From: Bryoerythrophyllum caledonicum
Lineage: Eukaryota; Streptophyta; Bryopsida; Pottiales; Pottiaceae
Reading direction: 5' to 3'
Assembly (NCBI GenBank): GCA_963971425.1
Contig: OZ020519.1
Location: forward strand, 21,845,397 to 21,909,396
DNA length: 64,000 bases
Numbering within the stretch: position 1 is the stretch's first letter; each line of letters begins with the position of its first letter. The position numbers were made by a program, and so were the translations under genes. Below the pieces are notes generated by a model. The model did no database searches and was not told where the DNA came from. It was given only the letters and a program-made list of their open reading frames with translations. Of this stretch, positions 1 through 64,000 are shown piece by piece.

Positions 1-1
1 T

Positions 2-907
2 CGTCACGCACGCTCAAAGCAGAAGAAGCGCCTTCACGTGTTGATGGATGAGAAGATGAAGGCATTTTCTGGTTGGGAGTCAGTTCCAACTCCATGGACA
101 TTTGCACAATATGCAAAATACATTGGATGGTGTCATTTGGGGCACCTCTGGCCATACTCGCGGTATTCTCTAATGCGACGTACAAATAGGGCCAACTTGG
201 GGTAGTGCACCAATGAGTTCTTCAAGGAGCGTTGTATCCAAGCGTACCAGCACATTTACGATGAGGCAAAATTGAGCCGCAACTCGGTAAACATTTCAAT
301 TTTACGAATGGTTTACGCAGAGGTGGTACTTGGCGTACCGGTTGATTGGAGGACAATGGAAATCCAAACACACTCCAAGATGGCGCCAGTCATTGGATTA
401 ACAATACCGTTTGTGCGGAAGTTTCCAAGAGAAGGTCTCCGAAAAACCATGGAAGTTGAACCTTCGAATCAAACAATCGAGTGGTCCGCGTCTTCATCAT
501 CCGACTTGGATACTGGATGTCATCAGTCTGTGCGTAGGCAACAAGAATTGTCCATCATATCAGCGTCGAACCCTAAATCGTCGATTTCACAACAAGACGG
601 AGATGCCACGAAGACGGATGCGGTACCTGAGGAGGGCGTGGATAATAAAAAAAAGTCTACGGAGGGTGACTGGGTGAGTCGTGACGATTATCTTTGAGTA
701 ATGAAGCGACTAAATGAAAGCTTGGACGTAATTGAGGATCTAGGAGAAGAGCTCGATGAGAAGGATAATGAAGTTGCAAAATGTCTTGAAGAAATTCAAA
801 ACTTGAAGGCACGAGTTCAGGAAAAAGACAATCTTCTTCCATTTTTACTAGCTTTAAGGGATTCTAGAACTACAACAGTGCGAGAAATGTACATAGAGCA
901 ATGTTGA
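2..907 (+). pseudogene. Decayed coiled-coil protein, C-terminal part
   Basis: A single reading frame runs from the left edge of the window to the TGA at 905-907 but is interrupted by TAG at 203-205 and TGA at 695-697; coding character continues in the same frame across both stops. The first part is rich in aromatic and basic residues (WTFAQYAKYIGWCHLGHLW), the middle is Ser/Thr/Asp-rich and low in structure, and the last 68 residues (from 701) have a heptad-like coiled coil with many Glu, Leu and Lys. AATAAAA at 979-985 could be its polyadenylation signal. I do not recognise the family; a transposon-associated protein is likely from the setting. The start lies outside the window. Confidence 0.45.
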
Positions 908-1089
908 ATTGTTTTGGAACAAGAGCTTTCTACAATTGTGTAACTGCCATTTAATATTGAGCGATATTTTGTATATTTAATAAAACCTTGTAAATTGACT
1001 GGCATCATGTATATTTAGTGGATTTTTATTAGATGTTTTACATATCAAAATGTTAAGTGTTGCAATATTTCAATATACCGTCGAATTAG

Positions 1090-1265
1090 TGCGCACGCCC
1101 CAACATTGTGCGCGCCCGGCCCCACAGCGTGCGCGCCCGGCCCATGGTGTGCGCATTCGGCCGACAGCGTGCGCGCCCGGCCCTACAGCGTGCGCGCCTA
1201 GCCACATAGAGAATGCGCTCAGCCACCCTTGTGCGCGCGCGGCCCCAGATGCTCCTGCTCCAGCA
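1090..1265. repeat. GC-rich minisatellite, about 21-bp unit
   Basis: Imperfect tandem units of about 20-21 bp built on GTGCGCGCCCGGCCC followed by a variable 5-6 bp spacer (CACAGC, TACAGC, ATGGT). About seven units are recognisable. The same GCGCCCGGCCC core returns in a separate array at 1776-1985, so the two arrays probably have one origin and are now split by the 24-bp array between them. Confidence 0.75.
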
Positions 1266-1552
1266 GTATATAAGAACTATATGCGATGTGCTTGACTCAC
1301 CTCACATCCTTGGCTTCGTGTCCTGGAACTCTTTATTGGGCTCCTTGCATGAATCTACAAGTTTGTGAGTGACCTTTGGGTCAACATTTTTTATGCACAC
1401 ACAAATTCCTATTACTTTTGGCGGATTCTCTTTGGCACAACATTGCGCGCCAATTTTATTGTGATGTCGTCTTAACAAAGGGCTCAAACAAAGGAGTGGG
1501 CCCCATGGTACACATTTAACAAGAAGGATCAAGTGACATGTGTTTGGTGCAA

Positions 1553-1773
1553 TTACACGTTCACATACAAATTACACGTTCACATACACCTGCAATTACA
1601 CGTTCGCATACACGTGCAATTACACGTTCGTATACACGTGCAATTACACGTTCGCATACACGTGCAATTACACGTTCGCATACACGTGCAATTACACGTT
1701 CGCATACACGTGCAATTACCCGTTCGCATACACGTGCAATTACCCGTTCGCATACACGTGCAATTACACGTTC
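1553..1773. repeat. 24-bp tandem repeat array (ACACGTTCGCATACACGTGC)
   Basis: Nine or so head-to-tail copies of a 24-bp unit containing ACACGTTCGCATACACGTGC plus AATT. The unit contains two overlapping half-palindromes around ACGTG/CACGT. Because 24 is divisible by 3, every frame stays open and produces repetitive peptides on both strands (for example ERVIARVC on the minus strand). I read these as by-products of the repeat, not as genes. Confidence 0.85.
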
Positions 1774-1775
1774 GC

Positions 1776-1985
1776 CCTTAGGGATACGCGCCCGGCCCTG
1801 TATGCACGCGCCCGACCCTAAATCGTATGCGCTCGGCCCTGTATGCACGCGCCCGGCCCTAAATCGTATGCGCCCGGCCCTAATTGGAACGCGCTCGACC
1901 CTACATGAACGCGCCCAGTCCAGATTGGTACGCGCTTGACCCCAAATGTTGCGCTCGCGGTCCGAAGGCACGCGCCCGCCCCTTG
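1776..1985. repeat. GC-rich minisatellite, 20-23-bp unit
   Basis: Around nine imperfect units with the core CGCGCCCGGCCCTAAAT or CGCGCCCGGCCCTGTATG. It directly abuts the 24-bp array on one side and the coding remnant of a family R element on the other, and it replaces what would be the downstream part of that element's ORF. Confidence 0.7.
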
Positions 1986-1989
1986 ATGT

Positions 1990-2247
1990 GACGTGGAAAG
2001 CCGTCTGACGTGTCGTGCACACGTGTTCTCCATCGGGAGTGCCGATCAACTCCGTCACAACCTTCTCGTCTTTCGTTCCCCAAGCTGCTGCAATCAGACC
2101 AGAGCAACCCATCTTGTCCAGAAAGTGGAACAAGATGTGAAGGTCCTTGTCTTCCGCTGGGTACTCCGGTACTACCCTCTCGATGGGTGGTCCTCCGGCT
2201 GCCGTGTTCTTTACCACCTCTGATTTTCCCGATCGTTCTCCGGCCAT
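1990..2247 (-). pseudogene. Family R element ORF, N-terminal remnant
   Basis: Minus-strand ORF from ATG at 2247. About 85 residues can be aligned by eye to the N-terminus of the ORF at 54,970: both have a basic start, a stretch of acidic residues before a Leu-rich helix, the pair DKMGC / KTMGC, and then VTELIGT / IQELIGT. After about position 2000 the frame runs into the GC-rich and 24-bp repeats and similarity ends. It is therefore a truncated copy of the same retroelement-associated protein found at 13.4-15.3 kb and 55-57 kb. Function unknown; in its context a gag-like or accessory protein of an LTR element is the most likely role. Confidence 0.6.
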
Positions 2248-4102
2248 GGTGCTTTCCCGACAATCATCCGGTCGTACCTGCACGCACCGACCTCACCAGA
2301 ACCCTCCAACTACAACCGGATGCTCGAATAGCAACCGGCTTAGAAACCAGCAGAAGGAGGTAGAAAAAAGAATCGAGAGAAGTGCGGAGGAAGAGAAGAA
2401 GAAGAAGATAAGATAATTGTTTTGGGAAGCCCGGTCGGTTGTCCTTTTTATAACGGCCCCAAAGTACGGGATTCTCCAACGGTAGTAACGACACTATCAA
2501 AGTTATTCAACGGTTCTGACGTCACCATCGTGATTATGACGGATTTCGCAACGGGTATCACCTAAATTCTTCTCCCGGTTCTAGGCACCACCGGGAAGCT
2601 CAGATTATAACCGGATTCAATCGCGACTGACATTCCAGATTACGCACTTCGTTAGAGCTTTTAAGGATTTAACCGGTCCGTCCCGTATCCTAACTTCCAA
2701 TTTCTGATTCCGTACTACATTACTCAATTTTACTTATCTTTTAATACTAATTTTTTAAATTTAGGCCGGATTTTATGGTTAACTTCTGGAAATCTGTGGG
2801 ACGACTTCCCACACCCCCACCAATCACTAATTAAATTAGGCATAACCCCACGCAAGGAAAATTCAAGTTAGGTGGAGTAGGTAGAGCCTTCTTTGTAGCA
2901 GCTTTTCCCTTATCCTTTGCTCTAGTTTGCACAGCAGCTGCTTGTGCATTCGTCTCCACCTCAACCAGCTCTGGCTGAATCAAATCGCGCAATGAAATGT
3001 CGAAGTGAGGCGGTTTCTGGACAGAGCACTCCAGATACCATCCGCAACGCTCCCAATGCTGAGGACCCTAATCAATCTTGATTCCCTCTGATATCATGGT
3101 TGACGGGCTCTTGGAATCCAGGCAGGATGCAAAAAATCGGAGTTTGCGAGTCACGGCCCTTGCCGGCATCAGAATGAACTTGAAATACCTATATAAGGTA
3201 CGTTTAAAAACCGATGGAAACCCGCACTGATCCGCAGGTTCATATTTCTTGTGAACGCCCTTGTCCACGTTGAACTCCTGATAAAATGTTGTATCCCATA
3301 GCTGAATCCGCATTTCCTCAACATAGTCCGAAATTCGCGTGATTGGATCGCCATTAGCGGGGTTGTAGTTCACTTCGACACTAATATCGAGCAACGAGCC
3401 ATCCAACAGCTGCTTAGCTTTAGTAGACAGTTGCGATAAGAATTCAACGTATTAGAAACAAAAACAGAGAAAACATACTTCAGCTGCTCAGCTTCAGTAG
3501 ACAACTGCGATAAGGATTCATTTATTTAGACTGGGAACTTTTATAACTTAAACAAAGAAAACAAAGTGAATTTATAGTGGGTACCTGAGCCCACCACATT
3601 GCTTGGTAAAGCCAATCAGGGAACTCACTGTCTGGAAACTTCGTCTTTAGAAACCTGGGAGATTCTCGAAGATTTCCATCTTTATTCCAACGCTGGAGCC
3701 ATTTCACTTTCATCACAAGATCCATGGCAGATGTCGCGAGCATACTTAGCTTCTCCTGGGTCATCTCCGCGTCGTCTTCATGAGCCTCGTAATGAAGCTT
3801 CACTTGACTAAGGAATGCTGGAGTATGCTTGAGATCTGCAATTGGAAGTTGTTTTCGCAGCTCTGAAAGAGTGGAGCCCTTCATCTTCTCAACAACTTTT
3901 CTCACAAAATCGTGAGCATTACTTGAAGTCCATTCCTTGGGATCCGGAAATCTCTCGGCAAACTTCCTTTGCACCACCGCAACTGCTTCTCTGATCTCTT
4001 GCTCTGAATACACGATAAAGTTGTCAAGCACAACTCAAGACAATTCAGAGAAATCAAATGAAGCGCTGAGACACACTAAACAATTTGCATTTGGAAAAGC
4101 AA

Positions 4103-4122
4103 GTGTGCCGCTGCCGGCACAC
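4103..4122. repeat. Palindrome GTGTGCCG-CTGC-CGGCACAC
   Basis: Isolated copy of the family-specific palindrome with 8-bp perfect arms, located in non-coding sequence just upstream of the exon ending near 4031. Confidence 0.8.
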
Positions 4123-4309
4123 CATTTGCTTCATCAGTGTCCGAATTCGAAGTCCTATATCTAGGCAATCTTTGTTCACAAGTATGGCCAGATCTAAGTC
4201 TAATGGGACTTTAAAGAAAGGTTTGGAGAATGATTCAAGTTTGTAAAGTATCATACAAACACATGATTGAGTTCTTGATTTACAACTACGTCATATTATT
4301 CGATTCACA

Positions 4310-5050
4310 TCTTTGAAGATGTGCAATGCTGTGGGGGTGTGCCGCCAGCGGCACACCTTCCATCGCTCATTCCTTGGCACCTTTTAAGAACCAAGGTGTG
4401 AGTGATAGGGGGTGTGCCGCTGGCGGCACACCCCCACAGAGTCGCGCAATCACTCATTAGATTGACTTTGTGGGGATGTGCCGCCAACGGCACACCTCCC
4501 ATTGCTCATACCTTGGCACCTTTGAATGGACATAACTCACTCAAAATAGCCCAAATTAAGCGTTTGAGGTGTACTATGAAATCTAAATTTTTTGTAGATG
4601 CCAAAAAACATATTGCACGCTTCATGTGGACTATTTTTGAGTGAGATATGGCGATTTTAAGAACCAAGGTGTGAGCGATGGGAGGTGTGCCGCTAGCGGC
4701 ACACCGACATAGCGTCGCGCAATCACTCATAAGCACGACGCTGCGGGGGTGTACTGCGAGCGGCACACCTCCCATCGCTTATACCATGGCACCTTTTAGG
4801 AACCAAGGTATGAACAATGGGAGGTGTGCCGCTGGCGGCACACCCCCATTGCGTTGTGCAATCACTCATAAGCACGACGCTGCGGGAGTGTGCCGCTGGC
4901 GGCATACCCCTACAGAGTCGCGCAATCACTCATTAGCATAACTCTGTAGGGGTGTGTGGCCAGTAGCACACCTTCCATTGCTCACACATTGGTTCCTAAA
5001 AGGTGCCAAGGTGTGAGTGCTGGGAGGTGTGCTGCTGGCCACACACCCCC
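4310..5050. repeat. Array of nested inverted repeats built on GTGTGCCGCTGGCGGCACAC
   Basis: Ten copies of the short palindrome (about 4336, 4411, 4476, 4683, 4747, 4821, 4887, 4951 and 5025 plus a variant) alternate with two larger hairpins. Hairpin one pairs TCCCATTGCTCATACCTTGG with its complement across a loop containing CACCTTTTAAGAA. Hairpin two pairs CCCCACAGAGT with ACTCTGTAGGGG across CGCGCAATCACTCATTAG. One hairpin-one loop (4,530-4,660) is enlarged by an extra A/T-rich segment. The array sits between coding blocks of the ParB-like gene, so it is probably intronic. It can fold as a chain of cruciforms or, if transcribed, as a chain of RNA stems. Confidence 0.85.
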
Positions 5051-6253
5051 ACAACATTGCACATCTCCTCCTATGCGCAACGAACTCCTATTTACTGACA
5101 AGATCAAACTCTCAAAATCCAATTTAATCTGACTGAAGAAATTTGGACTCAGCAAGTGGATTAAGGGAGATACCTAATAGACGACAAAGTTCAATGACTT
5201 CAGCGTGAGCGTGTACCACGTCCTTTTTGCAGAGTTTTGCTTTGCTTCAGCTGTATTGATTTTCGCCTTCGACACCAGTTTCTCGAAATAGTTCAAAGGC
5301 TGCCCTGCCATGCCTTGAATTTGGTAGAGCTTGTGAACAAGATTTGTTGTCACAAAAGATATTTGGTTTTGTCCACATAGGTAGATCATTAAACCATTTA
5401 AACAAATTTTTCATTTGATGCAGAAGATTAAATTGTTTGCACACAAAGAAATCTTACCAGTTTACTTGATGCAAAGTAGGACTGGAATGTAACCATTGAC
5501 ATTCAACAGAATGGACTCCACCGCATAATGCCAACTGGGGTCATTACCATGGTCCTGGTTTATCACTAGCAGCCAAGCCTGCAGCCGATGGTTGCCATCC
5601 CGGACATGAAACATCTTCTTCGAAAAGACTCTGAGGTCAGGATCCGCATTCAACCTCAATTCGAATGCTTTGTTTGCAGCAATCCACGCTGGACTCCAAC
5701 TATTCAAGGTATCCTCAGAGACATCTACAGTCTTCCCCTCGTGATTTTTTGTCGCAACATAGAACACACCTGAACCTTCCATATAGCCGTTCTTTAGGAA
5801 ATGCGAGCCCAACCCCATAACATCGTTCTTCAAGTGAGGACAAACTATGGGCAACCCAATCATCAGACAAAGAGGAATGTCATGTTTCGACTTCTCTTTG
5901 GGCTGAAATCGAAGACCATCCAAAAGAGCAATCGTGTTCACTGTCTCTTTAAGTACAAGATCATCCATCTGCTTCTCTAAATCCGCGGTTGATAGTGGGT
6001 TTGATGCATTTTGTAATGGTCTTGAAACTTCAACAACATCGTCACTATTTTCTCCATCGTCATTCAAATCCAATGCTTGGGCACTTCCTGCAAATTCTGA
6101 TTTGTTAGTGATGAAATCACAAGTCCATTGAAAATAAGTTTCTTTTTTAATAATTACCTAATGGCTGCAAAGCAGAATTCAAGGAGTTCACTGTCTCCAT
6201 TTCAGTATCTGGTTCATCTCCGCGAATTGACACATGAGATTGGCTCTCCATTT

Positions 6254-7375
6254 CTGCAAATGCAATTGAGAGAACATTAGAGGGACAAAAATGGGACAAG
6301 AATGACATCATCCGATAAATGGAGATAATTGTGCAAAAAAATCCATCAAAACTTTAACAAGACACAGTATGATCAACAAAATCAGAAGAGATATTCTATC
6401 CAATTCAGAGAATGGAGCTCATTTCTCTAACTAACGAGCGACAAAACATCGTGAATATTCCAACATATTCTGCATAAGGCGGAGCTAAACAACAACAAGA
6501 TAGAGTTTCAACAACGATCTCAATAGGCCAAATCGAGTTACGGCCCGACAGAAGTACACATGTTTCTGACCACGCACTTCGCAAAGCGAACACTATGTTC
6601 GCAACCTCAGTGCACGATTTCAATACTAGCTGCATAAAATTGGACTGGGTGGAGAAAGTTGGATATGAATTATTAAGCATACATTGCAGGTTAAAACACC
6701 ATGATGACTCAATCACCTGTAACACCTATAATCACTCTGAACCGAGAAGACGTGCACGCGAAGGCGTGGGCATCTCTGTCATCGGATCCACGAAGTCCGG
6801 CGACACGGATTCCGCACACGAAACCTTCCTGATCCCATGACACGAATTCTGCACTGACCCTTATACATTTGATAAAGACCTTGCGCGAAAGGTGTGCCAC
6901 TGCCGGCACACCATCCGCGAAGTCCTTGTCCACACAGACAGAGAAACTGCCCTTGCAATGCAGACGGCGCCAAAACCTACGGCGCTAATCTTTTTGGCGG
7001 CAAATCCTTTGGCGCCAAAACCTAAGGCGTTTCTCTAACCGACCTTCAATGATTGGAAATCCAACAACAACCCTCAACTGGACAAAAAAACAAGAAGGTG
7101 AGTTCATACCTCGGGATCGCGGAGCCAATGATGCTTCGCCACCGCCCATCGATGAGGGTCTGGCAACCACAGCCGCACATCCTTCACTGTCTCCTACACC
7201 CCAAAGGCAAAGAACGTATCCTTTACTGCCTCACATTGCAATGAAAACGTAGTTGAAAAACCGAATCTAAATTGGCTGAAATGCCATATTGCAATTTAAC
7301 GAGGACTGTCCACAACAAGTGGTTGCAGCAGTCGGGAAAACGTGAAATGATTTATACGTTGCCACTGTCGATGAG
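6254..7375. other. Divergent intergenic spacer
   Basis: No convincing coding sequence. It separates the minus-strand ParB-like gene from the plus-strand SWIM-like ORF, so it could hold the promoters of both. It contains one palindrome (6891-6912) and the GGCGCCAAAACC repeats. A further 5' non-coding exon of the minus gene is possible because an acceptor-like TTTGCAG lies immediately before its first visible ATG. Confidence 0.4.
6891..6912. repeat. Palindrome copy GGTGTGCCACTGCCGGCACACC
   Basis: One more copy with a single arm mismatch, in the spacer between the minus-strand ParB-like gene and the plus-strand SWIM-like ORF. About 60 bp downstream, 6,965-7,030, a short motif GGCGCCAAAACCTA(C/A)GGCG is repeated. 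Confidence 0.75.
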
Positions 7376-8700
7376 ATGGTTCAGGCATTCATGCAAGTCG
7401 TGGCTTGCTATCAATACTTGAAAGGTGAGCAAGGAGGGCAAGGGCCTGGGAAGGAAGAGCTTCAACTTTGTGCTACTCATCGGATTGCTCAACGTTCGGG
7501 AACTCAAAATCTCTTCATGAGGCTTTCTGTAATATGCCTGGAGCTGCTGAGTTTTGCACTCGCCCTCTGCATATGGAAGGAGAGGAAGTCTTCTTGTCCT
7601 TGAAACGGAAGCCAAACCTTCCTCCCGGATCTGAATTCGATTCTCATCGTCCAGACAAAATCAGCGTTTCACGTCCTAGAGTCGCGACAAGGGCGTCTTC
7701 ACGAATTACTGTGGACCTTACTACTGACGATTGTGTGTATTCAACAGTTGCGGAAGCTCCAACGAACCTCGCCAGTACCCCTAGACCTGGAATTTCAACA
7801 AGGGTAATCCATAATATGGGTGTGTTGGAGACTACCTGTAACGAGAGCAAGTGGCATATTGCTAGTCTTCCGAGGACATCAGCGAAAGCCTGTTTTGCAC
7901 AACAGGCTGGTACAAAGAAGAAGTGTACTGCTCGAATTGTGCAGAACAAGAAGAGTACTGCCGCACCGACTTACACTGGCATGATGAAAAACTATAAGAA
8001 GACGTGGCTTGATAAGATGCAGTTTTTCTTCTGTAATGATGACATCAATCGTTGTGTGATGGGATCAAAGAGGGACTAGGTAATTTCTAAGCCAACGGTC
8101 CCTGACGTGTGGCCGGTGAAATCTGGCACGTCCTTTACGAAGGCCGAGATTCTATGTCTTGGAAATGCAGGTTTTCGTCTCGCCGAACGTGTAATGCTCT
8201 CTCCCCGGAGGTTGTTCTCTCAGGATGGTGCATTGTTTGACTTGAAATCTGTTCCAACTCCGGTGAACTTAGATGAACATCCAAAGCGAAGATTCGACAA
8301 GAACGTCCGCCGGAATCCGAAGGCCCCAGCCACTAGACATCGGAACACTTGCGCATCTGCGCTTTTGGTTCTTGGAATAGTCAGAAACCTTCTTATGTTC
8401 CCTGACCCTGCCTTTGGCTGCATTCTCTCGTTTGAGTCCAAATCCATAACCAACCTTTCAAACTACATAATCTCTATCAGTCAATTTCCCAGTTGTGACT
8501 GCCTGTCTTTCAAAGAGATGTCCAGCAAGTCTCTTGGCAGACATCCTCAATGGTGTTACTAAAAACACCTTTATTTTATCTTCACCATTGTTTGTGAGCT
8601 AGATCCAGAGGTGGAAGTCTTTATGCACGCCCCTAGTTTTAGCTTCAACGAGATAAAGCGTATTTTTGAAGTCTTGCTTCAGAAAGAGGGCTGCACCTAG
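7376..8700 (+). pseudogene. SWIM-zinc-finger-like ORF, broken
   Basis: Two long open stretches, 7468-8079 and 8107-8562, lie in different frames with a TAG between them. The first is basic and Ser/Thr-rich with Cys residues; the second contains PVKSGTSFTKAEILCLGNAG, then a hydrophobic segment and FPSCDCLSFKEM...HPQWC..KHL. The spacing C-x-C ... C-x-H is the pattern of SWIM domains, but a stop codon (TAA at about 8560-8562) falls right at the final Cys-x-His part, and the frame continues with Lys-His beyond it. SWIM proteins often accompany DNA transposons; here it lies opposite the ParB-like gene as the DUF7869 gene does in the 18.65-kb element. Identification is tentative. Confidence 0.4.
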
Positions 8701-8814
8701 TGTTTGATTTCACGAAGTATCCCTTGTACTCATTTTCTATAATATATATGAGACGGTGAGACTACATGGCCACCGCTGTATTGGCAAGAATTTGAACTGT
8801 TCTTGAATCGCTCA

Positions 8815-8985
8815 ATGTTTTTTTGACAATTTTTTTTCACACTTTTTCTATCTTCACTTTTTTCCCTATTTTTTTCCACTTTCTTTTTCTCTTCTTTGTC
8901 AATTTTTTCTCACTTTTTTTTCTGAGCTTTTTATTTCACGTTTTTTTCCTCTCTTTTGTTTTTTTTCACTATTTTTTATCCCCGG
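8815..8985. repeat. T-rich simple sequence with CACTTTTT units
   Basis: Low-complexity block of irregular (CACTTTTTTCT)-like units on the plus strand. No gene. It separates the decayed element on the left from a possible SINE-like sequence on the right. Confidence 0.8.
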
Positions 8986-8999
8986 GGTAGGAGTCGTTC

Positions 9000-9105
9000 C
9001 TGCAATTGCCTACTACCGGCTATCTCGTAAAGTGGAAGATTTTGCAACAACGAATCGAACCCTAGACCTCATTCTTCTTGCTATCCAACATTTTCCCCCA
9101 GGTAG
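9000..9105 (-). other. Possible tRNA-derived SINE fragment
   Basis: On the minus strand GGTTCGATTC (complement of 9052-9061) matches the RNA polymerase III B-box consensus, and an A-box-like GTTGGATAGCAAGAAG lies at the right distance upstream. The 3' side ends in a CCGGGG-rich stretch followed by an A-rich run (complement of the T-rich block). This is the layout of plant SINEs, but the A box is weak and no target duplication was found. Confidence 0.25.
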
Positions 9106-10035
9106 TTTATGGTCGTCTCGGACCGTCGTTCAAGTATGGACCTCAAACACTTTTTGAAGGACCCTAAACCCTGTTATAGGTCCACGATCATTTCCGTGAA
9201 ATTGTCGAGCTCTTTTTTCGGTCACGAGGCCGTCTTGGAATCCTTATTTCAGATTATGTTTGGTAACCTAATGTTCAGTTCATGTAGTCTGATTACTATC
9301 GTATAGTAAAAAATTTACTTCCGTATAGTAAAAAAGTTACTTTCATATAGTAAAAAAATGACAATTTTCAAGAACTTTTTACCAACTTTTTTCTTACCGC
9401 TCACCGTGTACCGCTTACGTCTCACCGCTCACGTCTCACCGCTCACACCTCACCGCACGCAAGATAGCTTCGTCCAGGGAGGTAGGGCTCGATGGAGAGT
9501 TTGTTGGTTGAATCAGGGGAGACAAGGGCTCAAATTCCAATGCCGATGGCCTTTATACCTTTGCAATGGGGGGCAAGGGGGGCCGGTGGCGAAGGCAAAG
9601 GCCTTTTGGCCTCAAATTGGGCCTCCAATTGACCTCACAAGTATCAAACCTTCTGAAAAATTTAGGGTTTAGGGTTGAAAAATTTACTTATGCCAAAAAA
9701 AATCAGCGAAGGTATTCGGCCTCTTTCATCTAATGGTCCAGATCTTATCAGATTTTGATTATTTTATTGAAAAATTTGACGAACTCTCAAAGGAAATTTG
9801 GGTCGACTAAAAACGACGACCCAAGTTTTGCTTGAGAGTTTGTTGCCTTGGCGCCAAAACTCTCCAAAAATACTGCCATGTAGGCACATTAGAAGACGAC
9901 GGCCTTTGGACCTTGGCCTTTGGTGTGAAGGCCAAGAGGCTCGACTTTGGCCATTCAAGCAATCTCATTGGTGGAAACCAACGAACTCTGGACCTTGGAT
10001 TTGGTACAAAGCGGCCTTTAATCATTGCCTCTTCC
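9106..10035. other. Non-coding repeat-like spacer
   Basis: Holds three copies of (G/C)TATAGTAAAAAA(T/G)TTACTT at 9,300-9,360, a short CACCGCTCAC tandem at 9,400-9,460, a TTTAGGGTTTAGGG remnant at 9,661-9,675, and two GGCCTTTGG-rich stretches. No ORF with coding character. The LINE copy begins at about 10,036. Confidence 0.5.
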
Positions 10036-13000
10036 AGAAACTACTACAAAAACTCCTTTTGGTAAATATCACCGACTTAAACCAAATCACTTTACCAACT
10101 ATAACACACATAATGAACCACAATGACTTCAAAACATTTCATGCTACACCATCTAAATTAATAAAAAACGCTCTTAATATTGCCCAATAATTATTCTGCT
10201 ATCCCACATGTCCTACTACATGCGCATCGCCATGTTGTACACATTCAAACCCCTATACACTTAAAGACGCATACGTCACTATCATCAACAACATACATCT
10301 CAGAAACAGTCTCCCACAAATTCACACCCCCTCCAAATCCACTACACCTCCCCCTTCTCCCCCCCCCAAACATACATTCTTAAAAACCCGCCCACATATT
10401 CCATAAATCTCATTATTGACCATAAACATAGAAAGCATATTGACTCAAACAAAATTATCAAAAATGATACCAAATATTTATGGCAATGGCAACACAATAA
10501 CAAAAACTACATCAAATGGCTATTCCAAAGAACCTCTTCCCATGGCATGACCAAAACACCTCCACCCACAACTCCGCATGACTAACACAATATTACTAAA
10601 ACACCCAAAATTAATTCTACTTAGAAATCACCCAAGCATCCCACCTCCAAGAACAATTCCGTGATTCAAGATCCGTTATCCCCCCATAATCATTCCCCTC
10701 CTAAGCATACATGCTCCATCTTACTTACTAAGTTCTATTCACCTTTTGAAAGAGACAATTTTTTTGGCTCGCTAGGAAACGCCTTCGACCACAAATGGAT
10801 TGGAAATGGTATTGCACACCCCTACAATACTGAAGAAACACAACAAACAATACATTGGGCAAGACTCGCGGCCAAAAATGATCCAAACTCTACCTCCACT
10901 ATTATTATCACTGCAGACAATTACTAGAACCAAAACTTGAACCCACACTTAGGCCCATTCCCAGACTCTCACATCATAGCTCTCTTTGAAGAAGATTTGG
11001 TACCATATGAAGAACCCACCTTACCACTCGAATTATTAAACAAACCTAGGCTTCAACCATCTATCATACAAATACTATGCATAAACCATCAAAACAATAA
11101 CATTGGAATTGCGAAACAACTTGCCATTTTTACCTCCATCACAAATAACCTCAACATAAGCCGACCACATACAAAAATAGCCCCACCTACTCCCTCCCAA
11201 ATCCCAGTGAATTGTAACAGAAAACGGTCCCAACTCACATATGCCAATACAAAACAAACCCATATCATCACACCCCCCTCCTCACATATCATGGCTATAC
11301 CCCCTTAAAATTTGCCCTCGCATACGGTTACTACAAAGATGGTTCTTTCAAAGAGCCAACAGAAGTCAGCCCACAACATTGGCAAAGAGAAAAAGTTGGA
11401 TATGGTATATACAACTCAACCAAAGCAATAAAAATATCTAAATGACTACATGGACTTCAAAATATCCTCATAACATAAATGATGGCCCTCCACAAAACAC
11501 TCCAAATTATTGCCACACTATATGCTAATGAACCAACACACATCTTTACAAATTGTATAAACATACTATATCTATTAAACACACAAATAACACATCCAAC
11601 CCGCCACAATAGTCATCTCTACCAAGCCATACTAACATCTATGGTTCAAATGCTACCAAACTAAACACAAACCACATCCCTCCACAAAGTCAAAGCACAC
11701 GGCAACATCGAAGGAAATGAACAAGCGGATAAACTAGCCAAAGGAGGACTAGATAAATTCCATAGAAATGCCAAACATCCGCATGAACATGTGTCGTAGT
11801 ACGTGTTGGCAAGTATTCACATCTTAAGACCAAAGATATCCTAAGGTATTTGTTCCCACAGAGAATCATCGAGAACTACAACGACTAACAACAAGCCTAG
11901 ATCTGTACAATGTCAAGTTTACCACAATAGATACATCAAAAAAAAGGAAAGAAAGGTTTAGACCACAAGGTTTGAACGTTAATTACACCAACCGCCTCGC
12001 TCAAGTGCCTTCCTCGGGTAGGATCCAACTTGGCCCGGATCCTACATGGCCCGGATCCCACTTGGCCCGGATCCAACTTGGTCGATCGGAAAGGACTTTA
12101 CAACTATGTACACTATAGACACCCGAGATACTTTAGTATCCGGAGAGTGTTTTATCACCATGAACAATGGTTCATGGACTCAAAGAGATTTTAGTATTTG
12201 CATGGGCAACGACAATTCTTCCTCACAGTTTCTCCAATCACTACTACTCACTAACTTGAGATGGTTGTGGTTTCACTGGGTTTTATCCCGTAAGGGCGAA
12301 TAAGGCTTGGGCCTTAAGGACTAGCACTACTCTTGTGGCAATCACGTCCTTTACCTACCTACCATCCGAGCTCTTAGTCTTTCATTTACCTCAGAATCGG
12401 CTAAAGGAGTATTATCTAGTGGGCTCACATAGCCATTAGCTCAAGGGACACCCGACTCTACTCCTTTTCTTCAGGGAAGAAAAGTCCTCCTCCTATAACT
12501 CCAATGGATCACAATGCAAAGGGGTTAGTTGGATCTCCTTCCTTCTCTCAAGATAATCCGAGCTGTTAGAGTAGTTCTTAGTTAACGGCGTATAGTATTG
12601 CACATGGGGTGAAACCAGGTCCTACTCCGTCCTTAGCACGAATGCTAAAGTAATGTCACACTCCTATGGATCAACCTATCCGACCAAAGGTTGATGCATC
12701 CGGGATCTAGAGTACATCCTCACAATCGGTGACGTCCTGCCGCCGATAGGTCACACAAGACATATCAAAACTTCTTCCTCACCGGTCACTCCCCCCTCGT
12801 CCTCCCCTAACTACTTATAATCTCACTTGTTATTCCCATCCACCCGGACTAACTCTACTTGATGGAGCAAGGAAACAATTACAAATGTCAGAGTTAGGGT
12901 CACGCCCAACTAACAATCCAACCATCTCACATGTTATTCCCATCCACCCGAACTAACTCTACATGATAGAACAAGGAAACAATGACTTCGACGATTAATA

Positions 13001-13382
13001 TGGACTTGAAGAGTGGACTACTTGAAATGGTACTCACAGTCATATAGAATCCGAGCTCTCGAAGCATCGAAGGTTTTCTGAGAGCGTAGGTTTAGAATTA
13101 AACTGAAAGAAAATATACACATCAAGCAGTGAAGAGAGGTGCCATGAGACTCCTCTCTTATACTGCCAAGAACTCACATAAACGTCCAAAAGCAAACGAT
13201 ACCTTCTAACTAAAAACGGCGGCATTAACTATTCTTGGCGGCGGTGGCTGCCACTCCTCACAAGGTGCACCATCAGAAGGTAACTTATTACACAACTTCC
13301 AAGGCAAAACCAAGTCAAAACCAAAGTCAACCGGGGGCCAAATCCCGGAATGAATAGTGACCTACGAACCAAGATCCTGGCT

Positions 13383-15296
13383 CTACTTCCGGGCCAACTC
13401 CTCGAGTCTCTTCCTCTCCTCTCTCCTCTTGCGCTTCTTGGAACTCCGGCTTGAAGTCAGGGTAGGCGCGGCCGCCGCAAGTGCCACCAATGGCGCAAAC
13501 ACATCTGTAGAAGGCGGTTGGGCAGTAGTTGCCCTCAACAAGGTTTCCCTTGAAGGCAAATAGGTATCCGGGCCATCTGGGTTGAGTGGCACGGTAGTCA
13601 TGCCCGGATGAAGCCCGGATCGTATCGGGAGGACCGATACCTCACTCGGGGTTCCCATGATGTCATCCTGTCCGGATATCTATCCTGGAGTGTATAAGTA
13701 GGAGGAACTTTCACTTGTGGTCTTCCTAAGGTGAAGCCCGCTCTGCAAAGGGGCTACAATCGGTGTAATGCGAGAGGGGTCACTAAGTGACAGCTGGCGA
13801 GGATGCATCGGGAGTGGAGGCTCCATCGCATTATCCGGGCGTTCCTTCCAACCACTCTACATCTGTGTGGTGACCTCCAAAGGAGATGGTCCTGCCAGGA
13901 CCCTCAAACTCGGGAGTGGAGGGGGCAAATTCGAGCTGTCGAGATCACCTAAGCCACGCTCCTACGGATTGGTCTCCGAACCCGAGTCTCTATCCTTATC
14001 GGAGTTGCCAGAGTCTTCGACAAACTTGGGTAGGATGTGAGTGAGATTGCTCACCAACAATCTCATGTTGGCATATGCCGCCTCAACCTTCACGGTTTGC
14101 TCCATCACGAAGGCAATCACTCTCTTGCTGGAAATGTGGTCATCCCTCTCCAATCTAGCATCAAACATCTTAGCCTTTAGTACTACATCTACGAGAAAAT
14201 GCAATGCTTTGTCTACCTACTGTAACGCTACCGCCGAGGCATTGGCTTGGAGAAGAGCCGCCTTGCAACTTCTCTCCACCTCCACCGCCCGGCTCTTTAT
14301 CTTTGTCATATCAAGTGTGAGCCGGTTGACCTTCTGCTCCATGATGCGGAGATCACCATCTCCTCCAACCTTCTCTTTGATCGCAACGATCAACCCTTGA
14401 CGCGGAGGATTGCCCACCAAGCTGCTCCTTGTCCCAAAGTCCTATCCGCGTCTTCCACATACACGCCGAGTTGCGCCCGTCCGGTGGCTGCGGCGCGGAT
14501 GGCTGTGCGGGTGCGGGTGGAGGGGGCTCCTCCTTGTCTCTATCTCTGGCGCTTGGGAGGTGGTAAAACCTCCTCCTCTGACTGTGATGAGTTGCTCCCT
14601 TCTTCAGACCCCGGTTTGGGCTTTGATTCTGTCCCCTCAAACTTCTTCATCATCAGTTGCGTTCCATACGCCATGTCCTCCTCAGGAGTAGTCTGCTCAA
14701 AGTGGTAATATAGGTGGATCAAAAATGGGCAGAGGAGTGCACGCTAGACATTGTAAACACTCCTTGTCAATCTAATCACCTCATCCTTCACAATGATGGC
14801 CTAATTCACCATCCTTTTGCCAAGGTAGGATCCATACACGGTGTTAGCAAGAGTAACCGTCACTCTGGTAGGTTTCTCGAGGTGTAAGATTGGTACTAGG
14901 AATGAGAAGACTCGTCTGGCGCAGGGGTCTACACAATCTTGTACCGCATAACCATTCTTGGCGTCCTTGTTACCGAACCTCCCCTTGGCATACTCTTCTT
15001 TCTTCGAACTTGTCGTTCCCGTCCCTTGTCATGGAAAGCCATACACCACTTGCCACCTCCCCATGGTCCACCTATCCGGACAATCTCGAATGCTATCTCC
15101 ATCCGGTTTTGGCAAGGAATCCTATCGCATCTCCTGCACGGTGGATTCCACTCAAAAACTCCAACAGAAATCCATAAGAGATAGACAACCTATGCGAAGA
15201 AGATCCTCTTTGAGCTCGGTGAGCTCTAAAATATCTTTCGGAATGACCGAGGTAATATCCTTCTTCCCCAATGGCACCAAGTTGGAGGCCATTTGA
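13383..15296 (-). pseudogene. Family R element ORF, decayed
   Basis: Minus-strand frame from ATG at 15296, with several stops and frameshifts. By eye it parallels the ORF at 54,970-57,134 in order: a VIPKDILEL / DIPEDLDEF start, the LHLEKPTRV / FHPEKPKRV region, LIHLYYHFEQTTPEED / VVHLYAHHQQLTMAE, an acidic Ser-rich spacer followed by PPKRQRDRD / QKKRKVDRD (a possible nuclear localisation signal), then a coiled coil and RVIAFVMEQTVKVEAA / NIIRFLLDQADKMGRT. The same protein thus occurs three times in this window. It resembles the helical 'putative plant transposon' proteins found in large non-autonomous LTR elements, but I cannot assign a Pfam family with certainty. Confidence 0.6.
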
Positions 15297-15364
15297 TTCG
15301 GGTGGTGTGAAAACAAGGTTGGCACTTGCTCTTCTTGATCCGCTGCTGGTGCCCCTCGTTAAGC

Positions 15365-15710
15365 TGGCCCGGGTATGAGCTATGGTGCCTCTCGTACAAA
15401 CTGGTCCAAGTATGAGCCGTGAGTGCCTGTCGTCAAGCTGGCCCGGTATGAGCCATGGTGCTTCTTGTACAAGCTGGCCCGGTATGAGCTGTGGTGCTTC
15501 TCGTACAAGCTGGCCTGGATGAGCTGTGAGTGCCTCTCGTACAAGCTGGCCCGGATGAGTTGTGAGTGCCTCTCGTCAAACTGATCCGGGTGATATGAGC
15601 CGTGGTGCTTCTCGTACAAGCTGGCCCGGATGAGTTGTGAGTGCCTCTCGTACAAGCTGGCCCGGACGAGCTGTGAGTGCCTCTCGTCAAACTGGCCCGG
15701 ATCTTCAAGG
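15365..15710. repeat. 36-bp tandem repeat, about nine copies
   Basis: Head-to-tail units of 35-40 bp around CAAGCTGGCCCGGATGAG followed by (T/C)TGTGAGTGCCTCTCGTA, inside the 5.2-kb insertion and upstream of its ORF start on the minus strand. It keeps all frames open and creates artefact ORFs on both strands. Confidence 0.85.
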
Positions 15711-15719
15711 GGTTGGGCT

Positions 15720-16440
15720 CCTTGCTCGAGGCTAGTCCTTGTTGGAGGTTGGTTTCTCCCTCTTCTGTCGGTGTTCCTCGTGGAGGCTAGTTCCTCCCTC
15801 TTCTTGTCGGTGTTCGTCGTGGAGGCTTGTTCGTCATGGAGGTTGGTTCCTCGTGGAGGTTGATTCCTCGTAGAGGTTGGTTCCTTGTGGAGGCTGGTTC
15901 CTCTCCAATCTGTTGCAGGCTCCTAGAGTAACGTACCTTGGTCGTGATGGCGTGATGGAGACAAGCTGCTCGTGCCTCTAGGTTGGCTGGTGTGGAGAGC
16001 TGCTGCAGCTCCTTGCTAGGCTGGCCCGGCTCCACAAATGCAAGTGCTCCTCGTTGGTTCCTCTTCCTGCTACTGTAGGATCCTCTAGAGTTACATACCT
16101 TGGTCGTGGTGGCATGGTGGAGACAAGCTGCTGGTGCTCCTAAGTTGGCCAGTGTGGAGAGCTACTGCAGCTCCTCGCTAGACTGGCCCGACTCCCTTCC
16201 TCCCGGCTGTCGGTGTTCTTCAAAGTTGGAGGCCCGGGTGATGAGGCTCCTCGCTGTAGCTATACTCCTCCGACTGTCGGTGTTCTTCAAGGCTGGTGGC
16301 GCTCCTCAAGGCTGGCCCGGCTCCATTCCTCCCGACTGCCGGTGTTCTTCAAGGCTGGAGGCCCGGCTGCTTAGGCTCCTTGCTGTAGCTGCTTCCTTCC
16401 GGTGGTAAGGCTGTGGTGCTCCTCGCAAGGCTGACTACTT
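15720..16440. repeat. Irregular GGAGG/CTCCTCG repeat region
   Basis: Loose repetition of GTCGGTGTTCCTCGTGGAGG and of CTAGGCTGGCCCGGCTCC-like blocks; two longer blocks at 15,940-16,040 and 16,090-16,190 (CCTTGGTCGTG...GGAGACAAGCTGCT) are direct repeats of each other. No gene. Confidence 0.6.
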
Positions 16441-16529
16441 GACTAATGATGCTCTTTGTCGAGGCCTTCTTTATTCTATGCTGGCACGCGTCTTGGAGAC
16501 CTTCTCGGCTCCTTCCAGTCTCGCTTCTT

Positions 16530-16650
16530 CCCACCTTCCGAGCCAGATTTGGGTTATGTCCATTTTCCGGGCCAGATTCGGGTTCCTTCCACTTTCCAGG
16601 CCAGATGCGGATCTCTTCCATCTTCCGGGCCAGATTCGGGTTGGCGTCCC
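16530..16650. repeat. About 29-bp tandem repeat, four copies
   Basis: Units around CCGGGCCAGATTCGGGTT with a TCCATTTT/TCCACTTT spacer. It lies close to the end of the 5.2-kb insertion, just inside its plus-strand right part. Confidence 0.75.
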
Positions 16651-16963
16651 TTGTCTCGATTCTCTTGCGTTGGCCAGCCCGGATGATGGCATTCGTTGCA
16701 TTGAGCTGTTGAGCTCCTAGTCTCGGTCTCTACATGGGTTCGGGGCCCGAGGGATCGTTTCTAGGCTAAAGTCTAAGCTAGGGCCCTAGGTCCCTTCTTG
16801 TTATCTTTAAGACTTTTATAAAAGCCACGTATTCCTTCTACCTTAATCTTACCTAAAGATTAATCCCGGGTTGGGATAACCTCCTAACCTAGCTATCTTG
16901 CTTAACTTTAATACCTATATCTACCTAGCTAAAAAAATAAAAAATTTGTGGTACGACAACATG

Positions 16964-17964
16964 CCCATACTACCTTGTACTACCTTCAAAGAGAAAGTTG
17001 GTCTTCTATAGAAGACACCCCAGACAAAGGCCCCATCAGATTTTTGGATAAATACCTCAAAAAACAAGCTTTAATTATCAACCTCGACTTAATCTTGGAA
17101 AGCCTTCCTAACATAGACAAATAGACCGGTAATAACAACATTGATAACAAACTCTCTACAAACTTTTGGAAAAAATCCATAATTACAGATTCACAAAAAA
17201 CATGTCTTATTAAATTCCGTACTAGACAATACATGGGAAATGCCCGTAAACAACTCTTCTATGGAATTGAAAAATTCCCATCCATAACATGCCTAATATG
17301 CACCTCCACGGACCCGAACACATGGTTACATGTACTCCTCAAATGCCAAAGTCATCATATACATTTCCTAATCATCAAAAGGCACAATAAAGCGGTATGG
17401 GAAATCCGTAAACTAATAATATCCTCTAATAAATCACAATGTTTTATACTTGTAAACGCCAGAACCTTCAACAACAAACCACAAGAAAATACAGTCCCTT
17501 CATGGCTACTTCCATGCACATGTGGAACCTACAGATGTCATTGTAATGCCAGACTCAAACGAGACATACTATGTGTCAAAGGACTACCATATAAAGACCC
17601 CCAACCGGGCCACATAAATACAAACCTTACTATCCAATTTATTAAATTCAAATATTGTAATGATAGATTTTCCCCAGAATCAATCAAAAACAAAACAAAC
17701 AAATACCAACTAGTTATTAATGACATTGCTGCTATTGGATGGAAAGTTGACCCCCTTATTGTCATCACCGCTCGAGCTAGAGCTACTACCTTCATTCCCT
17801 CTATGAAAAGTCTTGGAAAAACATTCAATATCCATATTGATCCAATAAAAAAGACATTCACAAAAATCAACACCATTGCTATCCAACATGCAATGTCCAT
17901 ACGCCTACACAAACCAAAAATTGAAAATAACCAACATCTCTCAGAACTAAATGATCCTCCCTAA
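16964..17964 (+). pseudogene. LINE RNase H tail and C-terminal Cys/His domain
   Basis: Continuation of the interrupted LINE. From 17,233 the frame is open for 243 codons: IEKFPSITCLICTSTDPN, then the spaced H and C residues of an RVT-type zinc-binding motif, a second Cys cluster LLPCTCGTYRCHCNARL, and the conserved end IAIQHAMSI(R/L)LHK. One stop (TAG) occurs at about 17,125. The equivalent intact segment is at 27,264-26,107 on the minus strand. Confidence 0.7.
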
Positions 17965-18879
17965 AAACCTCTCAATGCACATCTTTAACCTTATACCCCA
18001 TCTCTTCGTATTGAGCTTTGTGGCTTTCATTGGCCCTTGATTCTTGATTACTAGTTATAGGTACTTGTTTCGTGTTACACAACTTCTACCCTCAAAATGG
18101 GAGAGTAGTTCCATACTACTAACCTACGTCTGGTGGGCATTGGTTTAGTGGTGGAATAAACAAACACTTTATTCACTCCGGCCCCCTCTCCAGTTAATGA
18201 GCTCTTTATATATATAGAGGGTATGGTAGTATTTTTGAATCCGGTAGAAGTGAATGAAAATTGCAGCGGATGAAAATTAGACTTAGGATTATGACGGCTA
18301 GGGTTGCAGGGGGATGAGGGCGGACACCTTCACTCTTTCACTCTCTCTTTAAGGGGGGTTGGATTTATGGTATGTGAGGGAAGCATAGTGGCTAAAGAGG
18401 TGCCGGTGGAGTGTTAAATGTATTGCTAGGGTACGAGAGTGTACACCAAGTGGTTGGTGTCAGTTTTATGAGGAAATGACATTCTTCTTTAAACCCTAAC
18501 TCATGTTTGGATTAAGGTTGAATGTTGAGTTGATAGATCTTGTAGTTGAATTGTGATTTGGAGTAGAAGGTTTTTCGGATTGTATAGATTAGGAGGTGTA
18601 ACACTAGATCTGATCTAGACCTAGCCTGATCTATTAATCGTTGTTCAGTTTAAGTGGATAGATAGTATATAACGTCCGGAAACATATGTTTTTTGTCCCA
18701 AAACATCCGGAAATCAACAGAAAAACATCAAATCTCTTCTACAAATAATTAACAAATCTATGAACAAAACCCTAAAAATTCTAAGTCCGAGTCTAGGTAA
18801 GGTCCAAGTGCTGGACCTACTTTTTTATCCTTTGGACCTTCGGAAATTAACAAGATTCAATTGAATTATCCGGAAACTT

Positions 18880-19439
18880 ATCTAAGATCTCCCTTTAACA
18901 ATGGTGCTCTCCACCAAGTCCTCAAAAGATAAATCTTGTTGTAGTAGTACACTACCACCAACCTCAAATGGCAAGTCTAAACGTGCATTGTGCTCGTCAT
19001 CCAATATCACATTATGCAAGATGCAATACACAAACATTAAGTTTGCAATTGTCTCTATGGACCACTAACGATACAGATTCTGAATGATTGCAATATGAGC
19101 TTGTTTTATTCCAAAGCAATGCTTGACATCCTTCCAGGAAGCCTCTCTTGACTTTTTTGCAAAGTAGACTCTCTTCTTGTTTGCAAGCTTATGGATGGTT
19201 TGCATGAAGCAACTCCATTGGAGATAAACGTCATTTGTTGATATATAGTAGCACTTGTACTCTACACCATTAACGTCAATTTGCATGTTCAAGGCCAAAC
19301 TAATTAACATATTGTGAAGGAGAGGAGAATGGTCCATAACATTAACAACATTATTGGATTCTAGCAACCCAAAGAAAGCATGCCAAATGTAAAGGGTATG
19401 GTCCAATATGACCCCCTCTTCTTGCGTTTCCTCTATCAA
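18880..19439 (-). pseudogene. PIF/Harbinger transposase C-terminal remnant
   Basis: Minus-strand frame opening at 19,439 with VNGVEYKCYYISTNDVYLQW, then KKSREASWKDVKHCFGIKQA, and after a TAG at about 19,065 ETIANLMFVYCILHNVILDD. These are the typical C-terminal blocks of the plant Harbinger-type DDE transposases (the 'plant transposon protein' family): the YxLxDxIYPxW block, the RKDVERAFGVLQA-like block and the CxILHNMI block. The N-terminal half with the first catalytic Asp residues is missing. A non-autonomous fossil. Confidence 0.75.
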
Positions 19440-20187
19440 CGTGAAAGAAAACTAGTTTTTTGGATCCTAGTTGTCATAGAATATTGGGGGTGTTCTAAAG
19501 CACTAGGTGGAAACATGCCTTAAGGTAACCCCACTCGTAACTAACCAAAATTCAAAACCAATACCTATAAAATTGGGGTATATCCAATCCACTTCTATCC
19601 CATGACCACCCATTCAATTCTAAATGGAGGTTTTCTATTAGTTAGAACCCCTTATGTTGGGTCCGCGCTTATGGGGAGTACCTATTGGCGGCCACGGGCT
19701 AAACATAAATATAGACTTTGAAAATTCATAAGTAATTCACATTTCATCGGAAAAGTATGTAATCACCTGGGTTGAAATGCCCACCCTCCAAGCCTGAGGC
19801 TTACTGCAACGCTCGACCGGGGTATTTAGGCAAATCCTACATACACATTGCTTAACTTGCCGGTTGGGGGGAGCTTTTACCTTAAGTTGACTTGGGCGAG
19901 GAGTGGCAAGACTGTCTTGTGGTGTAGCAGTTGAAAGTTGTAGTTGGGCGGTGACTCCCGCCATCGCTGTGTGTGCACCGGACATGTAAGGCAGTGCGCG
20001 ACCTGTGGGCATTCTCTCCATTCCACCATCCTCATCATAGAGTTCCACCACCATCTCCACCACCTCCACCACCATCTCCACCACCTCCACCACCAATGTG
20101 CGCGAGCGCGGACTATTCCTCCCTCATGCGATCGGAGGGCATGATTATGACATAAGTGGGACCACACCGCACCTTCCATTTTCTTTT

Positions 20188-20195
20188 TAGGGTTT
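20188..20195 (+). promoter_or_regulatory. Telo-box TAGGGTTT upstream of host gene
   Basis: TTTTTAGGGTTTGCG lies 60 bp before the ATG of the five-exon gene. Telo-boxes near transcription starts are common in plant housekeeping and translation-related genes. It supports this being a real host promoter or leader region. Confidence 0.5.
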
Positions 20196-20254
20196 GCGTG
20201 TAGTTGGGTTTCGGGGATTAGGTCGGTCGGGCCTTGCGAGCTTTGATTGAGGCC

Positions 20255-21570
20255 ATGGAGGGCGCCTTGGGAAGCACGCGCATGGGCAGCCGCTCCTCCA
20301 CGCGCCATGGCCCCGCGTCCGTCTTCCAGGGCCGCGTGCGCCGCTGGAAGAAGTCCTGGGCGCCCGTCGCGCCTTCAATCACCCCATCCTCCGCAGCCGC
20401 GTCAAGTGTTCTCCTCTACAAGTGGACGCCTCTCACGCTGCCCTCCACCAACGGTTCGCTCCATCGTCTTGCATTAGGTTTTCTCTAAGTTCATGGGTTA
20501 GCCTTAAATTTCACTAGCGTAATTTGTGAGGACTATTTGTCGTTATTGAGTTTGTGTTTTTGTATCGGATCATTACAATATCAGGTGCGAAAGAGTCCAC
20601 CCCGGAGGAGCCACCACCTGCTAAACCGCTTCGTTTTCTGCCTGTAAGTTCTTGCTCAAATCTGTTCTTGTTTCACGCGGGCACGTTCCATAATTTGTCG
20701 TCTGCTTATTGGCATTTTAGGGATATTAGTAATCGTGTGGTTGGCGACCTGGCCATTCTGGAACACGAGAATAGTAGCCATGGAGGCAAACGTTTGACTT
20801 ACAGATCCAATTTACGAGAATAGATTCTCGAGCCGCGTCAAATTTTGCTCCATTTTGCGTCTATCTACTTTCATTGGTCAGTTTTGACATGTTGCCTCGT
20901 CTTGCACAGGTTTCCGTAGTATTGCAACAGAAAAAAGAAGAGGCACAGAAAGCTGCTGAAGAAGCTGAAGTTCTAGTAAGATTAGAAAAAGAGGCAGAAG
21001 CTACCACAAATTCGACCGTGGAAATGGACAGAGCTGAGGCCAAAGATACCCTAGAGGTACTCAATTAGAGCTACTGCGTGTTTTATGATTAGTCGCCATG
21101 TCTTTCACTTCCAGGACGATATTGACATTCAAGTGGCAATGTGCTTTCCATCTATGCATGCAGGAAATATTGATAATTATACTTCGTTGTTCTCCGCAAC
21201 AAGTTTTTATCATTTCCCGAAGTGCACTAAGTAGGTTGAAAAATTCATGGTATGTTTGCAGGATACAAAGATGGGTGGTACTCAACCAGAAGAAACAGGT
21301 GTTAATGTCACCGAACCTACAGACCAAGGAGTAGAGGGTGATGCGCAGGCAACTCGAGCAGAACTTTCTGCATCCTTGCAGGTGCACAGCTACCTCCATT
21401 TAGTGTTCATTCGGGAATTCTACTGTCGTATTTCAATTCTTTCCTGTCGGTTAATCTTTTTAGGATTTTTATAATCGCTGTAATATGTGCTTGTGGAACA
21501 GGATGAGACCCCTGTTCCGCCACAGGAACCAGAGACTGCTTCTATGGACGTGGATCATTCCAAATCATGA
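20255..21570 (+). CDS. Conserved plant small acidic protein (GRVRRWKKSW family), five exons
   Basis: Exons 20255-20453, 20585-20643, 20910-21056, 21262-21381 and 21502-21570 join without a stop into 197 codons; every intron is GT-AG with TTGCAG, CACAG or AACAG acceptors and phases 1,0,0,0. The N-terminus has VFQGRVRRWKKSWAPV, then LLYKWTPL, then EEPPPAKPLRFLPV. This motif order is familiar from uncharacterised plant proteins that pair a WKK block with a 'RRxRFxPV' block. The middle exon is a Lys/Glu/Ala-rich helix (residues about 87-135, likely coiled coil) and the end is acidic, finishing in DVDHSKS. No signal peptide or membrane segment. Molecular function unknown to me; probably nuclear. 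It is the only host gene here that looks intact. The upstream 19.45-20.25 kb is non-coding, with a CCACCACCATCT microsatellite at 20,045-20,095. Confidence 0.8.
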
Positions 21571-23855
21571 GGCATTTTCGTCAGGCACCTGAACATCTTA
21601 CGCAGCAGGCTCCTATCAACATCTAGAAGCATTGCTGTAAGGACCCATGCTGCTGCTGCAGCCTTCGCAGGGTTTGCCAGGTTCTGTACAATGCTCAAAA
21701 GTTACTGGCTTTAGGATGCTTTTGAGTTCAAGCTGGAAGCATTTGTCTTCTCACACAGGATTTTTTATGGTAGAGATGCTATCTCACACCTCTGACAAAG
21801 CGAGTGGCTCCGAGAGCAGATCTGCTGCATATTGTTTATTACTTTCATGCAAGGGCACAGTATACGACATCTAGTTTGGCTAGAATAAATCTTGTTCTCC
21901 TTGCAGTTGCTGAAATATGGGCAGTGTTTTCTAGCTTAAGAATTAGAGGATGAGACGGACTTATTCTTGCCTTCTTGCTTTATGTAGATTTTTGATCAAT
22001 TTGACGCTGTCATGAATTGATATGACAGATGAATTCGGTTCTCCTCCGGGACTCCATGAAGTGATTTTACAAGGGAATTTCACTCAATTTCGGAACCTTG
22101 TTTAACCTCCAAACGAAAAAAGTGCCGAGGTGGGCTTTTGCAAATCTCGGGCACCTTACCATGGTTGCAATTTATATTTACAATTCGCAAGAAAAGAGGT
22201 ACATGGGAATATAATTTATATTCTCATTGGACCCCTAGAAAAAAAATTATGTCATCTTAAAAGAAAAACTTTTGGGGTGTGGATATGTTAGGCAACACCA
22301 AAAACTTTTACTTGGGCACTTTCAAATGTGAGATTTTCAAATTTGATTAATTTTTTCGACAAATTAAAAAATGTTTCCTTTCATATTGTCAATAAAATAT
22401 GAAGATCTCTAAGTTTTATTTGGAAAAGAAGAATTTTTCTTGGTTCAATGAGAATTTAGCAAGATGTTTCAATTCGCCTGTGAATAAAACATGCGTATTA
22501 ACCTTTTGAGGGCTAAAGTCCATTTTTGGGTCTTTTTGGCACAATAATCTCAATAGCAAACACTACAAGCCACCTCCATGAAAAAGTTAAAGACGAATAT
22601 AGAGGTGGAGAAATGGGCGTTGGGTATTGCCTCTTGTCGCCTTACGGAAAGCTGAGGCACCAACTCGGGATATGGGCTTGTTCTTCTATGATACTCATTT
22701 GCCCTCCCATTGCCATGGCCAACTTGATGCCCTCCCATTGCTTCCCATTCTCGTACATTCTCCCCCCAAAAAAAAATTTGAAGGTGGAATTTCGTGGTGT
22801 GAGCACCTGCGACTTTTTTCCACGGCCCAAAAAACAACCCCTCTATGAACCCCGTATAGAAGAAAAAAAGTCTAAAACCAATCTATTGAATAAGATGAGG
22901 AAACAGGAGACATGAATGAACCGAAACATCATTGAATTTTGAAGTAGACACTTATTAAAAAGAAGTGTCCGTGTACATGCTCTCACATGGAGAGAAATTG
23001 AGTGTGTACCGTAGGTGAAGAGCACCTTCGGCTATAATTAATTAAAAAAAGGCATGCCGAATTATTTGGGAAATTATTGAGTGAAAATGCCGAAATTGAA
23101 GAAAATATTAATATACAAAATCTTTGGACACCAAGGACATCAATGGGGAGTTATGGCTTGGAAAGCCTTGATTCTTGGAAGTGTATGCAAGAGAGCACCA
23201 AATAGGGAGCTTGAGGTCTTAGATTCAATCCCCTTGGTCGTCAAAATAGGCTAATTATAGTAATCTATGAACTCTTGCCGAAATCTCCTAAAATCTCTTT
23301 TAGAAAGCTGAACCCACTTTTTTACTTTAACTAATTATTTGGCGTCCAAGTGCCGAAGGTGCCCTTGACCTACGGTACCCTAATCAAGTGACACTATCCT
23401 CCATTGAATCAAAGAAAAAAATGAAATGATACATTCTCATAAGTTGTCTACAATTTAGGGTTTAGGGACCTACACTAGTGATTGGCCTAGTGTACACTAA
23501 ACCTAAACCCTAAACTAAAATAATAACCCAGCATGTCCCATTATCGTGTGCAATCGTTGTCATTCACGAGAACCTCATACTTGGTGCCTTTTAGGCGGGC
23601 AAACACCGCAACCGAGTTCTGTATTCGCTCACTTAGAGGCTGTGTGTAAATCTTCACATGTTGGCTTTCTAGTTTCCTTGGTGGCACTCCCAAAAACTCT
23701 AGCACCTCATTCATGCGCTATATATTCGAAAAAAAAGGGTACAAAATGACATTTAGTATTATGATTCTGTTTGTAAATGGTGGATATATACAATACAACA
23801 TCACATATTACACCATGAGTTGTGTATATGGTGAACATGGAAAAATAAGTGAAAC
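21571..23855. other. Gene-poor intergenic region
   Basis: Begins with the 3' untranslated part of the five-exon gene (no clear end visible). The remainder is A/T-rich with no ORF that shows coding character or splice signals. A short CACTAAACCTAAACCC stretch with neighbouring CTAGTGTACACTA at 23,460-23,520 recalls the ends of the CACTA-like element at 45.3 kb, but no second end was found. Confidence 0.5.
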
Positions 23856-23859
23856 GTTG

Positions 23860-25290
23860 ATCGAGGACTGATCTTTGGTAGCCTGACAAGATCTTCATAA
23901 TACACGATTTTCATGGGCATCGTTTGCCATATTTTCATGTCGTTGTAAATTCTTCAGCAAATTCTTGATTCTTACGACTGGCTTGTATTCAACCAGCTTC
24001 AACGTCTAGAAAAAACCAAATCAAAAGTAAGAACTTGCTATCTCCAAAAGAGAGGTAATCAAGTAAAGGTAGAAGAACTCTGGTCAGACGTAAATCAAGT
24101 GTCTACTTGTTCCACCACTAAGCTTATGTCCTTTACACATAGGCTAGTTCTAGTATGTAACTACTTCCCCTTCTCGAAGGTAGACACTATCTCCCTAGTT
24201 TACAACTGAGCTGCTAAGCATTGATTAAAAGTACTAAATCTTTTTGAAAAGAGTAGTTCCCCTTTCACCAAGTAAACATGTAACTTATGAATGTCGTTTA
24301 GAGGTTTCACGTGACTATCGTAGGTATTTGCCATGATGGAGATTAGCTGCTTCAATACATTCGGACGACAAAGGAGGATGATAGAGACACCCATCCTCTC
24401 AAAGTAATCTGACACCCCTTTGTTGTATTCCATCGGCCCCTAGAGATGTGAAAACAAACAGTGAGAAATGGGAAAGTAAACGGGTGGAGTATAGTAGGAA
24501 AGAGTGATATTATGAATCAAAATGAAGAGTGAGGAAAGAGTGATATTATGAATCAAAATGAAGAGTGAGGAAAGAGTGATATTATAAATCAAAATACTAG
24601 TATCTTATTGAAGATAAAGTGCTGCGAGATTGTTTTTCAACCTGGTTGAGCATCCACTTGAAGCCCACAGCGGCCGTGTACGAGTCCTTTTTGGCCACGT
24701 TGTTCATTCAGCCCAAGTTGAACACCACGTCCATGTAGCGCTGAATGAAGGAAAAATTGTCTCGGCGCTCCCGAACAGAGAACACCTCGCCGTGGAAGCT
24801 GACATTGGGGGGGCTGTTGAGCACTGTCTCAAATCACCCACTCCCTGACCTTTGCGTGGATAATATGACAAAATAGTGCACGGGCGTGCACGAGCACTCA
24901 GCCCTGTGAACAATAAAAACAATGATGCAAACATACCATAAGTTTCAATGACCTCAAATTCTTTAAATTTTACAAAACATAATCAAACCTGAACAGATCT
25001 CGATTCACAGGATTAACGTGACCCCTCCTTCATTCTCAACAGGTGGCTGAAAACATGCAATTCCAAATACAATTTTCATATCTCTCATAAGTATATGGAA
25101 GTGGATAGTGCTGAGAAAAATCCATAGAGCCATTGAGGCATACGGCGGTGCAAGCATCATCCTCTCGTTGCCAGCATTTCAACGTCAACTCCTCTAGAGG
25201 ATCAATGGTGTCCACGGCCACCATGCATAGGTATGCGCAGACCAAACCCACCATGCACACAACTATGCCTCCAGCCACCATCAAAATCAT
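23860..25290 (-). pseudogene. Sulfotransferase-like (plant nodulation-related family) pseudogene
   Basis: Minus strand. Block one, ATG 25290 to about 25,080: a single membrane anchor (about residues 3-27) followed by Cys residues and SQHYPLPYTYER. Block two, about 24,903-24,643: ECSCTPVHYFVILSTQRSGSG (PAPS-binding P-loop region), then FHGEVFSVRERRDNF and AAVGFKWMLNQ. Block three, about 24,440-24,210: VSDYFERMGVSIILLCRPN and ANTYDSHVKPLNDIHK. Block four near 23,900: MKIVYYEDLV. This order matches the Golgi-type, type II plant sulfotransferase-like proteins annotated as nodulation-related. Two in-frame TGA codons replace expected Trp codons (after SGSG, and after FNLG), and frames shift in the last block, so it is not functional as read. 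Intron edges TTCACAG|GG and AACCAG|GTTGAA are visible. Confidence 0.7.
24486..24596. repeat. 36-bp tandem repeat, three copies
   Basis: Three near-identical units beginning GAAAGAGTGATATTATGAAT within an intron of the sulfotransferase-like pseudogene. Confidence 0.85.
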
Positions 25291-25789
25291 CCACTTCCAC
25301 TCTCAAAGATAGCTTCCTCTGATCCTTCCTGGTGCAAAAATCCTACCCACTACCCTAAAAAAAATACTCTAATTGGTCAAGCATCTCGTCTTTGTCAGTA
25401 CTTTAAGATTTGAGACTCTAATATTCAGTACTTAAATTTCCTTGTCCCCAACTCTAGTGTACAAAACTCGTGATGTCAACCAAATGCAAAAAAAATACAC
25501 AAAACTTATTGCCACTCAAAACCTAACACAAACATCTCAAACCCAACACAAACATTTCAAACCCTATCTAAGTCAAAGAAAATTAAATCACCGATATGCA
25601 TAACAGAAGCATCCCTCTGACATCTTTGATTGAGCGTGAGCTGCTTGCATCAAAGTAACAGTCATCAATTACCGTTTACAAACCTCACTCAAAACACAGC
25701 CAAGAGCAAAAAAAACAAGAAAGACAAAACCCTAGCTGCTGGTGGTGGCTATAACTACAGAGCGCCTACCACTAACTCGGAACAACAGC
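25291..25789. other. Short A-rich spacer
   Basis: No coding sequence. Contains repeated AACACAAACATNTCAAACCC at 25,525-25,570 and then the flank of the LINE tail. The LINE starts (reading minus-strand 3' end) at the AAG run at 25,790. Confidence 0.5.
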
Positions 25790-25806
25790 AAGAAGAAGAA
25801 GAAGAA

Positions 25807-25829
25807 CGCCGGTCCCGGAGGGACCGGCG
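25807..25829 (-). repeat. 3'-terminal hairpin of the LINE
   Basis: CGCCGGTCCC-GGA-GGGACCGGCG, 10-bp perfect arms, directly followed (minus strand) by TTCTTCTTC. The nested copy has the same structure at 28,283-28,307 with a different arm sequence, so pairing is conserved while sequence is not. Such 3' stem-loops are recognised by the RT in 'stringent' LINE families. Confidence 0.75.
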
Positions 25830-26106
25830 CGAATAAAGTGTCCGTTCGCACCACCACTAAGACCATGCCCACCAGGCAAGGAATTAGTAGTATGGGGCTA
25901 CTTCCCCCTCTCGAGGGTAGACACTATGTAACAAGTAACCATAGAAATGAAAAACCAAAATAAGGAAAGCCACAATCATAGCAAGGGAGTGGGGAGAGAA
26001 GAAAAGGAAAGGAAAAGAAAGGAAAGAAAAGACAATTGAAGGGGGGGAGGGACTGGGAGGGTGGAAGGAGGGGAAATGAGTGGGGCGATGGGAGAGTTAG
26101 GGTGTT

Positions 26107-27342
26107 TTACGGTGTGTATTGTGGTTCGGGGAGGGTTTGGTTATTCTCACTTTTTTGTTTATGTAATAGTATGGACATAGCATGTTGAATTGCGATGGTG
26201 TTAATATTATTGAAGGTATGTTTAATTGTGTTCATGGGGATTTTGAAGGTTTCTTCCAGGGTGTTCATGGGTGGGATATAGGTTGTGGCGCGGACACCAG
26301 CCGTGATAACTATGAGGGGGTCGATTTTCCATCCGAGGTTTCTAATGTTGTCGATGAGGTGTTCATATTTGTTTATTTTGTTTTCTATCGTTTCCGGTGA
26401 GAATCCGCCGTTGCAATACGTGAATTCAATAAATTGAATGGTATAGTTTGGATCAATGTGGGTGGGTGGTGGGTCGTAGTATGGTAGGCCTTTTACGCAA
26501 AGTATGTCGGGTTTGAATCTAGCATTGCAGTGACATCGTTGGGTTGTACATGTACATGGAAGTAGCCAAGGTGGGACCCTATTTTCTTGTGGGTTGTTAT
26601 TGAAATTGCCGGCATTCATGAGTATGAAACATCGGGATTTGTTATGTGAGGTAATAAGTTTTCGGATTTTCCATACTGCTTTGTTGTGTCTTTTAACGAT
26701 GAGGGAGTGTATGTGGTGGTTTTGGCATTTGAGCAGAACGTGTAGCCATGTGTCGTGGTCTGAAGAGGTACATATGGGGCATGTTATGGATGGGAAGCGT
26801 TCTATTCCGAAGAAGAGTTGTTTACGGGCATTTCCCATATATTGACCAGTGCGGAATTTAATAAGGCATGTAATTTGTGAATCGGTAATGGTGGGATTTT
26901 TCCAGAAATTTGTAGACAATTCATTGTCTATGTCATTGTTGCCTGTCCATTTTTCTATGTAAGGGAAATTTACTGAGATCGTGTCAATGTCATTGTATGT
27001 GTCTTGTTTTTTGAGATATTTTCCCAAAAATCGGACTGGGCCTTTGTCCGGGGTGTCATCTTTGGAGGGCCAATCTTCTTTTTGGAAGTAGTATGGAGTG
27101 GCATGTGCAGGCTCATGTGGGTCTTTGGCATTTTTATGTGATTTTTCTCTTCCTTCTTTGGCTAGTTTATCGGCTTGTTCATTTCCTTCTATATTAGCGT
27201 GTGCTCTAACTTTATGGAGTGTAGTAGGTTGTGTTCGATTTTGAAGCATTTGTACCATGGACATGAGTGTTATTTTGTCGGGGTGACTATTGTGGAGGGT
27301 AGGGTGTGTTATTTGTGTGTTTAGTAGATATAGGACATTGAT
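26107..27342 (-). CDS. LINE C-terminal region: RNase H end and zinc-binding domain
   Basis: Open from 27,342 (immediately after the nested insert) to TAG at 26,107. It begins with the last RNase H block HKVRAHANIEGNEQADKLAK (conserved His, Asn and Asp), then a helical linker, then CPICTSSDHDTWLHVLLKC, a C-x2-C...H...C zinc-binding pattern typical of LINE C-termini, and PCTCTTQRCHC, a second Cys cluster. The last 90 residues (up to SENNQTLPEPQYTP) are conserved in all three copies here and so are likely functional. This is the exon-less 3' part of the single LINE polyprotein. Confidence 0.8.
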   Translation of the reverse strand: MNVLYLLNTQITHPTLHNSHPDKITLMSMVQMLQNRTQPTTLHKVRAHANIEGNEQADKLAKEGREKSHKNAKDPHEPAHATPYYFQKEDWPSKDDTPDKGPVRFLGKYLKKQDTYNDIDTISVNFPYIEKWTGNNDIDNELSTNFWKNPTITDSQITCLIKFRTGQYMGNARKQLFFGIERFPSITCPICTSSDHDTWLHVLLKCQNHHIHSLIVKRHNKAVWKIRKLITSHNKSRCFILMNAGNFNNNPQENRVPPWLLPCTCTTQRCHCNARFKPDILCVKGLPYYDPPPTHIDPNYTIQFIEFTYCNGGFSPETIENKINKYEHLIDNIRNLGWKIDPLIVITAGVRATTYIPPMNTLEETFKIPMNTIKHTFNNINTIAIQHAMSILLHKQKSENNQTLPEPQYTP

Positions 27343-28331
27343 TGCCCAATATGCACGTCCACGGACCCTGACACATGGTTACATGTTTTACTTAAATGCC
27401 ATAACCACCACATACACTCCCTAATTGTCAAGAGACATAACAAAGCCGTATGGGAACTCCATAAATTAATCACCTCCCATAGCAAATCGAGATGTTTTAT
27501 CCTCATGAATGCCGGCACCTTTAACAACAACCCACAAGAAAACACGGTCCCAACATGGCTACTTCCATGTACATGTGAAACCCAATGATGCCATTGCAAT
27601 GCTCGACTCAAACCGGACATTCTATGCGTTAGAGGCCTATCATACAATGACCCCCCACCCGACCACATAATCCAAAACTATACCATTCAATTCATCGAAT
27701 TTACATACTGTAATGACAGGTTTTCCCCTGAAACAATCGAAAACAAAACCAATAAATACCAACCCCTTATAGATGACATCACTGCCCTCGGATGGAAAGT
27801 GGACCCCCTTATGGTAATCACAGCCGGCGCTCGCGCTACCACCTTTATCCATCTATAAAAACCCTAGAAGATACCTTCAAAATTCCTATTAACACAATTA
27901 CAAACACTTTCACAAATATTAACGTCATTGCCATACAACACACTATGTCCATCCTTCTACATAAACGAAAAATTGAAAACAACCAAGGCCTCCCCGATAC
28001 ACAAGACCCTCCATAATACTACCTCTTTGCTATTCTTTAATCTCTAAAAATGCGATACACACCCTCCTCTTCATCATTCCCTCCCCTTCTCATTATCTCT
28101 CTCTCTTCCCCCTCTCCCCCCACCTTCATCCTTCCTTGTCATCTTTGTGGTTGGTGGGTTATATGGTTCTTGGCTACGTGCTACATAGTGTCTACCCTCG
28201 AAAGGGGGAAGTAGTCCCAGCTTACTAATTCCCTACCCGGTGGGCATGGTCTTAGTAGTGGAACGAACAAACACTTTATTCACGTCGGCCTCCTTTGGAG
28301 ACCGACGTTCTTCTTCTTCTAGGACATTGAT
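27331..28331 (+). mobile_element. Nested 5'-truncated LINE copy with 12-bp target duplication
   Basis: TAGGACATTGAT occurs at 27331-27342 and again at 28320-28331, bracketing a plus-strand insert of 977 bp. The insert starts inside the zinc-binding domain (CPICTSTDPDTWLHVLLKC) and runs to the terminal hairpin and (TTC)n at 28,283-28,319. Removing it restores the RNase H reading of the outer element (TDCINVL to YLLNTQ). The insert has a TGA within its second Cys cluster and a late frameshift. It is a textbook target-primed insertion into a relative, in opposite orientation. Confidence 0.92.
28283..28307 (+). repeat. 3'-terminal hairpin of nested LINE copy
   Basis: CGTCGGCCTCC-TTT-GGAGACCGACG, 10 of 11 pairs, followed by TTCTTCTTCTTCT. 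Compare 25,807-25,829. Confidence 0.75.
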
Positions 28332-28913
28332 GCAATCCGTAAAGATATGTGCGGGTTCGTTGGCATATTTTGTGTTGATGATTTGGAGTGTTTTATGTAT
28401 GGCCATCATCTCTGCTCTGAGGATGTTTTGAAGTCCGTGGAGTCTTTTGGCTAGTTTGATTTCTTTGTTGGAGTTGTATATGCCATATACGGCTTTTTCT
28501 CTCTGCCAGTGTCCAGGGCTACTTTCTGTTGGTTCTTTGAAGGATCCATCTGTGTAGTAACTATGTATGGGGTCATATTTTAGGTATGTATGTGTGTGGT
28601 AAATAGGGAGAGGGGGTATTGTCATGGAGTAGTTTAATGTGTTGTTATTGTATTCTAGTATAGACCATTTTTTGCTACGGTTTACTAGTGTTTGGGGAGG
28701 TGTGGTTAAGGCAATGTTTGTGAGTATTCGGTTTATGTTCAGACTTTTGGCTGTGGATGTGAACGTGGTGAGTTGTTCTATGGTTACCATTGTTTTGTTT
28801 TGGTGATGGACACATAGTATTTGTAGTGTAGCTGGTTCAAGCCTAGGTTTATTTTGTTCGGGTGGGATAGTGGGTTCTTCGTATGTTATTTGAGTCCGCT
28901 TCGAATAGTGCAA
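28332..28913 (-). CDS. LINE RNase H domain, N-terminal part
   Basis: Minus-strand frame with YYTDGSFKEP (first catalytic Asp), RAEMMAIHKTL (Glu) and HIFTDCINVL (second Asp); the fourth acidic residue lies in the block after the nested insert. Together these give a complete D-E-D-D RNase H. A stop-free frame leads into it from about 28,913; between 29,088 and 28,913 there are frame changes relative to the upstream linker. RNase H at the C-terminal side of RT is found in some plant and algal LINEs and not in many others. Confidence 0.75.
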
Positions 28914-29087
28914 TGATGTGTGAGTCTGGAAAAGGGCCCGAGTGTGGGTTAGGGTTTTGATACCAGTTTTTGTCGGGGGTTATGATTAGGGTGGAGGTGT
29001 AGTTTGGGTCATGTTTGGCCGCGAGGCGGGCCCAATGTAGTGCTTGTTGTGTTTCTTCTTTATTGTGGGGGTGAGCTACACCATGGC

Positions 29088-31216
29088 CTATCCATTTGTA
29101 GTCAAAAGCTTTCCTAGTGATATGAATATTTTATCTCTTTCAAAGGGGGAGTAAAATTTGTTAAGTTTAGTGGGGCATGTGACGGGGGAGGAGAAGTATG
29201 AGTGTTGGATGTTGAATGTTGAGATTAATGAGTTTAGTATAGATATCGATAGTGTATATTGTGTAAGTTTAAGGGGGTTATTTTTTGGTATTCTATATTT
29301 GTATCTTTGGTATAGAGGTAAAGAGGTAAAGAGGTGTCGTCCATCTTCTTCATATAAGGGTGCTTGGTCTTTGTCAATTTTAATTGTGTTAGATGAGGTA
29401 AGGATGTCGTTTTTGGGGTTACATTCTGTTGTGTAAATGTTTAGTAGGGGGATTATTATGGGTGGAGCGACGGACCTTGTGTCTTGGGGTTGATTTTGTG
29501 GGTGGTGAGCTTGGATAATTTCGGTGTAGAATTTGTGTTGAATTCTTTGATAATATTGTGTTAATTTATTGATATTGTGTGTAATGATGTTTTGGTTGTG
29601 TCTTGGGAAGAGGTTTCTTTGTGGGAGCCATTTGTTGTAGGTGTAATTATTGTGAGTCCATTGGCACATGTATCTGGTGTAGTTGTTTTTAATTTGGTTG
29701 TAATCGATTTTTTCCTTGTATTTGTGGTGTATGATGTTGTTAATGGGATATGTGGTGGGGTTTTTAAGGATGTGGTTTGGGGGGCGGGGGTAGTGTGGGT
29801 GGAAGTGGGGAAGGTGTATCGATGGTGGGGGGGTATATCTTGGGATTGTAAGGGGGGGTGCATTGGGTGGCAAAAGAGTTGTTGTGCGATTTTGAGGGCA
29901 CTTTTTAGTAGTTTTGATGGGGTGAAGTGGTAGATTTTAAACTCCTCATTGTTCATGATGTGTGTTCCATTAGGTAGGGAGATTTGTTTTAGGTCGTAAA
30001 GATTTTTTGATAGGAATTTTTGTAATAATTTTTGGGATAATTGTGTGTTGAGTGTATTATGGTTTTGTGTTGCAAGAGTCCAAGCTTTTTCTAGTGTTGT
30101 TGGTTCTATAAGAAAGTTAGGGAGATTACTTTTTAAGTGGATTTTTGCAACGTGTTTTAGTAAGAAGAAGGTATGTGTAATAGGTGATCTTGTACAGTTC
30201 GTCTTTATTATTCTGGGTATGTTTTCAGGCCCCCCATATTGGGCAAGGATGTGGTGTGTTAGTCCCCTATATATTGTTCCAAGTCTACCACAATCGTTTA
30301 GGGCATTCTGTAATTGTTTTCCTATGCATCTGAGGTATGCATTTTTTAGCAAAAAGGCTTTGAGTCCAAAGAGGTTGTGCGGTAATTGGGTTATTATATT
30401 AGACATACATTTTGGCATGCTGCATACTGTTTTTTGTGTGGCAGTTATTTTTTGGTCAATTTTTTTGATGGCGGGCATTGAGTATGGTACCGTGTAGAAG
30501 TTGTATGCCACGCCCGGTCTTATAACTGTGTCGATCATTTTTATTTTTTGTTTCATAGTGGCCGGACAAGCTATTAGTTCTTTGCATTGTTTAATTAATT
30601 TTTCGGTGGTGGCATGGATTTGGATTTTCCATTTTAAGGAGGGGACAATATTTATTCCTAAATATATATATGGTTCGTTTTGATGTAGCACGGGTATAGG
30701 TTGGTTTCGGTAATTAATGTTAGAGGTTTGTATTAGGGCTTTGAATGCGGTAGGATTTGTTTTCAATTTATATGGGCATCCAGTGATGGCACATTTTGGG
30801 ACACCAACGTCCATTCTTGTCCATCTACAGTACTTGTCTATTTTATTGAGTTGTATTTGTATATCTTTGATTTTGTTAGTTATAGCCGCAAGGTCATCCG
30901 CGTATGCCGTGGAATTAATGGTAGTTTGTGATGTTCCAAATGTGTATCCATTGTTGCCTCTATCTAGCCATCTAAGTAGTAGTTCTAGGAATATGATGAA
31001 TAAGTATGGGCTTAGGGTATCTCCTTGTATTGTTCCCCTTTGGATGGCTATAGGTTTAGTTTTTCTAAAGTGTTCTCCTATGTAGGAGGTTGAGGATTCT
31101 GAGTATATATTCCCCACTAGTGTGGTTGCGTCCTTGGGGTATCCAAGGTCCGTCATTATGGCTAAAAGCCTAGCGTGGTCAATAGATCCGAAGGCAGTTT
31201 TAAAGTCAATGTACAA
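29088..31216 (-). CDS. LINE reverse transcriptase core and Thr/Pro-rich linker
   Basis: From 31,216: LYIDFKTAFGSIDHARLL (motif A, catalytic Asp), IAIQRGTIQGDTLSPYLF (motif B) and STAYADDLAAI (motif C with the two catalytic Asp), then thumb sequence to about 29,900. A frameshift near 29,870 moves the continuation into the frame ending at 29,088, where KFYSPFERDK is conserved with the copy at 10.7 kb. The RT active site is intact; the element as a whole is not. Confidence 0.85.
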
Positions 31217-32268
31217 TATGAATATGTCTTGATTTGTAAAGCGTGCATCTTCTAATGCGGCAATCAGTGTTTGGATTTGTCTAGCGGTACTTCTTTTTGC
31301 GCGGAACCCCTCTTGGCTATCATGAAGTATTTTGTGTTTTTCGCCGTATGATGATAGTATTGATGTGAATGTGCTTGTAAATAGTTTATAGATGGTGTTG
31401 GCTAATGCAATGGGTCTATGGTTAGGTAGTATGGATGGGTCTCCTTTCTTGTATAATAAAATTGTTGTACTTGTTTTCCATGAAGCAGGGACTTGTTTTT
31501 ATTTATAGCAGTGAGAGAAGAAAAGATTTAATAGTTTGTGGAACCTTGGATGTATATTTTTTAGTATGGAGTTCGGTATCTGGTCCGGTCCAAGGGCCTT
31601 ATTATTTCCTAGGTTTTGTAGGCAAGTGTCGTATGTGGCTTGATTAAAGTATGTGTGTAGTGGGGTTTCCGGGTCTCCTCTTTTTTCTAATGTGAATCCG
31701 TCTAGGTCATGCCATGGATATTGTCGTACTACGCATGTGCATGTTATAGGGTGGTCCGGTTGATAGTTGCATGTTTCTACTGTAGGTCTGTTATTTTTTG
31801 TTTGTTGGTTAAATATTTTGTTTGCAATGTCTTCCGGGCTAGTTAGTATATTGTTGTATTGGTCTATGATACAATCTAATGGTGGGGATTCCATATTTTT
31901 GAATATTCTTCTATTTATTTTCTTGGGGTTAGTTTGGCATAGTTGCTTGTATTTTGAGATGGCTTTTCTGATGTTTTCTTGGGCATATTTAGTGGTAATC
32001 TTTCGGGCTTGAGTGTTGGCATTTTTTGCAATTAGTGCTATATCACATATCCATATGTCGTGAGGTAGATGTATGGGAGTGGGTTTGGAATTTGTGTGTG
32101 TTGAATGTTTTTTAGTTCGTTGAGGATGGGGTGGCTTCGCCATTGGGGGTTGTTTTTTACGGTTCTTATGGTTTTCCGTATAGTGTGGTAAGTGGTTAGG
32201 TGTTGGTTCCATGTTTTAGATAATTTACGAGGTAAATATCCACCTTGAAGTGTTGTTCGATTTGTCAT
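31217..32268 (-). CDS. LINE region before RT motif A
   Basis: Minus-strand frame 32,212-31,499, with NNKALGPDQIPNSILKN (RT motif 1 region, typical of LINEs) and, after a TAA at about 31,500, YKKGDPSILPNHRPIALANT, then the start of motif A. The single stop and a nearby frame change are the main defects in the RT region. Confidence 0.75.
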
Positions 32269-32382
32269 TTGTGGTATGGGTTGGGCTATGCAGGTTTGTT
32301 CAATTGTATTGGATATGCTGTTGATGAGTATGTCTAGGGTGTGACAGGCTTCTTGCCATTGTGTTTGGGAGAGGTGGTTAGA

Positions 32383-32995
32383 TTATATTACGTTGATTAG
32401 GGAGTCGATGTGTAATGAGTTTTTCTCGAAGAATTTTATGTTAAATAGTTCTATGTTGGTTTGTAGGATGGGGTTGAGGATGCGTATGTGGTTATTATTA
32501 ATGGTGGTTGGTGTGCGGTTTATGAGTGTGTTGTTAGGAATGTGGAGTTGTATGGGTGAGTGATCGGAATTCAGGTGGATGTTATTGTTTGTTGTAGAAG
32601 TAAATGTATCGTGGTTGGCTGCACGGACGTTGAATCCATCAATTAGGCTCCAGTTGCTATAGTTGTATCCTCCTTGTCTAGAGTATGTAGTGTTTGTGGG
32701 TATATAGTTAAAATTTAGGTCTTCTGTAAATTGTTTCCATTGTAGGTTTATCATTTGTGGTGGTGTATGTTGGTTTCCGTTTTGTCTACCTATGAGGGCA
32801 ATGATTGTTTTGACATTGCCTGGAAAGGCGTAGTTTTTGTGTATGAGAGTGAGGAGGCCCCCTCGGCCCGGTGTGTATGGTCTTCTTTGTTGTATGCATT
32901 GTGTTAGGGTGTGAGCCGCAAAAACGGCCCACGATGACGAATGGACCACGCATCGTGTCCATAAAGGTTAACAAGTAGTAGAAACGGGTCATTCC
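32383..32995 (-). CDS. LINE APE-type endonuclease, C-terminal part
   Basis: Minus-strand frame containing GGLLTLIHKN (strand block), then an N-rich segment and HLNSDHSPIQLHIPN, the SDHSP signature of exonuclease-endonuclease-phosphatase nucleases. The N-terminal catalytic Asn/Glu part is absent because the copy is 5' truncated at about 33,050. A frame change lies at about 32,950. Confidence 0.7.
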
Positions 32996-33050
32996 ATTGG
33001 ACTAGCTTGTGATTTTTTACCAAAATGGTTATATCGCCTTTCCAGGCGCT

Positions 33051-34451
33051 ACTTTCTAGAATAGGAGCCACATTGTGGCAACCAAGAATTTTATAAAGTT
33101 AACCAAAAAATAAATAGAAAGGAAAAAATAAAGAAAAGGTTAGAAAAGACAAAAACAATAGAAAAGAATTAAAATTAGAAGTGGTGGAGAAGAATTTACC
33201 TCCTACCGAGTCGGGGACCGCAAGTGGCCACGGTGAGGAAATCACGGGAAAAAATTAGGAGAAGAAGAAGAATGATGGGAGGTGAAAAGAAAAAGAATGA
33301 GGTGTTAAAAGTCCTTAAAAAATAGTCAAGGGCGTTCAAAAAAGAAGTGGAAAAAAACCTTCACCATCACTTGGTAAATTAGTCCTAATCCCACGCAAGG
33401 GAAATTCAATTTAGGTAGAGTAGTTAGATTTAGCATCCTTGGAATTAGCTTAATAGCTCACTTATTGGTGATCATGCACACACCATGTGGCATGAAGTTA
33501 AAGTAGGAGATTTAGATATTCCTTGGTTAGTGGGACACCCACTTTTGTTAATGCAAGGGTGGCACGGAATTAGTTAGACATAGGTTTATGGGTTTTTTAT
33601 GAAGAAGGTCATTAATGGAAGAAGGCAAAGGTGGCGGGGAACACCCTTTGGAACGCAAGGGGAGCAAATGAGCTTGGGGATTACCACCTGGGAGACTCCC
33701 ATTATTCGTGTCTATAACTGAAGGATAGTGAGATATGAGAGTGAGGGAATATAGGAGTGTGGACTGGAGGTGAGTTGGAAGCCCCGGCTGTAGGACTGAA
33801 TTTCAGAGAGGACGAGCAGCAAGAGAAAGAACACGATCACGAAGAGAGGACGAGTAGCAACAGGAAGAACACGATCAAGAAGAGAGGACGAGTAGCAAGA
33901 GGAAGAATACGATCACGAAGAGAGGACGAGCAGCAAGAGGAAGAACACGATCACGAAGAGAGGACAAGCATCAAGAGGAAGAACACGATCACGAACAAGG
34001 GCAGAGGGTGAATTGGATGGAATCAGGGAGCCTCTCCCTTCCCTCAGATTAGTTCATCGAGTCCTTGTGCATGTAATTGAAGGAACCCTAATTTCGTTAA
34101 TTATAATAGTAGTGCGGAAGCACTGCCCAGTTTTAACCAGAATTAGGGTTTACATCAACCTAAGAAGATAACCGGTTTTTATCATACACAAAAGGTTAAC
34201 GCAGCTCGAAGTAAGTGTATGGTATGGTGTTATAAGGGAATTCCTTGTGTGAGTGTGCATGATGTGCACGCGATGTATGGTGCTTGGTTTTGAATAAACG
34301 CATAAGTTGAATGATGAACTGCTGGTCGCTGGCTGTGAGTCCGATAGTAATTCAGAAGGGTAATTGAACATTGCCATTGCGTTAATCACAAAAAAATAAT
34401 AAGGATACAAAAAACAAACATAAAAAACGGAGTTATAACCAAAGAGATAAT
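33051..34451. other. Repeat-bearing spacer between LINE and giant element
   Basis: No gene. 33,363-33,430 (CCACGCAAGGGAAATTCAAT...) resembles 2,818-2,885, so part is an unclassified dispersed repeat. 33,803-33,992 is a 38-bp tandem repeat (AAGAGAGGACGAGCAGCAAG...), five copies. The target duplication of the giant element starts at 34,452. Confidence 0.6.
33803..33992. repeat. 38-bp tandem repeat, five copies
   Basis: Units beginning AAGAGAGGACGAGCAGCAAG, ending CACGATCACG. Makes a false Glu/Arg-rich ORF on the plus strand. Confidence 0.85.
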
Positions 34452-34459
34452 AGGAATAT

Positions 34460-34483
34460 GCCATATTTAACTATTTCTGGACT
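34460..34483 (+). repeat. Left terminal inverted repeat
   Basis: 24 bp, begins GCCATATTTAAC and ends TTCTGGACT; exactly the reverse complement of 53087-53110. Similarity stops at 34,484. Confidence 0.92.
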
Positions 34484-34681
34484 ATGAGGTGAATTCTGGA
34501 CTAAGGACTAAAAGAAAGATCCGGAGATGTGCCTCATAAGAGATAGTGAAGCATAAAAGTCGAGGAGTTTAGAGTACTATTCAAGCATTAAATGCATCAC
34601 CAATGACACTTATGAAGGAAGAAATGGCTAGAGCGACCAAATTTGAAATGGCTATACAATACGTGAGTCTACAGCATGCAG

Positions 34682-34867
34682 CCGGATATCTCCGGGTAAA
34701 TATCAAGGTGGAATTCAGAAGAAGAACCGAGTCCTGAGAACAGAAATTGATGGACATACTGTACATCACAAATGTGTGGTTAGGAAAAATGTGGTAGGGA
34801 AAACTGGGACAGAGCTACGGACAGAAAATACTCGCAATTGATAGAACATGCAACCGGATATCTCCGG
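34682..34867 (+). repeat. Two left subterminal asymmetric sites CCGGATATCTCCGG
   Basis: At 34682-34695 and 34854-34867, 222 and 394 bp from the left end. They differ from the internal palindrome at one base and so are not self-complementary. The identical variant is found only near the right end. Confidence 0.85.
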
Positions 34868-34983
34868 ATGAAATGAGAGTAAGAGTCCAATACTAAACTG
34901 TTTCATTATAAAAAAGTGTCATACAATAAATGAGGGGTGGCTGTTGCTAAGAGGCGCGTGTAATCTATGGAAAATCGATTCAA

Positions 34984-35514
34984 CTATTCTAATTTAAGTG
35001 CTTTACAGATGCCCTCTACCCGTCCAGTATGGTGTCTCCCATAAGTTAGATAATGAACTATAGCCTTTCTAGGATTCTTGAATGGATCTAGATCTGCAAC
35101 AACAACACATTTGGGCCACAAATAATGCCTTGTTCGAGGATTAAATGAAGCCTTCTTGAAGATGTGAAGAAACCTAACATAAGTGGGCCTTCGAGTTTGT
35201 TTGTTGGCATAGCATAAAAGAATATCTGATAAGATGTCTGGGGGCAATAACAATTGGGCCGCCTCCATGAGCCTATCTGGACGCATAGGAGACCAGATCC
35301 CGACATTGAAATACCGCAGTAGTATTCGAATAACATCTGCCGTGTCATCAAAGGAAGGCAGCTGCGTGGAGCGGGATTTGGCCGAGTCAAGGACCTCGTC
35401 CGAGCAGAGAGGACCGCGGAGTGATATGATTATGACCTGCAAATAAGAAGGCAAGACCATCGAATTAGAAATAGAGCACTGGAATGAGGAGAAAATATGG
35501 TAGGAGGAGTTCAA
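34984..35514 (-). CDS. Second FCP1/NIF-like protein, motif-poor
   Basis: Minus strand. A splice acceptor TTTGCAG precedes 35436, from where VIIISLRGPLCSDE runs to the stop at 34984 (about 150 residues). Elements align by eye with the FCP1-like domain encoded next door: VIIISLRGPLC with VVFDLNGVLV, VGIWSPMRPDRL with VSFWSSVLEKNI, and KCVVVADLDPFKN with DVLLVDDTPLKN. The nucleophile Asp is missing (S-L-R in place of D-L-N), so catalysis is unlikely; it could be a binding or regulatory paralog. The upstream exon or exons and the true start are not resolved; ATG 35514 is only the first in-frame Met of the open stretch. Confidence 0.55.
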   Translation of the reverse strand: MNSSYHIFSSFQCSISNSMVLPSYLQVIIISLRGPLCSDEVLDSAKSRSTQLPSFDDTADVIRILLRYFNVGIWSPMRPDRLMEAAQLLLPPDILSDILLCYANKQTRRPTYVRFLHIFKKASFNPRTRHYLWPKCVVVADLDPFKNPRKAIVHYLTYGRHHTGRVEGICKALKLE

Positions 35515-35529
35515 GTGACACGAATTCGA

Positions 35530-35543
35530 TCGGAGATCTCCGG
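35530..35543. repeat. Palindrome copy TCGGAGATCTCCGG
   Basis: One mismatch from the CCGGAGATCTCCGG consensus; lies between the two FCP1-like genes. Confidence 0.8.
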
Positions 35544-35791
35544 GTGACCCTCCCAGACCAACGTTCGGTAGACGAAATGGTGAGGAGAATACTCAGAAGT
35601 GATCACAGATATTGGAAGGTGAAGCTTGGGGGCGAGACACTAACAATAACAAATAAAAAGAAGGACCTCAACAAATAACGTTACTGACAACAACATTTAT
35701 CTTCAAAATTGAATGGTCGAAATCCCACAGACATCCTCGACGTAACATTTACAAAGCATAGAGATTAAAATAACCAGTATAATTCATTGTT

Positions 35792-38700
35792 CTAAGGAGC
35801 CGAAATTATGCCCTTCACCACGGACCGGGCCTCTTTGGAATTTTTGTCTACTGGATCACTGGCAAACATCAATGGATGACGTCTAACAAAGTCGGGAACA
35901 TCCTCATTCGACGCTAGCAGTCCGGAGAGCCATGGGAGAAAAATGGTGGACACCCAGGTATCTTTCGAATTCCCAGTCCATGATGGCGGATGAACTGCGT
36001 TGAATGAATCGTTAAAGACATTCTTTAGTGGAGTATCGTCCACAAGCAAGACATCCTTGGGAGACCTGGGGCACGCCTTAGCGTTATAAATTGTCAGGTC
36101 CTTAAGGAAAATTGGCTTCGATGGATAGGATGGGAGCGTATATGATGTTTTTGTGCAATGGGCTTGCGTCAGGATTGTGACGCCTTCCGGAATGACAACA
36201 CCTTTCTTGCGCAACTCCTTGATAATATCCACAATATTCTTTTCCAACACACTGCTCCAGAATGAGACTGTAGCTTTCTCTCCCACGAAGTTCAGGAGTT
36301 CAGTGGAACCAGGCCTTACTTTGATGTCTCTCGGTTGTCCCTGTTTGAATTCCCCCCTGTGCACAAGAACTCCATTTAAGTCAAACACGACATGATAAAC
36401 CCGATTGGATGTTACCTGATCCTCGGTTGGAGGCTCTCGGACGATCGTAGTAGGCTTCGTCGAACCTGAACCCAAAATACGAGTACGTAGACTGAGATAG
36501 GGAAGTTGTTCAGCAAAGTGAAATTTCAATTATACATATAGAAGTGTTCTGCACTCACAATCCAGAATTGCTGGGTGGAAAAATGAGCACAATATAGATG
36601 ATGGCACATAAGTATGAATGTACATATTAGGCACCTGGGACAGTAGGTGGAGTATCCCTAGAAGTCTGAGCTACACCAGAAACTTGAGCAGTCTGTGCGG
36701 GGTTCCTGTCACCGACATCCTTCGACTGTGTTGATCCTGCGGACCCCTGAATACCAGTAACGAAGTGGTAAGAATAAGGTCACTATCGAGTGAACTGTCC
36801 TTAGAACAATGAAGAAGGTTTCATGGACAAGTAACTATTCACCTTATCTTTTTGGGCCCTTGTCCGAATTGTAGATGGAGGTGGAGGAGCTTTCGCCGTA
36901 GGATTCTTCGCGATTGCTTTTTTCTTCTCTTTTTGAGCCAGCTGCCCGTGGCTCCGCGGAGGGCTGCGTAGAGGGCTCATAGCATGTAATTCACGCAATG
37001 TGTGCTGCGCCGACGCCTCATCCATGGTTTGATCGGTGTCACGCAACGTCAAGTCTTCGACACTCTTGCACACAACCTCCACTAATGGACGCGTCCTCGA
37101 AAAGTCGGCCAACGGGAGATCTCCGGGTGCTCTTTGGGAATCGTCAAAGTCCAGGCGATCGGACATTGCCGTGTCATCGTCCCGACCAGGCGAAGGAGAA
37201 CGTGGCATGCCGGAATGCCAATTGGTTTCCTTTTCAGGAGTACCGAGTCTAGCGGCCGGAGTAGAGTTGCTTCTCGAACTAGGCGAGGCTTGCCTGATAG
37301 GAAACGGTGGTTCATCAACGTCTACCTGTATAGGCGGGGATGGGGTGCCCGTTCCGACGATCCGCGCGGCAATGGCCAAGGACTGGAGTCCAATGTTGGG
37401 TGCAGCTGATGAACTCGGTTGATACCGCACATCAACTTCAATCATCGTAGCATCAGGCGTCTGCGTCACATTGACGAAGTCAGTGCGAAGAACATTAGGA
37501 TGCAATTGAAATGAGAACGGTATAATACACCCGGAGATCTCCGGTTTAAAGTGGTCCATGTGTACCGGGTGAACTATATCTGAGCAGGGCGATGAGAAAT
37601 ATGAGCCCTAATATATGCAGGGCATCCTAAACGTATGAACAACCGGAGATCTCCGGGTCATGTAGTTTTATTAGCTGTTATACCTCGCCGCTGTAGTTCA
37701 TCCTCGACATTGCCCGTGTTAGAACACCAGCGTCTGGGGTTGACCCAGTGATGGCAGTCTCCTCTGACTCCTCTGCAGCGGCGTCGGGTACGTCGGCTAC
37801 GTCGGCTAAGAGATTCAAGTGGTACTTGAATATTTCTTCAGCACAGGATTCTGCCTTGAGTTTGGCATCTTCGCTGCTCACAATCTCGAGGACCCGGGCG
37901 TCGTGAGTCTGCAAGATAAAGCCTGTGTAAGGCAACATCCAAAACATATACCAGAAGACGGACCAGAAATCTATGACGTTGAAGTGCTTGGGAAGGATGA
38001 TCAGCATACCAATCCGAGGTATGTGAAATATGGTCCACCATGGACATTGACGACCACCATATCCTCTCTAATGAACCCCGTGAACAGCAAATCAAGGACC
38101 GAGATCCTGAGCTGTGGGACACCGGTTTGCTTCCAACGCTGGATGGTTTCTGGATGTTGAGCAGCTGAATAGAAGGCCTGCATTTTGTCAGCGTGGACTT
38201 TGTAGAGCCTCTTGAATGACTGAGCTGGCGTCTCGCTGGAGTCGTATTCATATAGGAATACACAATACACTGCCTCCTCGACCCCGATTACTGGGGTCGG
38301 AAACCAATCACCTGGGTGGGGGAAGTAGTAGACAACATGCGTCGCCCACAATTTCACCTTGCCCCTGGACTCTCTCTGTCGAAGACTGATGTACTTCTTC
38401 AATTCAACGAATCCCGCGACATCGGTGATAAGGACGGACGGTGATCTGACCCTCGTCCTCCCGTCCTTCGTGACCACTTCCAGATGGTCGAAAATGGTTC
38501 TGAAGTCCAACGCATCCAGGACCTGTGCACGGCATATGTCGTCTTTCACGCGATAGAGAAAAAAGAAGTACAAGTGAGGGTCATTGACGTTACGCCACTC
38601 CTGAATGTCCGGCATGATAAGTACTTCGGCGATCTCGCCCCCTCTCTCTGGCATAATCCTGCAGGTGTATTTGGAGTCGAACAGGGACATGTCATCCATG

Positions 38701-40816
38701 GGTGTGGCCTCGGCAGCATCTTCAACGATGTGTTGACTCCAAATGGACACAAGGACCTCAGGGGTGGGATCGGTGTCCTTGTTGATCGCCTTTAGTCGAC
38801 CCTCAAGCCAAGCTTTACCCTTGGCAGAGTGATTAGCGGCGTCCACCCAGGACTCGAGCTGAACCCGTCCAATATCCCACTCTGCCGCAAAGGTGTCCCA
38901 CTGATCCTTCGTGTAAGGACGAAGTCAGCAGCCTTCGAGGGAAGCGGGTGCGACTTGTAATTTAACATGAGTTCATTCTTCATAGCCCGGATTCTCTTCT
39001 CCCTGTTCGCCGCATTTTCGAGTGTCTCGGCCTGCCCTTTCATAGTACCTTGGTTTGCCGCTTTGGAGGACTTCACACAGACCTTCTTCACGAGCACTAA
39101 CTCCGCGAGGTAGTCAAGGTCTTCAGCGCGCATTTTATAGAGTGGCTTGAAGTCGTTCTGCACCAAAGGCTTCCGCTTTAGCTTAGCTGGGTCGCCAGTC
39201 TTCCCGTTCGAGTCTGAAAGGAGTCCAGCGACGAACATCCTATCGATTTGGATCCACTTCTGGACCACGGCGTCGTCCATCTCGAATAGAAGAGGGACCT
39301 TCGCGTCTTTTGGGTCAGTTTTGCCGAGGTGAGTGAAAACCGTCGGCACCACTTGCCGTTGGAACGTCTGCAAAAATATACAACTCAGTGTGTGTGCACC
39401 CGGAGATCTCCGGTAGATTGGATTTGTTGCTTGAAGAATGAGCTCATTGATGAAATTGAAATATATTCAGGTGGAGGATGTAAGCTTACCGAGAATTCGT
39501 CAGATTGTGGACGACCATAGAGTTGGGGGGCGGGTTTCCCGAACTCAAACCACTTCACTCTGCACGTTTGCAGCTGCTGAGTAAAACTCTGCTCCTTCCG
39601 CAGACCCGTCAGATCCTGGTTCAGAGCTCGCGAGAGTTGCAGCAGGGTCATGTCTTTGGGGTTTGGTTTGGTCCAAACCGGGATGATTGAGAAGTGCGAT
39701 ATTTCTTCGAGCGTCCACGTTGATGGCAGTTCGTGTGACAAGATCTTGTGCGCCTCCACAGTATACTGACCACCAATAATGTAAAAGTGTGTCGTGTCCC
39801 TAAGGCAGTCCTCCTTCGTCGGTTTGGTCGCGAAGAACTCCACCTTAGTTCCGTCAGGTTTATTCTTCAGTGGCAAGACTCGAATGTGAATCTCTGGGGC
39901 CGTGGCCTTCGACGACGCACGAACTGCGTTGATGATTCCTTCGAGCCGTTCTTTCTGGATGCCCCTGTACACTAATCCTCTAGGGGGGGCCCTATGTAGA
40001 TTATTGAAATGAACGAGCTTCACGACATCCTTCTTCGTGACAGGGTCTTCTACTGTCAAAGGCTTATTCTTGAGTATGTATATGTTCTTGAACGCGTCGT
40101 CGAGAACCTTGCCAATTGCTTCAACTTCAATCCTCTTCATTTTGGCAAGGTCAGCCTGTGTGAAGTTTAGGCACTTTTCGATCGCCAGGCCAGGCTCATC
40201 GGCCTTCGCTTTCTTTCCCTTCTCTGCCCGCGACGAGGAACCTGGGGTCGAAGTTTTCACGGTTGTCTTGCGTTTTCTTCCCGGGGTTGATTCTGGTGTC
40301 AGGGACAGAATGGGTGTCGGGTCTGGAACGGGCTTTTGGGACTTCTCTTGTGCTTCTGCCATCCACTTCCACTGCTCATTAACGTACGCCGGGCTCCATG
40401 TATCACTCGTGGGAGGGCTGAATAAGAAGTTCTCATTCTGACATGTCTCCGCCATCTCATCCGAAATCTTAGATGTCTCCAGAATCAAGCCGTATATGAG
40501 AGGCTCGGTGGATGAGTCCACGTTCTCCTGGACGATAAGGAGGCAGACATCGTCGTCAAGACCCTGCATCTCTAGAACCTCGAGTCCAATGTCGGGGTGT
40601 CCCCGTTTTCCAATCCGAAGTTGGGGGACGTATGTCCAGGGTTCTTCAGGGGTTTTCAAGAGCTTCATTCCCCATTGGGTAATGCTCTCTCGGCATTTGT
40701 AGACGTAGCCAACATTGTGAATTCCTCTGTAGACAAACTCAGGGAGCCAGAACTCTACAAACGCCCCAAGCTTCCCGGGACGACTTTCAGTCGGAAGTGT
40801 GGTTGTCCACGAATCC
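35792..40816 (-). CDS. Large spliced protein: ParB/Srx-like region plus C-terminal FCP1/NIF phosphatase domain
   Basis: Six exons on the minus strand: 40816-39490, 39367-38010, 37908-37684, 37460-36843, 36746-36635, 36465-35792. All have GT donors and AG acceptors and matching phases (0,0,0,0,1), giving about 1,440 residues; an upstream exon must supply the start. Exon 1 contains basic TPGRKRKTTVKTSTPG (nuclear signal) and HFYIIGGQYTVEAHKIL, a ParB-like block parallel to DGNHRLQAW in the 2.85-6.25 kb gene. Exon 4 is Ser/Pro-rich. The last exon is an FCP1/SCP-type HAD domain: VVFDLNGVLV (nucleophile Asp kept, second Asp is Asn), VSFWSS, FLKDLT and VLLVDDTP. The one defect is a 2-bp frame break at about 38,911-38,914 in exon 2. 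The combination suggests a DNA-bound protein that could act on, or mimic action on, the RNA polymerase II tail; this is inference. Confidence 0.7.
37114..37127. repeat. Palindrome copy CGGGAGATCTCCGG inside a coding exon
   Basis: Lies in exon 4 of the large minus-strand gene, where it encodes part of RAPGDLPLAD. One arm base differs from consensus. Confidence 0.75.
37531..37656. repeat. Two palindromes in an intron
   Basis: Exact CCGGAGATCTCCGG at 37531-37544 and 37643-37656, both inside the intron 37683-37461 of the large minus-strand gene. Confidence 0.85.
39400..39413. repeat. Palindrome in an intron
   Basis: Exact CCGGAGATCTCCGG within the 122-bp intron 39489-39368 of the large minus-strand gene. 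Confidence 0.85.
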
Positions 40817-41049
40817 CTGCAAGATGAGTTCGAGAGAGCACAAAGGCAGTTAGAAATCACTGCAATTGACCGGTATCCTATGGAGAGTCCGTCACTCAAA
40901 ATCGGCTGCATTCCTAGGGGTGTATGATAGAAATCGAACTTCTAAAATAGTTTATTACTTCCCAAGCGAGGGGAGGTCTTCGCACAATCATCAGATCTAC
41001 AGATACTTGACTGATCTTAAATCGCTTGAAGTATCTTGCATGAGCTCAG

Positions 41050-41513
41050 CCGGAGATCTCCGGTTCGTCAGGAACGATCTGTAGCCGGCGTGAGGGGGTA
41101 TCGAAACATGCTTGAAACGTCCCGAAATCTATCGCTCTATGTCGGATTGTGAGCAGCAATGGCGTTCGTTTTCGAATAATTCCATTGCGAACATATCCGG
41201 AGATCTCCGGCTGATTTGCGAGTGTCGTGTGCACCCGTCCAGGAACGATTCGGTACGTATCAGCCGGAGCCACTTCTGTCCTGAACCGGAGATCTCCGGA
41301 TGATGACCTGAATGTCGAGTTTCACGATGTTCACATCTTCCTACGCGCGTATATGCACTACTTCGTAACGTCCGGAGATCTCCGGATATTTCTGAGATAT
41401 ACTAAATCGTGGGAAAATAAATCATGATTTATCCTACCTCGACAATATCCGGAGATCTCCGGCTGATTATTGAAACTCTGTATTCCGTTTGGGATGCAAT
41501 CGGAGATCTCCGG
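41050..41513. repeat. Cluster of six palindromes 5' of the minus-strand gene
   Basis: Starts at 41050, 41197, 41286, 41372, 41449 and 41500; five exact and one (41500) with T as first base. Spacing falls from 147 to 51 bp. Several are followed by CTGAT. The cluster lies upstream of the large visible exon, in an intron or promoter region. Confidence 0.88.
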
Positions 41514-42088
41514 CTGATGCAAGTACGGATTAACATTGCACTAATCGCAACTTACCATCACGCATAAATTCACATTCATTCACAGAGAAGTTTGACATAC
41601 TACACTGGAAGTCTTACATACTCAAAATTCATGTTTCAAGTTACAAAACACACTGAGACGAATCAAATGCTCTCACAATGCTTTCAATAACCGACCTTAC
41701 ACACAGGAAATTGAATCTGCAAATGTTCCGATGGAACGCCAAATGTGAGGTTTGCACATGGATTACTCTTGTCATTAAATCGGACCGGACTCGACGGACT
41801 CAGAATGGACAAGCACATTCTGATGTTCGTGCAATACCATCATCACTCGCAAATTCATAATTCGAAACACACTTCTGTTCATGGGACATCAAAAATATAA
41901 TCGACTATAGCCTAACAAATATCTGAATTCTAGTACTCATCATCTGAGGTTTCTCTTCATTATTTAAGTGTACTTTGTTGCCATACACCCGCTAGGAATC
42001 AAATGAACAAACTTGAATCACAGTTAAATATAGAATCCACACACAGTCACTCGGACACAGTGAAAACAGTTCAATGTTGTGGACTTAC

Positions 42089-42311
42089 CGGTCTCCTTTC
42101 CATGATGTCTCACTCGACGTTCCAGCTCCCGGTCGCCATTTCCCAACCTCCTCGAGGAACTCCTCGGGATCGAAGCGAATTCATAGCTCTGGATGACATC
42201 AACGTTCAACAACTCAGCCTCACAAACTCTACAATTTTTCAGATGCCCTAGAATTTCAGGTCCACATCTCATTGACAAGATTTCCGCAAAATAAATTTCA
42301 ACACTGCTCAT
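42089..42311 (-). CDS. Possible first coding exon of the large minus-strand gene
   Basis: ATG at 42311, open to a strong donor ACCG|GTAAGT at 42089/42088. It encodes 74 residues with GHLKNCRVCEAEL, a His/Cys cluster that could bind zinc, and a basic end. It ends in phase 1, while the 40,816 exon needs phase 2, so at least one further exon must lie between (41.0-42.0 kb) if they belong together. Confidence 0.4.
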
Positions 42312-44789
42312 TTACGGATAACATGCTCATTTACACGCATAACATGCATAACATGCTCATTTCCGGACCTTCTATACTGAATGCACTGAATACCAGAACC
42401 CTATACCCTAAGCCCTACAATTCCGCTTCAACGTCTAACAACATCAGAATTACTCGACTCTCTTGAACCCTAATGGCGCTTACCGAACCCTACACCTGCC
42501 CTAGTTCCGATTCTAAGCAGTCCTGGGAAACTTCGATATTTGATGACACTGAATTTTAATCTGTGAGACAGTACATACCTCTTCACTGACCGATTCGGCG
42601 CACCCGTTCCTCGTGGTCGTTCGTGAAGACGCCACCCTCAACCGCAACGTCGTTTCAGCTTCGCTCGTGAACCGAGGCGCTCGCTAAATTTAAAATCCTA
42701 TTTCAGTATCTCTGTTCCAGTCCTGCTCTCCGACCTTCAGTCCATATCCAGAAACAACCTCTGGACGATATGCTCAATGTCCCTCACTTTTATCAACACT
42801 CACCTCGCACACCGACAGCCTCTCACAGCGCACACCGCCCTAACCTAATGCGTTGACGCCTACTGCGCAAACCACGAAAAAAACCCCTCCCGCCACTTCC
42901 GCTCACTACCTACGACATTACAAACACAACACCCATAAAAAACAAGAAAGGTTTGATGCTTGGAGTTCCCCTAATCCGATAGGGACAAGCTGGACGGCTC
43001 AAGGGCTGTGACGGCTCATGATGACAGTGGGTGAACTTTAAAATCAGCTCTAATCACGTACATATTCAACGTGTACATTTCACAATCATGAATTGTCAAT
43101 GTCGTGAGCATGCGTGACAAGACGTATTGATACCCGGATTCCTGGGTATTACATATGGCTACAGTAGATACTCGGGTTCACCGGGTATTAGAGTAATCAT
43201 CATACTTGAATTTAAAACGTCATAAGTGAAAAAGCTTAATCTCCCTCTCCGTTACACTCCCTCCCTTCTTTCCCTCACTTGTTTTTCTTATTTATGTTAT
43301 GCTCTCCCCTCCTTTTCCATCTCCATCTCATTTTTAATCTTGATTCTAGTAGTTTTTAGGCTCCCCCTGATTTCAATAATTATACATTCTTAAATTAACC
43401 TACTACTCTAAAAATAAATCCCGCACTCTTCCTTGCTTACTCTCCCTCCCTATCCCTTATTCTCCCTCACTTCCTTACTCTCCCTCTCCATCTCTTTTCT
43501 AATTTTGACTTTTTTTTTATTCCCTAAATTCCCCTAGTGCCATATTCTAAAAATATAAATTACTTTAAAATAAATCCCTCCCTTACTCTCCCTCTCTTGC
43601 TCTCCCTCTCTGCCTTATTCTCCCTCGCTTACTCTCCCTCCTACTTGTTTTTTATTTTTATACTCTTACTATCCTCTCCTTCTCCATCTCCATCTCTATT
43701 TTCCTTTTGAAGTTTACTTTTTTGGATTTTCCTTCTTTCAATAAATTCACATTTCAAAATTAAATAACTACTCTCAAAAACAATCCCGCACTATTCCTCG
43801 CTTACTCTCCCTCCCTATCCCTTATTCTCCCTCCCTACCCCTTATTCTCCCTCACTTCCTTACTCTCCCTTTCCATCTCTTTTCTAATTTTGACTTTTTT
43901 TTTTATTCCCTAAATTCCCCTAGTGCCATATTCTAAAAATATAAACTACTTTAAAATAAATCCCTCCCTTCCTCTCACTTTCTTACTCTCCTTCTCAATT
44001 CCTGTCCTTCCCTTACTCTCCCTCTCCCTTGATTTTAATTTATTTTACTTTTAATTACCCCTCCTACTCAATATCCATTCTTGGTTATTAATATTGTACT
44101 ATTGAAATAGTCAAATTATTTTTTCTATTCTATTCTATTGCATTATTAAATCATGCATAGGTTTCAAAGAGGTATATACTTTGTTGTTACCTTTCTTCTT
44201 AATTATTTTGTGATATTAAAACTACATTAATGGTTGAACTAATGCGTTGCAAAGCAAGCCCCAACTCCTAGCCATAGTACTAAAATCAGAATTTGCGCCA
44301 TAAACCACGAAGTGAACTATCGCGTAGTCAACCATGCTGTGAACTACAAAAACGCTACTTGAACCGCGGTGTCAACTGTACAGTGAATCATTCCACCTTT
44401 CATTTTTTCGTATTTTTAAATATTAAAAATACATAAAAATGATGACAATGGGCTAATGCATTGCAAAGCAAGCGCCAACAGCTAGTCTACTCTAAAGTTA
44501 TATCCATTATCCTCCCTCTCTTCTTTATTCTCCCTCTAACTAAATTATAATCTATCAAAGTCTTAAATAGTTAAAATTCAATTATCGCTAAATTTTCTTA
44601 CACGCTATTGAATCCAGTTTTTTTTTAAGTTATAACTGTTATTGATAAATTTAAGGTTATAGTCCATAGAATCAATAAATTTCTAATTTATAGATTTAAA
44701 GGTGATATAAGCCCTCGACCTTCATGAACCCAGAACCTTCCACGGTGAATCGTAAACCGTGAACCCTTAACCTTCAACCCCAAACCGTG

Positions 44790-45072
44790 AAGTAGAAACC
44801 CTAAACCCTAAACCCTAAACTGTAAATAGTGAACCCGAAATTTTAAACCGTAAACCCTAAACCTAGACCCTAGACCCTAGACCCTAGACCCTAGACCCTA
44901 TACCCTAGACCCTAGACCCTAGACCCTAGACCCTAGACCCTAGACCCTAGACCCTAGACCCTAGACCCTAGACCCTAGACCCTAGACCCTATACTGTAGA
45001 CCCTAGACCCTAGACCCTAGACCCTAGACCCTAGACCACAGACACTACACCCTAGATCCTAGACCCTAAAAC
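44790..45072. repeat. Interstitial telomere-like array, CCCTAAA turning into CCCTAGA
   Basis: Three perfect CCCTAAA units at about 44,800-44,820, then a shift to roughly 25-28 almost uniform CCCTAGA units (44,865-45,065) with rare CCCTATA, and a ragged end. CCCTAAA is the usual plant telomere repeat. The uniform A-to-G variant suggests local amplification after capture. Confidence 0.85.
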
Positions 45073-45291
45073 CTGTAAACCCTAAAACCGTGATGAACAA
45101 TCCTGCCTTACCACGGAAGCAGTACCCGTTTTCATAGGACCAGTTTAAAAGCATCTGCTCAGTTATATATTTCTACACGTATCTACAAAAGTAGACAAAT
45201 AGCTTTTGTCGAACAAGGAAATTTTGGAGATATTTCACATTGGAAACGAATGTCGACGTTCTACTTGTGTCCTGTAGTGTCAGTTGAACAA

Positions 45292-46374
45292 CACTACACT
45301 AAAAGTTTCATTTAGTGTAGTGCACACTAAATACGAACCCATACACTAATTGTCAACTATGCAATTACTGTAGTGACAAAATAGTACACTAAATGTGAAC
45401 TACTACACTATTTGTGAACTTTTGTAAACCCTATTGGAATATTAACTATTTAACTCGTGCACGTTTAGTGTATTGAAAGTAGAAGAGAAATATGTTTTGT
45501 CAAAGGTGAAGAAGAGATAAAATAAAACTCATAAACAATAAATTGGAAAAACAACAATTGCGAAAAAATAATAATTAGGAAAAAACAACAATTTGGGAAA
45601 ACAACAAATAGGTAAAAACAACATTTTTGCGAAAACAACAATTAGGAAAAAACATTTAGGAAGAAACAACATTTTTGAAAAAAACAAGAACTATGAAAAA
45701 ACATCAATTCGGGGAAAAAAGACAACTTACCATTTGAAAAGGTAAACTTTTGTAAAAATAAGCTTTCCCAAATGTAAACATTTGAAAAAGTAAAGATTTG
45801 ATAACGTAGACGTTTGAAAAAGTGAACTTTTGAAATAATTTTCTTTTGAAAAAGTGAACTTTTGAAAAGTAATTGTAAGGTAAAGTAAGGTTTTGAAAAA
45901 ATAAATGTTTGGTAAAAGTAATTGTATGGTAAAGTAAAAATTTGAAAAAGTAAATGTTTGGTAAAAGTAATTGTATGGTAAAGTGAAGTTTTGAAAAAGT
46001 AAATGTTTGGTAAAAGTAATTGTATGGTAAAGTAAAGTTTTGAAAAAGTAAATGTTTGGTTAAAGTAAATGTATGGTGAAGTAAAGTTTTGAAAAAGTTG
46101 ATGTTTGGAAAAGTAAATTTTGTAAAAGTTAACTTTTTAAGAAGTAAAACGTGAAATAGTAATATCTTGTAAAAGTAAGCTAATAAAAAATAAATTTCCA
46201 TGGAGTGTACTCCGATAAAGTTATTATTGATGAAGTAATTTTTGATCGAATTAACTATTTAGAATGTACACTTCTTTGCAATTAGTACACTATTTGTCAA
46301 GTTGTTTGCAATTAATGTACAAAGGTAAGTACACTATTCGTGCAATTACACTAAATGAAACTTTTAGTGTAGTG
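45292..46374. mobile_element. CACTA-type non-autonomous inverted-repeat element
   Basis: Left end CACTACACTAAAAGTTTC... (45292-45319) is the reverse complement of the right end (46347-46374) over 28 bp, and similarity continues for a few more bases. The left end is itself a near-perfect fold-back (CACTACACTAAA...TTTAGTGTAGTG). CACTAC is the classic start of EnSpm/CACTA elements, but I see no matching 3-bp target duplication (CAA against GGC). It carries no ORF; inside it the ACTAAATGTGAAC motif recurs and a 49-bp array lies at 45,871-46,110. Confidence 0.7.
45871..46110. repeat. 49-bp tandem repeat, five copies
   Basis: Units beginning AATTGTATGGTAAAGTAAAG at 45871, 45920, 45969, 46018 and about 46067. 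It generates a false Phe/Leu-rich ORF on the minus strand. Confidence 0.88.
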
Positions 46375-47217
46375 GGCAGCAGTGGGCCGACTGTTATCCA
46401 TGCGTAGGGTATAATTTCATTCACAATGGTGAGTACAAGAAGAATAATACGATTACATTATACTTAGTCCATGTATTGATACGGCCCTTGTAATCACAAA
46501 GACACACCATGGGGCATACTTCATCTTCCGTTTTCTAATTTGCAGCACTCTGTAGACTAGATGGTTTCCTTACAATACGGTCATCCCACGAGTACGAGCC
46601 ATTCACTTATCATGAGTGGAATGTGGCCTCGGTCGTGGGCACGTCGAAGAATGCGCACTATCATGATGGTGTACAGCTGCTACTATGATAGAGAATGCAT
46701 GCCTAAGATTCGTTTCAAATTTGAGCGCCTGAATTTTCCCACCAGGAGGTGATGAGGAGGTTGATAAGAGTAACCTTCAACTCAGCTCTCATCCTTTTTT
46801 GCTCTAGAGGTTTGGGATACTGTGGGAGCTGAGCCAGTTAGTGAGAGTGTTTGTGTGCGCGACATCGTGCTGGAATTCTGCAGGGAAACAATTCGACAGT
46901 AGGTCTTCCAGGAGTGTTAGGATTGTATCCTCGTATAATTTCAAATCGGCATTCAATTTGATAGGATTGGTATAGATTGTGTTTCTCTTCGCCCTCAAAG
47001 TCGACTGGAAGCTGTCGTGTAGTGATTCAGTTACTAAATCGTCTCCTAATTAAGAGATAGATCCGGAGCGCCTAAAATATTTCGACTCGAGAAGTAGGAT
47101 GACCACACTGATCGGGGTGTGAATCCGAACAGTTCTCAGGGATTGACAACTTAATCTTTCTGCCACAGCCTCGAATGTTCCGTACGATCAATGTTTCGAT
47201 ATCGACGTTGATTCGAA

Positions 47218-47513
47218 CCGGAGATCTCCGGCTGTTCTAGCCGTGACATTCTGGATTCTGCCGTGCTCACTTGCAAGCCACGGTAACTATCGAAAAAACA
47301 TCTGGCTGTCCCATTTATGAGCCCAGTTTTCCCGGAGATCTCCGGCTATTCATGGGCGAAATGATCATTGAACGATATCACGGCAGCGTGGCTGGGATGA
47401 ACCGGAGATCTCCGGTAAGATTCGAATAGAACTTCTAGCTTCACCCTTCACATCCTCACTTACACGAGGAATGGACGTTGCTGTTCAATATCGAGTCATC
47501 CGGAGATCTCCGG
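47218..47513. repeat. Cluster of four palindromes upstream of the DUF7869 gene
   Basis: Exact CCGGAGATCTCCGG at 47218, 47332, 47402 and 47500, ending 115 bp before the ATG of the plus-strand gene. Three of the four are followed by CTG or CTA. Position suggests a promoter or silencer role. Confidence 0.88.
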
Positions 47514-47627
47514 CTAGACACTCCCTACGATTTTGACCATGGATTTTCAGTTCAAATCCACGTCCATATATTCATGTACTAAAGCCATCGGTTAGCAGCC
47601 GAACATCGACCGACGGAGGCAGGAAGA

Positions 47628-50600
47628 ATGTCTGACTCTGATTGGTGGGAGAGTGACTCGGACGATCTTGCCATGGTCGCAGCTCAGTGCCCCGAATTCT
47701 GTCGAGCGGATTCTATGGAGGAAGATGATCCATCCGAGGAGTCTACTGGAAGGTCGGAGGTTTTGTGGTCAGGATTGTCCGTGAACCTCTTGAGGCCAGG
47801 CTCAGGCGAAATTGGAGAAGCATCAATTGTCGAGGTCCACCCAGTTGGTCAATGGCTTGGAGTTGACATACCAGTCGGTTCCAGTGAGTTCGTATTACTC
47901 AGACCAACGGCCATAACGTCTTTGGCGGAAGAATTTCCACTAATTCCCTTGCAACGCGGATATTGTTCACTTGTTCAAACACTTCGGCGGACGGTCCTGT
48001 GGAGAAGGGCGGATGTGAAGATTCCTACCGGAGATCTCCGGTCCGACGAGTCCCCTTTCGTTCCACGTGAGAGATGGGTTGGACTTGAAGTACAGCGATT
48101 GGATGGGAATCTGTTAGTACTCTGCTCTGGTAGAATCATGGCGTCGTTAGCTGGGGATCACTTCCGAAGTGGATGCTTGGAAGAAGATAACATTGGTGTA
48201 ACTGTCCTCGACGTTTTTGTGGGGGACACGGAGAGAATTATGAGTCATGAATCGTGGCCCATTCTTGAATGCTGTTTTCCTTCCGGGAGGTCTTTAAAAA
48301 GCACAATAGATCATTTCGCATCCCTGCCATTACAACCTGATTCTGGTGCTTATTTGGGGGGTCGTGCAAAGGAGCCTTACCGCTTTATTTCCCGACAGCA
48401 AGACCTTAACAAGAAAGAATCCTTGTACACCAAGAGGACTATGGATGACGAAATTCGCAAAGTCAGCTCTGAAAGGTGCTGTCCCAGACGATGCTGCCAA
48501 TACTTTCAACAATCCCAGATTCTCTCTGTTAGACAGAAATTCTATGACAGATCCTTTGAAGACCGAAAGGAGTATGCGATCTCGGTAGGCGGCCAGTTTC
48601 ACTCAATTGACGGGGACCGGAAGAGAAAGTACGTCACTCTATTAGGAACGGAGGTCTGCTCCGTTGCATGGTACACGATCCATGGAATTCGGAAGTCCAC
48701 GTTTCACTCGTATATCGCACATTTCAGTAGAGGAATCATCAATGCAACTCACGGTAACAAGGGCATCAAGCGTCCACGGCTTGCCACTATTCAAGCAATG
48801 GGGTCAATGACGTCGATTATTAATGACAACGCGGATCAGATGCCTCACCAAATGCGTAGTGTAGGGAATGGTCGGATTGACACTCTCAAGTATCTTCCTG
48901 TGGGAAACAACTGGAAGCAAATTCGAGCAAGCGTCAATGCTGTAAGTTACTTGTCCCTGCACAGTGATATGGATTTGAACTCTCTTTCTTCAGTCGACCG
49001 AAGTCCTAGTTAGTGAACCGGAGATCTCCGGCTGTGTCAATGTTGAACTGAAATTTCCATTCTTTGCAATACTCTGATCATCGCCCTGTCTGCTGGATTA
49101 TCCTTCTGATATACTGTCCTCACTTGGTAATTATTTCATCTTGCAGACAAACGACTCCTACGGTCTTCCTCCTATAAGTCAGTCCACAGTTAGCAGGGTT
49201 AGAAAGGAAGTCTTCGGGAATGTTGCTATTAAGCCATCTGGAAGCACCTTCGCAAAATGCAGTACTTGCGATGAATTCAATCAGTTCTTACTGACGACTC
49301 CAAAGGGAACGCCCACTTACGAGCTATTCTATAGCAACAGGCAAGCTCACTTGAATCACCAGCAATCTTGCCGGAAGCTCTACGCGACATGGAGAGAGGA
49401 GTCGAAGGCGAAGCCGCTCACCTTTCTTTGTGTCATTCACGACAAGATGGACACTGCGAAGACTGCCCTTCCTCGCATGTGGAGGACTACGAAGGCGACA
49501 TCTGGTCTCGGACAACTTCCCATGAATGTCACTGGAATGGTGGCTCACGGTCATGTCGACGGAGCGTATGCTCACTATGCTCTTGCTTTATGGCCTGGAG
49601 ATTCGAACGCCACCATCTCCTCCCTGGCAAAACTTTTTCGGCGGCTTGAGGGAGCACCTTTACATGAGACGCGCGCACTCTTCGAGCACCCACCTCCAAA
49701 CTCGATGTTCGCGGCGCTCATGAGGGGAAAGAGCAGGTGCGTGGACGCTTTAGAGCCCGTGGAGCCGAGTGCTTTTAAGGGACCGAAACCTTTGCCACCG
49801 AAATTGTTCCTACAGCTTGACAACTCCGCGAAGGATAACAAGAACCAATACTTGATGGCATTCTTATCACTGCTAACTGCTCGAGGTGTTTTCAAGGAGA
49901 TACAGGTTGGCTTCTTGGTCGTCGGACATACGCATGAAGATATTGATGCTTACTTTAGTCATCTTTCGAAAGAACTGAAGAAAAGCAGTACATATATTCT
50001 AGCGGATTTGATGAAGGCATTCATGAAGTCACAGAAACTAGCCTTCATGCCGGAAGTTATCCAAGAGGTCGCCGACTTCAAATCGTATGTCGATGGCTAT
50101 CTATGCAGCGGGGCGGGACGTCTGGTAGGACTTAGTGATATGCATCTTTTCAAGTTCTTCGTTGACAATGACGGTGTTCCGGTCATGAAGTTCAAGAAAT
50201 CTGCCGTTGACGCAGAGTGGTTATCCATGAACAGAGAGCCGATAAAACTTTGGAAGGTAGATGACTTCGGACGTCCCATGCTTCCATCAGGATCTCCCAA
50301 GCCCGTTCCATTCAAGCCCATATGGGGTAATGAGGAGCAGAGCCCTGTTGGAAACCAAGATGTTGCCAGAGACAAGGCCAGGAAAGCGACGGAGAACAAG
50401 AACTTTATAAAGATGGGGCTTCAGAAGTACGTTGACTACTGGGCGTCCGGAATGACTAAGTGCGCAGGGTACGCGGACTCCATTCGCCCATACCTGCAGT
50501 ACTGGAAGGATGTCATCGACGAGCTTGACAAGCCACTTCCCCAGACGCCTTCCGATCTCAAAGAGGGATTCTGGCCTGCCCATGATTGGAGAGGCCCTCA

Positions 50601-50928
50601 TGAGGGAGGTGAAAATCTTCTTGGACTGCTTCCACAACCAGAGGATGTCACTCCCGAGGATGAGGTTCTTGAGCCTTATTGCGGACCCGCTAATGAAGCC
50701 CCCAAGTCTACATTTAATCCTTGGCGTGACATTCGTCATGGCTCCTGGGTTTTAGTAAGACCTAGTGATCCTGACATCTATCCTGTCTGGCAGGGAAGAG
50801 CAGTTTCGGAGGTCGTCAGGGAAGATGGTAATGTCAACTACGGGAAATTCCTCGTTAAGTATTGGGAGCCTGATAACAAGCAGAAGAATCTGAAGAGGAA
50901 GTATCAGGACTGTTGGGAAGCCACTTAG
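47628..50928 (+). CDS. DUF7869-type protein, probable DDE transposase of the giant element
   Basis: Exons 47628-48941 and 49147-50928, joined at phase 0 (GCT|GTAAGT ... TTGCAG|ACA), give 1,031 residues. Order: acidic N-terminus; ERCCPRRCCQYF, a paired-Cys block; a second Cys pair KCSTCDEFNQFL; then three acidic blocks VIHDKMDTAKTALP, FLQLDNSAKDNKNQ and VGHTHEDIDAYFSHL, the layout of the DUF7869 family, which I read as an RNase H-like D...D...E/D catalytic core; C-terminal SWVLVRPSDPDIYPVWQGR, a BAH/Tudor-like strand region. Such proteins are common in repeat-rich algae, bryophytes and invertebrates. It lies in plus orientation 0.6 kb from palindromes on both sides; one palindrome is within its first exon and one within its intron. 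No frame damage is seen. Confidence 0.82.
48028..48041. repeat. Exact palindrome inside DUF7869 coding sequence
   Basis: CCGGAGATCTCCGG read in frame as part of PTGDLRSDE in exon 1. The surrounding protein remains open. Confidence 0.88.
49018..49031. repeat. Palindrome in the DUF7869 intron
   Basis: Exact CCGGAGATCTCCGG followed by CTGTG, inside the 205-bp intron 48942-49146. Confidence 0.88.
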
Positions 50929-51176
50929 GTTGCGGACCAAGAGAAGCCTGTTTGGTGTCATGTGAGTTCCGTGTTGTTTGCGACCTGGTCAAGCAAAGTT
51001 AACCAACTTACGAGGTCCATTCCACGGAAAATGAAAGAAGCAGCGCTTGTGAACTTAGAGAAAGCGAATGCCGCTGATCCTTGATACGTTTATCACTCCC
51101 TCTAGCAATTATTCAGTTCTGTGAAATTCTCTTCGTTTAAAATTTCGAAGAATTTCTACGTTCACACCGAAGAGCA

Positions 51177-51677
51177 CCGGAGATCTCCGGCTGTGGGCGA
51201 ATTTATTTATCTGGGCCCGAGTTCGGCATCCTTTCTTTCAGCTCTTGCGAGTCAGCGTGAAGAGGACCGAAATTGTACTCTTCCATTCAATGAAATTTGG
51301 GTACATTGAGGAGTGACAGAGTTACTGTTGACTCAATTCTGCCAGCGGTATATTGTTGGACCCTCACGTCTTTCTGAAAGCTTACCGGAGATCTCCGGCT
51401 GTGGAAGTAATATTTTGTGGATCTAAGGATGTTCGTATATTGCCATGTTTCAGTCGGTGAGATCTAGCCGGAGATCTCCGGCTGTGGAAGTAATATTTTG
51501 TGGATCTAAGGATGTTCGTATATTGCCATGTTTCAGTCGGTGAGATCTAGCTGGAGATCTCCGGATAGGAGATTCACATCCCCCATTCTAGTTAATGGAG
51601 ATCCAATTTTGAGCTTCCCAATTTTGAACTTACCTAGGTGTTCTTAATAGTATTGAATCATATCCGGAGATCTTCTG
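51177..51677. repeat. Palindrome cluster with 83-bp tandem duplication
   Basis: Copies at 51177, 51385 and 51468 (exact), 51551 (CT in place of CC) and a degenerate one at 51664. The 83 bp beginning at 51385 is repeated almost exactly at 51468, each unit starting with a palindrome, and a third palindrome begins the next position (51551). Consensus flank is CTGTGG. The cluster lies in the 3' region between the DUF7869 gene and the acidic-protein gene. Confidence 0.88.
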
Positions 51678-52152
51678 TGGCTTCGATAATGCATTTCAAT
51701 TTACGATGGATGTTTCAACAATGTATCAGAGACCTTTCGGTTATTCCCGTGGCTGTTTCCTTCTTAGATTTTTGACATGCCATAAGTAAAATTATAATAC
51801 GCGGTTAATTACACACTTCATACTAGTTGTACGAGGACCTTCTTATCCTTCATGTGATGCTAATGGTTGGCGGCGGAGATTGTACTTCGCACATCACGTT
51901 ACGACAGCACGCTTGACACGTCGCGTCCCATGTTGGTCATTCGTGTCTGTGGAAGCTGCCTTTATTTTTATCAGTCTCGGTGTTATGGCGACTTCTATCA
52001 ATGACTCATCCTTTACCTACGCTCGAGACGTGTAATAAATGGGTTGGTAGGGAGGATAGTATAAGAAAGGGTTCGGGTCTTCACCAATTCACATGTTTTG
52101 TCTTTCAACTTGTTAGTTCTGTTAGTCGATAGCCAGGGTTGAGAGAGAGGAT

Positions 52153-52590
52153 ATGGCTATAGCAAGTAGGAAGAGGGAGAGGGAAGAGTCTGATTCGGTA
52201 GACCGTAGAGTTTCTCGAAGGATCGTGAGCGACGCTCAGGGTTCGGAGAGGGGACGACTGCTACGCTTTCAAGTCGGGTACACAGGGGCAATGGGTTCCA
52301 TTCGGCATGCTCGGGACGAATTGGAGGAGGACGCTCAGAGCAAGTATGTTCCAGAGGAGGAGGACGGCAGCGACTATGAAGCGAAGGACGAGAACGAGGT
52401 CGACTGTGATGAAGATGAGTTGGTCTTCGGAGGTCGTTTGGTTGAAGATGAGGAGGAGGACGACCTCTGGTATGTTGACGAGGAGGAATCTTCTTCGGAG
52501 GGCGGCTGCAGCCCATTTCAAACTGGTTGTGACACAGGGTCTGATGTTGATTCGGACATGTATGCGCCGGCGCACTGGAAAGATTTTTAG
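52153..52590 (+). CDS. Small acidic protein of the giant element
   Basis: ATG at 52153, 145 codons, stop at 52590. The first 35 residues are basic (SRKREREE, VSRRIVSD, a likely nuclear signal); the rest is strongly acidic with EEEDGSDYEAKDENEVDCDE and EEESSSEGG. Low complexity, probably disordered. A TATA-like AGTATAAGAAAGG lies about 95 bp upstream. No family recognised; a small acidic partner of transposase or chromatin would fit. The terminal SDMYAPAHWKDF is the only conserved-looking, non-acidic motif. Confidence 0.6.
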   Translation: MAIASRKREREESDSVDRRVSRRIVSDAQGSERGRLLRFQVGYTGAMGSIRHARDELEEDAQSKYVPEEEDGSDYEAKDENEVDCDEDELVFGGRLVEDEEEDDLWYVDEEESSSEGGCSPFQTGCDTGSDVDSDMYAPAHWKDF

Positions 52591-52773
52591 AAGTCTTCAG
52601 AGGTAGTGCCAGGATAGGTTTTGCTCTTTCATGCAGGAATTTCACTGAGACTAATCATTGCTGTCTCGTAGAGTTGATCAAGTATGTGATGGTCTTGTAC
52701 ACGGACTCCCTTCCGAAAAAGCAATTTTGTTTTTCAAAGCTCACCAACTGTTTTCTGCTTTCCCTGCTTTCGA

Positions 52774-52985
52774 CCGGATATCTCCGGCTCTTTTAACGGC
52801 ATCCATGAAATGTCAATGCCTTCTGCTCTATGTTCATTTTCTCTAAATTCTTCCCCTAAGTACTCCATGGGAAGAAAATCGAGTCAGTACAATTTCTGTC
52901 GATAATACTGTACCTTGCCTTGAGCAAGGTTCTATCACTGTAATCGGTTCGTATCGTCTGACTGTAATCATCCGGAGATATCCGG
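52774..52985. repeat. Two right subterminal asymmetric sites
   Basis: CCGGATATCTCCGG at 52774-52787 and its reverse complement CCGGAGATATCCGG at 52972-52985, 323 and 125 bp from the right end. With the left pair these are the only ATATC variants in the element. Confidence 0.87.
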
Positions 52986-53068
52986 CTGAATGACTTAGTT
53001 TATTTTTATTTGTATCCCTCTCAATCTATTGGGTGCCACAATTCTACTACACTGAAATCCTTCTTCCT

Positions 53069-53110
53069 TATTTCTAGACTTTGCAAAGTCCAGAAATAGT
53101 TAAATATGGC
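53069..53110 (-). repeat. Right terminal inverted repeat with internal fold-back
   Basis: The TIR itself is 53087-53110. It overlaps a hairpin, TATTTCTAGACTTTG paired with CAAAGTCCAGAAATA (53069-53098, one mismatch, no loop), that has no counterpart at the left end, so the two ends differ in potential secondary structure. Confidence 0.88.
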
Positions 53111-53118
53111 ATGAATAT

Positions 53119-54439
53119 AAATTCTGGAGTAAAACAAGAAGCCTGTCTGCTGCCGCTGCTGCCAGGGTCACACCTAATTCTGGAATTGGTCATTGAGGGT
53201 CTAATCAAGTTTGTGAGGCTGAGCTGAACCCATATAAGCTTTAAAATATTGAAAACGGGGTCCTAGGGCAAAACTTATGCTCGTTTGAAGATTGGGTCCA
53301 AGTTAAGGCTGGATTCAGTCACCACATCACTAATCAGCAACGAAGAGCCCAAAGTAACCACAATATGGATCACCATGCTTGTATGGGGGATGTATGAATG
53401 GTTTGAATGATGCTTGCACAATGGGCTGTATCCCACATTAGGGTCTTCTGTTCAAGATAAGCCACCCATTAGGGGCGGTTTATTTGGCTCACATTTTGGT
53501 GCGTTCGCTGGGAGGAGGTGTGTTCATTGTTTGATTGGGTGGATTATTCCATGTTGGATGTAGGTACAAACGCTAATAGCCTCATGGCGTATGAAGCACC
53601 CTTGGGTAGCTTGAGGTAAGTGCCCAACTTGCTCATGTATGGTTGAGTGATCGTTAAGTTGTGAATGATTTGTGAATGTTTTGAAGTATTGTAGATGCAT
53701 GAACGTCCCAAGTTGTGTTTAAAGGTGGGGGTCTAGAAGGGAGTGTGGTTTCCCGACCTTGCAACCACAAAACACCTTGTGTTGGAGGAATCCCCTTCTA
53801 GACTGTCTTGTGGCTTTGAGTTGAGCAAGGGGCCTAGGGGTGAAAGGTTGACGCCCTCCCACGGAATTCCACAAGGATTTCCAGTGAGCCCCTAGGTCAA
53901 AGGGGAAGGGTACATGAGCCCAGGTATGGGACAAGGGCGCCCCTTCCTTCCCCCCGCGCTTGACTAACCACCAAGGTAAGTACAACTTGGTGTTGATTGA
54001 AGTCTTGAATCAATTGTTGCAAGCTAATGGCATTTAAGTGTGAATGAACTACCTTGGAGGGGAGTTGGAGCCGTGGACGTGCCCAAGACGTAGGGGTGCT
54101 GATTGGAAGGAGCGTGGCATACGGTTTGTGCCCTACACCCTCTCTTAGGACCGCGAGTAGTAAGATAGGGTTAATTGGATGAGGTGACCACATTAGGGTT
54201 AAGAAAACCCTGATTCACCACTTAAGCCGTATGGAACAATTGCCTTAGAAACTCTAGGGTTGGCCAACCACGAATTGCTTGCAACAAACCTTGTGCTAAC
54301 ATGTGGAGGGGCTGGAGTTGCTAAAAGATAAGTTATCCCCCTCTAAAACAGTGTAAGTGGCCCATTGGTTGGCCTTAGAATCCTTAGAGTGCGATTAGAT
54401 CCACGGTCACCTTCAACTAACGGTGACAGGCTGGCTGCA
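53119..54439. other. Non-coding spacer
   Basis: No ORF with coding character. TTGGTGCGTTCGCTGGGA at about 53,496 resembles the primer-binding sites of plant Ty3 elements, so an eroded LTR might end here, but no LTR partner or gag follows directly. The family R element begins near 54,440. Confidence 0.4.
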
Positions 54440-54969
54440 GATGTGTGGGACTCCGTTTCCACATGGTGCTGGAAGTTAACTCAAAAATCTGGCTAAAACA
54501 AAAAAATTAGTTAAGTAGTTATGATAGTTCCCGCTAGGATACATCCTATAGTCGTCAGGTAAGAATAACGGCGGATGGGCCGGATTGCAAACCCTAATTA
54601 AGCCAAAAGCTGTTAAAATCGGAGCCGGAGCAGTTACCGGAATTCCGGGGCAGTCAGTTATCCGGAACCGTCAGCCGGAACCGTCGCCATCAACTGTCAT
54701 CATGACTCCGTACTAACGGCCAGACTACTTAAGGATGGGGTTCGGGGGGAAAACTCTTTCTTCTCCATTTCTTCTTCGCGTGCAGGGTTTCGCATTAAGG
54801 CTTTCTTTTTCTCTCTTTCTCTCTTTCTCGCTCACGGTTTTCTAACCTCTGGCCGTTAGGGTTTGAAGCTTAGACGGTTAGAACGGACGTGTGTCGTTAG
54901 GGAGTGCTTTTGTGAGGACGGTGCGTGCAGGGACTACCTTGAGAGACTGTGAGGATTTAGGAAGCTCTC

Positions 54970-57134
54970 ATGAAGTCTGTGCCGATGGCTAAGAAGAAGA
55001 AGACGGATAGAGATGGGCACGACAGGAGAGACGAAGAGCCGGCAGTGGGGCTTCCACCCTTGGCCCGCGTCCTTCCGGACATCCCCGAGGACCTAGACGA
55101 ATTCAACCTCCTGAAGTCGAGCCTGAAGACGATGGGTTGCGAGGATTTACTCGAAGTTCCCTGGGGCATGCGAGAGGAGGTCTACATCCAGGAGCTCATC
55201 GGCACCCTAGACGAAAAGTACAAGGGGTTGCTGAGAGCCCATCCGGAAAACTGGGGAGTTCCGGAATGGTCCCAGATGTACGACTTCTGTGGCGGACGCA
55301 CCAAAGTGGTGGAACGACGGGACGAATTCCTGGTGCACGAATTTGCGAGCCCGGCGGACCCAAAGGACGGCTACAACATGCAAGACCTTCGGCACCTAGA
55401 CGCCCAGCTTGTGCTAGGGTTTTTAAACCCTATCTTCCATCCGGAAAAGCCGAAGAGGGTGGTGGCGAAGTGGGCCTGCACCTTCCTCGGGGCACTCCGG
55501 AAGAAGATAGTTGTGGATTGGGAAACGCTCATGACGGACATGATCAACCATCTTGTAGCCAACCTCCAGAGGGTGAAGAAGACAACAACACCCTTGGCCT
55601 CCTATGTGGTGCACCTCTATGCGCACCACCAGCAACTCACTATGGCGGAAGTCCGAAAGTACAACATTGTCCTCAACTTCCAGTAGTACGGAGGAGACGA
55701 GTCTGAAGAGGAAGAATCCGGAGAAGGGGAGCCAGCTCCGGAAGCAGCCACCACCAGCACTCCAGAAGGCCCCAAAGAGACCTTGGGGGAAGGAACCCGA
55801 GACGGAGAGTCCAGGCATCCATAGCTCATCTGCATCGTCCGGAGAAGACGAGTCTGGACCCTCATAGGGGACCAACCAAAAGAAGAGGAAGGTGGACCGG
55901 GACAACTCCAAGGGTCAGCTCAAGCTGATGGATGAGCTCACCCGCGACATTGGCTGGAGGGTTGGACTCCTTAAGGAGACCAACTACATCATCACCACCA
56001 ATGTGGAACAGATCTTCCGGAGCCTAGGCGTGGAACGACTGGAGGACGCTATCCACAAGGTGGAGGAACTCCGGAGCCGGGATGTGGGCACAAAGGCGTT
56101 GCACACCCAAATTGCGTCTCTGTACAAGGCCATGAATGAAATGGAGAAGAAGATGAAGCGGTACCTCGAAGAAGCAGCGCTAGCAGTGACGGCCCGGAAA
56201 TTGGCGGAAGCGAAGGCCAAAGCTTCCGCACCAGCTTTACTGGAGGTCCGGGCTGCCCTGGACATTCCGGTCAACATGGTCAACCGGAGCCGGCTCTTCA
56301 CCGAACTAGTGGAGAAGAAGGAGAAGGTCACCCGGGCCAACATCATCCGGTTTCTCCTCGACCAGGCGGACAAGATGGGACGGACTTGGGAGCAGATGAA
56401 GCTGCTGGTCGATAACATTGTCGTGGAGTTCCCAGAAGGTCACCCGGGCCAACATCATCCGGTTTCTCCTCGACCAGGCGGACAAGATGGGACGGACTTG
56501 GGAGCAGATGAAGCTGCTGGTCGATAACATTGTCGTGGAGTTCCCAGAAGAACCAGCAGGACCTGGACCAGAAGGCACCCCGACCACAATACGAACCGTA
56601 GGCCCTCCGGAACCACCGACCAAGACCACTCCAGCTCCGGGAACCTCCGCGAATCCGGAGTCCCTGGATACTCCGCCACGGACGCAGACGGAGGGGATCG
56701 TACCCCCTAACTCGAGTACAAGTGAGATCCTGAAGACACTTCCGGAAATCCTTTCGCCACCCAATATGCGGCTTCGAGATCCTCCGGTAGAAGGCAGCCT
56801 CCCAGCTGCACCAAGGTCCGTGTCACAGAGGTTGGCGCTCGGACCCAGGAGTCCGTCCGGAAGCTACAAGGACTTGGTCCAGGAGACCGGGTCAGCTTCC
56901 GCTGCGAGGGCTTCAGCACCTCCGCTTCCGGAAGGTTCTCCGGCACAGCCCCCTCCACCGCTGGACGCCAGTACTCCGATGGTGGTTGTTCCTCCATCAG
57001 CCGGACCATCAACTAGGAAGACCAACCTTTCACCGGCGATTTCAAAGAAGGCAAAGGGTAAGGCGCGCGTTCCGGTGGAGATCTCCCCCTCCCGCCGGAG
57101 TGGGAGAAATCGGGGCCCAAGAGCTCCCACTTAG
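54970..57134 (+). pseudogene. Family R ORF (gag-like or accessory protein), broken
   Basis: Starts at ATG 54970. Frame one ends at TAG 55684; a second frame carries the acidic SSSASSGEDESGPS segment to TAG near 55,865 and QKKRKVDRD beyond it; ORF 55892-56527 follows, with a long coiled coil (residues about 60-125 of that part) and NIIRFLLDQADKMGRTWEQM; then a Pro-rich tail to 57134 with KKAKGKARVPVEISPSRRSG, a basic nuclear-signal-like end. Order on the protein: helical N-domain, acidic spacer, basic patch, coiled coil, helical domain, Pro/Ser tail. The same order is recognisable at 15.3-13.4 kb. No zinc knuckle or protease motif was seen, so it is not an ordinary gag. Function not known. Confidence 0.6.
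56323..56546 (+). repeat. 112-bp perfect tandem duplication inside the family R ORF
   Basis: The segment beginning GAAGGTCACCCGGGCCAACA at 56323 is repeated without visible change from 56435. Because 112 is not divisible by 3, the second copy and everything after it change frame, which explains why the ORF is split at 56.4-56.5 kb. The lack of differences marks it as recent. Confidence 0.92.
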
Positions 57135-57800
57135 GATTAGTTAGATTTTATGTTTCTTTTTCTTCTTTTCTCCGGGTTAGAGTCTGGATCAGCGGCGACT
57201 AACAATGGGGCCCCAAGTGCTCCCGGCTACTGCCGGAATCAATAGCCAGTTTTGTAGTTAGAGTAGGAATTCCGGAGGTTGGAACTGTCCCGAGATTTTA
57301 GGATCTGAGATCCGATCTGGGACTTTTCCGGATTTCTCGGATCTTTTAGATAAGATCTAGCGGATTTTTCGTAGACATGGGTAGAAGGAAATCTGAAATT
57401 AGAGAATTCAGAGAGTACTTAGTAGTGAGGTTTTGGGCAAAACCTCTTGTCTTGTATTCTCACTTAGTAATACACACTACTCTTTTGGACCAGCCTTGCT
57501 ATCTCGTGCATGTAAGTGGTGTGTGGACCTTCGTGGGTGTCGGATCCATTCTTGTGGATAGGGTTGTGTAAGTTTATTTTCCGGTTGAGTGTGTCTCACT
57601 GTTTTGCCGGAGGGGGAAACCATTAAAATAGGTGTCAGGAGATTACCCGGGAGAGCTGGAGAGAGCTATTGCAGAGGTGTTCCTGGTAGTCTCCAGGGTC
57701 CGGAAGTAGCCAGGAGGGGTAGAGATAACCTGTAGAGGTGTTCCTTGGGATCTCTACTTTGCGGTAGGAACCGTGCAAAACTGGATTCCGGTTGTGAGTG

Positions 57801-60220
57801 GCCAAAGTGGGCCCATACTCTTTTTCTTCATTTTTTTGAGTTTTTTGATAGTATTAACCAAGTTTTAGTTAAATTGGTGGACAATCCATCTATTAGGGTC
57901 AAATTCCTAGATTAATAGGCCTAGAGCCATGATGTGACATTAAACTTCCCATTCGTCCTCCTTCCTACTAATATGCTTGAAAGTGTAGTGGAAGTAGAAT
58001 GGAAATGAAGAAAAGGATAAACAATGGAAAGAAAAGTCTTTGGAAAATGACTAAAATTTGAGAAATGGGTCAAAAAATATGGGAAAGATTGGAAGAGTGT
58101 CTGCTAGCAGGTAGAAGTAGTGGTAAAATTTCTAGAATTTTCCGAGTTGAATTGCTATTTATTTCTAGGGTTTGACTAGTGGATCGGCGGGTTGACCGTT
58201 CGGGAAAAATACTTAGGAACCTTCAAAAATGCTAAGGAAATTCAGGAATACTAATTAGGGTGCTAGGAGTCCGGCTGTGTGGTTAGTTTTTGAATTTATA
58301 AGTAAATTGAAAGTCATCAGTAGATAGTATTAGATCTAGTGTAATAGTCTTTAAGAGATCAAAAGAAAAAGAAAAAGGAAAAAAAAAAGAAAAAAAAGAA
58401 AAAGGAAGTGGTTGGATGTGCTTCTCCATGCACATGCCACATGACAATTCTTGCCACCATGGATTTAATTTTAGGGAGGCTTGTCAGGAGCAAAGCGGCG
58501 AGTTAATGCTCGTGATAAACTTAAACCATGCCAAAGCGGCTGTAAGTAGCCAATCCTGCACTTCTGTGAGAGGTCATGGGCTGCCTCATTAAAACTAAGC
58601 CAGTCTTGTCGGGGAAGAAAAAGAGATAGGCAGAGAAAAAAAAGGAAAAAAAAAAGGAAAGGGAGGAGCCAGGCGGAATCCCTGGCGAGGAGAGCTGGAG
58701 CTCTCTGTTTTTGGAGAGCCGTTCGAGAGGTGCGCGCTGGGCGCGCGAAGGAGAATCGTGGGGGTGTGCTGCACCGCGATCGGCGAATGGGAGAGGAGCT
58801 CCTGCGAGCAAGCAAGCTGGAGCTCGTTGTTTTCGTTTGTTGTTTTCCTTTTTTTAGGGCACCTGTGTGAGAGAGTCGTTTTTTTTTTCTTTGCGCACCT
58901 GTGTGTGCGAGAGCTGGAGGATCGGGAGCTGGAGCTCTCGTTTTCGTGTGCTGTTGGGAGAGGTGCGCCGCTGAGCGCGCGAGCAAGGAGCTCCTGCGAG
59001 CGGGGGAGCTGGAGGATCGGAGGCTGGAGCTCTCCTGTTTTTCGTGGTGCTGTTTTGTTGAGAGGTGCGCATCTGGGCGCGCAGAGGAGAATCGTGTGCG
59101 TGCGTCGCGGCTGCGTGGAAGAGGAGCTCCCGTGAGCGTGGGCGAGTTGCGGACCTGTGTGGTTTTTTTGGGGGAAGAACGCGCGGAGTGCGCGGAGAGA
59201 GAGGAGCTCGCGCGAGCTGGGCTCGGTTCCGGGAAGCTGTTCGGCGAGGAGAGGCTCGCAGGAGGGTGCGCGAGGTGTGAGGAGACTGCGCGCCTGTGTG
59301 CGCAAGGTGCGAGGTGCAAGTTTTCTTTTATGCTTACTTTTTTTTCTTTTCTTGTGTGTGTGAGGCGGTCGGTGTTGTGGCTGTTGGGATTGCGGGGTCC
59401 GTGAATTGATCACGAGGTCTGGTTCTGAGCTCGGGAGAGAGAGCCATTTTTAAAAAAAAAATTTGGTGTTGAGAGAGGCGCTCGAGTGCGCGGAGGAGCT
59501 GACACGAGCTGGAGAAGATTCGAGGGGGAGGATCGATCTGGAGGGTGCCGGCGTTTGTAAACGCCTCTAATTACAGGTGTTGTGTCGAAGTGTGAGTCTG
59601 GTGTGAATTGCCGGAGGTCGTCACTCGGCTTGTCGCGGAGCTGGGGGCGTCTGTGCGAGAGATCAAGAGCCTGCGCGCGCGGTGCGATCCGGAGAGAAGG
59701 TGCTGGAGAGTTGCGAGGAGCAAGGTGTTAAAATTCTGGTGGCCGAATCTCATGCGGAAGCGCTGGTAAATTTTTACCAGAATTAGGTATTTGGCCACAA
59801 GTTCCATAAGAGTTGAACCGGTCCACAGCCCATTGACTCTATTTTGTATGCATCAGTTCGTCTTTGGTTCATAATGATGTGTTGAGATCGTTGGTGCATG
59901 GAAAATTCTTGTGATGGTAGTTTCTATGTCCTCGGCCTGCTGATATTGGTTCTAAGTGGATCATTCAAGTTGGAAATGAGTTGCTGATCATTGTGAGAGG
60001 AAATTTTTTTGGATTCGGAGTCCCGAATCAAGAGATAAGTGCTGCTGAAGTTGCTGCCACAAAACAGGATCTCGATCAGGCCTGATCAGCCGACCTAAAC
60101 CCAAAAAAAAAAAAAAAAAAAACAAATTTTTTAAAAAAATAAATAATAAAAATAATAATCATAATAAATGATAACCGTAATAATTAGATAACAAATAATT
60201 AAATAATTACTTATACCTAA
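57801..60220. other. Non-coding region with A-rich and GC-rich blocks
   Basis: 58,340-58,410 is an A/G-rich simple sequence; 58,690-59,560 is a GC-rich block full of GAGCTGGAG and GAGAGGTGCGC; 60,090-60,180 is an A-run followed by AATAATAAT. Long Ser/Arg-rich ORFs on both strands of the GC-rich block arise from its composition. I see no gene. Confidence 0.5.
58692..59100. repeat. Imperfect direct repeats in GC-rich block
   Basis: GAGCTGGAGCTCTC-TGTTTTT-(spacer)-GAGAGGTGCGC-(spacer)-GGGCGCGC-GAGGAGAATCGTG occurs at about 58,692-58,760 and 59,029-59,095, with a partial third copy at about 58,928-58,985. GAGCTGGAGGATCGG is repeated at 58,912 and 59,008. Confidence 0.65.
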
Positions 60221-61326
60221 TTAATTTATCCAGAGATAAGTGTTTAAATTCCAGGGAAGGGTTAATCGAGTTCACTTAACTAGGTTAAGATAATAGTATT
60301 ATTAAATTCTAAATATATAAATAGATATGCCCAAGATCCAACTCCAGTAAAATTAGAATCTACAGTTAAGTATAAGGAATGGTTAAGTGGTGTAACAATA
60401 GGACCTTGTAGGTTTAAAAATTGATTCTCTTAGGGGGTCTATTTTTGGGCTTACACCGGTCAGTACCAGAATTCTTCCCTATGATAGGAAAAAAGCTTGA
60501 CACCAATACCTAGACGGGATAACCATAGTGAAACGGTGAGCCTCTATTCCGGAGAATTGCCACCATACCCACTGGAATGTCGTTGTAGTCCGGATTAGTC
60601 TCTGTGTGACCGCGTCCGAGAGGCCTTCCGGATGTCGTGAGAGCCGACGTCTGGCAACAACAATCAAATTACCAGTTAGCAGAGTAGGGAGAGTGGTGTT
60701 CGGTCACTATAAAGTCCGGACAGTGGGTGCCTAGCCACTTAAAGTCACCGGGCAGTGGGAAACCCAGCCACTTACACAAAACAGGGTCAGTGGACTCTTG
60801 CCACTCGTTTAAAAACTCCAAGAGACTCTCTGAAGAGGAATAGAGATAAATTAAACTACCCTCTAGACTTCCGGAGATTACTTACCAGAAATCACTGTAC
60901 ATAATCCAGAATCCGGAAGGATCCGGATCTACCCTACGTTAGTATTGACTATAGCTAACTCATAAACGGATTGCTGGGATATAGTTTAGTAATCCGAAAT
61001 ATTGGAGAAAGAACATTAGGTCTATGTGGGAACGAAACCGAAGCGGTTACTCTGGAAAACATCTAGTGACGATTGGGTGCATTCCGGAGGGATACTGTCT
61101 CTACGAACTGCAACAAGATGCATCAAGGTATGTCTTCTTCACGTTGATAACATTATTCAACATACATTGTCATATGCCGTCCCGTGATTGTGTCGTTTTC
61201 CTCCTAGTGGGTAATGCCTAGCTCAAAGTGGTAAAAAGTGGAAGGGGGATTCCAAAGATACCGAGGAACCCCACATTTTATCAAGTTGAGGTCTAGGTCA
61301 GCCCCACAGTAAGGATTTGTACCGTG
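60221..61326 (+). repeat. Probable 5' LTR region of a Ty3/gypsy element
   Basis: Non-coding sequence immediately upstream of a primer-binding site, with a TATA-like AAATATATAAATAG at about 60,310 and several short GTGG/CCAC repeats (CAGTGGGTGCCTAGCCACTT and relatives at 60,720-60,810). The 3' copy is outside the window, so LTR limits cannot be proved and the start given is approximate. Confidence 0.4.
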
Positions 61327-61344
61327 TGGCGCCAATTGGGGAAC
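61327..61344 (+). promoter_or_regulatory. Primer-binding site TGGCGCCAATTGGGGAAC
   Basis: TGGCGCC followed by (N)TTGGGGA is the usual form of primer-binding sites in plant Ty3/gypsy (Tat/Athila-type) elements. It lies 574 bp before the gag ATG. Confidence 0.65.
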
Positions 61345-61917
61345 AACTTTCCAACGGGGTGATGCTCGTGGAGACATTCCTCAATTCAGTTAGCTTTTTG
61401 TCGTTTGCCCTTGAAGGATAGTCCTTAATAGGATTCTTTGGCGGTTCCATTGAGCTAAAACTCCACAACTAAAACTCTGGTCTTGGTCTTGAGTCAGTCC
61501 ATCCTCGTGATAGTATTGGGAGTAGGAGTGTTGAAAACACCCACTCATCGTTCGAGATAGGCCGTGCTTCGTGTAGATCCACCCACGTCGACCTTTAAAC
61601 CTTGGACGGAAAACCTTTTGGGGGGACATGACTACCATCAACGAACGATAAGACCTTACCCTTGGACCCTAGAGTAGATGTCCCGTGCCACAAGGTCCCA
61701 AAGACCTTCCCTCACACCACCGTGGGAACCAGCCAGTGAACGAAGGAGTAGGTCTAGGGAACTCACCGAGGACACGGCAGAAGGATTCTTAGAGGTATAG
61801 CTAGAGGCTCTCCCAGCTCCTTTCCTTCCTTTTCCCCCATCTTTTCCTTCCACTTCATTCGATCCGGTGAACACCACCAACACCACTAGTCCACGAGGCA
61901 CCACCTCAGCCCCTACC

Positions 61918-64000
61918 ATGGCCTCTGAAGGACCACCCCCGGTCCGGCCTCCCATTAATCCCTTGGTTCAGCCAAGGGGTTTACCAATCGTAGTACCCAA
62001 GGGCTTGTAAGCGGCGCCTATGCCACCCAACTTGCCCACATTTTGAGGAACCAAGGATGAAGACCCCTCTGCTCACGTGGAATGGTTTCTAGAGCTCCTC
62101 ACTACTTGCCTCATCACCAACACTGATTATTTCCTAGTGTGGTTCTCGTGTACCTTGAAGGATGCCGCTTACGAGTGGCATAGGAATCACCCCCCCGACA
62201 CCTTTGAGGATTGGGATAGCCTCATGAGGGCCTTTTTGGAGCACTTTAGACCCGAAGTAGGTCAAAGTAATGCTCTCACAACCCTAGCCGCGCTACGCCA
62301 AGGTCCTGGGGAGGAAATCACGACCTACATTAGGAGATTCGAGCTAGTGGTTATAAGATTCGTGGGCAATCTCCTCACCAATGACACCTTAACCCAATTC
62401 TTTATCCAAGAGTTCAACAATGAGGGAACCATTAGTGAGATTTTGAAGGTCCGCCCTACATCGTTAGACGCTGCCAAGGCACAAGCTAGGCTAATAGAGC
62501 AAGTTGATCGAGACCAAGAGCGTATGTGTAGGAAGGAAGAGCACCACATCCCTAGTTTCATACCAATCCATGCCAAGGGCAAGAGACCAGCCCTAGAACC
62601 TAACCAAGGAGCCACGGGTGCACAAGTTCCTATGTGGAACTACTATGCTCCATCCTTGAACGTTAGGCCACTAGTAGCTCTCCCCGAGCTCGCCTATCAT
62701 GAAGAGCGGGGCACATGGAAGGAGGAAATGAAGAACGAAATCCTCCAATGCCAACAAGGCTTCCAGGACCAATTAGCTCAACAAATCAAGGCCATGCAAG
62801 ACCAAATGGCCTTGTTGATTAAAAACCAAGTCCCTAACCCCACACCTCCACCCATAGAGTACGGTAGACATGCTTTGGGCCTATGGTGTACTCAATGTGG
62901 TCAACCAGGCCATACCAATCCTTTTTGCACCACTCCAGTGGAAGCACCTCAAAACCAAGCCACTCAATCCCCGTATGTGCCTCCCGTAGGAACCAACCAC
63001 CGGCGGTAACTAACTATGTACCGCAAGGCTATGCACCTCCGAGGCAAGGTTATGGGGGACCTTTGAGACCACAATATGAAATCCATCACACGTGTCGCAA
63101 GAGGCACGCACCGGGGCAGTGTTGGGTCGAAATTGGAGTAGTATGTGGTAACTGTGGAGGTAATCACATTACCTAAGTGTGTCGTAGACCGGACAAGGTA
63201 ATTCCCATGCCCTTTCTACCAGGGAACTACCCTCAACAAGCTCAAGACCACTTGAGAGGTGCACGTAACCCACCTCCGATAATACCCTTAGGCCGCCTAG
63301 TCTCTATTACGACTACAACAATAACCTCCAAAATCAAACTCCTCCAGTGGGGGTTAATACCAAGGACGGTTACATCTCTATTAACCAAGGGCAAATCCAT
63401 GGGGGCCAACAAAACCAAGGGCAAAACCACGGTGGGCAACAAAACCAAGGCCCACAAGATGTTCGCTATGCCACCATGTCAAGTGAAATGGTTTCCACGC
63501 ATACTCCTTCCCTCACTGAGCTCAATGTAGTCTTCCACGAGGTGAGCACAACCAAGGAGGCTAGAACTTGTGAGTTACCGGCATTAGCAGTCCAAACTCG
63601 GTCTAACCGGCGGGAACCTAGATATTCGAGTCTCACTCCACCCATACCGGAAGATAGTGAGACCTCAGAGGAAGATTCACCTCACTTCTCTGACCTAAAC
63701 AAAACCACCAAGGAGGCGGTGGAAGGCACTCGACTAGCCAACTTGAAGGCCTCCCATGGGACACCTAGGTCCCGAACACCAATATCTACCCCCCAAGAGA
63801 AATGAGAAGGTCCACCAATTCCTAGTCCGGATGTTAACGCATTCCCAGTTGTCAAGGAGCAAGTGGGAGAAGGACCTTATGACTTATGGGCGGATTTGAG
63901 TCGCCTTAAGGCGGACATTACCATTGCTCAACTATTAGAGGTATCACCACCTATGAGGAAAGTTCTTAGGTCGGGCACCCCAGTGAAGCGGAGGCCTAAA
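61918..64000 (+). pseudogene. Ty3/gypsy gag polyprotein, N-terminal part, cut by window edge
   Basis: Frame one from ATG 61918: stops TAA 62008 and TGA 62044 interrupt an N-terminal Pro-rich part, after which the frame is open to 63009. Domains: retrotransposon gag core with AAYEWHRNHPPDTFEDW-like block (residues about 75-100 from the ATG) and FLEHFRPEVG; a basic linker; a CCHC zinc knuckle CTQCGQPGHTNPFC (62887-62928). A frameshift after 63,000 leads to CRKRHAPGQC and CGNCGGNHIT-stop-VC, a second knuckle with a stop in it (63,174). After another frame change, a QNQG-repeat spacer and near the edge YDLWADLSRLKADI then QLLEVSPPMRKVL, the usual linker before the protease of plant gypsy elements. 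The protease and polymerase lie beyond the window. The three stops are all explicable as C-to-T changes (Arg CGA, Gln CAA). Confidence 0.82.
62887..62928 (+). other. CCHC zinc knuckle of gag
   Basis: C-x2-C-x4-H-x4-C, intact (CTQCGQPGHTNPFC); binds RNA during packaging in retroelements. Confidence 0.85.

Follow-up and report, generated by a model that had tools for sequence, protein, structure and literature searches.

In the En/Spm (CACTA) transposons, the TnpA protein recognises short repeated sites near the element's ends and promoter and acts both in transposition and in regulation; these sites are 12 bp long, are not palindromic and are limited to the end regions. Clusters of a palindromic site that are read by one dimeric protein are known from the bacterial parS/ParB system. 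Two reports describe, for VANDAL transposons of Arabidopsis, a motif that is present in many copies per family, lies in introns and upstream regions, is rare elsewhere, is specific to its family and is bound by an element protein; VANC motifs are 8-9 bp long, non-palindromic and arranged in same-orientation tandem arrays with fast turnover (PMC5735166, PMC10398659). Fungal TET/JBP elements are DNA transposons with an additional gene that acts in DNA-methylation metabolism (PMC12730594).

The locus described here lies in a 64,000-nt stretch of the Bryoerythrophyllum caledonicum genome (the window) and is a DNA transposon in which a 14-bp palindrome, CCGGAGATCTCCGG, occupies 26 sites. It resembles En/Spm in having repeated short sites near its ends and in a promoter region, but here the sites run throughout the element, are palindromic and are accompanied by 4-bp target duplications. 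With parS it shares clusters of a palindromic site, but no ParB domain was detected and the sites are spread along 18 kb of a transposon in the nuclear genome. The likeness to VANDAL and VANC is that a short motif recurs, within introns and upstream of genes, throughout a single transposon family and, at the genome sites whose location is known, is confined to that family (PMC5735166, PMC10398659). Unlike the VANC motifs, the word is a scattered palindrome of 14-20 bp whose positions are mostly stable, and unlike a VANDAL, its carrier is a DUF7869 element that is flanked by 4-bp duplications and has a separate variant of the site at its ends. An extra gene aboard a DNA transposon also recalls the TET/JBP elements (PMC12730594), but the extra gene here has a NIF phosphatase domain and no TET/JBP domain was found. 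Both parS/ParB and VANC had been put forward as parallels in the initial annotation; VANC appears to be the better functional parallel, but no VANC or Mutator-type protein scored above the cut-off among the 10 pieces of the element scanned.

The window copy of the element (W) is 18,655 bp long (34458-53112), with terminal inverted repeats (TIRs) whose termini read ATGCC...GGCAT. With up to two mismatches the TIR was found at 147 + 134 = 281 places genome-wide (control, 0). Duplications of 4 bp flank 13 of 13 copies with two ends read, namely W, the related copies A and B, and 10 more picked from exact-TIR pairs (10/10); in the related copies C and D the left end could not be read. TIRs and a target duplication of constant length identify a cut-and-paste DNA transposon. 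CACTA/En-Spm elements have CACTA termini and 3-bp duplications, and assignment to that class was rejected on both the termini and the duplication length; 4-bp duplications are known from the Sola superfamily. One other copy of the W group was read at length and is ~97% identical to W. Features are collected in Table 1.

Table 1. Coordinates of the element's features in the window.
Feature	Position	Strand	Basis or remark
Target site duplication GAAT, left	34454-34457		Same four letters at 53113-53116
Left terminal inverted repeat	34458-34486	+	Half of 29-nt TIR pair, 97% complementary
Left-end pair of variant CCGGATATCTCCGG, 34682 and 34854	34682-34867		Identical variant at both positions in A, B and D
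Open frame, perhaps a further small gene or exon, containing site 35530	34984-35592	-	Many invariant runs in A, B and D
Minus-strand gene, six exons found, 5' end not found	35792-40816	-	Exons compared with A, B and D
Exons of minus-strand gene	39490-40816, 38010-39367, 37684-37908, 36843-37460, 36635-36746, 35792-36465	-	Frames and splice sites
Intron of minus-strand gene with exact sites 37531 and 37643	37461-37683	-	Splice sites compared with A, B and D
Intron of minus-strand gene with exact site 39400	39368-39489	-	Splice sites compared with A, B and D
Cluster of six sites upstream of minus-strand gene	41050-41513		D keeps 6/6 (three one-change); A and B 5/6
Nested insertion specific to W, 28-nt perfect inverted ends	45292-46374		Missing from A-D; outside the palindrome system
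Cluster of four exact sites upstream of DUF7869 gene	47218-47513		B 4/4 (one one-change), D 4/4 (one two-change), A 3
DUF7869 protein, probable transposase, exons 47628-48941 and 49147-50928	47628-50928	+	PF25273
3' cluster of five sites	51177-51677		Site count in window
Open frame, acidic, 145 aa	52153-52590	+	Open over an equal length in A and D, interrupted in B
Right-end pair of end variant, 52774 and 52972 (reverse orientation)	52774-52985		Compared across copies
Right terminal inverted repeat	53084-53112	-	Half of 29-nt TIR pair
Target site duplication GAAT, right	53113-53116		Window sequence

In the Pfam scan of those 10 pieces, only PF25273 and PF03031 scored above their cut-offs. The former identifies the DUF7869 protein (E 6.3e-46, 156.8 bits against a cut-off of 26), which has the conserved motifs HDKMD, LDN and GHTHEDID and whose gene gives dN 0.04-0.05 and dS 0.34-0.35 against A, B and D. 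The domain has 150 scored matches in the genome among 3,609 first-look candidates. A viral origin was rejected, as no viral contig coding for a relative of the DUF7869 exon was found and the best PHROGs match had E 0.067; no known RNA family reached its gathering score. PF03031, an NLI-interacting-factor-like phosphatase domain, forms the C-terminus of the minus-strand protein (E 1.3e-15), and profile scans returned no known domain for its N-terminal part, which had been called ParB-like. Scored over residues 1-900, the full-length protein had no match among proteins of similar length, and its first exon alone had two fragment matches (P0018, 51%; P0019, 37%). The gene in W carries one frameshift near 38917, and over its first four exons dS is 0.17-0.39 and dN 0.05-0.09 against A, B and D, a pattern of purifying selection. 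No relative of the first exon was found in 66 kb of other DUF7869 loci, where distant relatives can escape detection, so the component known to be common to these loci and W is DUF7869.

The palindrome is present in 17 exact copies (37531, 37643, 39400, 41050, 41197, 41286, 41372, 41449, 47218, 47332, 47402, 47500, 48028, 49018, 51177, 51385 and 51468), eight with one change (34682, 34854, 35530, 37113, 41500, 51551, 52774 and 52972) and one with two (51664). At lengths 10, 12 and 14 (22, 19 and 17 copies) no other perfect palindrome in the window is as frequent, and at length 10 none of the others exceeds two copies. This agrees with the initial annotation, which had reported about 26 copies within one transposon and none in the other 45 kb; with up to two changes allowed, the remainder of the window indeed has none. 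The intron placement it gave for 37531, 37643, 39400 and 49018 (the last in 48942-49146 of the DUF7869 gene) is borne out by splice sites and frames against A, B and D. Its clusters upstream of both main genes and in the 3' region are also present (6, 4 and 5 sites). Two sites that it does not place in genes, 48028 in the DUF7869 gene and 37113, lie in coding exons. An 83-bp tandem duplication (51375-51457/51458-51540), absent from A-D, contributed one site. Compared over 40 nt, the flanks of different sites are mutually unrelated (mean 10.30 matches against 10.21 background), so the sites are not one dispersed repeat, and a simple repeat or single dispersed unit was rejected, the 83-bp duplication excepted. 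Both arms of the 26 sites extend symmetrically, with T at +2 in 41 of 52 arms and G at +3 in 29 of 52 (T in one), and the flanks in A, B and D are likewise symmetric. The real site is about 20 bp long, CAN-14-mer-NTG. A trailing CTG, which the initial annotation saw at many sites, does follow 9 of the 26 and is one arm of this longer palindrome.

The two sites nearest each end share one constant half-site variant, CCGGATATCTCCGG, which was not seen in the interior of any copy read. Five copies together contain 30 one-change variants; 17 of them are this end variant, and every one of those is near an end. A 9.7-kb deletion derivative has the end variant at its four end sites and 10 exact palindromes in its interior. 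In W, A, B and D alike, 127 nt separate the outermost right site from the end; the spacing of the other sites is free.

Across the 437-Mb genome the exact palindrome occurs 2,718 times, against 3 for the reversed control, which excludes a chance origin. Locations are known for the first 50 in order (first 6.79 Mb, contig C1), and all lie inside copies related to the element, four in number. The word is kept in each of the four related copies read, so neither outcome that would have refuted the initial proposal, a scatter outside such elements or related copies without the word, appeared among the sites and copies covered. At noncoding sites W is 96-99% identical to A, B and D (277/280, 286/294 and 296/307 positions), and the noncoding DNA is 79-84% identical; these values come from 23 noncoding sites (coding-masked 35530, 37113 and 48028 were left out) with gap columns omitted, so that lost sites are not counted. 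The best of the random window sets reached 0.896 (A), 0.894 (B) and 0.931 (D), and 0 of 5,000 equalled the sites, three times over. Synonymous divergence of the DUF7869 gene in the same copies is 0.34-0.35. Sites lost or degraded are 41050 in A and B, 47402 in A and 37531 in B (five changes). Site identity is lower in C (165/188), in part through misalignment of its truncated 5' part, and the main statements are based on A, B and D.

Four other DUF7869 loci, 66 kb in all, have no CCGGAGATCTCCGG site within two changes. They fall into three groups, and two groups have a long palindrome of their own upstream of the transposase gene. One locus has 10 copies of a 24-bp palindrome, which are not independent because they occupy a ~2-kb tandem array. 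Two closely related loci share a 22-bp palindrome that has 287 copies in the genome (control, 0) and is present once or twice per locus read, as against 26 sites in W. It lies within 8 kb of 6 of the 20 DUF7869 genes listed in the compared range, upstream in all six, and none of 20,000 random placements was as good; the other 14 of the 20, many of which may belong to other families, have none within 8 kb. The fourth locus, L038, has a transposase 78% identical to that of the 22-bp group; its 10 kb contain no repeated palindrome of at least 10 nt and one single 14-nt palindrome. This locus runs counter to an expectation of one palindrome per family.

The palindrome is nearly unchanged while the surrounding DNA drifts, so a protein made by the element very probably docks there as a means of self-recognition. 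There is strong support for the initial proposal that an element-encoded protein recognises these sites: those located so far are family-confined, they are conserved and dyad-symmetric with symmetric flanks, and the other four DUF7869 loci read lack them, three of these having other long palindromes. From this sequence evidence we conclude that they are selected, family-private recognition sites for a predicted element-encoded dimer. Inheritance alone, with the word common to the copies since the copies are recent, would suit the other W-group copy at ~97% identity, but A, B and D differ from W at 16-21% of noncoding positions and at 1-4% of site positions; barring an alignment bias towards sites, this refutes recent common descent as the sole cause, and we give it next to no credence. 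Captured sites for a host transcription factor that drives the element's genes would explain clusters upstream of both main genes, but the confinement of the first 50 genome sites to element copies, the empty 45 kb around the element and the occurrence of further sites within introns, in the 3' region and close to both ends make this highly improbable. Nor is a ParB/parS-like partition or spreading system at all probable: clustered palindromic sites are parS-like, and a short GGQ.TVEAHK motif in the minus-strand protein recalls ParB-type proteins, but Pfam and NCBIfam scans of the exon once called ParB-like and of its two relatives gave no ParB family even at E 10, and no PDB sequence matched with E <0.1.

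Two further readings were weighed. One is purely architectural: protein bridging would join the ends of the 18-kb element, with no role in expression or silencing. Sites across the whole element, the constant end variant, the fixed 127 nt at the right end and the otherwise free spacing all suit it; dense clusters upstream of genes, where bridging would not need them, leave it improbable. The other is VANC-like anti-silencing, in which the minus-strand protein (N-terminal part plus NIF-type phosphatase) and not the transposase would bind the sites and strip silent chromatin from the whole element. Sites in introns and upstream regions are as in VANC motifs (PMC5735166), a tandem duplication contributed one site, and the minus-strand gene shows purifying selection and encodes a phosphatase domain. 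However, no known DNA-binding domain was found in this protein, its first exon has no relative at the other DUF7869 loci read, palindrome-bearing ones included, and VANC motifs are same-orientation, of high density and, as printed, not palindromes (PMC5735166). We regard this reading as rather unlikely, though well worth keeping in mind.

Self-recognition by the transposon family, the reading we prefer, may well be the function of the palindrome; judging from the sequence, we hold the chances to be about even. The candidate binder is most likely the DUF7869 transposase or its partner, and a dyad symmetry over ~20 bp would fit a protein dimer. Such a protein would occupy many sites along the element simultaneously. 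Recruited to the interior sites that lie around both divergent genes, it could keep the element's promoters active against silencing, an interior role of self-activation and anti-silencing; at the variant, less symmetric end sites it may help to assemble both ends for excision. Each DUF7869 family would tend towards its own word, and we propose that each family therefore acts on its own copies only. Our broader and more tentative suggestion is that DUF7869 transposons form a group of plant DNA elements whose families each mark themselves with a long palindrome private to the family and coevolving with the family's protein, possibly as a two-part code here, with an interior word for expression and anti-silencing and a half-site end variant for excision.

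If this is true, private-word self-recognition, known from the Arabidopsis VANDAL elements, would have arisen in another type of transposon, one abundant in this genome. Diverging families with their own words would then form a natural series on how protein and site change together, and the families' binders would be a set of orthogonal sequence-specific binders. The literature we searched makes no mention of DUF7869 by name, and the finding gives a lead on this domain.

The sites seen of the 14-nt palindrome CCGGAGATCTCCGG are confined to one family of transposon, are under selection, have dyad symmetry and include a variant specific to the element ends. Allowing up to two changes, we counted 26 copies in the window (17 exact, spanning 34682-52985), all inside the transposon, and none in the remaining 45 kb, which bears out the figure of about 26 in the initial annotation. 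The exact word occurs 2,718 times genome-wide, against three for the reversed word used as control. Its proposed confinement to relatives of the element is true for the first 50 of these places, which reach 6.79 Mb on contig C1 and all lie in four relatives (16, 16, 7 and 11 places; all four regions were fetched).

Recurring 4-bp target duplications establish the element and its boundaries: they flank the window copy, two relatives elsewhere in the genome (copy A, TAGG; copy B, ACAA) and, exactly, 10 of 10 further copies picked among the exact pairs of terminal inverted repeats listed genome-wide; the left end is unreadable in the relatives C and D. With up to two mismatches, the terminal repeat is found at 281 places in the 437-Mb genome (147 and 134 by strand), and its control at none. 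Copy D (L013-L015) shares 91-94% identity with the window copy in its left part and ~85% or less in its right part, so that D is possibly a recombinant between subfamilies. The nested insertion in the window copy holds many short tandem repeats and looks like a small insertion of the CACTA or MITE kind.

Features in and around the element (window positions)
Feature	Coordinates	Description	Location
DNA transposon	34458-53112	18,655 bp; 29-nt terminal inverted repeats; GAAT flanking both sides	
Nested insertion	45292-46374	28-nt perfect inverted ends beginning CACTACACTAAAAG	Window copy only
Telomere-like array	44798-45068	14-nt ACCCTAGACCCTAG-type units	Inside element
Lone palindrome	4685-4704	20-bp perfect palindrome GTGTGCCGCTAGCGGCACAC	Window, outside element

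The two-exon gene on the plus strand encodes a protein of 1,031 residues that contains a DUF7869 domain; its conserved HDKMD, LDN and GHTHEDID motifs suggest an RNase H-type transposase. The minus-strand gene has at least six exons and codes for a C-terminal NIF-type phosphatase domain; this NLI-interacting-factor-like domain (35792-36465) is unusual cargo for a transposon gene. Among named proteins, the closest come from two mosses, Physcomitrium patens (48%) and Ceratodon purpureus (46-47%), on which ground the host is treated as a moss. Both genes show purifying selection, with dN/dS of ~0.10-0.15 in the DUF7869 gene and 0.2-0.3 over the first four exons of the minus-strand gene; constraint is looser in the NIF exon (0.45-0.53) and in the acidic frame (0.47-0.68). 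The minus-strand gene carries one frameshift in the window copy, and A, B and D each have other defects; decay has thus affected the copies read, at least in part.

The sites themselves have changed far less than the DNA around them. Identity between the window copy and A, B and D is 78.8%, 78.9% and 84.0% in noncoding DNA, 88.5%, 88.1% and 91.0% in coding DNA, and 98.8%, 97.3% and 96.3% at site positions. For the 23 sites outside coding DNA, with gap columns left out, 277/280, 286/294 and 296/307 positions are identical; the best of 5,000 random window sets per copy reached 0.896, 0.894 and 0.931. Copy C, which is truncated at its 5' end and has some sites plainly misaligned, gives 165/188 in the same alignment. 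C-to-T or G-to-A changes account for 13 of 21 changes within sites, which fits the expectation for methylated, decaying copies. Site positions are mostly, not fully, stable: A and B lack 41050, A also lacks 47402, B has a degraded 37531, and an 83-bp tandem duplication (51375-51540) holds one site that is present only in the window copy. The DNA flanking different sites is unrelated.

The site extends beyond 14 bp. When both arms are read outward, position two is T in 41 of 52 cases, and position three is G in 29 of them and T in one of the 52, a pattern that recurs in A, B and D; the CTG that the initial annotation saw following many copies is present, as one arm of this longer dyad. The two sites closest to each end share one fixed change, CCGGATATCTCCGG, the outermost right site being reversed. 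This form makes up 17 of the 30 one-change variants in five copies, all close to an end, and the fourth end site of copy A has it plus one further change. A 9.7-kb deletion derivative (L036, G000:C9:24946960-24956845; ~97% identical, target duplication TCGG) is without the entire minus-strand gene, keeps the DUF7869 gene, and has 14 sites, four end variants and ten exact interior ones.

DUF7869 matches were scored for 150 of 3,609 first-look candidates in the genome, and four loci outside the family (F37-F40; 66 kb in total, three with extra upstream DNA, F38 as 10 kb only) were read. Their transposases are 26-28% identical to that of the window, and the window's word, with up to two changes, is absent from these 66 kb. 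In F37 (L037, L043), a 24-bp palindrome is repeated exactly ten times upstream of the gene, with two copies per unit of a ~2-kb tandem array. F39 and F40, whose transposases are 94% identical, carry two copies and one copy of a 22-bp palindrome upstream; besides it, each has one 14-nt palindrome around GTACGTAC (L041, ~8643; L040/L042). No repeated palindrome of at least 10 nt was found in the 10 kb of F38, whose transposase is 78% identical to that of F39. The 22-bp word occurs 287 times genome-wide (control, 0). The stretch spanned by the first 50 such places (C1, C2, and C3 to 13.13 Mb) contains 20 listed DUF7869 genes; six have the word no more than 8 kb away, upstream in every case, and 14 do not; none of 20,000 random placements reached six, with contig C2 taken as 40 Mb and the loci that gave the word, F39 and F40, outside the range. 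Palindromes in two of the three groups sampled are a first sign that each DUF7869 family may have a private one.

The initial annotation had likened the system to bacterial ParB, and this is not supported, no ParB family being matched at E values up to 10. VANC proteins bind short motifs that are dense in noncoding stretches of the VANDAL family to which they belong and differ between families (PMC5735166, PMC10398659). This other suggested likeness stands for the idea; the two systems differ in the kind of element, the kind of motif and how the motifs are arranged. En/Spm TnpA offers a further parallel. Neither "DUF7869" nor the 14-mer is mentioned in the literature searched, which covers few subscription-journal papers, and nothing comparable was among the matches listed for moss transposons or for palindromes or anti-silencing in transposons.

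We infer that an element-encoded dimer reads the site. The first exon of the minus-strand gene has no relative in the 66 kb of other DUF7869 loci, a comparison that distant relatives can escape. The DUF7869 protein is the favoured candidate reader, because it is known to be common to the palindrome-bearing loci. Interior sites around both divergent genes would fit self-activation or anti-silencing, and the end sites would fit assembly of the element ends.
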